Origin: Planctomycetota bacterium
Lineage (GTDB): Bacteria > Planctomycetota > Phycisphaerae > SM23-33
Direction: 5' to 3'
Length of the DNA stretch: 53,359 nucleotides
NCBI GenBank assembly: GCA_012729725.1
Contig: JAAYCO010000246.1
Coordinates: 1 to 53,359 of the forward strand
Every line of letters begins with the position of its first letter. The first letter of the stretch is position 1. Under the pieces are notes generated by a model. The model ran no database searches, was not told the DNA's origin, and was given only the letters and a program-made list of their open reading frames with translations. Of this stretch, positions 1 to 53,359 are shown in pieces. A program made the position numbers and the translations under genes.

Positions 1-1057
1 AGCCGAAGGCGTTAAAAGCATTGTCGGTTGTTCCCGCGCGGTTTCCGCCGACGGTCGCCCCGGAGCTTGTCAGCCTGTCGGAATCGCCGCTGCCCCAGAT
101 GTACTCGCCCATAATCCTGGGCCGCATCGGAGCCTGAAAGAAGTATTCGACCATCAGGTCGTAGGCCATGGCGCAGATGTCGTCACGCGTGGCGGTGTTC
201 ACGCCGTTTCCGTAAGTCTCGCCCCATTCATAAACCAGCTCGGTGTTGTATCGCAGGTTGCGAATACCCATGCTGCCTTCGCTGCCGACGCCCAGGTAGC
301 GGCTGTCGTAACCGTAGCTCTGGGTGGCGTCGGTGGGCCTTGGCGAGGAATGATCATCGTTGACCAGAATATAGGCGAACGGCCTGTCGTGGCTGAGTCC
401 GCGATAGGCTACCTCGCCGCCGAAGAAACATCTGTCCTGCTCGTCATATATCCGCGGCGAGCGGTCGATGTTCTTCGTGTAGTCGATCGATTTGCCCATC
501 AGGGCCGAGGCTTCCCACTGGGCGCCGAGGTACTGAAGCTGAATCATGTCCAGCGGCATCGACAGCGTCAGTCCCGAGCCGATCGTCGCATATTCCCTTC
601 CCACCTTCACGTTGAGATGATAGGGAGGGGCAACGCCGCCGAGCTGTCGAACAAGCTGGCTGATGCTCAATTGATACCACGCGCGTTCAAGGCGGCAGTA
701 GTCGCTATCCCCCTTGTTGTGCTGGCCGCTGTTCCAGTCGTCCCAGTCGAGCAGATAGCGCACGTATGCGCGGTGCACGCCCGAAAGGTTGGCGCCCGCC
801 CAGAGGCGAAGCTGGTACTGCCTGAGCGTTTTGTTCTGATTGTTCTCGTCGTCGAAGTTGAAGTACCCGAAGGTTCCCCAGCCGCCGGCGTCGAATTCCC
901 GCTGGCGCAGGTCGAGAGCCTGCTGGTCCATTTGCACGCGGAGTTCCTCTTCGTATATGCGCAGGCCGTCCTGAGCCATCGCCGGCGCGGCGAAGGCCAG
1001 TGCAAGCAGAGCCAGGGCAATTCCGCGGCTTGTCCTGAAAAAAGACGTGTAAGCCAT
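1..1057 (-). CDS. Outer-membrane beta-barrel protein, alginate-export-like; 3' end runs off the window
   Basis: Reverse-strand frame is open from ATG at 1057 to the window edge. It encodes a signal peptide (MAYTSFFRTSRGIALALLALAFAAPAMAQ) and barrel-like segments (GTFGYFNFDDENNQNKTLRQYQLRLWAGANL..., FFQAPMRPRIMGEYIWGSGDSD). Not in the supplied ORF track because there is no stop in the window. Family is by eye. Confidence 0.7.
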   Translation of the reverse strand, partial: MAYTSFFRTSRGIALALLALAFAAPAMAQDGLRIYEEELRVQMDQQALDLRQREFDAGGWGTFGYFNFDDENNQNKTLRQYQLRLWAGANLSGVHRAYVRYLLDWDDWNSGQHNKGDSDYCRLERAWYQLSISQLVRQLGGVAPPYHLNVKVGREYATIGSGLTLSMPLDMIQLQYLGAQWEASALMGKSIDYTKNIDRSPRIYDEQDRCFFGGEVAYRGLSHDRPFAYILVNDDHSSPRPTDATQSYGYDSRYLGVGSEGSMGIRNLRYNTELVYEWGETYGNGVNTATRDDICAMAYDLMVEYFFQAPMRPRIMGEYIWGSGDSDRLTSSGATVGGNRAGTTDNAFNAFG

Positions 1058-1189
1058 GATCATCCTTCCTGAAGCGGATATTGAATATCAGTTAAGCGTC
1101 ACATGCAAGCCAAAAGATTGCCCGCCCATGGGCCCGCAAGCGACGCCGGGCGGTTGTAAAAAGTCCGGCGGCGCGTATGCTTCTTGTGT

Positions 1190-2080
1190 ATGCAGACATT
1201 AGCCCAGATTCGCGCTTTGCTTGAAGAGGCGGGCCTTTCCCCGCGCCGGATGTTCGGCCAGAACTTCCTGATAGACCTTAATCTAATGAACAAGGTGCTG
1301 GAATTGGCCGACGTTGATCCGTCGCAACCCGTGCTGGAAGTCGGTCCCGGCACCGGTTCGCTGACGGAGGCGCTGCTTGAGACCGGCGCAAAAGTGGTGG
1401 CGGTCGAAATAGACCGCGGCCTGCATGCATTGCTTGCCAATCGATTCGCCGACAGGCCCAACATCAGGCTGATTCACGCGGACATCCTTGCCGGAAAGCA
1501 TGCCGTCAACCCAGCCGTGCTTGGCGAGCTTGGCTCGGCTGCACAGCTTGTTTCGAATCTTCCATACAACATAGCGACACCGCTGGTCGCGCAGTGCCTG
1601 CTGGACACGTGGTCGGCAATGCACGGCGAGAGCGGCTTGTGCCGATTCTCGCGCCTGACGTTCACCGTGCAACTGGAAGTCGCCCAACGGATGTCCGCCG
1701 GCCCGGGTGATGAGGAATACGGGCCAATCAGCGTGCTGGCGGGGCTTCTGGGCAGGATGACGGTTGGGCCTGTAATCCCCGCCACTGCGTTCTGGCCCCA
1801 GCCGAAGGTTAACAGCAGGATACTGAGGATCGACTTCGACGAGCAGGCGGCGGATCGGATAAAAAACGCCGCCGATCTTGCCCAGATCATCTTCCTGGCG
1901 TTCAACCAGCGTCGAAAGCAAATCGGCCCCATTCTTCAACGTCGGCTCGAAGGCGCTACTGGGGCCGATGTGGAAGCAGCGCTCAAGCTTGCCGGCGTCG
2001 AACCCCAACAGCGAGCCCAGAGCATCAAGCCCGAGCAGTTCATGCTGATTGCAAACAGCCTTCCTCAAACGCCTCGATAA
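1190..2080 (+). CDS. rsmA: 16S rRNA (adenine1518-N6/adenine1519-N6)-dimethyltransferase
   Basis: RRMFGQNFLID and VLEVGPGTGSLTEALLETGAKVVAVEID (SAM motif), then NLPYNIATPL motif. Start taken as the second Met of the 1184 ORF. Confidence 0.95.
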   Translation: MQTLAQIRALLEEAGLSPRRMFGQNFLIDLNLMNKVLELADVDPSQPVLEVGPGTGSLTEALLETGAKVVAVEIDRGLHALLANRFADRPNIRLIHADILAGKHAVNPAVLGELGSAAQLVSNLPYNIATPLVAQCLLDTWSAMHGESGLCRFSRLTFTVQLEVAQRMSAGPGDEEYGPISVLAGLLGRMTVGPVIPATAFWPQPKVNSRILRIDFDEQAADRIKNAADLAQIIFLAFNQRRKQIGPILQRRLEGATGADVEAALKLAGVEPQQRAQSIKPEQFMLIANSLPQTPR

Positions 2081-3653
2081 GATGATCGAAGATCAGCGAT
2101 GCGTTGTGCTGCGCGCACTCGGGCGTCATCCATGTCAGAGCCCAGTCGGTGAATTGCCTTCTGAGGCTCTTGCTTAGCGAGATCATCTCGTCGGCGCCGC
2201 GGGTGGCTCGATTCTCGAAGATGGCGAAGAGTTCCTGCCCCAGATCGTTCATCTTCAATTGCATGTCCCCGGCGAGCAGCCACTGGGCCACAACTTCCCG
2301 GCCCCGCTGGGTTGTCACCTTCAACGAGAACTGCTTCATCAGCTCGATCCCCTCGGTAATCGGCCCGCGGGCGTCGAGCAGTTGCTGCTTGAGATGCGGG
2401 TAAGACAGATTCTCATCATCCGTTTCGCGCCAGAATCGCATGCATTTGAACGCATAGTCCTTGGGCGGCAGGGTTGAGTCTTTCAATCGGTTCCATTGAA
2501 TGCCCGAACCGACCTGCGAGCCGCTGACTCCGAAGACGAAGTACTGGCTGATCATGTCGGCCGCCTTGATGAAATCCGATGGATCGACGCCGAAGAGGTC
2601 TTTGCCCGCGATGGCGGCAGCCTCATCCGCGCTTGTGTCGGGGTTATTCCTGGCCGCCGGCTCCAGGGCCAGCAGAAGCTCTTGCAGATCAAGGCTGTTT
2701 ATGCGAACCGCCCAGCTTGTTACGCAATGGCCAAGGATTCCGGTATTGGCGGCCTTTTTCGCTGCGCCGGCGATGTTTCCCACGTGCAGTCCGTGGCGGG
2801 GGCAGAAGAGGCTTTCGAGGCCGCAGCGCGATGAACTGCACAGCACCACCTCGTAGCCGAGCCGCTTGAGCATGTCCACGGCGTAGAAGCTCCTGATCCT
2901 GCCGTTTTCGTCAAGCAGTTCGGGAATTTTCTTGAGTAGCGCTGAGTCTATCTTCTCCAGGTCGCGCCAGCCTTCTCCCCAGATCCGGGCCTGTTTGGGC
3001 GATTGGTCGTTGTCCCAGTAGTTCCAGTCCCAGATGACGAAGTTCTTGTCGATGGCCTCGACCTGGTCCGGGTGGTGCATCACCATGTCGCACCAGATTC
3101 CGGGCCTCGCTCCGGCGGCGATGGCGGGGGCGGCCACTTCCTTGATATGGTTGGCGTAAAGCTTGTTGGGTCCGATGCTCTGGGCCGCCGACCTGCACTT
3201 GGGGCACGTGGCGAAGACGTACGCCTCGTCGCCGCCGAAATGAAAGTACCTCACCTTTCCGAACAGGTCCATGTACTCGGCTGTCAGCGTCCGCAGGAAA
3301 TCCTTCGCCTGTTGGCTGCTTGTGCAGTAGCAGTCGATCCTGTCCGGCTGTTCTCGCAGGTGGGCGTACGACGGGTGCTTCATGATGTACTCGCCGTGCC
3401 CGACGGTCTGGAGCAGTGGTATTGGCTCAAGCCCCAGCTCTTGAGAGTAATTCAGAATCGAGGCGAACTGCTTCTTGCTCATTGCCTCGCTCCAGCAGGC
3501 GTCGGGGCATGTATCCAACTGAACCTTGTCTTCCAACTCCCACAGGACGGCGTTGTAGCCCATTTTTGCGATGCGGGCCAGAAGCGACCGCAGGTAGTCC
3601 TGGCGGTAACAGACGAAGTTCATGTCCACGTGAAAGATGGTCAGCGGCGGCAC
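2040..3653 (-). CDS. GH20-like glycoside hydrolase (beta-hexosaminidase-type TIM barrel)
   Basis: MGYNAVLWELEDKV..., LEPIPLLQTVGHGEY and FHFGGDEAYVF (GGDE catalytic motif). Probable GTG start at 3653, preceded by AGGAGA at 6-nt spacing, rather than the 3818 ATG of the ORF track. Confidence 0.8.
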   Translation of the reverse strand: MPPLTIFHVDMNFVCYRQDYLRSLLARIAKMGYNAVLWELEDKVQLDTCPDACWSEAMSKKQFASILNYSQELGLEPIPLLQTVGHGEYIMKHPSYAHLREQPDRIDCYCTSSQQAKDFLRTLTAEYMDLFGKVRYFHFGGDEAYVFATCPKCRSAAQSIGPNKLYANHIKEVAAPAIAAGARPGIWCDMVMHHPDQVEAIDKNFVIWDWNYWDNDQSPKQARIWGEGWRDLEKIDSALLKKIPELLDENGRIRSFYAVDMLKRLGYEVVLCSSSRCGLESLFCPRHGLHVGNIAGAAKKAANTGILGHCVTSWAVRINSLDLQELLLALEPAARNNPDTSADEAAAIAGKDLFGVDPSDFIKAADMISQYFVFGVSGSQVGSGIQWNRLKDSTLPPKDYAFKCMRFWRETDDENLSYPHLKQQLLDARGPITEGIELMKQFSLKVTTQRGREVVAQWLLAGDMQLKMNDLGQELFAIFENRATRGADEMISLSKSLRRQFTDWALTWMTPECAQHNASLIFDHLIEAFEEGCLQSA

Positions 3654-3839
3654 GTTGTTGTCTCCTGAAGTATCATGACAGTCCAATGAGCCGCCGAATA
3701 TACACGACGGTGCGGGATTTTGCAGGATAAACTCACAGACGCCGCCGGCGATGGCGGCGAAGTTCATCTTTCCTTGCTTGATGATGAAGCGTAAAGTAGA
3801 TTGTAGTTGTACTTGCATTGTTTAGAGGAAGGCGCAGTA

Positions 3840-5258
3840 ATGGCGGACCAGACCACAACAGGCAGCGGATCAAAGTTCTTTGCACGAGCCGAACAGGTTG
3901 CTGAAACTGGTAATTGGGATTTCGCGATAGAGATGTATCTGGAGGGGATTCAGCGCGAGCCTTCCAATCTCGAGCGCGGACACAAGCCCCTTCGCGAGGT
4001 CGCACTCAAGCGAACCGCAATGGGCCAGAAACCCGCCGGACTGCTGGAGCAGCTCAAGCGGCGGGGAACCAAGGATCCAATCGAAACCCTCATCAACGCC
4101 GAGTATCTGCTTTCGAAGGAACCGGGGTCGATCGGGCAGATGATTGCGGTTCTTAAGGCAGCCCAGAACGCCAAGTTGAACGACGTCGTCAACTGGATAT
4201 GCGACATACTGTTCGACGCCCAGCAACTCGCCAAGCGCAAGGACAAGCGAGTGCTGCTTCAGATTACGCAGGCCTGGCACGACATTGAAAGATACGAATC
4301 GGCCGCCAAGGCCTGCAATCTTGCGCACCAGACCGACCCCAACGACCAGCAGGTGATCGACATCCTTAAGGATCTGGTCACAAAGGCGACCATCCAGAAG
4401 GGCAAGTACGACGGCAAGAGCGACTTCACGCAGAATGTCCGCGACGCCGAGAAGCAAAAAGAACTCGCCGAAGGCGATCGCATGGTGCAGACCGCCGACT
4501 TCGTCAAGTCGCAGATAGACAAGGCGCGGCAGGAGTACCTTCTCAACCAGAAGGTCGAGGGCAAGATAAACTCGTTTGTCGATTATCTTCTTAAGACCGA
4601 GGATGAGACTTTCGAGAACGAAGCGATCGACGTTCTCGCCAAGGCGCATCAGGATAGCGGGTCATATCGTTACAAGAGCCGCATAGGCGACGTTCGCATC
4701 CGCCAGATGAACCGCCGTTACCGCAAGCTGCTTGAATCAGGCGACAAGGCAGCGGCCGCCGAACAGGCGCGAAGCCTTCTTGCCTTCGAGCTTGAGGAAT
4801 TCACCGAGCGGTCGGTCAACTATCCCACCGACCTGGGCATCAAGTTCGAACTGGGCAGGCGGCAACTGCTGGCGGGCAAGCTGGACGAGGCGATAGGATC
4901 GTTCCAGCAGGCCCAGCGCGATCCGCGACGCCACCTGCGGGCGATGAACTACCTTGGCCAGTCATTCGCCGCCAAAGGCTGGTACACCGAGGCTGCCGAG
5001 ACTTTTGAGAAGGCCCTCGAAGAGGAAATGGGCGAAGATCGCGCCAAGGAAATACGCTACAACTTCGGCGACGTCGTCGAGAAGATCGGCGATGGCAGGC
5101 ACTCGGCTGCGGAGAAGATGGCGCAGTATGAAAAGGCCCGCGACCAGTTCTCGGCGGTTGCCCAGATAGACTACGGCTACAAGGACGTCAGAACCCGCGT
5201 CGAGAATCTTCGCAAGAAGATCGAACAGGCCCGCAACGATTCCGCCTCGCAGCAGTAG
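3840..5258 (+). CDS. Tetratricopeptide-repeat protein
   Basis: Helical repeat segments (GNWDFAIEMYLEGIQREPSN, GKLDEAIGSFQQAQRDPRRHLRAMNYLGQSFAAKGWYTEAAETFEKAL). GAGGAAGG RBS precedes ATG 3840. Confidence 0.85.
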   Translation: MADQTTTGSGSKFFARAEQVAETGNWDFAIEMYLEGIQREPSNLERGHKPLREVALKRTAMGQKPAGLLEQLKRRGTKDPIETLINAEYLLSKEPGSIGQMIAVLKAAQNAKLNDVVNWICDILFDAQQLAKRKDKRVLLQITQAWHDIERYESAAKACNLAHQTDPNDQQVIDILKDLVTKATIQKGKYDGKSDFTQNVRDAEKQKELAEGDRMVQTADFVKSQIDKARQEYLLNQKVEGKINSFVDYLLKTEDETFENEAIDVLAKAHQDSGSYRYKSRIGDVRIRQMNRRYRKLLESGDKAAAAEQARSLLAFELEEFTERSVNYPTDLGIKFELGRRQLLAGKLDEAIGSFQQAQRDPRRHLRAMNYLGQSFAAKGWYTEAAETFEKALEEEMGEDRAKEIRYNFGDVVEKIGDGRHSAAEKMAQYEKARDQFSAVAQIDYGYKDVRTRVENLRKKIEQARNDSASQQ

Positions 5259-5268
5259 ACTGCGTGAA

Positions 5269-5862
5269 TCACTTCAGCCAGAGGCTCGCAACGGCTGCGA
5301 TCAGGACCGCCAGAAGCGCGATCATCGCCCACAGCAGCCTTTCGAGTCTTCGGGCGCTGCGCGTCCAGCCTTCAATGGCCTCGTCTCTGCTGCCGGCAAG
5401 GCGATCGCGAATCTGCTCCATCAGCTCAACGTGAGCGTAGTTCCCTCGGTTGGAATTCTCGATCGCCTCTGAAAGCTTATTCATGCAAGACGCGGCCCGA
5501 GTATCGTCTTCCTGCCCGGAGCTCAACGCAGCCTGGATCTCGACAAGCAGGTCGAGCTGCTTTTCACCCTTGGAGTTCATCTCCTCCAGCAGCGGCACGA
5601 GCCGGTCTTCATCCTGTCGCATGGACGCCTGAAGGCGTTCGGTTTGTGAAACGCCCTTCAGCACCGCCTCGCGAAGGGAAGCAATGGAATCGGGCAACTG
5701 CTGCATTCTCACAAGCGCCGACTGAAGCAGGACCGGAAGCTCGACTACTACCGGCGGATTGGGCGAAGACGCTGCCTTGCTTGACGACGCCTCGCCGGGC
5801 AAACTTCCTGAACACCGTTTGAAATAACTTGCGAGCCGGGCGAAGAAGCTGTTGTTCGGCAT
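5269..5862 (-). CDS. Hypothetical protein with a C-terminal transmembrane helix
   Basis: ORF with RBS AGGAG before ATG 5862 (MPNNSFFARLASYFKRC...); C-terminal LLWAMIALLAVLIAAVASLWLK. Confidence 0.65.
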   Translation of the reverse strand: MPNNSFFARLASYFKRCSGSLPGEASSSKAASSPNPPVVVELPVLLQSALVRMQQLPDSIASLREAVLKGVSQTERLQASMRQDEDRLVPLLEEMNSKGEKQLDLLVEIQAALSSGQEDDTRAASCMNKLSEAIENSNRGNYAHVELMEQIRDRLAGSRDEAIEGWTRSARRLERLLWAMIALLAVLIAAVASLWLK

Positions 5863-5986
5863 GCAATTCTCCTGACTGACGTGTGCAACCGGCCAACGCG
5901 GCACACAGGCTGTGCCCCGGCTTGACACCGTTACAGGGGAACTCTACCATCACTCACCTGGCGCTTCAAGGATAGCCTTAATCTAC

Positions 5987-6934
5987 ATGAGCTTTCAAAA
6001 ACCATGCATCACAGGCCTGGACAACCTTCCGCCCTCCGTTTGCGGGTGCGTGCTTACCATAGGCAACTTCGACGGAGTGCATCTGGGCCATCAAAGCATA
6101 TTGGCTCGCGCTAAGGTGTTGGCTGCGCAAAGCAATGCGCCGCTTGTTGTTATGACGTTCGAGCCGCACCCTGATCTGGTGCTTCGGCCCAAAGATGCGC
6201 CCAAACGGCTGACCCATCTGGACACCCGCTGCTGCCTCCTGCACGACGCCGGCGCGGACATAATCGTCGTCGCGCAAGCCACCTGCGAATTGCTGAGCCT
6301 TGAGGCCAGGGCGTTCATCGATCGCATACTGGTTCGCAGTTTTTCGCCGAGCCATATCGTCGAGGGCAAGAATTTTCGTTTCGGCAAGGGACGCGCGGGG
6401 AATATTCAAACGCTTCGGGACGCCGCAGGCGTGCTTGGCTTCGGCGTACACGACGTCGATCCGCTGATGATGGACATCGAGGGACATGGAACGGTTCGAG
6501 TGTCCAGCACGCTGATTCGCAACCTGGTGGCCGCGGGGGATGTGAAATCCGCCCACCGCTGCCTGGGCCGGCCGTACGCGCTTGTCGGACCCGTCGTGGC
6601 GGGCGCGGGCAGGGGCAGGATTCTGGAGTTTCCAACCGCCAACCTTTCGCCCGGCGAGCAGGTGCTGCCGGCCGACGGCGTTTATGCGGCAAAGGCCCAG
6701 ATCAACGGCCAGTCGTTCATGTCGGCAGTGAGCATCGGCACAAAGCCCACGTTCGGACCTTCGGACCGAACAATCGAAGCCTTCCTGATTGACGCCTCCG
6801 GCGACTTCTACAATCAGGAGATGACGCTGCACTTTATGGATCGGCTGAGGGAACAGCGAAAATTCGCCAACGCCGAGGAACTCAAACACCAGATTGCCCA
6901 GGATGTGCAACGGGTCAGAGAGCATAATGACTGA
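5987..6934 (+). CDS. ribF: Bifunctional riboflavin kinase/FAD synthetase
   Basis: VLTIGNFDGVHLGHQSIL, TFEPHPDLVL, and riboflavin-kinase domain GRILEFPTANL...ADGVYA. Confidence 0.95.
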   Translation: MSFQKPCITGLDNLPPSVCGCVLTIGNFDGVHLGHQSILARAKVLAAQSNAPLVVMTFEPHPDLVLRPKDAPKRLTHLDTRCCLLHDAGADIIVVAQATCELLSLEARAFIDRILVRSFSPSHIVEGKNFRFGKGRAGNIQTLRDAAGVLGFGVHDVDPLMMDIEGHGTVRVSSTLIRNLVAAGDVKSAHRCLGRPYALVGPVVAGAGRGRILEFPTANLSPGEQVLPADGVYAAKAQINGQSFMSAVSIGTKPTFGPSDRTIEAFLIDASGDFYNQEMTLHFMDRLREQRKFANAEELKHQIAQDVQRVREHND

Positions 6935-7907
6935 GTTCGACACGATAGTTGACCGTCTTCGAACGGCGGGCAAAATACTGTTCGTCACCCACGCCCGGCC
7001 GGACGGCGACGGAATCGGCAGCGGCAGCGCCATGACGATTTCCGCGCTTCTTGCGGGCAAGGAAGCAATGTTTCTTATTCCCGACGCACTGCCCGAGACA
7101 TACGCGTTTCTGCCGCCCGCGCCGCCGGCCAGCGCTGAAGACTTCAACCGCCTCGCGCAGTGGGCGGACCTGATAGTCATTGTCGATACCTCCGTCCCGG
7201 CCCAATTGACAGGGCTGGATTTCTCGGCGGAGTGGATAAAGGCCAAGACAGTCGCCGTCGATCATCACGTCACCAGCGGCGATATAGCCTCGGTGCTGTG
7301 GACCGATCCGACGGCGTCGGCTGCGGGGATCATGGCCGGCGAGCTGATCAAGGCGTTGAATTGGCCGATGGACGAACGATGCGCGGAATCGCTCTCGGCA
7401 GCGGTGTTGAGCGACACGGGCTGGCTGCGGTTTTCGAACACTGACGCGCGTTCGCTGCGCGCGCTGGCCGACTGGACGTTGCTTGGCTTCCAGCCCGACC
7501 GCCTGTACCGTAAGCTGTACCAGAATGATCGCCCGACGCGAATTCGGCTGGCTGCCAGGGCGCTGTCCAGCCTCGAACTGCTTGAAGGCGACCGCATAGC
7601 CGTGATGACTCTTCGCAGGCAGGACTTCCAGCAGATCGGCGCTAGCGCCGACGAAACCGAGAACCTCGTCAATGAAGCATTGCGTATATCCAGCGTGGTC
7701 ATCGCCATGCTTCTGGTCGAGCAGGACGGCCAGACCCGGGTCAGTCTTCGCAGCAGGGAAGAGGCGAACGTTGCCCAGATCGCCGCGCAATTCGGCGGCG
7801 GCGGGCACGCCAGGGCAGCGGGGTTGAGATCGAGCGACGACCCGGACAGCCTCAAGACGAAGCTGCTGGGTGCCTGCGCGGCGCAATTGAGCGGAGCAAC
7901 CGGATAA
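6927..7907 (+). CDS. DHH-family phosphoesterase (NrnA-like oligoribonuclease/pAp phosphatase)
   Basis: THARPDGDGIGSGSAM, VDHH motif, C-terminal FGGGGHARAAG (DHHA1). Overlaps the ribF stop. Confidence 0.93.
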   Translation: MTEFDTIVDRLRTAGKILFVTHARPDGDGIGSGSAMTISALLAGKEAMFLIPDALPETYAFLPPAPPASAEDFNRLAQWADLIVIVDTSVPAQLTGLDFSAEWIKAKTVAVDHHVTSGDIASVLWTDPTASAAGIMAGELIKALNWPMDERCAESLSAAVLSDTGWLRFSNTDARSLRALADWTLLGFQPDRLYRKLYQNDRPTRIRLAARALSSLELLEGDRIAVMTLRRQDFQQIGASADETENLVNEALRISSVVIAMLLVEQDGQTRVSLRSREEANVAQIAAQFGGGGHARAAGLRSSDDPDSLKTKLLGACAAQLSGATG

Positions 7908-7909
7908 AC

Positions 7910-8173
7910 ATGACGATAAAAGAATTTCAGGACTTCATACTCAATCAGTACGGCAAGCGAGACAAAGAGCGAGGCACGCCCGCGACTTTCCTGTGGTTTA
8001 TGGAAGAGGTTGGCGAACTTGCCTCCGCACTTGCGGGCGACGACGAACATAATAAGGAAGAGGAATTCGCCGACGTGTTCGCCTGGTTGTGCACGCTGGC
8101 CAACATAAACGGCGTTGATATTCAGAAAGCCATAGAGAAGTACACAGTCAAGGGCGTCGAGGGGTTCAAGTAA
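7910..8173 (+). CDS. MazG-like nucleotide pyrophosphohydrolase
   Basis: 87 aa; WFMEEVGELASALAGDDEHNKEEEFADVFAWLCTLAN (EExxE...ExxD pattern). Confidence 0.85.
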   Translation: MTIKEFQDFILNQYGKRDKERGTPATFLWFMEEVGELASALAGDDEHNKEEEFADVFAWLCTLANINGVDIQKAIEKYTVKGVEGFK

Positions 8174-8226
8174 TCGTTGGGCGATATCGGCCCCTCTGGT
8201 GCGATTGACCCCGACAGCGGAGCATT

Positions 8227-9573
8227 ATGACCGGATTGATGCTGAATTTTGCGTATGCGGCGGGCCTGGGCGTTACCAGCCCGCTTTGGCTTTACCGCCT
8301 TGTTCGCCACGGGCGCTACCGCAGCGGGTGGCGGCAACGGCTGGGCAATGCGCCCATCAGATACGGTCTTCAGCCGGCAATATGGATCCACGGCGTAAGC
8401 CTCGGAGAGATCAACGCCGCAAAAACGCTGGTGAACGAGTTGCACAGCCAACTGCCCGATTATCGGGTGGTCGTGTCGTCCACGACGGACACGGGCATGG
8501 CCGCCGCCACAAGGCTTTTCGCCGCGGACCACAAGGTTTTTCACTGGCCTCTGGATTTCACGTTCGCCGTGAAGCGAGCGCTCGATCACGTCCGGCCCGA
8601 GTTGGTCATCCTGATGGAAGGCGAGCTTTGGCCCAACTTCCTGGAAACCTGCCGGCGCCGGGGCATTCATGTTGCCGTGGTGAATGCGCGTCTGAGTCCC
8701 ACCAAGGGCTACCCTCGTTATCGCAGGGTGGCGCCGCTGGTCAGAAGGCTGTTGTTCAGCAAGCTCTCGGCAGTGGGCGTGCAGGATGAAACGTATGCTC
8801 AGCGGTTCGCCGAACTTGGCGTGCCGTCCGAGAGGCTGCACGTCACGGGCATGCTGAAGTACGATTCAGCCCACATCGGCGATGATGTGCCGCACAAGGA
8901 TGCGCTCGCATCCGCGATGGGAATCAGGCAGGATTGCCAGTTGCTTGTGGCGGGTGGAACCGGCGAGGGCGAAGAGAGCATCGTTCTGAACGCGTGGGCC
9001 GACGCCGCCAGGCGGCATCCGTCGCTTCGCCTGTGCATAGTGCCCCGCAAACCCGAGCGATTTGAAGAAGTCGCCAGGCTGATCAAGTCGGCGGGCCATG
9101 AGTTGGTGCGTCGGTCGGATCATCCCGATGGCGCAGCGCCGGCGTCGTCGCAATCGGCAGTGCTGCTTGGCGACACGATGGGCGAGCTGCGCAAGTTTTA
9201 CGCGTTGGCGTCGAGCATTTTCGTTGGCAGGTCTCTGGTGAACGAAGGCGGATCGGATATGATAGAGGCCGCCGCCGTGGGCAAGCCGACGTGCTTTGGC
9301 CCGCACACGTTCAATTTTCCGCAGGCCGACGAGCTTGCAGCCAACGGATGCCGCCGGTTGGTTGACGGGGCGGATCTGGCCAAATGCATCTGCGAGTGGT
9401 TAAATGATCCCGCCGCCGCCCAGGCGGAGGGCCAAAAGGCCCGGCGGTTCATCGAGAACAAACAGGGCGCGACGCGGCGGAACGTCGAGATGATCTGCCG
9501 CCTGCTGGGCAGAACGCCCGCTGCAGCGCCCGGGGCGATTGCCACCGAGGCAATCAAACAGCAAGTGGTGTAG
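8227..9573 (+). CDS. waaA: 3-deoxy-D-manno-octulosonic acid (Kdo) transferase
   Basis: IWIHGVSLGEINAAKTLVNEL, LMEGELWPNFL, VGRSLVNEGGSDMIEAAAVGKPTCFGPHTFNF. Confidence 0.93.
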   Translation: MTGLMLNFAYAAGLGVTSPLWLYRLVRHGRYRSGWRQRLGNAPIRYGLQPAIWIHGVSLGEINAAKTLVNELHSQLPDYRVVVSSTTDTGMAAATRLFAADHKVFHWPLDFTFAVKRALDHVRPELVILMEGELWPNFLETCRRRGIHVAVVNARLSPTKGYPRYRRVAPLVRRLLFSKLSAVGVQDETYAQRFAELGVPSERLHVTGMLKYDSAHIGDDVPHKDALASAMGIRQDCQLLVAGGTGEGEESIVLNAWADAARRHPSLRLCIVPRKPERFEEVARLIKSAGHELVRRSDHPDGAAPASSQSAVLLGDTMGELRKFYALASSIFVGRSLVNEGGSDMIEAAAVGKPTCFGPHTFNFPQADELAANGCRRLVDGADLAKCICEWLNDPAAAQAEGQKARRFIENKQGATRRNVEMICRLLGRTPAAAPGAIATEAIKQQVV

Positions 9574-9577
9574 CAAT

Positions 9578-10690
9578 ATGCCTGCTTTGGTGCGACAAAA
9601 CATAATTGCCAAGGCCCGCCGCATCGTTGTCAAGGTGGGCACCAACGCCCTTTGCGACGCCAACGGCAGGCTTGATCCCGCCATTGTTTCGCAACTGGCC
9701 CAACAGATCGCCGACGCGCGCAAGAGGGGCGTCCGCGTGATTCTTGTCGCCAGCGGAGCGGTCGGGGCTGGCATTGCGGAGCTGGATCTCGAAGGCAGGC
9801 CCAGGCTGATGTCGATGGTCCAGGCCACAGCCGCGGTCGGCCAGGGCAGGCTCATGCAGGTTTTTCACGACGCATTCAAGCCGCTGGGCGCGAAGGTGGC
9901 GCAGGTGCTGCTGCTGCGGGACGATTTCGAGCACCGCCGCCGATACCTTAACATCCGCAACACGCTGGGGGCGCTCGAATCGCTGGGCGTCACCCCGATC
10001 ATCAACGAGAACGACGCCGTCGGCGGTAGGGAAATCACCATCGGCGACAACGACGTGGTCGCCGCGCTTCTGACCAACATGATGCGGGCCGACCTGCTGG
10101 TGCTGCTGAGCAACGTCGAAGGCGTCATCAAGGACAGCAAGGTTGTCGAGGTGGTCGAGCAGCTTGACGAGAATACGCGTTCGCTCGCCGTCCAGAAACG
10201 AAGTTCGCTTGGCACGGGCGGCATGGGCAGCAAGATGTCCGCAGCCAACATGGTGGCGATGGCCGGCGAGCCGGCGGTCATTGCCTCGGCGAGAATGCCG
10301 GGCGCATTGACCAGAATTCTTGCGGGCGAGACTGTGGGCACGCTGTTTCTGCCCGCCAAGCGCCGCATGTCCAGCAGGGCCAGGTGGATCGCCCACGCGT
10401 CGAAGCCGCTGGGCAAGATCATGGTTGACGAAGGCGCCGCCAAGGCGCTTGTTCAGGACGGCCGAAGCCTGCTGCCTTCGGGCGTGACGGCGGTTTTCGG
10501 CGAATTCGGCAGAGGCGACACCGTCAGCATCATCGACATCAACGGCAGGCAGATTGCCCGCGGGCTGACGAACTATTCCTCCGCCGACGTGGACCGCATC
10601 AAGAGGCTCAAGACGACGCAGATAGCGAAAATTCTTGGCGCTAAACGGGCCGACGAGGTAGTGCATCGTAATAACCTCACACTCGCATGA
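9578..10690 (+). CDS. proB: Glutamate 5-kinase
   Basis: RIVVKVGTNAL, ILVASGAVGAG, PIINENDAV, GTGGMGSKMSAA, C-terminal PUA-like domain. Confidence 0.95.
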   Translation: MPALVRQNIIAKARRIVVKVGTNALCDANGRLDPAIVSQLAQQIADARKRGVRVILVASGAVGAGIAELDLEGRPRLMSMVQATAAVGQGRLMQVFHDAFKPLGAKVAQVLLLRDDFEHRRRYLNIRNTLGALESLGVTPIINENDAVGGREITIGDNDVVAALLTNMMRADLLVLLSNVEGVIKDSKVVEVVEQLDENTRSLAVQKRSSLGTGGMGSKMSAANMVAMAGEPAVIASARMPGALTRILAGETVGTLFLPAKRRMSSRARWIAHASKPLGKIMVDEGAAKALVQDGRSLLPSGVTAVFGEFGRGDTVSIIDINGRQIARGLTNYSSADVDRIKRLKTTQIAKILGAKRADEVVHRNNLTLA

Positions 10691-11568
10691 TAAGCGACAT
10701 GCCAATCTCGATCATCGGTGGCGGCAGGGTGGGAATCGCCCTGGGGATTCTTGCCGCGCGGGCGGGGCTTGAAGTAGTCGCGGTCGGCGGGCGCAGCAAG
10801 ATGCGCACAAAGGCCGCCGCCAAGCTCATCGGCAAGGGCGTCAAAGCCCTGGACATCAAAGAGGCGGCTGCACTGGGCAAGCTGGTGTTCATCACGGTCA
10901 GCGACGATGCGATCCTGCCCGTCTGCAGCGTCATCTCCATGGCCGATAAATGGGCGCCCGGCGCGGTGGTCGCTCATTGCAGCGGCGCACTGTCAAGCGA
11001 AACGCTGCAACTCGCCCGCCAGCGGGGCGCGCAGGTCGGGTCGATGCACCCGCTCCAGACGTTCGCCACTATAGATTCGGCGGTGGACGTTCTGCCGGGA
11101 TCGTATCTTTTCATCGAAGGCGATCCGCAGGCCGTGCAATCGCTTACCGAGTTTGGATGGGCGATTGGCGGCAAGTGCGTGCCGATAGAGCCCAAGTCAA
11201 AGGTTATGTATCACGTCGCGGCCGTCATGGCCTGCAACTACGTAGCTTCCCTGCTGGATGCCGCGCTGACCGCCGGAGAGCAGGCGGGCATCGAACGGCG
11301 GACATTCATGGCCGCCCTTGAGCCGCTGGTTCAGGCGACGGTTCACAATGTCCTGACGATGGATGTCGCCGAGTCGCTGACAGGCCCGATTGTGCGAAGA
11401 GATATCGGCACCATCACGACGCACCTGGAGACGATAAAAGACGATCTGCTTGCCAACTTCTATCGCTCGATGGGCGCGCAGACAATCCGGGTCGCGATAA
11501 AGCACTACCTTATCACTGCTCAAGAGGGAGTGGAAATGCTGTACAAAATGCTCCCTGCATCAGAATAG
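10687..11568 (+). CDS. Rossmann-fold/DUF2520-like oxidoreductase
   Basis: ISIIGGGRVGIALGILAARAG, HCSGALSSETL, GSMHPLQTF. ATGA overlap with proB. Confidence 0.85.
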   Translation: MISDMPISIIGGGRVGIALGILAARAGLEVVAVGGRSKMRTKAAAKLIGKGVKALDIKEAAALGKLVFITVSDDAILPVCSVISMADKWAPGAVVAHCSGALSSETLQLARQRGAQVGSMHPLQTFATIDSAVDVLPGSYLFIEGDPQAVQSLTEFGWAIGGKCVPIEPKSKVMYHVAAVMACNYVASLLDAALTAGEQAGIERRTFMAALEPLVQATVHNVLTMDVAESLTGPIVRRDIGTITTHLETIKDDLLANFYRSMGAQTIRVAIKHYLITAQEGVEMLYKMLPASE

Positions 11569-11577
11569 CCGGCCGAG

Positions 11578-11898
11578 TCAGGATTCCGTTGCGGGCGGCT
11601 GCTGGGCGTCGGCTATCTCCTGAAGGCGATCCTTCATCAACCTGCCGACCTTGAACTTCACGGTCCGCTTTGAAGGAACCTGCACCCTTTGCAAGGTCTT
11701 GGGGTTCTGGGCGACTCTGGCGGAACGTGACTTTGTTTCAAAGACACCGAAGTCGCGAAGCTCAAGACGGTTGCCCCTGCCGAGTTCGTTTATCGTCTCG
11801 TCCAGGAAGCACTGAACCACTTTCTTGACCACGATGCGCTTAATCTTGGTCAGTTCGGCGATCTTGTCAACCAAGTCTTTCTTCGTCACGTTAGGCAT
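11578..11898 (-). CDS. HU/IHF-family DNA-binding protein
   Basis: MPNVTKKDLVDKIAELTKI...ELRDFGVFETKSRSARVAQNPKT...VPSKRTVKFKVGRLMKDRL; AAGGAAG RBS before ATG 11898. Confidence 0.93.
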   Translation of the reverse strand: MPNVTKKDLVDKIAELTKIKRIVVKKVVQCFLDETINELGRGNRLELRDFGVFETKSRSARVAQNPKTLQRVQVPSKRTVKFKVGRLMKDRLQEIADAQQPPATES

Positions 11899-12065
11899 GA
11901 GTCTTCCTTTGCACTGGACCTGCAAATTAGCGCCAGGAGCATAAGGTGAAAACGCCAAATCCATTATAGAACCATGACTTATACTACTCTTGCCAAGCCG
12001 ATCCTACAAGAGAAAATTGGCCTTTCACCAGCCGGCGTCACCGAACAACGAATGCTGTCGCCGGC

Positions 12066-12872
12066 TCATGGCGATTTCGCCGCCGCCTTCACCAAAGCCT
12101 CGAAATCCTGAAGCGACTTCTTCAACGACTCGCCCGCCACGCTGGTTAGGTTGTTGTGACCGGCCTTCTCAACCCACAGCGTGCTGACCGGTCCGCCGGC
12201 TGCCTCTGCAAGCTTTCTACCGTGGCTCGGCGAGATGATGCAGTCACGCTGGCCGTGGATGACCAGCACGGGACACTTGATCCCGGGCATCTTCTTGAGG
12301 TTCTCGAATCTGTCGCCTGGGAAAAGTGCGATCCTGGTTACCGCTTTGTACGCGGAGGTAAATGCCCCTTCGAGCACCAGGCCCGCCACGGGTCTTCTCG
12401 TCGCCAGATCAACGCTTGGGCCGCTGCCGACCGAACGTCCATAGAGAATGATCCTTTCGGGCGGAATCGCCAGCGTGCCCGTGAGGTAATCGTAGGCTGC
12501 GTCTATGGATGCATAAACAGACGATTCCGATGCGCTGCCCGTGCTGGCGCCGTAACCGGGATAATCGTATGCCAGCACGTTGAATCCCGCCGAGCGGATC
12601 GTGTCATACGCAACTTTGCACCGTCCGATGTCTTCGCCGTTGCCATGGCTGTGCAGAATCGTGTACGTGGCTGCCGGGTTTTCAAAGTACCGCGCGGCGA
12701 TGGTATTGCCGTCGGCGGCCTTGAGTTTGATGATGCCGGGCGAGTCGTCGTAACTCGAGGCCGGGGCGGGGAAGATGAGCCTGTCCGAGCAGCAGGCGCC
12801 CAGAACCAGCACCAGCGCATAGCAAAGCGTCATCAAGACGCCCAGACGGGCAAGTCGCCGCCGCCAGGTCAT
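12066..12872 (-). CDS. Alpha/beta hydrolase (membrane-anchored)
   Basis: N-terminal hydrophobic segment; HSHGNGEDIG, YDYPGYGAST, YGRSVGSGPSVDLA nucleophile elbow, VIHGQRDCIISP, C-terminal GHNNL. Confidence 0.9.
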   Translation of the reverse strand: MTWRRRLARLGVLMTLCYALVLVLGACCSDRLIFPAPASSYDDSPGIIKLKAADGNTIAARYFENPAATYTILHSHGNGEDIGRCKVAYDTIRSAGFNVLAYDYPGYGASTGSASESSVYASIDAAYDYLTGTLAIPPERIILYGRSVGSGPSVDLATRRPVAGLVLEGAFTSAYKAVTRIALFPGDRFENLKKMPGIKCPVLVIHGQRDCIISPSHGRKLAEAAGGPVSTLWVEKAGHNNLTSVAGESLKKSLQDFEALVKAAAKSP

Positions 12873-15535
12873 TCTGTTGGGGTGACGGGCGCGAATAGCA
12901 ATTTTCCTCCCTGCGGCTGCTTGCCTGATTCTTCGAAGAGGACGATCTCGTTGTCGCTCTTAAGCCAGCAGGACGGCAGGTAATAACGGGTCTGGGGTCC
13001 GACCGACCAGAACCGGCCGCAGTTGTGCCCGTTCACGAACACCTGGCCCTTGCCTGATGTCAGTTCCAGGAACAGCGGCTGGCGATTCTCCGTCAGACGG
13101 AACGACGACGTAAACCAGCAGGGCGCGTGGTTTGCCTTCACAAGAGACGACGGCCTGGGCAGCGCCCACTGGCGCCAGCTCCACCGGGCCGATTCGGTAA
13201 GGTTTTCAGCCAGCAGGTGCATGACGACGTCCTTGAGCGAATCGGCTTTGACGTCGCCCCAGAGCACAAACTGCAACTCGTTCTTGCCCGCCCTGAGTTC
13301 GCTGCCGAGGGTCAGTTGGGCCCAGCTCTTTCCTGCTTCGGTGATTGGTGCGAACAGCACCGGCCGGTCGTTGCAAAGCAGGGCCATGGTATGAGGCGCC
13401 GTGATCGAAACATGCACAGGCGCAACCTTTGTCAGCGTCAGCGTCGCCTTCGCCGACCAGACTGCCAGGCGGTCGAGTTCCCCCAGCACGTGTCCCTGGC
13501 TTCGGGGGACTATTTTCCGGGCGAAGTCCTTCTCCATGGTCAGCTTGAACTTCAGCCGGGGCATGGGCTTGGCGCTGTACACGTGGCCGTAAATGCCTTT
13601 GAGTTCGCCAAGGTTTGGGCCGTCGCAGAACCGGCCAAGGTTGTCCACAAGCATCGTCAGCACGTTGACGCCCTTGCGAAGCTGCACGGAGATTGGCTTT
13701 CTGGCGGCGCCATCGCCGACGCCCCACGTCGCTATCCGCTTGCCGTTAAGAAAAATCGTTGCCCTGTCGCCGCATTCGGGCATGAAAATGGTTTTGGCGG
13801 CCGCCTTGGGCTGAGTTATCTGCACCTGATACCACACGTATCCCTGATACGCGCCAAGGTGGTCAACGTCGCGAGGCCCCGCAATTTGCTGCCATTCAAG
13901 CTTCTCGTCCGCGGGCTCTGCACACTGCGCCAAATGCTTCCAGGCGGTGAGCCTCGGAGCCGCAGCCGCCTTGGCCGAATGCCCAGCAGCGCACTTGGGA
14001 CGGGAAATCTTGCCCTCGAACGATATCTGCACGTAATTGGTCGATCCCTTCGCCGGTTCGATCTCTTCCAAACCCTGGCCTGCATACTTGGGTCCGACCA
14101 CCAGGCCCTCGGGAGTGTCCCACACGCGCATCGCAAGATCGCTGTTCATCAGGATGATGAGCATGCCTTCGTGTTCGACAGTCGCCAGATCGTCGTTTCG
14201 CGGGACGGGCCTCTGAATCAGATTGCCGTTGATGCATATTCTGGCTGCCCATCCGGCGGGCCCATGGAACACCAGCAGCTTCTTCGCCCAGAAACCAAGG
14301 GGCATGACGTTGGCGTAATTGAGCACGATGTCCTGCGTCAGTTCCACGTTGACCGGAATGGCCACCGCTCCAAGCGGATCAAGCGGAACCTCAAGCTCCG
14401 GCGAGTCGGTCGACCACACTCGTGCCTTCTGCACGGCTGGGTTTCCGTTGTTGGTGACGACAATCCACGAACCCATGTAGCCTTTGGTGGTCAGAACCGC
14501 AGGCGCATCGCCGAACCCCGCCCAGACTTCCTGCATTCGGCACGAGGCAAGCTGCGGGCCCATGCATGTGCTGAACATGTTGACGAGCTTGGTGAGGTAA
14601 TACCGCCTCGTCAGGCACCCGCCTTCGTCCAGCACGCTGCCGCGGGAGCAGGAGGTTGTGATGAACGAAGAATCATCTCTCGAAAGCCTGCCGGCGTTGA
14701 AGCCGAAGTTCGTTCCGCCGTGCCACATGTGATAGTCGTACTGCGCGCCACAGCCGATAATCTCCAGCAACCTGCGCGCGATGTCCTCCGCGCCTGCCCG
14801 CGCGGCCGGTTTGCCCCAGCAGTCTGCGCCTTGCGGCCCGAAACTGCACGCCACCATCGGCTTGCGCTCCTGCCGGCGACGAAGACGCGACAACTCACGC
14901 ACCGGCAGATGAGACACGCCGACGGTTTCAATGCTGTCGCCCACTTCCGGCTCGGTAAGCATGTTGGAGCTGATGATGGGAATGTCGAATCCGCTGCGCC
15001 GGAACAACTGGCTCACGAACTCCAGGTAGTTTCGGCGGTCCGGCATGGTGGTCATTACATACTCGTTCTCGTTTTGAATGAGTATGATGGTTCCGTTGTG
15101 CGTAACCTGAAGATCGGCCAGGCGGGGCAGCACCTGCCTGAAGTAACGGTCGAAGTAGTGCGTGTAGGCGGCGTTCGAGTTGCGATAGCCAATGCCCGTC
15201 TTCGTGGTGAGCCACGGAGGCAGGCCTCCGAAGTCCCAGTCGGCGCCGATGAACGGTCCGGGCTTGAGAATGACGTACAAGCCCATTTCGCCGGCGAGCT
15301 TGACGAAAGATACAACATCGTGATCGCCCGTCAGATCCCACTGAGATTCCGACGGCTGATGAAAGTTCCACGGAATGAACGTGCTGATGCAATTAAGTCC
15401 GCAGCGCTTGGCCTTTAACAGCCTGTCTCGCCACAACGCGGCGGGAACACGGAAGTAATGCAGGGACCCGCTGGTTAACCACACGCGGCTGGCGTCGATC
15501 ATCAAACTCCGGTCATCATACGTGACGACTGCCAT
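12869..15535 (-). CDS. GH35-like beta-galactosidase
   Basis: LTSGSLHYFRVPAALWRDRLLKAKRCGLNCISTFIPWNFHQP, VILKPGPFIGADWDFGGLPPWL, IILIQNENEY, MWHGGTNFGF; later beta-sandwich domains. AAGGAGAG precedes ATG 15535. Confidence 0.9.
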   Translation of the reverse strand: MAVVTYDDRSLMIDASRVWLTSGSLHYFRVPAALWRDRLLKAKRCGLNCISTFIPWNFHQPSESQWDLTGDHDVVSFVKLAGEMGLYVILKPGPFIGADWDFGGLPPWLTTKTGIGYRNSNAAYTHYFDRYFRQVLPRLADLQVTHNGTIILIQNENEYVMTTMPDRRNYLEFVSQLFRRSGFDIPIISSNMLTEPEVGDSIETVGVSHLPVRELSRLRRRQERKPMVACSFGPQGADCWGKPAARAGAEDIARRLLEIIGCGAQYDYHMWHGGTNFGFNAGRLSRDDSSFITTSCSRGSVLDEGGCLTRRYYLTKLVNMFSTCMGPQLASCRMQEVWAGFGDAPAVLTTKGYMGSWIVVTNNGNPAVQKARVWSTDSPELEVPLDPLGAVAIPVNVELTQDIVLNYANVMPLGFWAKKLLVFHGPAGWAARICINGNLIQRPVPRNDDLATVEHEGMLIILMNSDLAMRVWDTPEGLVVGPKYAGQGLEEIEPAKGSTNYVQISFEGKISRPKCAAGHSAKAAAAPRLTAWKHLAQCAEPADEKLEWQQIAGPRDVDHLGAYQGYVWYQVQITQPKAAAKTIFMPECGDRATIFLNGKRIATWGVGDGAARKPISVQLRKGVNVLTMLVDNLGRFCDGPNLGELKGIYGHVYSAKPMPRLKFKLTMEKDFARKIVPRSQGHVLGELDRLAVWSAKATLTLTKVAPVHVSITAPHTMALLCNDRPVLFAPITEAGKSWAQLTLGSELRAGKNELQFVLWGDVKADSLKDVVMHLLAENLTESARWSWRQWALPRPSSLVKANHAPCWFTSSFRLTENRQPLFLELTSGKGQVFVNGHNCGRFWSVGPQTRYYLPSCWLKSDNEIVLFEESGKQPQGGKLLFAPVTPTE

Positions 15536-15701
15536 CTGCAATCTCTCCTTAACCGGGTGCAACGTTCGAAATGCAATGTATGACAATAGTTTACGTCATC
15601 CGCCGGTCCATGCAACCAAAAGCCGCCCCGGGCATCTTTTTTTCCCCCCGGCCACGCAACACTCAATGGAAACCCCACCTGCCCAAAGGTATAGTACAGC
15701 C

Positions 15702-17246
15702 ATGCTGAGCAAACTTTGCTGCCTGCTGATAGCTTGTTCCGCAGCCATGGCTGACATGCCCGGTGTACAAGAGCCGCGGGTAACGCTTGAGCAAGCCACC
15801 GAACTTGTAACACACGCCAGAGCCGCCATGCGCCTCTTTCTGACCGATAGGGTAACTGCCTCCAACTACTTGCTGCCACAAGAGTTAAGGGATATCCAGA
15901 CCAACTCATCGGCCGTCGCGCTGACCATTCGACACCAGGGCAGGCACGAACGGTTTGTCGAAACCGGCAGGGATCTGGCGCAAAATGTTGTTAATGCAGC
16001 ACTTAAGGCAATGCGCAGCGGCGTTCTGCCCGATGTGGTCACACCAGAGCTTCTTGAAAGCTGTCTGCTGGAAGTGGAGATTCTGGGGCCTGGCGTCGTT
16101 GTTGCAAAGGAAGATATAGCAAAGACTTACATTCAGGGAATTGTCGGCGTGAGGGTCTCCAGGGGCCTGGACGACTCATACGTTTTGCCCTCAACGGCTT
16201 GTGCAAGGGGGCTAAGCGCCGAGGCTGCGGTTAAGGAGGCCTTGCGGGATCTGCCTTCAACCCCCTCTGCCGAGGGGCTGCCCCTGCGATGGATGGTTTA
16301 TTCGACATCGCACTATGCCGCCTTCGCCGATGGCCAGGTTGTTTGTCTTTATCGCGGTAAGTTGTTGATGCCTCAAGACTTAATTACGCAGCAGGACATG
16401 AATGCCGCCGCCCGCCAGGTGGGCGACTATCTTTTGCGCTGCCTTGACGGCTCCGGGGTGTTTTTTCTTCGCGGCGGCGACTTCAGTGTGAGGGATCAGG
16501 TTTACGCAGCCTATGCTCTGTCGAGGCTGGCGGAATCGACGGGCGACAAACGGTACGCCGTCGGGTCGAATCTGGCGCTGTCGCACGTTGCGGGCCTGAT
16601 TCGGCAGGATGAGACAAAGGCGTGGATCGAGTCTGACGGCGGTAGTGAACTGGCCGCCACGGCCATGCTTCTTTCCCAGATGCCCGAGTCGGACGACAAA
16701 GGCTCGCCGCGGGCAAAACTGCTGCGTTTTGTGCTGGAGCATCCCACTCCGCCGCCGGCGGAGGCTTCGCGGGCGATAGTGGCGCTAAGGCGGGCGGGTG
16801 TGGAGCCGCCCAATTGGCCGATTTCTTATTCGGGATCGGACGACGTGGAGGCCGCCTGGATGCTTCGAGCAGGCATCGCCCCTGCCGCATCGGCGCCTCC
16901 GCTGCCCGTCGGGCCTGAGGCGCTTCTGGACGAGCAAGGCGCCATCGCGGCCGAGGGAAGAGCCCCCGGCACAGTGGCAACCGCCATTGCCGCCGCGGCC
17001 CTGGCGGAGGGAAAATCGTGGGCGGGTGTGGATGCCCTCTCCCCGGACAAGCGGGAGCAGATCATCCTCTCGGCCCGGAAGTTCTGTTATCAAATGGTGT
17101 ACAAGCCCAGAGAGACTTATTACGCTCAGTCGCCCGAAGGCCTGATTGGCGGCGTCAGGGCAGGCCCTGACGACGGCAGGATCACCCTGGGGGCCTGTGC
17201 GGCGGCTATCGAGGCATTTCTTGCCGACCCACATATGGAGAAATGA
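15702..17246 (+). CDS. Secreted protein with a possible AMMECR1-like N-terminal domain and an alpha/alpha-toroid-like C-terminal half
   Basis: Signal peptide MLSKLCCLLIACSAAMA. The segment RHQGRHERFVETGRDLAQNVVNAALKAM...CLLEVEILGPGVVV...GIVGVRVSRGLDDSYVLPSTA resembles AMMECR1 order. Then a toroid-like repeat (YAAYALSRLAESTGDKRYAVGSNLALSHVAGLI). Confidence 0.55.
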   Translation: MLSKLCCLLIACSAAMADMPGVQEPRVTLEQATELVTHARAAMRLFLTDRVTASNYLLPQELRDIQTNSSAVALTIRHQGRHERFVETGRDLAQNVVNAALKAMRSGVLPDVVTPELLESCLLEVEILGPGVVVAKEDIAKTYIQGIVGVRVSRGLDDSYVLPSTACARGLSAEAAVKEALRDLPSTPSAEGLPLRWMVYSTSHYAAFADGQVVCLYRGKLLMPQDLITQQDMNAAARQVGDYLLRCLDGSGVFFLRGGDFSVRDQVYAAYALSRLAESTGDKRYAVGSNLALSHVAGLIRQDETKAWIESDGGSELAATAMLLSQMPESDDKGSPRAKLLRFVLEHPTPPPAEASRAIVALRRAGVEPPNWPISYSGSDDVEAAWMLRAGIAPAASAPPLPVGPEALLDEQGAIAAEGRAPGTVATAIAAAALAEGKSWAGVDALSPDKREQIILSARKFCYQMVYKPRETYYAQSPEGLIGGVRAGPDDGRITLGACAAAIEAFLADPHMEK

Positions 17247-18310
17247 TGAAACGTAATACCAGCAGGATGCTGATTATTCTGTGCGCTATTCTTGTCAGCG
17301 CCGCGGTGGTGGTCTTGATGGTCAAGCCATGGCGGCCCGAAGCTCTTGCCCTTCCCCCGGTCAATTCGCTTGAGGATCCCGGACCGGTTGTGGCCATGCC
17401 CGAATCGCCGCTGCCGGTGATAACTGCGCCAACGGCGACCCCGCCGGCGGTTGAACCGGCGGCCGAGCCTGTGCAGCCGCACTCGGCCCAGGCTAATGTC
17501 GAGACCAACGAGCTTGTCGCCAGGGGTCTTGCCGCGTCCGCCGGCGGCAGACACATTCAGGCAAGAACGCTTCTGTCGGAAGCCTTTTTCGCCGGCGGGC
17601 TCTCGCCCGAGCAGGAAGCGAAGATCGTCCCGGAGATGGAGCGCCTTTTCAACGAAACGATATTGTCGCCGAGGATCTTCGACGGCGACGAGTACGTCGA
17701 GCAGTGCATCCCCATGCCCGGCCAGACGCTGGCGGGTTCGCGGGGAATAGTTGAGAGCAAGTGCCTGTACGTGCCGGCCAATTTCATAGTCATGGTGAAC
17801 CGCATGGGCTCGGGCCAGAACATGCAGGCAGGCAAAAGCATCAAGCTTGTGAAGGGGCCTTTTGTGGCCAGGGTGTACAAGAGCCGCCTGGCGATGGATC
17901 TTTACCTTCAGCCTGAAGGCAGGCCGCCGCTCTTTGCGCGCCGCCTTCCTGTCGGATTAGGCAAGGACGGCGCCACGCCGTCCGGTCGATGGCGGCTGAT
18001 CGCGGGCGGAAAGACCGAGCGCAAGCCGTGGACGCCCACTGCCGGCAGCAACCTGCCGCCCGCGCCCATCCCATGGGGGCATCCGGACTACGCCCTGGGC
18101 TTCAAGGGAATGTGGATCGGGCTTGCCGGCCTCGACGCGGACAATCAGCACATCACCGATTTCGGCATACACAGCACCAGCGACCAGGACAGCATCGGCG
18201 GCGAGACGTCGCTTGGATGCGTGCGAATGAAGGACGCGGACATAGAACTTGTCTTCAACATGCTGTATGACGGCAGGGGCGTGTTCAGCGTTGTCGAGGT
18301 GGTCGACTAG
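17243..18310 (+). CDS. L,D-transpeptidase (YkuD domain) with LysM-like region
   Basis: DFGIHSTSDQDSIGGETSLGCVRMKDADIELVFNML (HxxxD...SxGCxR motif). Upstream LysM-like YVPANFIVMVNRMGSGQNMQAGKSIKLVKGPF. N-terminal TM anchor. ATGA overlap with the preceding gene. Confidence 0.92.
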   Translation: MMKRNTSRMLIILCAILVSAAVVVLMVKPWRPEALALPPVNSLEDPGPVVAMPESPLPVITAPTATPPAVEPAAEPVQPHSAQANVETNELVARGLAASAGGRHIQARTLLSEAFFAGGLSPEQEAKIVPEMERLFNETILSPRIFDGDEYVEQCIPMPGQTLAGSRGIVESKCLYVPANFIVMVNRMGSGQNMQAGKSIKLVKGPFVARVYKSRLAMDLYLQPEGRPPLFARRLPVGLGKDGATPSGRWRLIAGGKTERKPWTPTAGSNLPPAPIPWGHPDYALGFKGMWIGLAGLDADNQHITDFGIHSTSDQDSIGGETSLGCVRMKDADIELVFNMLYDGRGVFSVVEVVD

Positions 18311-19414
18311 ATGCCCCTTGACTCCGCCATCCTGGGCGATGTTTCACTATGGCTCATGCGCAACTGGGCGGTGCTGGCCATCGCGTTGACGTGCGCGTCG
18401 CTGGGGGTCTTTCTGGTCCTGCTGATGGCGAAGTACGTCAGGATATGTCTCAATATTTTTGTTGACACTCCGCCGCCGCTGTCGATGAACCCGCTGGACT
18501 TCGTGCCGCTTCACGGCGAAATCGTCCGGTTTCGCAGTTTCGACGGCACCAGCCTTCGCGGCATGCACCTTCGCACTGCCAAGGACGGCGGTTACAAGGG
18601 CAGCATCGTTTTCTGCCATGAGTACGGCTCGGACATGTACAGCTGCGCCCGTTACGCACGCCCGCTGATCGACGCCGGCTTTGACGTGTTCACGTTCGAC
18701 TACCGCGGCCACGGCGAAAGCTCGATCGGCGGAAGGTACAAGCCGCTGCAATGGCCGTCCGACAAGGAACTTGGCGACACGCTGGGCGCGTGCCTGCACG
18801 TCGAAAGCCTTCTGGCCGCGGAGGGCAAACCCGCACAGGTGGGGCTTTTTGGCATATCACGCGGGGCGGGCGCTGGACTGCTGACGGCTGCGAGCGACCC
18901 GAACATCAAGTGCATTGTCTGCGACGGCGCCTTCAGCACCGATACAACGCTGATGGCCCTGATGAAACGGTGGGCGTATATCTTCGCCCGCGTCAAACTC
19001 GTGTACGAGAACAACACCGACCAGTTCTGGAAGTTCCTGCTGTGGCTGCTGCTTCGCTTCGCCCAGCCGAAGATGGGATGCCGATACCTCTCCGTCCGGC
19101 GAGCACTGAAGGAAATGCAGCCCCGGCCGATCTTTTTCATCCACGGTCAGAAGGACAGCTACATCCGCGAGGACCAGACCAGGCTGCTGTACGCCGACGC
19201 GCCGTCGCCCAAATACCTGTGGATTGTGGACGATGCGAAGCACAACCAGTCGGTGGTGGTCAAACCCGCGGAATATGCGGATCGAACAGTTTCGTTCTTC
19301 CTGAAGTACCTCGCGAACGAGCCGGTTGCCGAAGCAACAATCACTGCCGACGGCCCGGCAGGGGCCGCCAAAGACGGCATGTCCGCGGGCAAAACCCCTT
19401 CACTTGCCAAATAA
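18311..19414 (+). CDS. Alpha/beta hydrolase (serine-aminopeptidase type)
   Basis: VFCHEYGSDMYSCARYARPLIDAGFDVFTFDYRGHGES, LFGISRGAGAGLL, FFIHGQKDSYI, DDAKHNQS. Confidence 0.88.
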   Translation: MPLDSAILGDVSLWLMRNWAVLAIALTCASLGVFLVLLMAKYVRICLNIFVDTPPPLSMNPLDFVPLHGEIVRFRSFDGTSLRGMHLRTAKDGGYKGSIVFCHEYGSDMYSCARYARPLIDAGFDVFTFDYRGHGESSIGGRYKPLQWPSDKELGDTLGACLHVESLLAAEGKPAQVGLFGISRGAGAGLLTAASDPNIKCIVCDGAFSTDTTLMALMKRWAYIFARVKLVYENNTDQFWKFLLWLLLRFAQPKMGCRYLSVRRALKEMQPRPIFFIHGQKDSYIREDQTRLLYADAPSPKYLWIVDDAKHNQSVVVKPAEYADRTVSFFLKYLANEPVAEATITADGPAGAAKDGMSAGKTPSLAK

Positions 19415-19478
19415 GAGGATTGTCATTCCCTCTCGTCCGGATGTATTCTCCCCAGCTGTCTAAAAAGGAGACAACACA

Positions 19479-20300
19479 ATGAGCGATCAGGATAGGCGCA
19501 AGTTCTGGTCCATGCGCATGGACGAGGCGTTCGAGTATATGCAACGCTCATCCGGCGTCGAGGTGCGCGACTGCATGGAGAGACTGGTTCACGTGCCCCA
19601 GGCGGCCAAGGAAGCCGGTGTGCCGATGACGTTCTCCAGCAAGCCGCACATTCTCGGTCTGCCCCGGCTTTACCATCTCAGGGAGGGCGTTATCAAGCCG
19701 CTGCTGGCGGTCGCCAATGATATGGCCTCGCGTGGATGGGTGCTGCACATCGAAGATGCGCTTCGAACGCGGCAGATGCAGAAGGAAGTCGCTTTCATGC
19801 CGTTGCTGTTCGAGAAGGTGGTGCAGATGTGCGAGTGGGAAACCGGCGGGGAGAAACCCAGCGCGGACCTGCTGTTTCGGCGCATGGCTGCCCTGATTGC
19901 ATCCTGGCCGAAGGTGGCGGTGCACATGGGCGGCTCGGCAGTCGATATTTCCGTCTTCGACAAGGCGAGCGGCGCTGAGATCGATCGCGGCGCCTCGTAC
20001 CTTGAGCTGTCGGAGCTTACTCCGATGGACTCGCCGTTTGTTTCGGTTGAGGCGCAGCGGAATCGCCAACAGATAACAGAGGTATTCGCCAGGCACGGCT
20101 TCACCACGTATCCATTCGAGTTCTGGCATTATGATCTGGGCGACGTTCATCATGCCGCGATGACCAATTCCGCACCCGCGCGATACGGTCCCATCGACTG
20201 GAACCAGTCCACCGGCGCGATCACGCCGGCTGCCGATATGCTCGAACCGTTCAACAGCCCCCAGGACATGATCAATAAGGCGGCGCAAGTCGCCGGTTGA
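19479..20300 (+). CDS. D-Ala-D-Ala dipeptidase-like peptidase (VanX/DdpX, M15D-like)
   Basis: VAVHMGGSAVDISVFD (HxxGxAxD zinc motif), ELTPMDSPF, RNRQQITEVFARHGFTTYPFEFWHYDLGD (E-x-W-H). AAGGAG RBS. Confidence 0.82.
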   Translation: MSDQDRRKFWSMRMDEAFEYMQRSSGVEVRDCMERLVHVPQAAKEAGVPMTFSSKPHILGLPRLYHLREGVIKPLLAVANDMASRGWVLHIEDALRTRQMQKEVAFMPLLFEKVVQMCEWETGGEKPSADLLFRRMAALIASWPKVAVHMGGSAVDISVFDKASGAEIDRGASYLELSELTPMDSPFVSVEAQRNRQQITEVFARHGFTTYPFEFWHYDLGDVHHAAMTNSAPARYGPIDWNQSTGAITPAADMLEPFNSPQDMINKAAQVAG

Positions 20301-20316
20301 ATATAGGACAACGCAA

Positions 20317-23184
20317 ATGCGCCGTAATGTAATTCAGTATTTTCTGAATCATCGGCTCGAACTGCCCGAGTTGGAGCGGCAGGTCAACATGCTTGCCGAT
20401 TCAGGAATCGGCGGCCTGTGCGGCCACGCGCGCCAGGGACTGTTAACGCCGTACATGTCCGACGACTGGTGGCGGGCAATCGAATGCATAATGAACACCT
20501 GCCGCAAGCGAGGCATGGAATTCTGGATCTGGGATGAAGACTACTTCCCCAGCGGGCTCGCCGGCGGACGCGTGGTGTGGAACCACCCGCACCTGCGGGC
20601 CAGGGGACTAGAGTTCACAACCGCCGCCTTCAGCGGCGCAGGCCCGTTCGAGATGGATTTTGGCCCAGGCGTTCTGCTTCGCGCCTATGCGATTGAAAAG
20701 ACCGCCGACGGCCTGTGCAAAGGCATTGCCGACATCACGCAATTCTGCGGCACGCGACGGCAAACATGGACGAACAGATATATCCAGCATGCCGCCTACT
20801 CGGGCATGATTGCGACGGTGGGGCACCCGCACTGGCGATGCGGGATTCGGGACAACCAGTTCGCCGTCGCCTGGCAGCCGCGACTCCAGGGCGAATATGA
20901 GATTGTGGGGGTGACGGTTGTTCCCCACGGCGGCGTTCACCCGGACATGCTTAACCCGCAAAGCGTCCGCGAGTTCATCCGGATGAGCTACGAGCCGTAT
21001 TTCCAGCGGTACGGCGGCGAATTCGGCAAGGCGATCACCGCAGCCTTCACCGATGAACCAAGCCCCGGCGGCTTTCTCTTTCCGTGGACTGACGACTTCC
21101 CGAGCCAGTTCCGCGCCGATCATGGTTACGACCTGCTGGACCATCTGCCGCACCTGGCAATCGAAATAGACGACACGACGCCTGTCGTGCGGCATCATTA
21201 TCGCCTGACGCAACACCGCCTCCAGAAGGCCAACTACGTTGACCAGATAGCCCACTGGTGCCGCGAGCACGGCATAGCGATGTCCGGCCACCTGACGCGA
21301 ACGGAATGGCTGACTATCACCAGTTTCTACTGGCCCAACGAGCTGAGGTGTTACCAGTCGATGGACATTCCCGCAGCCGATCCGCTCACCGCCAGTTGCG
21401 CGTGGAAGGATGTGGCGTATCACGCGGGCCTGAAAGTGGCGTCTTCGGCTGCTCACTTGTTCGGCAAACCACAGGCTTCCAGCGACGCCCTGGCGGTGAT
21501 AGGCGACGAGGCAGCCATCCGCGACATGAAATACATGCTCGACTACCAGATGGTGCTGGGCATAAACCATTTCGTGCTGCACGGGGCGAGCTACTCGCTT
21601 GAAGGACCGAGAAAGGATGAAGTGCCGCCGTCGCTGTTCTATCAGCACACCGAGTGGCTGCACATGGGCCGCCTGTGGGATTACCTGCAAACAACATGCG
21701 ATGAGCTTGCCAGGGGCGCTCACGCATGCCAAATCGCGATGCTGTATCCGTCAACTTCGCTGGCTTGCCAGCTCAAGCCGCCGTTCAATCATTACAGGCT
21801 CGATGACGAGGCGAAGGTGCACGAGCTTATCGAGCAGATGCTCAGCAGGCATTGCGACTTCGACTTCATCGACGAGGTGACGCTTCAGGAGGGCGTTCTG
21901 TCGGATGGTCGGCTTGGCACGCCGGAGAAGTACAAGGTCGTCATCCTGCCGCACCTGCGATATGTGGATGAGAAGACCTGCCAGGCCCTGGCGCGTTTCG
22001 CACGCGCGGGCGGGCAGGTGCTTGCCGTCGAGACGATTCCCGCAGCCATCGGCGCAAACCTTGCCGCACCAAGCGGCGACTGGGCGAAAACTTGCGCGAC
22101 GCTTCACGCAAAGGCGAATGATGATTTCTTCCGTCATCTGCCTTCAATAGATGTCTCGGGCGACGGCGCCGACGACGTGCTTGTGCTTGTCAGGCAGACG
22201 GATGAAGGCGAGGTCATCTTCGCGTTCAACCGTCGCGAGAAGGATTTCCGCGGTAAGATCGCCGGCAACGATGTGTTCATCGTCGCCCGCGGCAGCAGGC
22301 TCATTAAGAACGGCCGGAAAGATCAGGCAGTTGAGCCGCCGCGACAGCCGAAGGTGGTTGCCGATCTATCCGGCGATTGGCGCGTGACGTTCGATGACAA
22401 TCACGCGCCGCTGAATTTCTGGCACGTTGTGCCCCAGGATGATGCGATTCATCAGAATCTGCCGATCAACATGCCCGGCATCGATCTGATGATGAGGCAG
22501 GAACACCAGGCCGACAAGCCTTTTGACATGATCTGCCGATTCATGCAGACCGGCGACGTGAGCGACATGCGGATAGTGATGGATTCGTGCGCCCTTGACG
22601 CAGGGGCCGTGATGTTCGTCAACGGCAAGGCGATAGACAACTGGCGAAGCGCCCGGGTGTTCGACTGCCGCAACGTGCAGGCCGACATTCGGCACGCGCT
22701 TCGCACGTCGAGCACGCCGTCCCTGAACATCATCAAGGTTCGGTCGAAGACGAACCGCGCGGGCCTCACTGAAACGCCGTATCTTTACGGTTCATTCGAA
22801 TGCGAGTATCGCTACGCGCACCTGTCGCTGCCGTTTGTTCGCTCAGCCGGCAAGCAGATTCATCTGCAAACACTGTCGCAGTGGGGCGCGATCGGCTATC
22901 CGACGTATTCAGGCTCGGCGACCTATGTGAAGGATTTCGAGATCGGCGAGAGCTGCGACGTGTTGCTCGATCTTGGCAGGGTTGAGGATGCTGCCTCGGT
23001 GAAGCTTGACGGCAGGGAAGTCGCCGTTCTGGCCTGGCCGCCTTATCTTTGCAGGCTTGGCAGACTATCCGCAGGAAGGCACAAACTGGAAATCGTCATT
23101 ACGAACTGCCCGGGCAACAGGAATCGCGCGGCGAACCTTCCTTCAGGATTGCTTGGGCCGGTGGTGCTGCTGGCGCGGGATTAA
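20317..23184 (+). CDS. Large glycoside hydrolase, GH106-like (alpha-L-rhamnosidase-type)
   Basis: LERQVNMLADSGIGGLCGHARQGLLTPYMSDDWWRAIECIMNTCRKRGMEFWIWDEDYFPSGLAGG; later VILPHLRYVDEKTCQALARFARAGGQVLAVE and a C-terminal galactose-binding-like beta-sandwich. Confidence 0.7.
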   Translation: MRRNVIQYFLNHRLELPELERQVNMLADSGIGGLCGHARQGLLTPYMSDDWWRAIECIMNTCRKRGMEFWIWDEDYFPSGLAGGRVVWNHPHLRARGLEFTTAAFSGAGPFEMDFGPGVLLRAYAIEKTADGLCKGIADITQFCGTRRQTWTNRYIQHAAYSGMIATVGHPHWRCGIRDNQFAVAWQPRLQGEYEIVGVTVVPHGGVHPDMLNPQSVREFIRMSYEPYFQRYGGEFGKAITAAFTDEPSPGGFLFPWTDDFPSQFRADHGYDLLDHLPHLAIEIDDTTPVVRHHYRLTQHRLQKANYVDQIAHWCREHGIAMSGHLTRTEWLTITSFYWPNELRCYQSMDIPAADPLTASCAWKDVAYHAGLKVASSAAHLFGKPQASSDALAVIGDEAAIRDMKYMLDYQMVLGINHFVLHGASYSLEGPRKDEVPPSLFYQHTEWLHMGRLWDYLQTTCDELARGAHACQIAMLYPSTSLACQLKPPFNHYRLDDEAKVHELIEQMLSRHCDFDFIDEVTLQEGVLSDGRLGTPEKYKVVILPHLRYVDEKTCQALARFARAGGQVLAVETIPAAIGANLAAPSGDWAKTCATLHAKANDDFFRHLPSIDVSGDGADDVLVLVRQTDEGEVIFAFNRREKDFRGKIAGNDVFIVARGSRLIKNGRKDQAVEPPRQPKVVADLSGDWRVTFDDNHAPLNFWHVVPQDDAIHQNLPINMPGIDLMMRQEHQADKPFDMICRFMQTGDVSDMRIVMDSCALDAGAVMFVNGKAIDNWRSARVFDCRNVQADIRHALRTSSTPSLNIIKVRSKTNRAGLTETPYLYGSFECEYRYAHLSLPFVRSAGKQIHLQTLSQWGAIGYPTYSGSATYVKDFEIGESCDVLLDLGRVEDAASVKLDGREVAVLAWPPYLCRLGRLSAGRHKLEIVITNCPGNRNRAANLPSGLLGPVVLLARD

Positions 23185-23726
23185 GGCTCGTTGGCAGCTT
23201 CAGTTGCTTCGCACCGCGGCGGCGCTATGGTTCCACGATCGATTCTGATGGACGGAACCGCGATGAGCGATCCGCGCCTTTGGTCGAGCCAGTTATTGAG
23301 AATGTCCTGAATCAAGGCGGCAGTGGCGTCGAAATCGATGCGCTCCACTGACAGCGCCTTGCCGATTGCGGGGTAGGGCGCATCACCAGGATCGTCCAGC
23401 GAAAGCACCGAAACATCCTGGGGAATCGCGAGTCCGGCAGCGCGGCATTTCTCGCCGACCACGTTAACCGCCTCAAGGTAGGTGCAGATCCAGGCGGATA
23501 CTTCCGTGACATCCGGCGAGATCGACCGCGGCAGGTTGTGGTCGAGCTGCACCAGGGCTCGCGGATGAATCGGCTTGTTCAGTTCCCGGTGGGCGTCGAG
23601 ATATCCCAGGTACGAGTTCTCAAAGTCGATGTGCGGGATCATGCCGTTGATCAGGCCAACCGCCTTGTGGCCCATCTGGTAGAATCTTTGGCGGAGGCGA
23701 TGCGCAGATGCTGGATCGTCCCGAGA
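23181..23726 (-). pseudogene. Truncated LacI/GalR-type sensor-domain fragment lacking the HTH
   Basis: Frame reads SRDDPASAHRLRQRFYQMGHKAVGLINGMIPHIDFENSYLGYLDAHREL...DVSVLSLDDPGDAPYPAIGKALSVERIDFDATAALIQDILNNWLD. It is closed upstream by TGA at 23727-23729, leaving no room for an HTH before the DegT gene. Confidence 0.65.
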
Positions 23727-23824
23727 TCATCGACCTGCCCACCTTTGACGGAAACAGCAACGTTAACCACCAGATCAGGGCGTGGGACGAGTTTGACATT
23801 CTTGGCAGGGGCGATTGGCAGTAG
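23678..23824 (+). pseudogene. Short coding-like C-terminal remnant of unknown family
   Basis: Frame reads GRIFGGGDAQMLDRPEIIDLPTFDGNSNVNHQIRAWDEFDILGRGDWQ* (stop 23822-23824). In the 38 codons from ATG 23708 I counted about 29 with G/C at position 3. Confidence 0.3.
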
Positions 23825-23867
23825 TTCATCGCGAGGGTACACCTCCGATTAAAGAAGGGAAGTAGTC

Positions 23868-25157
23868 GTGAGCAAGCCGTCTGACAAACTCGCCGCTCTT
23901 GGCGGCCCGAGGGCAGTGCCGCGGGAACTCAAATTCCACGTCTGGCCGAAGATCAACGCGACGGACGAGAAGTTCGTCCTGGCGTCGATCAGGCAGAACA
24001 GTCACGCCTGGGGACCGAACTGCGTGGCTCTTCAGGACGAATTCGCCAGGTGGAACGGCAACAGATTCTGCGCCGCCACGAACAGCGGCACCGCGGCCCT
24101 CCACATGGGCCTGGCGGCGTGCGACGTAGGCGCTGGCGACGAGGTCATCACAACCACGCTGTCGTGGACGTCCACGGCCACGTGCATCGTCCACCACAAC
24201 GCGATTCCGGTCTTTGTGGATATCGACCACGACACAATGCTGATAGACCCCGCCAAGATCGAGGCAGCCATCACGCCGCGGACGAAGGCGATAATCCCGG
24301 TTCACTACTGGGGCCTCGCCTGCGACATGGACGCGATCATGAAGATCGCCGCGAAGCACAACATAAAGGTCATCGAAGACGCCTGCCAGGGCCACGGGTC
24401 GCTCTACAGGGGAAGGAAGGCCGGCACGTTCGGCCACTGCGCCGCGTTCAGCCTGAACCAGAACAAGAACTTCTCCGCCGGTGAAGGCGGCTTGTTCGTG
24501 AGCAATGACGAGCAGATCTACATCAAGGCCCGCGCCGTCATGAGCTTCGGCGAGCTGCGGGCGCCGGAATCGAATCGCGACTTCCATGCGTATGCACTAG
24601 GCTGGATGTATCGCACGAGCGACGTCGCTGCTGCATACGCCCGCGGCAGGCTGGCCCGGCTGGACAAGGACAACGCCGCGGCAATCGCCAACTGGCGGCT
24701 GCTCAACGACGGCCTTGGCGGAATCGACGGCCTGATTCGACCCGTGGAAACCGCCAAGCAGAAGACCAACGGTTACGCATACGTCTTCCGCGTCGCGCCC
24801 GACAAGTTCCCAAAGGGCGTCGATCCGAACCTCTGGCGAGATTCCGTCGCCCACGCGATATGGCTCGAAGGCGTGCCCGTGGCGTCGGCCCGCATGTCGC
24901 TGCCGGAGCACACGGTAATTCAGGCCAGGCAGGGTTACGGCGGCGGCTGCCCGTGGTCATGCCCGATGGCCAGGAAAGATATCGACTACTCAATGAGTCA
25001 GTACCCCGTGACGGTGCAGACGGTCAACAGCTCGATACAGGTCGGCATAAACGGCCATCGCCCGCCCAACGGAAAGTCGCAGATAAACGCGATAATAAAG
25101 GGAATACGAAAGGTCTTCTCGCAGCTGGACAACGTGCCGTTGAAGGATCAAGCCTGA
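23868..25157 (+). CDS. DegT/DnrJ/EryC1/StrS-family aminotransferase
   Basis: GTG start. CAATNSGTAALHMGLAACDVGAGDEVITTTLSWTSTA, VIEDACQGHGSLYRGRKAGTFGHCAAFSLNQNKNFSAGEGG. Confidence 0.92.
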   Translation: MSKPSDKLAALGGPRAVPRELKFHVWPKINATDEKFVLASIRQNSHAWGPNCVALQDEFARWNGNRFCAATNSGTAALHMGLAACDVGAGDEVITTTLSWTSTATCIVHHNAIPVFVDIDHDTMLIDPAKIEAAITPRTKAIIPVHYWGLACDMDAIMKIAAKHNIKVIEDACQGHGSLYRGRKAGTFGHCAAFSLNQNKNFSAGEGGLFVSNDEQIYIKARAVMSFGELRAPESNRDFHAYALGWMYRTSDVAAAYARGRLARLDKDNAAAIANWRLLNDGLGGIDGLIRPVETAKQKTNGYAYVFRVAPDKFPKGVDPNLWRDSVAHAIWLEGVPVASARMSLPEHTVIQARQGYGGGCPWSCPMARKDIDYSMSQYPVTVQTVNSSIQVGINGHRPPNGKSQINAIIKGIRKVFSQLDNVPLKDQA

Positions 25158-25993
25158 TGAAGTACTGCATGATGACATACACCTGCGCTCGACAGGGCAT
25201 GAAGATGCCCGAAATATGCCAACTTGCCCAGGACCTTGGACTTGACGCGATGGACCAGGTCGGCCTGCAGGAGTGGACCGCGGCCCAGACGCGAAAAATG
25301 GCGGCCGACCACGGCCTGCAAATCATCTGCTACACGTTCATGACCCAGGTAAATCACGAAGACGACAAGCTTCGACTTGCCGGCCTCGATGCCTACAAAC
25401 GCGAGCTGGATGTCGCACTTGAGCTTGGCGCCCCGATGATCATGCTGCCGTTGCCGGGCAAGGCCCAGTACACACGGTCTCAAAGCAGACGCAACATCAT
25501 GAAGTCCATGCCCGCAATGGCCCAGCTTGCCAGGGCAGCGGGGCTTGTTCTGACTATCGAGAACTTCCCCGGCGAAACAAGCCCGTTCACCATCTCCGAT
25601 GATATGGAAGAGGTGATCAGGTACATTCCAAGCGTGCGGATCACATTCGACAATGGCAACGTGCTTACCGGCGGCGAGGATCCATGCGACGGTTTCGCAA
25701 GGACCCGGCAGTGGATAGTGCATTCGCATTTCAAGGATTACTCGCTTGCCCGTGAAGGCGAGAAGTGCCTCATCGGCCTTGACGGCAGGAAGTACAAGCC
25801 CGCGCTGATAGGCGAGGGGCTGGTCGATTACACCGCCCTGCTTAAGGCCATGATCGACGCCGGCTACGCCGGATACGTGAACATCGAATACGAGGGCAAC
25901 GAGTACACCGCATCGGACGCCATGAAGCGGGCGCTGGCCCACCTGGTCAGTCTTGAGGAATCACTGAGCGCCGCGGCGGGGGAGTGCAAGTAG
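25157..25993 (+). CDS. Sugar phosphate isomerase/epimerase (xylose-isomerase-like TIM barrel)
   Basis: MKYCMMTYTCARQGMKMPEICQLAQDLGLDAMDQVGLQEWT..., LTIENFPGETSPF, ITFDNGN, HSHFKDYS, GYVNIEYEGNEY. TGATG overlap with DegT. Confidence 0.87.
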   Translation: MKYCMMTYTCARQGMKMPEICQLAQDLGLDAMDQVGLQEWTAAQTRKMAADHGLQIICYTFMTQVNHEDDKLRLAGLDAYKRELDVALELGAPMIMLPLPGKAQYTRSQSRRNIMKSMPAMAQLARAAGLVLTIENFPGETSPFTISDDMEEVIRYIPSVRITFDNGNVLTGGEDPCDGFARTRQWIVHSHFKDYSLAREGEKCLIGLDGRKYKPALIGEGLVDYTALLKAMIDAGYAGYVNIEYEGNEYTASDAMKRALAHLVSLEESLSAAAGECK

Positions 25994-25994
25994 C

Positions 25995-27302
25995 ATGAAG
26001 GTTGGAACCGCATGGGTTGATATCACTCCGGGTGAACCCATACCGATTATGGGTCAGCTTGGGCCGCGGCTGGGCGAGTACACTCACGACCCGATAACGG
26101 TCAACGCCGTCGTGTTTGATGATGCGGGCGTGAAGGCGGCGCTGGTGTCGTGCGATCTTGCGATGCTGCCGGATCATCTAACCCGCAGGGCGCAGGAAGG
26201 GTGCTCGCGGAAGATAGGCATGAAGGCAGGGAATGTCATCATAGCCTGCACTCACACTCATCTTGCCCCGTACACCGTCGAGTCGGCGATAGGCAAGCCG
26301 GAAGCCGCTTACATAGACCGGCTGATCGAGGCGATTGTCGAGTCGGTTGTCCGTGCGCATGATGACGCGGAGGAAGTCGATCTCTTCGCGGCAAAAGGCT
26401 GGCTCGATCAGATGGGCTTCAACCGCCGCGGCCGGCATGCGGACGGCAGGGTGGACATGTATCACGGCAGCTGGAATAGCGACTTCGCCGGCATCGAAGG
26501 GCCGCGTGACGGCGAAGTGGCGGTGGTGTGCGCCAAGCGCGGCGACGGTTCCGTCAAGGTGGTGATATCATCATTCTCGACTCACCCAAATGCCGTCGAG
26601 CGTGAACGTTATTACAGTGCGGATGTCGCCGGCGCGGTCAGATCCACATTGCGGCGGAATCTCGGCGACGATCTGGGCGTGATCTATCTCACAGGGGCCG
26701 CAGGCAACACCGCGCCGAGCATACTCGAGAACAACAAGCAGAACATCCAGCCCTGGCGAGGAGAAGAGGGGCTCAAGCGTTCAGGCCTCTATCTGGGCGG
26801 CGAGATACTGAAGATCGTGGCGGGGGCGACAGAACCCATGGCCGATGCGAAACTGCGACTACTGAAAGCAGTTGTTCCCATACCTATACGCCAGTGGCCG
26901 CGGGATCTGGATCTTTCGAAATTCCCCGCCGGGGCGTTCAGGGATTACTACGAATACTCCAAGCGCATCTGGCCGGAGTTGCTCAAAAACGAGAACCCTC
27001 GCAACGTTCATCTGAACGTGCTTCGGCTTGGCGAGGCCGCAATCTGCACGAATCCGGCGGAGTTGTTCGTCGAATTCGGGTTGGCGATCAAGGAAGATTC
27101 CCCTGCCAGGGTCACGCTGATCTGCGAACTGGCCGACGGGTATGTGGGCTATGTGCCAACACCGCAGGCGATCAAAAACGGCGGTTACTGCACGATGCCC
27201 GCAACCACGAGCATGCTGGCGGCCGAGGCGGGCGATATCATGGTCGCCAACACCCAAGAACTGCTTCGGCAGGCTTTCAAGGAAGAAGGAGCACATTCAT
27301 GA
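25995..27302 (+). CDS. Neutral/alkaline non-lysosomal ceramidase-like protein
   Basis: VGTAWVDITPGEPIPIMGQLGPR, IIACTHTHLAPYT, FSTHPNAV, YLTGAAGNTAPS. Confidence 0.8.
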   Translation: MKVGTAWVDITPGEPIPIMGQLGPRLGEYTHDPITVNAVVFDDAGVKAALVSCDLAMLPDHLTRRAQEGCSRKIGMKAGNVIIACTHTHLAPYTVESAIGKPEAAYIDRLIEAIVESVVRAHDDAEEVDLFAAKGWLDQMGFNRRGRHADGRVDMYHGSWNSDFAGIEGPRDGEVAVVCAKRGDGSVKVVISSFSTHPNAVERERYYSADVAGAVRSTLRRNLGDDLGVIYLTGAAGNTAPSILENNKQNIQPWRGEEGLKRSGLYLGGEILKIVAGATEPMADAKLRLLKAVVPIPIRQWPRDLDLSKFPAGAFRDYYEYSKRIWPELLKNENPRNVHLNVLRLGEAAICTNPAELFVEFGLAIKEDSPARVTLICELADGYVGYVPTPQAIKNGGYCTMPATTSMLAAEAGDIMVANTQELLRQAFKEEGAHS

Positions 27303-29788
27303 CTTGCCGACGCACCTGCCTGATCGCGGTTCTGGCGCTGCTGTGGCCCTCGGTTGCCGGGGCGCAGGCGATCAAAAACGCCAACTTCTCGAATGGGCTT
27401 CAGGGGTGGGAAGCGGACAAGCAAAGCGCCGCTGTCGAGCGGACCGAAGGCCAGGCGGGCTTTCACCTGCGCATCTTCAGCGACAAGTCGGGCCATGATC
27501 CTGCCGTTGTTCAGAAGGGCATCAGGATCCAGCCCGGAGCGAAGTATCGGCTGAGCTATAGCGTGCGTGCCGGCGGCGGTTCGAGCGAAGTGACGGGCTA
27601 CCAGTTCTTCCGCGTTTACGCCACCTACATGCCGCAGGTCGTTGACGGCAAGCAGTACGGCGGCATGCAGCAGGAGGACGGCGCGGAATGGCAGGATGTG
27701 CTCGACCAGTGGCAGGTGAAGACGCTGGAGTTCCGCGCCCCTCAGAAGGCAGTGCCAGGCATGAACATCAACTGCCAGGTTCGCGGCCCGGGCAGTATCC
27801 AACTTGCCAATTTCAAGCTGGAACTGATTCCCGAGGACGAGAATGCATCTGGCATCAGCATAGACATTCGCTCGCCATGGTATAGGGACTGCATTTTTGC
27901 ATCCGTCCCCGTTGAGAAGATAGAGGGTTCGGCAGCCGTCAGCACAAAGGGGTACGCCCAGTGCGTCGTTCAGTTGAAGCGGGGCGATGATGTGCTGGCC
28001 GAGCGGAAGTTCAGCAAAGATCAGCAAGTTGAATTCGCATTTCCCGCCGCCCAGTTGGCCCATGGGGCGCACCAGGTGCGGGTGACGGTCCTGGACGATT
28101 CCGGCAAGCTGCTTGAAGAATCCTCCAGGCAGATTCGCAAGCTCGAGCCCAGGGAGAACGAAGTGGCATTCGGGCGTGACCACGTAACGCTGGTTGACGG
28201 CAAGCCGTGGTTTCCGATCGGCGTTTTTCGTTTCGTTCCCGAGGATGCATATGTGTACGAGATGGCCCGCGCCGGAATAAATGCGTTCATCGGCCCGTTG
28301 GAGCCCAAGTATCTCGACCAGGTGGACAAGTACAACGTCAAGCTGATGGCGCACATCAATCCGAAACTTCCGCATCTGCACAACGCCGAGGGGCGGCGAA
28401 GGTGGACCGGCATATTCCTTGACCGTTACAACCCGCTGTTCAATCACAAGGGTCTGCTGGGCTTCTTCCTGTCCGATGAGCCGCTATGGCGCGGCATTCC
28501 GCTGGACGAGCTGCTTGATTCCTACGAGTTCCACCGCCGGCTCAACCCGTATCGCCCGGTGTGGATCAACGAAGCCCCGCGAAACACCATTGCCGAGCTT
28601 GCCGAATACGCCCGCGCCTGCGACGTCGTTGGCGTTGACATCTACCCCGTGCCGCTGAATTCGCATTCGGGCCTGAGCGACAAGAAGCTGACGTGCGTCG
28701 GCGGGCATACTCGCAAGTCGCGGCAGGTTGTGCAGGACCGCAAGCCAGTCTGGATGACGCTTCAGGCCTTTGCGTGGATACACCTCAGCAAGCCCGACCA
28801 CCCGGCCGCCGTTTACCCGACGTATGAGGAACTGCGGTTCATGGCCTACGACGCCGTCATGAACGGCGCGACAGGCGTGTGGTTCTGGGGAACAGACCAC
28901 ATAGTGAAGGATGAGTTCTGGGACGTTCTGCTCAAGACGACGGCGGAACTGCGGGACATATCAGCGGTGCTGGTTTGCCCCACGGTTGCCGATTCGCCCG
29001 CGTCGTCGCCCAACCCTGCCGTGCGCATCATGCATAAGAAGTGCGGCGGTTACGACTACTTCTTCGCCGCCAACGTAACGGATGCGCCAACAAACGCAAA
29101 GATAAGCACCGCGCTTGGGGTCGATTCACTGGATGTCGCCTTTGAGGGCAGGCGGGCGGAATTGAAGAACGGCGCACTGACCGACAGGTTCGAGCCGTTC
29201 GGGGTTCACATATACACCAATGCCCCTTCCCTGCCGAAGCCGCTGGTTGAGCCGCCGCCCAAAGATGAACGTCTGGAGGGCGGGAGCTTCCTCAAGCGGA
29301 TGCGATCCAGATCGGCCAATCTGCCGCCGTACAAGGGCAATGCAAAGTGGATATGGGCGAAATCTCCGGCGAATGACCAGGTGCGCGAAGTGTCGCTGGC
29401 CAGAAAGGTGAACCTGCCCGACCAGATCAAGTCGGCAACGCTGCTTGTCACCGCCGACGACGCCTGCCGCGTGTTCGTCAACGGCAAGCCGATTGGCGAC
29501 GCGGAGTACAAGCCCGGCTGGACTCAGATGAAGAAATACGACATCGCCGCCCGCTTGGGGCCGGGCGACAACGTCATCACCGTCGAAGCCAAGGATATGG
29601 GCAACGAGTTCTGCGCCGGCGTGCTTTGCGATGTTGTCATTCAAACGGCAGAGGGCGGGCAGATTCAAATCGTCTCGGATGAGGAATGGACCGCTGCCGA
29701 CGACAAGGCGAATGACGGCATGCAGGTCTACGTAGTCGGTCCCTACGGCGCGGCCCCCTGGCTGGAGCGGGTGCGGATTCTGCAATAA
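27299..29788 (+). CDS. Secreted multidomain glycoside-hydrolase-like protein (TIM barrel plus C-terminal beta-sandwich)
   Basis: Signal peptide MTCRRTCLIAVLALLWPSVAGAQA. VTLVDGKPWFPIGVFRF, GLLGFFLSDEPLWRGIP, VVGVDIYPVP, GATGVWFWGTDH. C-terminal AKWIWAKSPA...TADDACRVFVNGKPIGDAEYKPGW. ATGA overlap with the ceramidase-like gene. Confidence 0.8.
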   Translation: MTCRRTCLIAVLALLWPSVAGAQAIKNANFSNGLQGWEADKQSAAVERTEGQAGFHLRIFSDKSGHDPAVVQKGIRIQPGAKYRLSYSVRAGGGSSEVTGYQFFRVYATYMPQVVDGKQYGGMQQEDGAEWQDVLDQWQVKTLEFRAPQKAVPGMNINCQVRGPGSIQLANFKLELIPEDENASGISIDIRSPWYRDCIFASVPVEKIEGSAAVSTKGYAQCVVQLKRGDDVLAERKFSKDQQVEFAFPAAQLAHGAHQVRVTVLDDSGKLLEESSRQIRKLEPRENEVAFGRDHVTLVDGKPWFPIGVFRFVPEDAYVYEMARAGINAFIGPLEPKYLDQVDKYNVKLMAHINPKLPHLHNAEGRRRWTGIFLDRYNPLFNHKGLLGFFLSDEPLWRGIPLDELLDSYEFHRRLNPYRPVWINEAPRNTIAELAEYARACDVVGVDIYPVPLNSHSGLSDKKLTCVGGHTRKSRQVVQDRKPVWMTLQAFAWIHLSKPDHPAAVYPTYEELRFMAYDAVMNGATGVWFWGTDHIVKDEFWDVLLKTTAELRDISAVLVCPTVADSPASSPNPAVRIMHKKCGGYDYFFAANVTDAPTNAKISTALGVDSLDVAFEGRRAELKNGALTDRFEPFGVHIYTNAPSLPKPLVEPPPKDERLEGGSFLKRMRSRSANLPPYKGNAKWIWAKSPANDQVREVSLARKVNLPDQIKSATLLVTADDACRVFVNGKPIGDAEYKPGWTQMKKYDIAARLGPGDNVITVEAKDMGNEFCAGVLCDVVIQTAEGGQIQIVSDEEWTAADDKANDGMQVYVVGPYGAAPWLERVRILQ

Positions 29789-29799
29789 CCCGCCTAGCC

Positions 29800-30609
29800 T
29801 CACCCGCCCGCAAGTTCTCTGCTTCTTTGTGCGGCAGCGCGTATGGCCGTCACCATCGACTGCTTCACCTTCGCCGCGTCCATCGTTTCTATCGCGCGCT
29901 GCGTCGTTCCGTTGGGGCTGGTGACGCGGGCGCGAAGGACCGACGGGTCTTCGCCGCATTCGCTGAGCATTTTTCCGGCGCCCAGGCACGTTTCAATGGC
30001 AAGAAGCCTGGCGGTATCGCTATCGAGACCCTCGGCAATGCCTGCCTCTATCATGGCTTCGGTCATGTAGAAGAAGTAGGCGGGGCCGGAGCCCGAGACG
30101 GCGGTGACGGCGTCTATCTGTGATTCTTCAACCTGTGTAACCCTGCCGCATACGCCGAAGAGCCGCTGGACGAACGCCATGTCTTCGGCAGTGGCTCGCG
30201 GCCCGGCGGCCATCGCGGACATGCCCGCGCCGACCAGCATTGGCGTGTTGGGCATTACGCGAACGATCCTGCCCCTGTGGCCAAGCGCCTTGTCGATGAA
30301 CGCGGCCGAGATGCCCGCGGCGATGGAAATAACCGTCGCGTCGGCGCCGACCGCGGAGGATATGCCCGCCAGCACCTCGCCCATTTTCTGCGGCTTTATG
30401 GCAAGCAGAATTCGCGGGCAGCGCGCGGCCACGGCGTTGTCATCCACTGCCGAGATGTTCAACGTCATGCCGATGTGCCTGCGACGATCCATTACGGGTT
30501 CCGACACTACAATCGAGTTGTGCTCGAGAAAGTTACCGCGTATAACCCCCCTGAGTATGGCCTCGGCCATGTTGCCGCCGCCTATAACGCCAAACTGATA
30601 CTGGGACAT
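29800..30609 (-). CDS. proC: Pyrroline-5-carboxylate reductase
   Basis: FGVIGGGNMAEAILRGVI, RVMPNTPMLVGAGMSAM, AVSGSGPAYFFYMTEAMIEAG, VTSPNGTTQRAIE. Confidence 0.95.
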   Translation of the reverse strand: MSQYQFGVIGGGNMAEAILRGVIRGNFLEHNSIVVSEPVMDRRRHIGMTLNISAVDDNAVAARCPRILLAIKPQKMGEVLAGISSAVGADATVISIAAGISAAFIDKALGHRGRIVRVMPNTPMLVGAGMSAMAAGPRATAEDMAFVQRLFGVCGRVTQVEESQIDAVTAVSGSGPAYFFYMTEAMIEAGIAEGLDSDTARLLAIETCLGAGKMLSECGEDPSVLRARVTSPNGTTQRAIETMDAAKVKQSMVTAIRAAAQRSRELAGG

Positions 30610-30743
30610 GTTGAAGTCCTTTCCGGTCCAGAGACTAAACCATCCGGCCACCGTAGGGAAGGGACAATCTTTGCGAAGATATTTATGTTGCGCACGCTGT
30701 CGTTTGAATTGTATATTGCCTCAAACCAGATGGAGAAAAGCAC

Positions 30744-31556
30744 ATGGCATGTGACGGAAAGGTGGTAGTGTTGGCGCGGGGGCTTGGCACCCGCATGCGC
30801 AAGCAGGGCGCATCTTCTCTTTCGCAGCAGCAGTCGGCGATGGCCGACAGCGGCGTAAAGGCCCTTGTGCCAATCGACCGCCCGTTCCTGGACTACGTGC
30901 TCTCGGCAGCTGCCGACGCCGGATGGACCGACGCGTGCCTTGTCATCGGACCTGAACACCAGGCAATTCGCGATTACTACGACTCGCTTACCTATAAGCG
31001 AATCAAGGTGTCATACGCCATCCAGGAAAAGCCGCTGGGAACCGCAAACGCAGTGGCGGCAGCGGAGGAATTCGCCGGCGACGACGACTTCCTTTGCATA
31101 AACTCGGACAACTACTATCCCACCAGCGTTCTTGCCGAGCTTTACAAGGTGAAGGGCATGGGCCTGGCGGCCTTCGAGGGGCAGGCCATGATCGACGGCA
31201 GCAATATCCCCGCCGACCGCATCAGCAAGTTCGCCATCATTCGCATCAACCCCGACGGCACGATGGCCGAGATCATTGAAAAGCCGACCGACGAGCAACT
31301 GGCCGGCGTGCCCAAGCCCCATTACGTCAGCATGAACTGCTGGCGATTCGGCCCGGCCATATTCAAGGCCTGCCGAGCGATCAAGCCCTCCGTCCGCAAC
31401 GAGTTCGAGGTGACCGATGCGGTGGCGTACGCCATCAACCAGCTTGGGCAGACCTTCACCGCGGCTCGAACGCAGTCGCCGGTGCTGGACATGTCCTGCC
31501 GCGACGACATCGGACCCGTCGCGCAGAAGCTTCGCGGCACAAAGGTTGAGCTGTAG
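30744..31556 (+). CDS. Sugar nucleotidyltransferase
   Basis: VVVLARGLGTRMRKQ, ALVPIDRPFLDYVLSAAADAGWTDACLVIGPEHQAI, GTANAVAAAEEF, INSDNYYP. Confidence 0.88.
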   Translation: MACDGKVVVLARGLGTRMRKQGASSLSQQQSAMADSGVKALVPIDRPFLDYVLSAAADAGWTDACLVIGPEHQAIRDYYDSLTYKRIKVSYAIQEKPLGTANAVAAAEEFAGDDDFLCINSDNYYPTSVLAELYKVKGMGLAAFEGQAMIDGSNIPADRISKFAIIRINPDGTMAEIIEKPTDEQLAGVPKPHYVSMNCWRFGPAIFKACRAIKPSVRNEFEVTDAVAYAINQLGQTFTAARTQSPVLDMSCRDDIGPVAQKLRGTKVEL

Positions 31557-31583
31557 CAATCTGACGACGGATCATATATGACC

Positions 31584-31606
31584 AGCGGCGGCCGGGCGCC
31601 GCCGCT
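31584..31606. terminator. GC-rich hairpin after the nucleotidyltransferase, possible terminator
   Basis: AGCGGCGGC-CGGGC-GCCGCCGCT perfect 9-bp stem, weak downstream T-tract. Confidence 0.45.
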
Positions 31607-31708
31607 TGTTTATCCGCCTGTTTTCCCTCTTCTCGGCATTCAAGATCCGTCATATAATCGACCCTTTACGACCCCGGGCCGGGGCGATTGACAAAGGATC
31701 AGATCGGC

Positions 31709-32818
31709 ATGAGCGCAGACAAGAACTTGGACATCGCTTCCATCGTGCGGAATTTCCGGATTGACGGCGATTTCATCAGCGGAATGCCGTACGGTTCGGG
31801 CCACATAAACGACACGTACCTGGGACGCTTCAAGACGCCCGCCGGCGAGACCAGGTACATCCACCAGCGGATCAACCACAACATATTCAAGCAGCCGGAG
31901 TTGCTTATCGAGAACATCGCAAGGGTGACGACCCACCTGCGGTCGAAGATCCAGAAGGCCGGCGGCGATCCGAACCGAGAAAGCCTTACGCTGGTTCCCG
32001 CCAACGACGGCAAGTTCTTCCACAAGACTCCCGCCGGCGACTACTGGCGGACATACCTGTTCATCGACCGCGCAAAGACGTACGACCTGGTCGAAACGCC
32101 CGAGCACCTGCGCAGCGGCGGCCAGGCCTTCGGCAGGTTCGGCGGAATGCTGGGCGACATGAAGGGCGAGCCGCTGCACGAGACGATTCCGATGTTCCAC
32201 CACACGCCCAACAGGCTTGCTCTGCTGCGCGAGGCAATCGACGCCGACTGCCGCAACCGGGCAGCCGGGGTGAAGAAGGAAATCCAGTTCGCCCTCGAAC
32301 GAAGCGACGAAATGGGCACGCTCGTCCGCTTGCAGCAGGAGGGCAAGCTGCCCGTGCGAATCACGCACAACGACACCAAATTCAACAACGTCATGATCGA
32401 CGACGACACGCAGAAGGCCATCTGCGTGATCGATCTGGACACCGTCATGCCCGGCCTGGTGCTGTACGATTTCGGCGACATGGTTCGCACCGGAACCATC
32501 ACCGCGATGGAAGATGAGCCTGATGTCTCGAAGGTGGGCGCCAACCTGACCATGTTCGAGGCTCTCGTCCGCGGCTACCTTGAAGGCGCCGCCGGTTCAC
32601 TCACCTCAGCCGAGGTGGACCAGTTCGTCCTTGCCGGAAGGGTGATCACCTTTACGATCGGCGTGCGATTCCTCACCGACTATCTCAAGGGCGACGTGTA
32701 TTTCAAGATTCGCCGAGAGGGGCACAATCTCGACCGCTGCCATACGCAGTTCAAGCTGGTCAGCGAGCTTGAGAAGCACGCCGGCGAGATGGACAAGATC
32801 GTTGCCAGATACCGGTAA
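31709..32818 (+). CDS. Aminoglycoside-phosphotransferase-fold kinase, N-acetylhexosamine 1-kinase (NahK)-like
   Basis: PYGSGHINDTYLG, THNDTKFNNVMID (catalytic HxDxxxxN-type loop), CVIDLDTVMPGLVLYDFGDMVRTG. Confidence 0.85.
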   Translation: MSADKNLDIASIVRNFRIDGDFISGMPYGSGHINDTYLGRFKTPAGETRYIHQRINHNIFKQPELLIENIARVTTHLRSKIQKAGGDPNRESLTLVPANDGKFFHKTPAGDYWRTYLFIDRAKTYDLVETPEHLRSGGQAFGRFGGMLGDMKGEPLHETIPMFHHTPNRLALLREAIDADCRNRAAGVKKEIQFALERSDEMGTLVRLQQEGKLPVRITHNDTKFNNVMIDDDTQKAICVIDLDTVMPGLVLYDFGDMVRTGTITAMEDEPDVSKVGANLTMFEALVRGYLEGAAGSLTSAEVDQFVLAGRVITFTIGVRFLTDYLKGDVYFKIRREGHNLDRCHTQFKLVSELEKHAGEMDKIVARYR

Positions 32819-33625
32819 TCAGTTTTCGATAATCACGTGCGGCGCGGTGTCCTGCGCCGGCGGCGCTGCGGCAACCCGGCCGCGAGAGGCGTCGGGCTTG
32901 GCCGGGATGGCGAAATCAACCGCCTGGGATGATCCGTCGGCGTTGATGCGCACCGAAAGCTGGGGGTAATACTCGTGGTTTATCGCGCTCCACTGGCCGA
33001 TGCTGGTCCGCAGGCGCTGCAAAACCCGCTGGGCGTTGGGCACACGGGTCCACACACCGTTGTGCCGCCGGAATCGCCACAGCTCGATTCGCCAGATAAT
33101 CTCGCCGGCGTCGCTTGCGTGAAAATCCCGCTCCCGCAGAAGCTCCACAAGCGTCACTGCCTTGTCGCCGGCGCCGCGAATGTACAGCACTCGCCGGATG
33201 TCCATGAAGTCCTTCATGTCCTTGACGATCTGGACTATGGCGGCGGCGTCCGCCTCGGTGAAGGTCTGGGCGGGCGGCTGGGGCATTTGAAGCTGCCGGC
33301 GCCGAAGCTCGGCCAGCCGCTCCAGGCGATCGTCAACGAATTCCAGGTCGATCCCCTCGACGATCCTGCCGCCCTGAAGCTCAACCACCAGGTCATAAAC
33401 GGCGTCGCCGCTCAGGGGGGCGAATCGAAACGAGCCGTCCGCGTCCAGCGACTCGGGCTTGTGAGGCTCTCCGCCGGCGCGTGAGACGGCAAGCACTGAC
33501 TTTATCGGCTCGGCGCTGTGAATTCGCCCGTGGATGCGTCCTGCAAGGGGAGGCTGACAAAGCGGCGCATCTTCCTTCAACTCCACCGCAGAGATCAACG
33601 CCAGGACCAGCACAAGTGCTTTCAT
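32819..33625 (-). CDS. Hypothetical secreted protein
   Basis: MKALVLVLALISAVELK signal-like N-terminus; full-length ORF. Confidence 0.6.
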   Translation of the reverse strand: MKALVLVLALISAVELKEDAPLCQPPLAGRIHGRIHSAEPIKSVLAVSRAGGEPHKPESLDADGSFRFAPLSGDAVYDLVVELQGGRIVEGIDLEFVDDRLERLAELRRRQLQMPQPPAQTFTEADAAAIVQIVKDMKDFMDIRRVLYIRGAGDKAVTLVELLRERDFHASDAGEIIWRIELWRFRRHNGVWTRVPNAQRVLQRLRTSIGQWSAINHEYYPQLSVRINADGSSQAVDFAIPAKPDASRGRVAAAPPAQDTAPHVIIEN

Positions 33626-33644
33626 TCGCCGTTCCTCACTACAG

Positions 33645-33685
33645 GCTCTAAGCGCTGTGCAATAAAGATTGCACAGTGCTAGAGC
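33645..33685. repeat. Strong imperfect hairpin
   Basis: GCTCTAAGCGCTGTGCAAT-AAAG-ATTGCACAGTGCTAGAGC; arms pair with one bulge and one mismatch. Confidence 0.7.
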
Positions 33686-33999
33686 AGGCGATCAGTAGAA
33701 CAGGTGACTCGTGCTTCGTAGCGTACTTCGCGGAGTAGCAGCAGTAGAAAACACAATGAACACTGTATACACGCCGCTATGGGTTTGCGCTTAGCCTGCG
33801 GTCTCCTGTTCGCCTGCTCAACTGTTCAAACTTTTCCACATTGCACTTAGACCGGTGCGATTCTATCTGATGCCGCCGGCAGCCACAACACCAGCCAAAC
33901 CTGCGCGGAGTTTCGTAAAGCCTTGTCAAGCGCGGGGCGATGGCCCTATACTCATCTCTTCCCGGTGCATACTTGACGATCTGAAGGAAGAGCGTGTTC

Positions 34000-36684
34000 A
34001 TGAGCAGACGTATAGCGCCCCTGGCAGTTCTCTTTGCGTTCACTGTTGCCCTTCCCTGCTTGGCGGATGAGCAGGCGGTGGAATTTAGACCCGGTGGCGC
34101 CGCATTCGGCGCGCACTTCATGCCCGGCGCCTGGATGCAACGAACAGTTACGGTGAGCAACCCGACCGATTCGTTCAAACACGTCAAGATCTCCGGCGTG
34201 GCCAATCTGCCCTCAAGAGGCGAGACGCACTTCTCGCGGGCGATACGCGTTCCACCCCGCTCGGTCAGGACGACGGATATCGCGATGATCGGCGGCATTC
34301 CCGGCCAGACCTTGGGCAACACCGCCGGCGCGAGAGTTCAGCACCAGGAAGACTACATCCTGTACAACGCCGACAACGGCGCGAGGCTCGCCAGGGGTTT
34401 CGGCATGGCCCTGAAGATCGAGCCAGACAGCTTCGTGGTTGGCACGGTTCGCGGCCGGGATTTGAAAGAGGATGATTCCAGCTTCCTAGCCCCTGACGTC
34501 CGCAAGACCAGACCCACTCCTTTCGGAGGTGAAGTTGCATTCGTGACCAGCTCTCAGCAGTCGCTGCCGGGCAGGTGGTACGGGTATTCGATGGTTCGCA
34601 TGCTGCTTTGCATGGAAGCCGACTTCGGGACCCTTCGCCCGTCGCAGAGGCAGGCGATCATCGACTGGGTGAGACGCGGCGGGGTTCTGCTGATCAGCAG
34701 CCCAACGACAATGCGCAGCCTGCCTGCGGAAATCAGCACGCTGGCCGGGGTGGAGGCCGGCGAAACGTTCTACATCGAAGCCCTGGCCGTGGACGGCGTG
34801 AACGGCAAATCGGTGAAGGCCGATCTTGGCAAGCCCATGCCGATGGTCGCGCTTATGCCGCTGACGGCCCAGGTGGTGCTTGAACACGACAATCTGCCGC
34901 TCCTCACTCGCCAGTCGCAGGGGCTTGGAGCGGTATACACCCTCGCGACCCCGGTGGCGGCGATGCAGGACCCCGGCCTGGCGCCGGTTTGGGCGTTTAT
35001 CCGCGAATCGTGCAATCGCAAGCCGGCAATCAGCACCGAGGATTTCGTTCACGACGATCCGGCGATGGAATCGTCCTCGCTGATTACGACGGTTTCGCAG
35101 CGTGCGTCTGGCCTCAAGGGCGCGCCTCGCCAGGAGGCCCTGGATCTTCTCGACGACATGAAGGCGTACATGGCGCCGGGCAAGTCGGCCCTTAGCAGCA
35201 TTGCCGGCAGGCGGGGGCCGGGCAGGATTGTGCCGGTTTCAATACTGCTGGCGCTGGCAGCGCTAGTTGGCCTGGCGGGTTTGCTGTTGCGCCTCAAGCG
35301 AAGGGGCGAACTGCTGTGGTTGTTTCTCGTGCCGATTTCAATAGCCGGCGGGTTCGCCTTTCATTTCGCAGCCGGGCTAAGCAGCGACCGGGCTAGATTG
35401 AGCTACGTCGGGGTCATCACCGGCCTGGGCGACGATAGCGTTCGCGTGCAGGAGCTATACCAGTTCTACAGCGGCCCCGATGGAAGGTCCGTCACGTTTC
35501 AGTCGCCGTCGGGCGTAATCAGTCCCATTGGCGGCGTGAGTTCCTCGGTGCTTTCGCTTTCGGAAATACACACCGGCGCCGGCGTTTCGCTTAACAACCT
35601 TCAGTTGCATCCGAACGACACGACGGGCGTTTATGTTGACGACGTGCAGGGCGGCAGAAGATTCTCGCCCAGGCTCTCGTTCGGCGGCGCGGGGCTTGCG
35701 GGCGTAATCGACAACGAGCTTGGCTTTTCGATCAGCAACGCAGTCATCATGACGAATCGCCGCACGTATAAAGTTGGCGACATATCTTCCGGAAGAAGCA
35801 ATCTTCTTGTTCGCCGGCAGGACATGCTCTCGCCGGTGGAAGTGGTCAATCTCAACGAGCGGGCTTCGATGCTGCAATCGGCCGGCGGCAGGGTGGCGGC
35901 AAGAGCGCCGCGGGAGCCTCGCGGCGAACCCGCCGCCAGGCGCAACCTGAGCATGATTTACACCTCCGGCGACTTCACCGGCTCGCTTGTGCATGACAGG
36001 CTCGATGCCATAAGAAGCCGCCTGATCGGCGGGATGATTCCGTTCTCCCGTCGCACGCCGAGGAATTCGTCGCCCACGTTGGGCGGCATCGAGGGCGACT
36101 GCGGCGCCGACCCGCGGCCGGTGCTTATCGGCTACGCCCAGGCCAATCTTGCCGATCCGCTGGCGGATGATTCCGTCGAGCGGCAGGGCTGGTGCGCCGT
36201 GATCTGGCCGCTGGACTTAATTTCCCCCGCGCCGGGCGAGAAGGTTTCGATTCCGTCGGGCTTCTCGCGCGTGTCGTTCGAGGCGTCGCCGCTCTACAAC
36301 TCCATCAGCGAGAAGTTCAGCGTGGTCACGAACGACGGCGGAATGCGGATGACGGTGTCGCCTCCGCCCGGGATCAGTCTTGAAAACCCGACGATCGGGC
36401 TGGAAGTCAACGTGCAGGCTCGCACGTGCAGGGTGACGATCGTCGGTCTGCCCCCGGCGTCGCAGAAGCAGGCGCACAATCTGCGCCGGCTTGACGGCGT
36501 TGTGCTTCAGACGTTTGATCGCCCCGACGGGCTGGTGAGGTTGGAAATCGAAAATGCCGAGCGATTCGCAACCCCCGAGGGCGGCTATGCGATCGGGATA
36601 TGCATGGAACGGCTCAACGACAGCAATGCGCTGGACAACATGATCAGATCTATCGAAGTGGATCTTGAAGGAACCGTGCGGTGA
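34000..36684 (+). CDS. Large secreted/membrane protein with Rossmann/GATase-like and transmembrane regions
   Basis: Signal peptide MSRRIAPLAVLFAFTVALPCLA. RQAIIDWVRRGGVLLISSPTTMRSLP. TM segments VPVSILLALAALVGLAGLLL and LLWLFLVPISIAGGFAFHFAAGL. Confidence 0.75.
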   Translation: MSRRIAPLAVLFAFTVALPCLADEQAVEFRPGGAAFGAHFMPGAWMQRTVTVSNPTDSFKHVKISGVANLPSRGETHFSRAIRVPPRSVRTTDIAMIGGIPGQTLGNTAGARVQHQEDYILYNADNGARLARGFGMALKIEPDSFVVGTVRGRDLKEDDSSFLAPDVRKTRPTPFGGEVAFVTSSQQSLPGRWYGYSMVRMLLCMEADFGTLRPSQRQAIIDWVRRGGVLLISSPTTMRSLPAEISTLAGVEAGETFYIEALAVDGVNGKSVKADLGKPMPMVALMPLTAQVVLEHDNLPLLTRQSQGLGAVYTLATPVAAMQDPGLAPVWAFIRESCNRKPAISTEDFVHDDPAMESSSLITTVSQRASGLKGAPRQEALDLLDDMKAYMAPGKSALSSIAGRRGPGRIVPVSILLALAALVGLAGLLLRLKRRGELLWLFLVPISIAGGFAFHFAAGLSSDRARLSYVGVITGLGDDSVRVQELYQFYSGPDGRSVTFQSPSGVISPIGGVSSSVLSLSEIHTGAGVSLNNLQLHPNDTTGVYVDDVQGGRRFSPRLSFGGAGLAGVIDNELGFSISNAVIMTNRRTYKVGDISSGRSNLLVRRQDMLSPVEVVNLNERASMLQSAGGRVAARAPREPRGEPAARRNLSMIYTSGDFTGSLVHDRLDAIRSRLIGGMIPFSRRTPRNSSPTLGGIEGDCGADPRPVLIGYAQANLADPLADDSVERQGWCAVIWPLDLISPAPGEKVSIPSGFSRVSFEASPLYNSISEKFSVVTNDGGMRMTVSPPPGISLENPTIGLEVNVQARTCRVTIVGLPPASQKQAHNLRRLDGVVLQTFDRPDGLVRLEIENAERFATPEGGYAIGICMERLNDSNALDNMIRSIEVDLEGTVR

Positions 36685-37691
36685 CATCAGAATCTCAAAA
36701 TGTCGTAGTCTGCGAAGGGCTGACCAAGCAATATGAAGAGCTGGTGGCCTTGCAGGATTTCAATCTTAACCTGCCCAGGGCTCACGTGTTCGGCTACATC
36801 GGGCACAACGGTGCGGGCAAGACCACAACAATCAGGATTCTCGCGGGCCTGATGACCGCCAGCAAGGGAAGGGCCTCCATCTGCGGCGTCGACGTCGGCA
36901 GCGGGCGCGATCGCATCAAGAGGCTGGTGGGGTACATGCCCGACAGCTTCGGCGTTTACGACCAGATGCGGGTGTGGGAATATCTCGACTTCTTCGGCGC
37001 CGCCTTCAAGCTGCCCAAAAAGCTGCGGGCCAGCCGCATCGAGTACGTCCTGGACGTAACCGAAGGCCACTACATGCGTGACCGTTTTGTCGATACGCTC
37101 AGCCACGGCATGAAGCAGCGCGTCGGCATCGCCCGCACGCTGATGCACGACCCGCAGGTGATGCTGCTTGACGAGCCCGCCAACGGCCTGGACCCCCAGT
37201 CCCGCGTGCAGATGAGAAAGCTTATTCGCCGGCTCGCCGACAACGGCAAGACCGTCATCGTCAGCTCGCACATCCTGCCCGAACTTGCGGCGATATGCGA
37301 CTCGGTCGGCATTATCCACAAGGGAGTTCTCAAGGCGTCGGGAACCGTGCAGCACGTGCTGGGCATCATTCAGCGGGACCGGCTTATGGAGCTTAAGGTC
37401 GCCGGCGACACGGCAGGGGCGCAGCAGGTTCTCTCTGCCGATTCCGCGGTGAGCGACATCGATACCGCCGACGAATGCGAAGGACTGCTGCGATTTCGGT
37501 ATTGCGCCGACGATTCGCACCTTAGCTGCCTGCTGAAACACCTGATGGAAAAGTCGCCGGTCGCCACGCTTCGTGAAGTGCCCATGAGCCTGGAAGACGC
37601 CTACATGGCCATCAGCGGCATCAACCTTGACGACGCATCGTCGCCGGCGCCGTCGGGCGACCAGGCCCCTGCCGCCGGGAAGGCCAACTGA
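36681..37691 (+). CDS. ABC transporter ATP-binding protein
   Basis: GYIGHNGAGKTTTIRIL (Walker A), LSHGMKQRVGIARTL (signature), VMLLDEPANGLDP (Walker B). GTG start overlaps the upstream stop. Confidence 0.95.
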   Translation: MTSESQNVVVCEGLTKQYEELVALQDFNLNLPRAHVFGYIGHNGAGKTTTIRILAGLMTASKGRASICGVDVGSGRDRIKRLVGYMPDSFGVYDQMRVWEYLDFFGAAFKLPKKLRASRIEYVLDVTEGHYMRDRFVDTLSHGMKQRVGIARTLMHDPQVMLLDEPANGLDPQSRVQMRKLIRRLADNGKTVIVSSHILPELAAICDSVGIIHKGVLKASGTVQHVLGIIQRDRLMELKVAGDTAGAQQVLSADSAVSDIDTADECEGLLRFRYCADDSHLSCLLKHLMEKSPVATLREVPMSLEDAYMAISGINLDDASSPAPSGDQAPAAGKAN

Positions 37692-39376
37692 TGATCGCCA
37701 ACCCGATATTGCGCAAAGAAGTGCTCAGCGCTCTGCGAACGCGCAAGGCGTTCCTGATGCAGGCGCTGTTCCTGCTGATGACGGCGGTGCTGCTGTGGCG
37801 ATATTGGCCCGCCGACGGGCTTCAGGACATCGGCAGCCAGCAGTCCCGGCGGATATTCAGCATCCTGGCCATGGGGCAACTGGCGCTTGTGGCGATGTTC
37901 GCCCCCGCGTTCACGGCTGCGGCGATAACGTCCGAACGCGAGAAGCGAACGATGGAAAGCCTCTTCGCCACGCTGCTTCGGCCCTGGGAAATCGTTATCG
38001 GAAAGATGGCGGGCAGCCTGATTTTCATCGTCATGCTGGTTCTCACCGGCGTGCCGGCGCTGGCGGCGCCGTTTCTGCTCGGCGGCGTCAGCGGCGCGAC
38101 GCTCCTGTCCGCCGTCGGCGTGCTTCTGCTGACGGCAGTGTATCTTGGAACCATCGGCCTGCTTGTCAGCACGCACATGCACCGCAGCTACCGGGCCATC
38201 ATCGTAACCTACGTCGTGCTGATATTCGTCTGCTTCGTGTTCGCCCTGCCGGCCTGGCCGGTGACGAAAAACCTCATTCTGCAAGGCGGCCCCATCTGGC
38301 AGGCTGTGCTGCACACGGTAGTGTCGCTAAGCCCGCTTGAGGCCATGCTGTCGGTCGTGATGGGCAACAGCTCCTACGCGATAGGGGCAGCCAACATGCC
38401 GCCGTTCCACGTAACGTTCGTGCCGGTGGCCCTGGTCGTCATAACCGTGTGCGTTTCGATATGCCTGGCCAAGCTGCACCGCCCGATCGCGCCGCCCCGG
38501 CCCAGGGAGGGCATGAAGGTTGTCGAACGCGACGGGAAGATCACGGTGCGAAGCTTCGTGTTTCTTATCGATCCGCGCAAACGAAAGCGCATGATCGCCT
38601 GGTGGCAAAACCCGGTGCTTATGAAGGAATTCCGCACCAGGCCGATGCTTCAGACCCAATGGCTGCTGCGGGCATGCGGCATATGCCTTATCAGCTCGAT
38701 CGTGCTGATGCTGATCGTTGCGATAAGCATTCAGACGTGGATCGCCGAGAGCACGGGCATGTTCAACCAGATGCTCACCGCCGTCGCCGCCCTGATACTT
38801 ACGCTGATCATGCTTGTCGGCCCGGCGATGACCAGCGGAGCAATCTGTTCCGATCGCGAGAGCGGCGTGTGGGATCTGATCCGCGCGACGCGAATCAGCA
38901 GCCTGCGCCTGGCCAGCGGCAAGTTCCAGGCGTCCATCATCCCGCTGTTGATGCTGGCCGCCTCGATGGCGCCGGCGATGATCGTGCTGCTGTATTTCGA
39001 CATGAACCTTCTGAGCGGCATTCTGCGCGTGCTGTCGGTGGTGGGCCTGACCGTGCTGTTTGTCGCCACTGCCGGCACGCTGTTTTCGAGCATCTTCGCA
39101 AAAAGCTCAACCGCCACCGCGTGGACCTACGCGCTGATGATAGCAATGGGCCTGGCGAGCCTTCTTGTGGTGCTCGACCCCGAAGGCTTCTCGCAGCGGT
39201 TTGTGCGGGGCGCGTTCCTGATCAACCCAGTCGCAGCCGGCATGGCGGCGGCCGGGGCGCAGGGGCTGGCGAGGTTCAACCTGATCGACCCGCACATGAA
39301 GATCGTCGGCGCCGTCACGGCGGGCATGTTCATCATCACCGTGATGCGAATCATCCATTTGAGGCGCCCCAGGTAA
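37691..39376 (+). CDS. ABC-2-type transporter permease
   Basis: About 560 aa with many TM segments; ANPILRKEVLSALRTRKAF and PVLMKEFRTRPMLQTQWLLR duplicated half pattern. TGATG overlap with the ATPase. Confidence 0.88.
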   Translation: MIANPILRKEVLSALRTRKAFLMQALFLLMTAVLLWRYWPADGLQDIGSQQSRRIFSILAMGQLALVAMFAPAFTAAAITSEREKRTMESLFATLLRPWEIVIGKMAGSLIFIVMLVLTGVPALAAPFLLGGVSGATLLSAVGVLLLTAVYLGTIGLLVSTHMHRSYRAIIVTYVVLIFVCFVFALPAWPVTKNLILQGGPIWQAVLHTVVSLSPLEAMLSVVMGNSSYAIGAANMPPFHVTFVPVALVVITVCVSICLAKLHRPIAPPRPREGMKVVERDGKITVRSFVFLIDPRKRKRMIAWWQNPVLMKEFRTRPMLQTQWLLRACGICLISSIVLMLIVAISIQTWIAESTGMFNQMLTAVAALILTLIMLVGPAMTSGAICSDRESGVWDLIRATRISSLRLASGKFQASIIPLLMLAASMAPAMIVLLYFDMNLLSGILRVLSVVGLTVLFVATAGTLFSSIFAKSSTATAWTYALMIAMGLASLLVVLDPEGFSQRFVRGAFLINPVAAGMAAAGAQGLARFNLIDPHMKIVGAVTAGMFIITVMRIIHLRRPR

Positions 39377-39402
39377 CGCTGCCTTGTTTCGGAGCTAAGT
39401 TG

Positions 39403-41166
39403 ATGAATTCCAGATTGTTCATACTCGCCACGCTTGTTCTGGCCGCAACGGCGCACGGGGCCTTGCCCCTTCCACAAAGGTTGGAAGACGGCAAGCTTGA
39501 GGCACGCTGGTTCGGTGACGATGCGAACGTTCTTCTGCTGGCGGATCTGCTCAAGGACGAGGATCCGCTGGTCCGCGAGCGAGCCCTGGCGGATTTGTCC
39601 CAGACTGACAATCCCCTGGCCGTTGCACACATCAGGCGAATGACGCAGGATCCGTCACCTCACGTCAGGTCGGCGGCGGTGCAGGCGGCGGGGAATCTTG
39701 GCGTGGGCGGCTGCGATGAGATTGTCATCGAGGCGCTGGAATCGCCCGACGCGCCGCAACTGCATGCGGCAATCGCCGCAGCAGGGCGGTTGAATCTCAA
39801 GTCGGCGGCGGGCCGACTGGAGAAGCTCGTCGCACATGCCGACGCTTCGGTTTCGGCGGGGGCGCTGGCGGCGATGACCCAACTGGAATTGCCCTGCCCC
39901 GACGAGGCGCTTCTCGACGCGCTTAACAATGCATCCGCTCTTGTGCAACTTGCAGCCGCCCAAAACGCGGCCATCGCGCCGCGCCAGGACAAGGTGCGCG
40001 AGGCGCTTGCCCGCCTCGGGGCAGATGGCGAACCGATGGTTCGTGGCACGGCACTCGTCGCGCTGGCCGGCGCTGCCGGGCCGGCCCAGATCGAGGATCT
40101 TGTCAGACAGGCCCTGATCGCCGAGCAGCCCGTGCTTCGCGCTGCCGGCGTGCATGCCCTGCGGAAGACCGCCCAGGCTCACAGGGCGGCTGGGTTTCTG
40201 GACGACGCATCCGCGCCGGTTCGTCTTGCCGCAATCGAGGCCGTCGGCGAACTGAAATACGAGCCCGCCGCCGACAAGGTGGCTGCGATCATGCTCGACT
40301 CGCCCGATATGCAGACTCATCTTGCCGCCAGAGAGGCCCTTGGCGAGCTTGGCGCCGACTGGGCGGTGCCGCACGCCGTGCGGATTCTGACTGAACTTGG
40401 CGATTCGCTTCACGCCGCCCATGGCGCTGTCGCCCGGTGGGACAAATCGGCCCCACAGGAATACACCGCAGAGCAACGAGACATGCTTGCCCGAAATGTT
40501 TCCGCAGCCGCGTGGCTGCTGGCCCGGTGCAACAGTGACGCCGGCATGGATCAGATGGTCAAGCTTATCGGCAAGCTGCACGTTGACAACTCCGCAATGG
40601 TCGAACTGGCCCGCTCGGCTGGCGCATTGGGCGACGCCAGGGCAGCCCAGCCGCTGGTGGGGGCGCTGGAAAGAAGCACCAAAGGCGCTCAGGAGCACCT
40701 TATCGTGAGCTTCTTCGACCGGCCGCCGTCGCTGCCGTTCAGTCCGGAGGTTGCTGTGGCGCTGACCCGCGCCCTTGCCGATCTGAAGGCCACGCAGGCG
40801 CTGCCGTCCATCGATGCCGCCATCAAGACGTCAGCCCGTGGAATGAGGCTTGTCGAGCCCGTCGCAGCCGGCGCCGACGCCCTGTTCGACCTTGCCGACG
40901 CCGCCACGGCCGAGCCTCTGTTGAAGATCATCCTTGAGGATTCATCGTTCTCCGTGGGCGCGAAGTACGAAGCCGCCAGGACCGCCGGCAGGATGAAGCT
41001 TGCCGCCTTGCTGCCCCAGTTGCAACAGCAGCTTGCCGAACGCCAATGCCGCTCCCTGATCAACGCCACCGCCTGGGCCATCGAGCAGATCACCGGCCAG
41101 TCCCCCGACCTTCCCCAACCCCTCGCCCGCCAGGGCGACTGGATCATCAGGACGATCGGCGAATAA
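39403..41166 (+). CDS. HEAT-repeat secreted protein
   Basis: Signal peptide MNSRLFILATLVLAATAHG; HEAT units (LADLLKDEDPLVRERALADLSQ, VRSAAVQAAGNLGV). Confidence 0.87.
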   Translation: MNSRLFILATLVLAATAHGALPLPQRLEDGKLEARWFGDDANVLLLADLLKDEDPLVRERALADLSQTDNPLAVAHIRRMTQDPSPHVRSAAVQAAGNLGVGGCDEIVIEALESPDAPQLHAAIAAAGRLNLKSAAGRLEKLVAHADASVSAGALAAMTQLELPCPDEALLDALNNASALVQLAAAQNAAIAPRQDKVREALARLGADGEPMVRGTALVALAGAAGPAQIEDLVRQALIAEQPVLRAAGVHALRKTAQAHRAAGFLDDASAPVRLAAIEAVGELKYEPAADKVAAIMLDSPDMQTHLAAREALGELGADWAVPHAVRILTELGDSLHAAHGAVARWDKSAPQEYTAEQRDMLARNVSAAAWLLARCNSDAGMDQMVKLIGKLHVDNSAMVELARSAGALGDARAAQPLVGALERSTKGAQEHLIVSFFDRPPSLPFSPEVAVALTRALADLKATQALPSIDAAIKTSARGMRLVEPVAAGADALFDLADAATAEPLLKIILEDSSFSVGAKYEAARTAGRMKLAALLPQLQQQLAERQCRSLINATAWAIEQITGQSPDLPQPLARQGDWIIRTIGE

Positions 41167-41191
41167 ACGAATAAACATACCCGCACGCAAC

Positions 41192-41368
41192 CAGCACGAC
41201 GCAAGAAGCCCCGCATTGCCATGCGGGGACCTTACTTCACGTCGCGTAGCGACACCTCGCCGTTGTATTTGTTTTTCGTGCGATGATCACGATGCGAACC
41301 AACAGCAAACGGCGAGGATTCGCTGCGCGATAGCTATCAGGTCCCCGCATTGCCATGCGGGGCTTCTT
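41192..41368. repeat. Palindromic repeat element, copy A (most complete)
   Basis: Ends AAGAAGCCCCGCATTGCCATGCGGGGACCT / AGGTCCCCGCATTGCCATGCGGGGCTTCTT. Inner inverted pair TCGCGTAGCGACACCTCGCCGTT / AACGGCGAGGATTCGCTGCGCGA. Confidence 0.85.
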
Positions 41369-41403
41369 ACGCTGGGCCCGTTGCGATGCCTGGATGCGGT
41401 GCG

Positions 41404-41449
41404 AAATAAAACGGCCCCGCCGGGCATCGTGTGGATGCCGGCGGGGCCG
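41404..41449 (-). terminator. Intrinsic terminator of the PEP-CTERM gene
   Basis: On the reverse strand: CGGCCCCGCCGGCATC-CACAC-GATGCCCGGCGGGGCCG followed by TTTTATTT. Confidence 0.85.
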
Positions 41450-41470
41450 GGATTCTGCGGGGATGAAGAA

Positions 41471-42019
41471 TTATGCCAGTCTGCGACGCTTGAGCAACAG
41501 CCCGCCGCCCATGCACATCATGGCGATGGTCACGGGTTCAGGCGTGCCGGTGACGGTCATGTTTCCGGTCACCCTGGCGGCGGATGGGGTGATTCCCATC
41601 ACCGAGCCGAATTCTACATTCGTTAGATCAACATGTGCGTAGCCAACGGAGTCTACATAAATGTTGATCGTCGCGCTGCCATAATCATTTCCCATGGCCT
41701 CGTTCATGATTGTAATGGGCGGGGTGCCATACTTGACGCCGCTGCCACTTTTTTTGTCAGCAGGAACCTCATCTATTGCCGATACCCAGTCCCCCATACC
41801 CAAAAAGGTGACGTAGATTTCAAGATCCGTGATGTTATAAGAGTAGTCGTACTGACTGAAGTGAGTATCCACGGCTGTTGGCGATGTCCAAGACAAGGTA
41901 CCATGGTTCTGAACTGTGAGGCGTGTAAAGTTCCACGTTGCAGGATTCTCCGCCAGCGCCGTTGACGACGCCAATACAAGAGCACAGACGAGTACGGCAA
42001 AATTCCGAGCATTGGGCAT
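41471..42019 (-). CDS. PEP-CTERM sorting-domain protein
   Basis: Signal peptide MPNARNFAVLVCALVLASSTALA; C-terminus GTPEPVTIAMMCMGGGLLLKRRRLA. Confidence 0.88.
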   Translation of the reverse strand: MPNARNFAVLVCALVLASSTALAENPATWNFTRLTVQNHGTLSWTSPTAVDTHFSQYDYSYNITDLEIYVTFLGMGDWVSAIDEVPADKKSGSGVKYGTPPITIMNEAMGNDYGSATINIYVDSVGYAHVDLTNVEFGSVMGITPSAARVTGNMTVTGTPEPVTIAMMCMGGGLLLKRRRLA

Positions 42020-42199
42020 GATCTCTCTCCTTTGTGAGCCATTGCCTTCGTTTGAGCGCCTCCAACGAGCCATCAGAGACGTTAACTTAGTATATTAAAC
42101 GATTCATTGGTCGAATCAAGCTTGAGAAGTCAAATATCCGCATCTCCACTAAAAAAATCTTCTCTCACCTAAGGTGAAGACCTTATGGAAGGGGGGAAT

Positions 42200-42229
42200 A
42201 ACATGTGATGCGCGTCATGTTAATCACAT
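42200..42229. promoter_or_regulatory. Nested inverted repeats, possible upstream activator site
   Basis: AACATG-N10-CATGTT (42200-42221) and ATGTGAT-N13-ATCACAT (42203-42229). Confidence 0.4.
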
Positions 42230-42358
42230 CCCCTGCCAGACTTGCACCGGCGTCCGGCCCGGCCGATTCGCCTGCCGTAATGGCAACCAATCGGCCCGAC
42301 AGACAGCACATGGCAGGGTGTGGCGAATCGCAAGTATTGTCAAGATAATGACTTACGG

Positions 42359-42374
42359 TGGCACGAGATTTGCA
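42359..42374 (+). promoter_or_regulatory. Candidate sigma-54 (-24/-12) promoter
   Basis: TGGCACGAGATTTGCA. GG (42360-42361) and GC (42372-42373) are separated by exactly 10 nt. Confidence 0.65.
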
Positions 42375-42441
42375 TTACTAATATTGTCTGTCTATGGCCG
42401 GCGGTTTTGGCCCTGGCGGCGACTGGAAATGAGGCCCCGAC

Positions 42442-45067
<2,626 letters not shown>

Positions 45068-45093
<26 letters not shown>

Positions 45094-46255
45094 GCCTGCG
45101 CGTCGAGGCCCCGCCGGTTATCGCCTCTTGCACGATGGCGGCGAACGATCGCGCCAGCACCGGCCACGAAAACTCGCTGTGGTGCCGCCGGTAGGATCGC
45201 CGGCAAAGGTCTTCGTACTTGCCGCGGTCGGACATGATTTCGGCTACGGCGTCGGCGTAGTCGCCCCCGCTGGATCGACTCGGCAGCAGCACGCCGTTGT
45301 CGCCGTCGCGTATGAGCGTTGATATTCCGCCGACGTTGCTCACGACGCAGGGCAGGCCAAAGCCGCCCGCCTCGCTCAGCGCCACGGGCAGGCAGTCAAC
45401 GCGTGTGGGCAGAATCATCAGGTGCGACGACGCCAGCAGCCCTCTTAGCCTTCGCCTGCCGTCGGGCGTCTTCTTGTCGATCCTTCCGACGCTGCGAACA
45501 CATGGCGGGGGCGGCGTTGACGCCGGCGGACGAGCCCCGACAATCACAAGCTCGGTCTCCAGCCCCCGGCGATTGAGCAGATCCGCTGCCTCGCATGCGA
45601 TGTCCATGCCCTTTCGCCACCAGGATGAAACCACGGCTATGAGCGTGCAGCGGTCCTTCGGGCGGTGTTGCAGCATGGTCTCTATGGCGTCGGGATGAGA
45701 AGGAGTGTCTATGGCGGGGCCGTAGGGCAGCACGCTGATGCCCGATGAGTCCAGGCCGTAGATTTCAGCCGCCGCCTTCGCCGCCCATGACGACGTGTAG
45801 ACCAGCCTGTCGCATCGCGACAGCGCCGTGCGTTCGTTGCTGAGGCCGTCACGAAGCGACCGTCCCCACAGGCGTTGAAGCTCCGGGTAGGATTGCACGG
45901 CGTGCGCGAGGCATGAATCGGTCCATATCACTATCGGCAGGCGGGTTTCCAGGTATGTCACCGGATGGCTGCCGACGCTTTGCGGGCTGATGATCACCTC
46001 GACATCCTTATCCAGTTCCGCAGCCACCCTTCGCGAAACCTCCCTGATGGCTGCCGAGTCGCGGTGCAGCGAGTATTCACGTTTGAGCAGGGTGTTGCAC
46101 AGCCATCCTGTCGCCTTTCTGCGAACGGTCAACTCCGGCGGGGCCATGATCCGCTGTAGTTCCACGCCCTGAGCCTCAAGTGCCGATGCGAGGTAGCTCA
46201 CCGATCCGCCGAAACTCCTGGTGATGTCGTACATCGTCACGAATGCTGCCTTCAT
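45068..46255 (-). CDS. Family-4-like glycosyltransferase
   Basis: MKAAFVTMYDITRSFGGSVSYLASAL, LIAVVSSWWRKGMDIACEAADLL, ILPTRVDCLPVALSEAGGFGLPCVVSNVGG. Overlaps the clpB 3' end convergently by 26 bp. Confidence 0.88.
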
Positions 46256-46339
46256 GTGCAGTCGCCTCCAGAAAATTGTAGTCACGGTATTTAGTGCCCG
46301 TGGCGACATAGAATTACGCCAAGGCTGCGCGGAGGAATC

Positions 46340-46714
46340 ATGATGTTGAAACCAACGGCGGTGCTGCTGCTGTTGATCGTCGCCCTCGGCTGCGATAGGC
46401 AAACGCACAATCCCTACACAATCGAGATGACCCAGGGGCGGCGATACAAGCCGCAGCGCATAACCATTACGCAGGGCGAGCGGGTGATATGGGAAAACTC
46501 GTCAGAAGCGCTCCATACGGTGACGTGCGATCCCAACGCGTCGATGCGGTGGGGCGTGGCCCTGCTGCCGGCGGGGGCGGACCCGTTCCACTCGGGCGAC
46601 ATCCAGCCCGGCAGAAGCTGGTCGTACAGCTTCTGGGCACCCGGAACCTACAGATACTTCTGCATTTACCACGAAGACGAGATGATCGGCGAGGTTCACG
46701 TCCGTCCGCGGTAG
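46340..46714 (+). CDS. Cupredoxin-domain lipoprotein
   Basis: Lipobox LIVALGC; RITITQGERVIWENSSEALHTVTCDP...PGTYRYFCIYHEDEMIGEVHV (H...C..H...M copper-ligand pattern). Confidence 0.87.
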   Translation: MMLKPTAVLLLLIVALGCDRQTHNPYTIEMTQGRRYKPQRITITQGERVIWENSSEALHTVTCDPNASMRWGVALLPAGADPFHSGDIQPGRSWSYSFWAPGTYRYFCIYHEDEMIGEVHVRPR

Positions 46715-46886
46715 ATACCCCATGGCGTGAAGGGGGCAGGGTGGCTTATAATGGCGTGCGTCGCGGGCGTATGTGCTCCCGCGGCGCTGCATCGGCTTGG
46801 CCCGGTCGACGCGGCGGCAGGCCGGCCGGCCCGGTCCTGCTTACAAGGGTACCACGCCGCCCGTTGAGGCGCGGCGCGAAGGAAGA

Positions 46887-49517
46887 ATGAACACAGCATG
46901 GCGCTTCTCGTATCGTAGTCTGGACCAGCTTCTTGAAGATGTAAAACGCCTGGGGCTGGACCTTCCCGTTTCCCGCGATTTCTCAATTCTCGCCAAGCCC
47001 GTCTCGTTCGGGCGAAAGACCGCGCCCAATCGCCTGGCGGTTCACCCGATGGAAGGCTGCGACGGGCTCGACGACGGCTCGCCCAGCGACCTGACCATCC
47101 GCAAGTACCGCCGATTCGCAGCGGGCGGCGCGGGCCTGATTTGGTGGGAGGCGTGCGCCGTCACCCCCGAGGGCAAGGCCAACCCGCGCCAGATAAGCCT
47201 TACCGACGACAGCGCCCCGGCCTTCAAGCGCATGCTGGACGAGTCGCGATCCGCAGCCGTCGAAGCCAACGGCCCCGCCCCGGTTTGCATCCTTCAGCTC
47301 ACCCACAGCGGCAGGTACAGCAGGCCCGGCCTAAAGCCCGCGCCTATCATCGCCCATCATTCCAGCGTGCTCGACGGGCGACACAACCTGCCCCCCGATT
47401 ACCCGCTGATAACCGACGAGCAACTCGACGAACTGCAACTCGCCTTCGTCAAGGCAGCGCTGCTGGCCAGGCAGGTGGGTTTTGACGGCGTGGACATCAA
47501 GAGCTGCCACCGTTATCTGCTTAGCGAACTGCTTGCATCGTTCACCCGGCAAAACAGCAGGTACGGCGGTAGCTTCGAGAACCGCATCCGCATGCTGATC
47601 GAAACGGCAGGCAAGATCAGGCAGGCTGTTGGCGAGGATATGGAAGTATCCAGCCGGCTTAACGTGTACGACGCCATCGAGCACCCCTTCGGCTGGGGCG
47701 TTTGCAGAGACGACGTTTCGAAGCCCGACCTGGCCGAGCCGTTGGCCCTGATCGCCCAGCTTCGCCGCGTTGGATATCGCTGCCTGAACGTCTCCATCGC
47801 CAACCCGTACTTCAATCCGCACGTTAATCGCCCCGCCGATTGGATGATCGCCAACTGGCCCGAAGCGCCCGAGCACCCGCTCAAGGGCGTCGCCAGGTTC
47901 GTTCACATTGTCCGGCAGGTTCAGCAGGCCAACAAGGATCTGGCGGTAATCGCCGGCGGATACTCGTGGTTGCGGCAGTACATGCCGTTTGTCGCCGCCG
48001 CTGCCGTCGAGGCAGGGTGGACGACGATGGTCGGCCTGGGCAGGGGGGCGCTGGCGTACCCCGAATTCGCACGCGACATCATCACCGGCAAGGGCATGGA
48101 CGCTCACAAGGTGTGCATCGCGTGCAGTTCATGCACGCAGATAATGCGCGACGGCGGGCGCAGCGGCTGCGTCGTGAGAGATTCCGAGATCTACGGCCCG
48201 ATCTTCCGCGAGGGCAGGCGATCGGACCCCCTGGTGATCCGCGAAATGGCTTCGCGCTGCCGGCGCTGCGCCGACGCCATGTGCAAAACCGCGTGCCCCG
48301 CGGGTGTTGATATCCCCGGCTTCGTGGGCGCTGTCGCCGACGGTGACGAAAAGGGCGCTTACGAAATTCTGCGGCAAAGCAACGCGCTGCCGGGCATATG
48401 CGGCGCGGTGTGCCCCGTCGAGGTGCAGTGCCAGTCGGCGTGCGTGCAGCGGCTGCTGGGTGAGGGTCCGGTGCAGATCGCTGAAATCCAGCGCCGCCTG
48501 TCGCTCAAGGCAATTGCAGAAGGATGGGCGGGACTGAAGGTTCCGCTGGAGGCAACCGGAGTGAAGGTCGCCGTTATCGGCGCGGGCCCGGGCGGCCTGG
48601 CTGCTACGGCCGAGCTGCTTCGGCTGGGGCACTCGGTAACGGTCTTCGAGCGGACTGCCGCACCCGGCGGAAAGCTCGGCAGCGTGATACCAACCTCGCG
48701 GCTGAGAGCCGAAGACGCCCGCGCGGAAATCGAGGCGGTATTCGCGATGCTTCCGCCGCACAGGCTGACGTGGCGATACGAAACGCCCCTTGGGGCGAAG
48801 TTCACGCTGGACGACCTGCTGAGCGAGGGCTTTGACGCCGCCGTGCTGGCGATAGGGCTGGGCAACGGACCTTCGCTGACGGCAGCGGGCAGGCCCGAAG
48901 GCGCGATGGACGCCGATGCGTTCCTGCGGCATATGAACCACAATCCCGACCATCGCTGCCCGGCCCGCGTTGCGGTGATCGGCGGTGGAAACACGGCAGT
49001 GGACTCGGCGGTCATGGCCCGCCGCCATGGAGCGACCGACGTTTACCTCGTCTACAGGCGAAGCTATGAACAGATGCCCGCCTGGCCAAAGGAACGCGAC
49101 GAGGCCCTGCACGCCGGCGTTCACCTGATGCTGTTGTGCCAGCCGACCGGATACAAGACCGACAGCGGCGGCAGGGTCGCGTCGCTCAAGGTGATGCGGA
49201 CGAGGCTCATTGCCACCGACACCGGCAGGCGGGCTCCCCAGCCGATCCCCGGCAGCGAGTTCCTGCTCGATGTGGACCTGGTTGTCGAGGCCATCGGCGA
49301 GAGCATAGATCCCATCCTTGCCAACGTGCTGGGCGGCGTTGAGCTGACCGACGACGGATTGATAAAGGTTGATTCGAAAACCCTCGCCACCACCCGCCCA
49401 GGCGTCTGGGCGGCCGGCGACGTTGTCAACGGCGGCGCCACAGTTGTTCAGGCAATCGCCGAAGGCAAACGCGCCGCCGACGAAATAGACGCCTTCGTTT
49501 CCGCCGCCAAACGTTGA
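46887..49517 (+). CDS. Fused OYE-type flavin oxidoreductase and GltD-like FAD/NAD(P) oxidoreductase
   Basis: N-terminal barrel (NRLAVHPMEGCDG, ILQLTHSGRYSRPG). Fe-S CIACSSCTQIM. GltD-type CRRCADAMCKTACPAGVDIPGF...CGAVCPVEVQCQSAC. VAVIGAGPGGLAATAEL and VAVIGGGNTAVDSA. Confidence 0.92.
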   Translation: MNTAWRFSYRSLDQLLEDVKRLGLDLPVSRDFSILAKPVSFGRKTAPNRLAVHPMEGCDGLDDGSPSDLTIRKYRRFAAGGAGLIWWEACAVTPEGKANPRQISLTDDSAPAFKRMLDESRSAAVEANGPAPVCILQLTHSGRYSRPGLKPAPIIAHHSSVLDGRHNLPPDYPLITDEQLDELQLAFVKAALLARQVGFDGVDIKSCHRYLLSELLASFTRQNSRYGGSFENRIRMLIETAGKIRQAVGEDMEVSSRLNVYDAIEHPFGWGVCRDDVSKPDLAEPLALIAQLRRVGYRCLNVSIANPYFNPHVNRPADWMIANWPEAPEHPLKGVARFVHIVRQVQQANKDLAVIAGGYSWLRQYMPFVAAAAVEAGWTTMVGLGRGALAYPEFARDIITGKGMDAHKVCIACSSCTQIMRDGGRSGCVVRDSEIYGPIFREGRRSDPLVIREMASRCRRCADAMCKTACPAGVDIPGFVGAVADGDEKGAYEILRQSNALPGICGAVCPVEVQCQSACVQRLLGEGPVQIAEIQRRLSLKAIAEGWAGLKVPLEATGVKVAVIGAGPGGLAATAELLRLGHSVTVFERTAAPGGKLGSVIPTSRLRAEDARAEIEAVFAMLPPHRLTWRYETPLGAKFTLDDLLSEGFDAAVLAIGLGNGPSLTAAGRPEGAMDADAFLRHMNHNPDHRCPARVAVIGGGNTAVDSAVMARRHGATDVYLVYRRSYEQMPAWPKERDEALHAGVHLMLLCQPTGYKTDSGGRVASLKVMRTRLIATDTGRRAPQPIPGSEFLLDVDLVVEAIGESIDPILANVLGGVELTDDGLIKVDSKTLATTRPGVWAAGDVVNGGATVVQAIAEGKRAADEIDAFVSAAKR

Positions 49518-49562
49518 GGCATTAATAAAAACTATTTACTAAACTACATCTATCGTAATAAT

Positions 49563-49720
49563 GGGCACAACGCGAGAGCCCCGCATGGCAATGCGGGGAC
49601 CTGGCTTCCCGTCGCGTAGCGACACCTCGCCGTTAATGCCGGCACGAAGATGCTCTTCGTCTCGTTTGCGCGTGATCACGACGCAAACGAACGAGAACCG
49701 GAATGAGGTTGCGCTGCGCA
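49563..49720. repeat. Palindromic repeat element, copy B (right terminus missing)
   Basis: GAGCCCCGCATGGCAATGCGGGGACCTGGCTTCCCGTCGCGTAGCGACACCTCGCCGTT, CGTGATCACG centre, then GAGGTTGCGCTGCGCA. Confidence 0.8.
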
Positions 49721-50437
49721 AAGCGCGCGTTTAAGGGCGACTTTGTAGTCTCGACCGGGTCTTGTCCGGTCGATCATGCCGCACAACTCAAGATGATCCG
49801 CAGCCTCATGCACGGCCTTGCGGGTAGCGCCGCACAGGCGGGCCAACTGGGCTTCAGAAGCCCCGGATGTCGCGTCATATTGAAGACACGCCAGAATGGA
49901 CGCTCGCAAACCGCCGCTCAAAATCGCTCGAACCTGCATTGACGGGTTCTTCTCCATGATCCAGTCGAGCGGGCGGAGGGCATCGGTCTTCAACTCGATG
50001 TCTTCGGTCCACAGGTTCCACCGCTTCGAAACCTTTGAAGCCCGCGACCGGGCGAATTCAGCAAGCCCGTTGCTGGCTCTGTCGGCGGTGAATAACGGCA
50101 TTTGCGTTGATGCGGGGCCGCAAGCGGACTTGGCCGCAGCAAAGACGTCGGTGTGGCACATCGTGTCAACGGTATCAAGAAGTAGGCCCAGAACTGCTAC
50201 GGCGGCGGGGTCCTCAGCCTCGCCAACCATTCGCCTCAGGCGATGCCTGGCAACCAGACGCCCGTAGTGCGACAGCCAAGTCGCGGCCATGATGAACAAC
50301 CGAGGACTGCCTGGAATCGCTGTGGCCGTGTCCAGAAGCAAACGCTCCAAATCGGGTGTCTGCCGAGACGGCGGCACGTTAAACAGCACGCCCAGACGAC
50401 ACCATCGCCTGACGAGTATCTGGTTGGAGCCGTTCAT
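49676..50437 (-). CDS. Winged-helix-domain protein, candidate partner of the nucleotidyltransferase
   Basis: C-terminal wHTH segment RASILACLQYDATSGASEAQLARLCGATRKAVHEAADHLELCGMIDRTRPGRDYKVALK. 4-bp ATGA overlap with the upstream gene. Confidence 0.7.
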   Translation of the reverse strand: MNGSNQILVRRWCRLGVLFNVPPSRQTPDLERLLLDTATAIPGSPRLFIMAATWLSHYGRLVARHRLRRMVGEAEDPAAVAVLGLLLDTVDTMCHTDVFAAAKSACGPASTQMPLFTADRASNGLAEFARSRASKVSKRWNLWTEDIELKTDALRPLDWIMEKNPSMQVRAILSGGLRASILACLQYDATSGASEAQLARLCGATRKAVHEAADHLELCGMIDRTRPGRDYKVALKRALCAAQPHSGSRSFAS

Positions 50438-50991
50438 GGCAGTTGGCCCTCAAGGAGACGAAGATACTCCTGAGCCGAAGCCACCTGATCCAGATCTGCT
50501 TTGCGGCAGGGTGTCCTCAGCATGTTCAGGTACTTTCGCACGAATGCGACCTCGTCGGGGGTGATCCGCATCTCCGCGATATCTTCGCGATCTGGGGCGC
50601 GGTGGGCGAAGACCTTCATGGCCAAGAGGTCCAGCCGGCAGGCAGCGTAGATCTTCAGCTTGCCATAGGTGGCGATGTGTTGGCGGCGGCTGCGCCAGCC
50701 GTCAGGAAGAACGTTTAACTGTCGAATCTGATCGTTGAACCATGTCGGAGGCAGCTTCATCTTCGTCGCGGCCATTTGCGCCGCCTGTTCGACCGCCGCT
50801 GCCGCGGCGGAAGGAGCGAAGTCCGCCACATCGCAATCGCCCGTGGTCCGGTCAGGCCTCAAGACTCCGATGAGCATGCCCGCGGCGCCGCCGATGAGCA
50901 GAATCTCCACCTCAAGAGGCCAATCGAGCAGATTGCCCACCATTTTCAAGGCTTCGAGCATGTCCGCAGCCGTAAGGTGTGTCTGTGTCAC
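50434..50991 (-). CDS. Nucleotidyltransferase-fold protein (AbiEii/DUF6036-like)
   Basis: EILLIGGAAGMLIGVLRPDRTTGDCDVADF: GG motif and DxD (DCD) of minimal nucleotidyltransferases. DLLAMKVFAHRAPDREDIAEM is typical of this group. Confidence 0.78.
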   Translation of the reverse strand: MTQTHLTAADMLEALKMVGNLLDWPLEVEILLIGGAAGMLIGVLRPDRTTGDCDVADFAPSAAAAAVEQAAQMAATKMKLPPTWFNDQIRQLNVLPDGWRSRRQHIATYGKLKIYAACRLDLLAMKVFAHRAPDREDIAEMRITPDEVAFVRKYLNMLRTPCRKADLDQVASAQEYLRLLEGQLP

Positions 50992-51012
50992 GGTTCATCT
51001 CCAACCATATTA

Positions 51013-51029
51013 GTATAGTATTACTATAC
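51013..51029. promoter_or_regulatory. Perfect palindrome, candidate operator of the NTase-wHTH operon
   Basis: GTATAGTA-T-TACTATAC, 21 bp upstream of the reverse-strand ATG at 50991. Confidence 0.65.
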
Positions 51030-51218
51030 CAATACCGCCGCGGGCAAACAAGGGTTGTCTTTGCGTTTGCGAATGATGCCGACCCTTTGAACGAACGCGC
51101 TCAGATACATGATCAGGCTATATGGGGACGGGGGCTTGACTTCCTTCGCGAGGGGAAACCTTGTCAAAACCGACAGGCCGGAAAGCGCTTTTGCTCAAGT
51201 CATGATCCATACCGTCCG

Positions 51219-51602
51219 ATGACAACCATTAGCGGCCACAGAGGCCGTCAAACACCCGACACCGAGGCAGACATGGTAACGATCGAAGGCGAATGGATTG
51301 AGTTTAAGTTCTTCCGTCCACAGGCCAGGCAGGTCCATCTGGCCGGCGACTTCAACAACTGGCGTCACGGCGAATTGCCGATGTCCCAGTTGGACGCCGG
51401 TTATTGGGTCGCGCGCCTTCGCCTTCCGGCAGGGGAGTTCCGATTCCGCTACTGCGCAGACGGCGAATGGTTCACAGACTACGCCGCCTTCGGCGTGGAA
51501 CCGGGCCGGTTCGGCCTCGACAGCATCCTTCGCATCCCGCACAAGAGCCTGCAAATGCCCGTCAAGCCCGCCGCCGAAAAGCGACAGGTGGCTGCTGCCT
51601 AA
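51219..51602 (+). CDS. Stand-alone CBM48/AMPK-type glycogen-binding domain protein
   Basis: IEFKFFRPQARQVHLAGDFNNWRHGELPMSQLDAGYWVARLRLPAGEFRFRYCADGEWFTDYAA. Alternative start at 51273. Confidence 0.85.
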   Translation: MTTISGHRGRQTPDTEADMVTIEGEWIEFKFFRPQARQVHLAGDFNNWRHGELPMSQLDAGYWVARLRLPAGEFRFRYCADGEWFTDYAAFGVEPGRFGLDSILRIPHKSLQMPVKPAAEKRQVAAA

Positions 51603-51625
51603 ATACCGCATTCGGAAAACGCGCT

Positions 51626-51704
51626 GATCACATTCGAACGAAAACGGCGTGGTTTCGCCGCGCGATGACAATTGGCTTTCCCCCATTTGCCGTGCGGGGC
51701 TTTC
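51626..51704. repeat. Palindromic repeat element, copy C (right half only, degenerate)
   Basis: GATCACATTCGAACGAAAACGGCGTGGTTTCGCCGCGCGATGA...CCCCCATTTGCCGTGCGGGGCTTTC matches the right half of copy A. Confidence 0.65.
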
Positions 51705-51723
51705 CGCCCTCTCGTATCAGCGT

Positions 51724-52491
<768 letters not shown>

Positions 52492-52554
52492 ATCGAAAAA
52501 ATCCCTCCAGGCAAGGGCAGGCGACAAATCCGAATCACCCCCATGCGCCAATAT

Positions 52555-52714
52555 CAGCGCCGCGCAGGAAGCCCCGCATGGCCATACGGGGTTTCCTGCG
52601 TCGCGCTGATTGTGGTTCATGGGTGTTATTCGAACAACAAACAACGGCGAGGATTCGCTGCGCGATAACAGTCAGGTCCCCGCATTTCCATGCGGGGTTT
52701 CTTGCGTCGCGCTG
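52555..52714. repeat. Palindromic repeat element, copy D (terminal hairpin plus a right half)
   Basis: CAGCGCCGCGCAGGAAGCCCCGCATGGCCATACGGGGTTTCCTGCGTCGCGCTG, then AACGGCGAGGATTCGCTGCGCGATAACAGTCAGGTCCCCGCATTTCCATGCGGGGTTTCTTGCGTCGCGCTG. Confidence 0.85.
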
Positions 52715-52772
52715 TTCTGCTCATGGCGTGTTGTGCGAAGCATCTGGGCTGATTTAGAGCAAACTAGGTATA

Positions 52773-52801
52773 TTGACAGGTCGTGATAAACGTGGTATAA
52801 T
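52773..52801 (+). promoter_or_regulatory. Perfect sigma-70 consensus promoter
   Basis: TTGACA (52773-52778), 17-bp spacer, TATAAT (52796-52801). Confidence 0.85.
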
Positions 52802-52840
52802 GCAACCCGCAAATCAGATCTCAGAAGCGGGAGTAATAAC

Positions 52841-53359
52841 ATGCGTATCGGAGATCGCCGCGGGTTGTCATGGGAGACCAAAAAGGCTCTATCATGCCTC
52901 AGATACATCGCATTGACAATCCCCATCAAACCGCCGTCGGGCTACAAGGGAACCGTCAGCAGGTATAAACAAAAAAGAAAGCATGAACTCGCTCGCGAAC
53001 GCAAATTGGTTCTCAACAGGCTCAAGGCAAAACTCGCAAGCGCACGACGACGCTCCGCCAGGATCTGCGCCGAACGGATTAATGACGAAACATGGCCGGC
53101 CGAGATCCCGCCAATCGCCCTCAAGAAGGCCGAAGATGGCGGACCAGGGTTCCCTATTTTACCAGACCCGCGATACGCCAACCTCATGTCGATGGAGGAT
53201 ATGGATGAGCCCGAAACGACACCAAATCTGCAAGTCGAGATCCTGCAAGAAGATACAAACCACTCCAAACGACTCCAAATGGAGCAGGACGCCGTAGTCG
53301 ATAATTCCGACGACGATGTCAATAATATCGCCGCCACTTTCAAGAAGTCCGGCGGGCGG
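52841..53359 (+). CDS. Unrecognised protein with a basic N-terminal half; runs off the right edge
   Basis: 173 codons open to the window end after ATG 52841 with GGGAG RBS: MRIGDRRGLSWETKKALSCLRYIALTIPIKPPSGYKGTVSRYKQKRKHELARERKLVLNRLKAKLASARRRSARICAERINDETWPAEIPP.... Not in the ORF track because the stop is outside the window. Confidence 0.7.
   Translation, partial: MRIGDRRGLSWETKKALSCLRYIALTIPIKPPSGYKGTVSRYKQKRKHELARERKLVLNRLKAKLASARRRSARICAERINDETWPAEIPPIALKKAEDGGPGFPILPDPRYANLMSMEDMDEPETTPNLQVEILQEDTNHSKRLQMEQDAVVDNSDDDVNNIAATFKKSGGR

Follow-up and report, generated by a model that had tools for sequence, protein, structure and literature searches.

A DUF6036 nucleotidyltransferase gene and its overlapping partner gene: a probable toxin-antitoxin-like module in Planctomycetota and Bdellovibrionota

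What is the function of two overlapping genes, one for a nucleotidyltransferase (NTase) and one for a protein ending in a helix-turn-helix (HTH) domain, in the genome of a Planctomycetota bacterium? The pair lies on contig JAAYCO010000246.1, of which a stretch of 53,359 nucleotides was analyzed (hereafter the window). An earlier note on this DNA proposed a possibly undescribed toxin-antitoxin or defence operon, related to AbiE with the gene order reversed. Here we follow the pair through related genomes, compare it with known systems and weigh the explanations that fit it.

The gene pair and its two proteins

Both open reading frames were found where the earlier note had placed them, on the minus strand: an NTase gene with a GG...DCD motif and a downstream gene that overlaps it by ATGA. 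The features are as follows.

50434..50991, minus strand: DUF6036 nucleotidyltransferase gene, predicted toxin (185 aa, GTG start, stop codon included)
49676..50437, minus strand: partner gene, predicted antitoxin and repressor (253 aa, stop codon included)
50434..50437, minus strand: ATGA stop/start overlap of the NTase and partner genes, seen in the sequence
50999..51002, minus strand: GGAG, probable ribosome-binding site of the NTase gene, seven bases before GTG in the sequence
49928..50437, minus strand: N-terminal helical domain of the partner (about residues 1-170), predicted to bind the NTase; holds most invariant columns
49724..49924, minus strand: C-terminal HTH of the partner, possibly winged (about residues 172-238); sub-threshold MarR/Crp HTH matches
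51013..51029, no strand assigned: perfect palindrome GTATAGTA-T-TACTATAC (8+1+8), predicted operator
51008-51034: 27-bp imperfect palindrome in the sequence, enclosing the perfect one

A convergent gene for a flavin/FeS oxidoreductase ends at 49517, and on the other side lie a CBM48 protein gene (51273-51602, plus strand) and scpB. Promoter and terminator scans gave no signal above chance. The window also contains a 12-nt tandem repeat in four copies (51754-51813), which lies within the C-terminal end of scpB and codes a PEAK/PDAK-like repeat. A REP-like palindromic repeat, CCCCGCATNNNNATGCGGGG, is found at 49577-49598, 51679-51704, 52570-52591 and 52676-52697, some copies being imperfect. The latter is a dispersed element with 127 perfect copies in the genome (against none for the reversed control pattern), often paired at a spacing of ~105-135 bp.

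The NTase belongs to Pfam family DUF6036 (PF19502; E 6e-11, 42.9 bits against a cut-off of 23.6), which is matched by 23 of 24 homologues and is labelled in Pfam as a 'nucleotidyltransferase of unknown function'. Its active-site string reads G34-G35...R48-T-T50-G-D52-C-D54. Across 64 homologues G34, S/T50, D52 and D54 are each conserved in 63 of 63 sequences and K126 in 64 of 64, followed by less strict conservation of D137 (61), R48 (60), R131 (54) and D134 (52). All four motifs (I-IV) of AbiEii, each of which is needed for AbiEii toxicity (PMC3985639), are strongly conserved in this set, and the active site is intact. The spacing between K126 and R131 is 5 in the window NTase, compared to 7 in the AbiE motif. 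Pfam AbiEii is matched weakly by seven of the 24 homologues (best E 5e-4); the window NTase matches DUF6036 only.

The AlphaFold model of the NTase has a mean pLDDT of 91.7, and its best fold matches in the PDB are weak ones to MenT1 and AbiEi entries (E 0.03 and above, TM <=0.45). The best toxin matches are the MenT1 entries 8an5, 8an4 and 8rr5 (E 0.03-0.3, again weak). In terms of active-site layout the NTase is like the AbiEii and MenT toxins, yet it forms a separate family. Three NTases (L129, L130 and L131) carry a GGGG-A-M variant of motif I, and the gene downstream of each (~230 aa) has no clear similarity to the partner profile; it is possibly a further type of partner, or a very diverged one. 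Four Bdellovibrionota-type genomes (G473, G475, G605 and G661) contain four to six DUF6036-like NTases each.

The partner as a whole matches no family (in Pfam neither AbiEi nor HEPN) and has no sequence match in the PDB. Its HTH scores below the Pfam cut-offs in the window protein (MarR_2 E 0.016, HTH_Crp_2 E 0.025) and better in a 40%-identical homologue, that of locus L006 (GntR 6e-5, HTH_24 1.5e-4). For the partner, an AlphaFold model was made of one remote homologue (L042, mean pLDDT 94.8), in which an all-helical N-terminal domain is followed by a C-terminal three-helix HTH. Of the winged-helix end described in the earlier note the HTH is borne out, and the wing is possible. The Foldseek comparison that the same note had suggested was informative for the NTase, though weakly so; for L042 it returned no whole-protein match in the PDB or BFVD, its N-terminal domain gave HTH-sized or chance matches, and neither 8an5 nor 6y8q appeared among the matches listed.

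The N-terminal part had been taken for a long extension on a winged-helix protein. It is actually the conserved core: most invariant residues of the partner lie here (alignment A1), and the partners of L009 and L010 retain this domain and lack the HTH. Since it survives the loss of the HTH, the N-terminal domain is likely the part that binds the NTase. For the first 170 residues of the partner, Pfam, NCBIfam and PADLOC gave no match. The partner would thus contain an antitoxin domain that is absent from the libraries searched, and the family appears to be new.

Conservation, loss and setting of the pair

Among 100 relatives the partner was found in nine genomes at 35-46% identity. An NTase gene immediately precedes it in L005, L006, L008 and L010, and in L007 the NTase gene carries a frameshift. 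A phylum-wide profile search gave remote homologues of the partner, where the NTase is directly upstream in L016, L018, L019, L023, L024 and L025. Scanning named genomes with partner subgroup A3 yielded 24 loci, mostly from Planctomycetota, the Bdellovibrio group and other proteobacterial MAGs, and most of these have the NTase upstream; a scan of named-genome contigs using the NTase alone gave no match. Homology between these two subgroups of partners extends over 180 columns (hhalign probability 96.8, E 2.5e-10).

A search seeded with the NTase is less biased than one seeded with the partner. In Planctomycetota it shows a partner homologue directly downstream in 28 of 30 fetched loci, the exceptions being L090, where a long ORF matches in part, and L093, whose NTase is broken. 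In Bdellovibrionota the partner is directly downstream in all 31 assessable loci, a count that covers the best-scoring NTases and excludes one locus cut by a contig end; more distant NTases differ. NTase-seeded matches occur in 48 of 392 sampled Planctomycetota genomes and in 82 of 192 sampled Bdellovibrionota genomes; the second figure also counts the Xre-paired relatives described below. The pairing is near-obligate and its order fixed: the NTase precedes the partner in every pair, so the reversal relative to AbiE in the earlier note holds throughout. Overlaps are found in 52 of 58 intact pairs, and 57 of 58 lie within 20 nt. Distances between NTases and between partners are correlated (r 0.78 against a permutation maximum of 0.19), to which shared ancestry contributes. 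Because adjacency is conserved, chance pairing can be excluded. Apparently we are dealing with a widespread two-gene family that is undescribed, as the earlier note had suspected: the databases and papers searched contain no description of the pair, and a literature search that covered few subscription journals and preprints found no mention of DUF6036 or PF19502.

Distant DUF6036 NTases of Bdellovibrionota are directly preceded by an Xre-type HTH gene (HTH_3) in L132, L134, L135, L136, L137 and L145. This indicates at least two types of regulator for DUF6036 NTases, which fits the reading of the NTase as a toxin and sets the NTase-first branch apart. HTH-like genes were also seen upstream of DUF6036 NTases in L140 and L144.

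Gene loss is asymmetric. Among 75 loci that contig ends leave whole, 55 carry intact copies of both genes. In 11 the partner is intact and the NTase is broken or missing, although errors in MAG assembly may account for some of the breaks. In none of the 75 does an intact NTase occur without the N-terminal domain of the partner. Apparent cases of this kind have other causes: L113 ends 11 bases past the NTase, L010 retains the N-terminal domain, and the partners of L084 and L125 are full-length ORFs that miss a coverage cut only. Intact partners without an NTase occur in L003, L004, L017 and L062. Such an asymmetry (11 against 0) would be expected of an NTase that does harm on its own and a partner that does not.

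The site itself is variable as well. In two relatives (L148 and L156) about 390-435 bp separate the oxidoreductase gene from the CBM48 gene and the module is absent, which makes the pair an accessory unit at the window site. Carriage by mobile elements was rejected, as phage, plasmid and IMG/VR searches gave no copy of the pair. Likewise, a setting in defence islands was rejected: no consistent defence-gene context was found, neighbours vary across loci and those in the window are metabolic or housekeeping genes. PADLOC gave no confident match for the pair. A role in anti-phage defence is possible but unsupported. The sole direct sign of mobility is a phage-type integrase gene directly downstream of the pair in L052 (L052:3620-4549).

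Palindromes upstream of the NTase gene

The perfect palindrome of the window sits 22 bp before the NTase start codon. It has a single match in the window even when 3 mismatches are allowed, and 0 in shuffles. Palindromes of the form GTAT-N9-ATAC or GTAT-N11-ATAC lie close to the start of the NTase gene in 25 of 47 regions (p <=0.05 against Markov shuffles), this pattern being defined post hoc from the same data, and all eight core bases are present in 11 of the 47 upstream regions. None was found in the deepest Planctomycetota group. The 8-base core alone shows no genome-wide enrichment (10 sites against 14 for a control).

The orphan partner genes of L003 and L004 retain an upstream palindrome, and it is absent from L009 and L010, where the partner lacks the HTH. 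The operator-like palindrome thus tracks the HTH of the partner. To judge from this sequence pattern, the partner probably represses its own operon through the palindrome.

Comparison with known systems and rival explanations

The earlier note called the pair AbiE-like, and for the motifs of the NTase this stands. AbiE shares NTase motifs I-IV (including R-x3-D-x-D, K(x)nR and DxxD), a two-gene operon with an HTH-bearing partner and inverted repeats in the promoter (PMC3985639). For the partner the likeness fails: AbiEi carries an N-terminal wHTH, whereas here the HTH is C-terminal and AbiEi is not matched. Moreover, the antitoxin gene comes first in AbiE and the NTase there is of the AbiEii/DUF1814 family. 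Gene order, domain order and the family of the antitoxin all set the module apart from AbiE. That the pair is nonetheless a genuine, divergent AbiE operon with rearranged order could be argued from the shared motifs, the autoregulatory palindromes and the weak Pfam AbiEii matches, but we reject membership on these three differences, together with the DUF6036 assignment of the window NTase, and consider it most improbable. Gene order itself may not be new, since the genes of DUF1814-superfamily NTases (COG2253, COG4849) typically lie upstream of those for predicted regulators (PMC11375011). MenAT systems (PMC10435456, PMC11375011) share the R-x-[ST]-x-D loop with its phospho-acceptor position: R37-T39-D41 of MenT1 equals R48-T50-D52 of the window NTase, and T39 is phosphorylated under the influence of the antitoxin MenA1 (PMC11375011). 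Structural similarity to MenT1 is weak, however, and menA1 precedes menT1. MenA1, a protein of 68 aa, lacks a DNA-binding domain, and MenA3 belongs to COG5340 (PMC10435456, PMC11375011). The partner has no PDB sequence match, and neither 8an5 nor 6y8q is among its listed fold matches, which speaks against a MenA-type antitoxin here. The Xre-type pairs of Bdellovibrionota have the same NTase family beside an HTH gene, but that gene is upstream and unrelated to the partner. A parallel in layout comes from MqsRA and other toxin-first type II systems, where the toxin gene also comes first and the antitoxin, with an N-terminal toxin-binding and a C-terminal HTH domain, represses its own operon; MqsR is an RNase with a fold unrelated to the NTase.

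In HepT/MntA (HEPN/MNT), where two genes likewise pair an NTase with a helical protein, an MNT-type NTase is the antitoxin of a helical toxin (PMC7641770). With roles swapped in this way, the NTase would chemically modify and silence a toxic partner, and the window partner does contain an R-x4-H string (RLVARH). The HEPN motif (R-x4-6-H) is not conserved among the partner homologues in alignment A1, though, and the four partners without an NTase should be lethal. These two observations led us to reject the swap; the HTH on the partner and the AbiEii-like motifs of the NTase also speak against it, and we regard it as very unlikely. Somewhat less unlikely, but still improbable, is that the NTase is an accessory regulatory or stress enzyme acting on RNA, protein or a small molecule, with the partner as its cofactor and repressor. 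Conserved catalysis, coupling and autoregulation fit equally well, as does a chromosomal pair that is not consistently associated with mobile or defence genes. It accounts less well for the resemblance to known NTase toxins, for the patchy distribution with empty sites and for the loss of the NTase rather than the partner.

We therefore prefer, at a probability of roughly 70%, a toxin-antitoxin-like module in which a predicted NTase toxin is encoded first and a predicted autoregulating antitoxin second. The NTase would add nucleotides to an essential RNA, as AbiEii/MenT toxins do, most likely at the 3' end of tRNA, and translation would be blocked. The N-terminal helical domain of the partner would bind and silence the NTase and might in addition promote the phosphorylation of T50, in the way that MenA1 acts on T39 of MenT1. 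The C-terminal HTH would bind the palindrome at 51013-51029 and repress the operon. Whether this extends to a widespread, undescribed class in Planctomycetota and Bdellovibrionota, in which a helical antitoxin domain with a C-terminal HTH controls a tRNA-modifying DUF6036 toxin encoded first, we judge to be evenly balanced.

If true, DUF6036 NTases have at least two independent types of antitoxin (the partner type and the Xre type) and toxic nucleotidylation of tRNA extends to a new NTase family. The toxin-antitoxin reading would give a function to DUF6036 and add a new antitoxin domain, and it predicts both the operator and the phospho-acceptor residue. It would also show that the antitoxins recruited by NTase toxins can be unrelated to each other and opposite in the order of genes and domains, and many genomes of Planctomycetota and Bdellovibrionota could be annotated at once.
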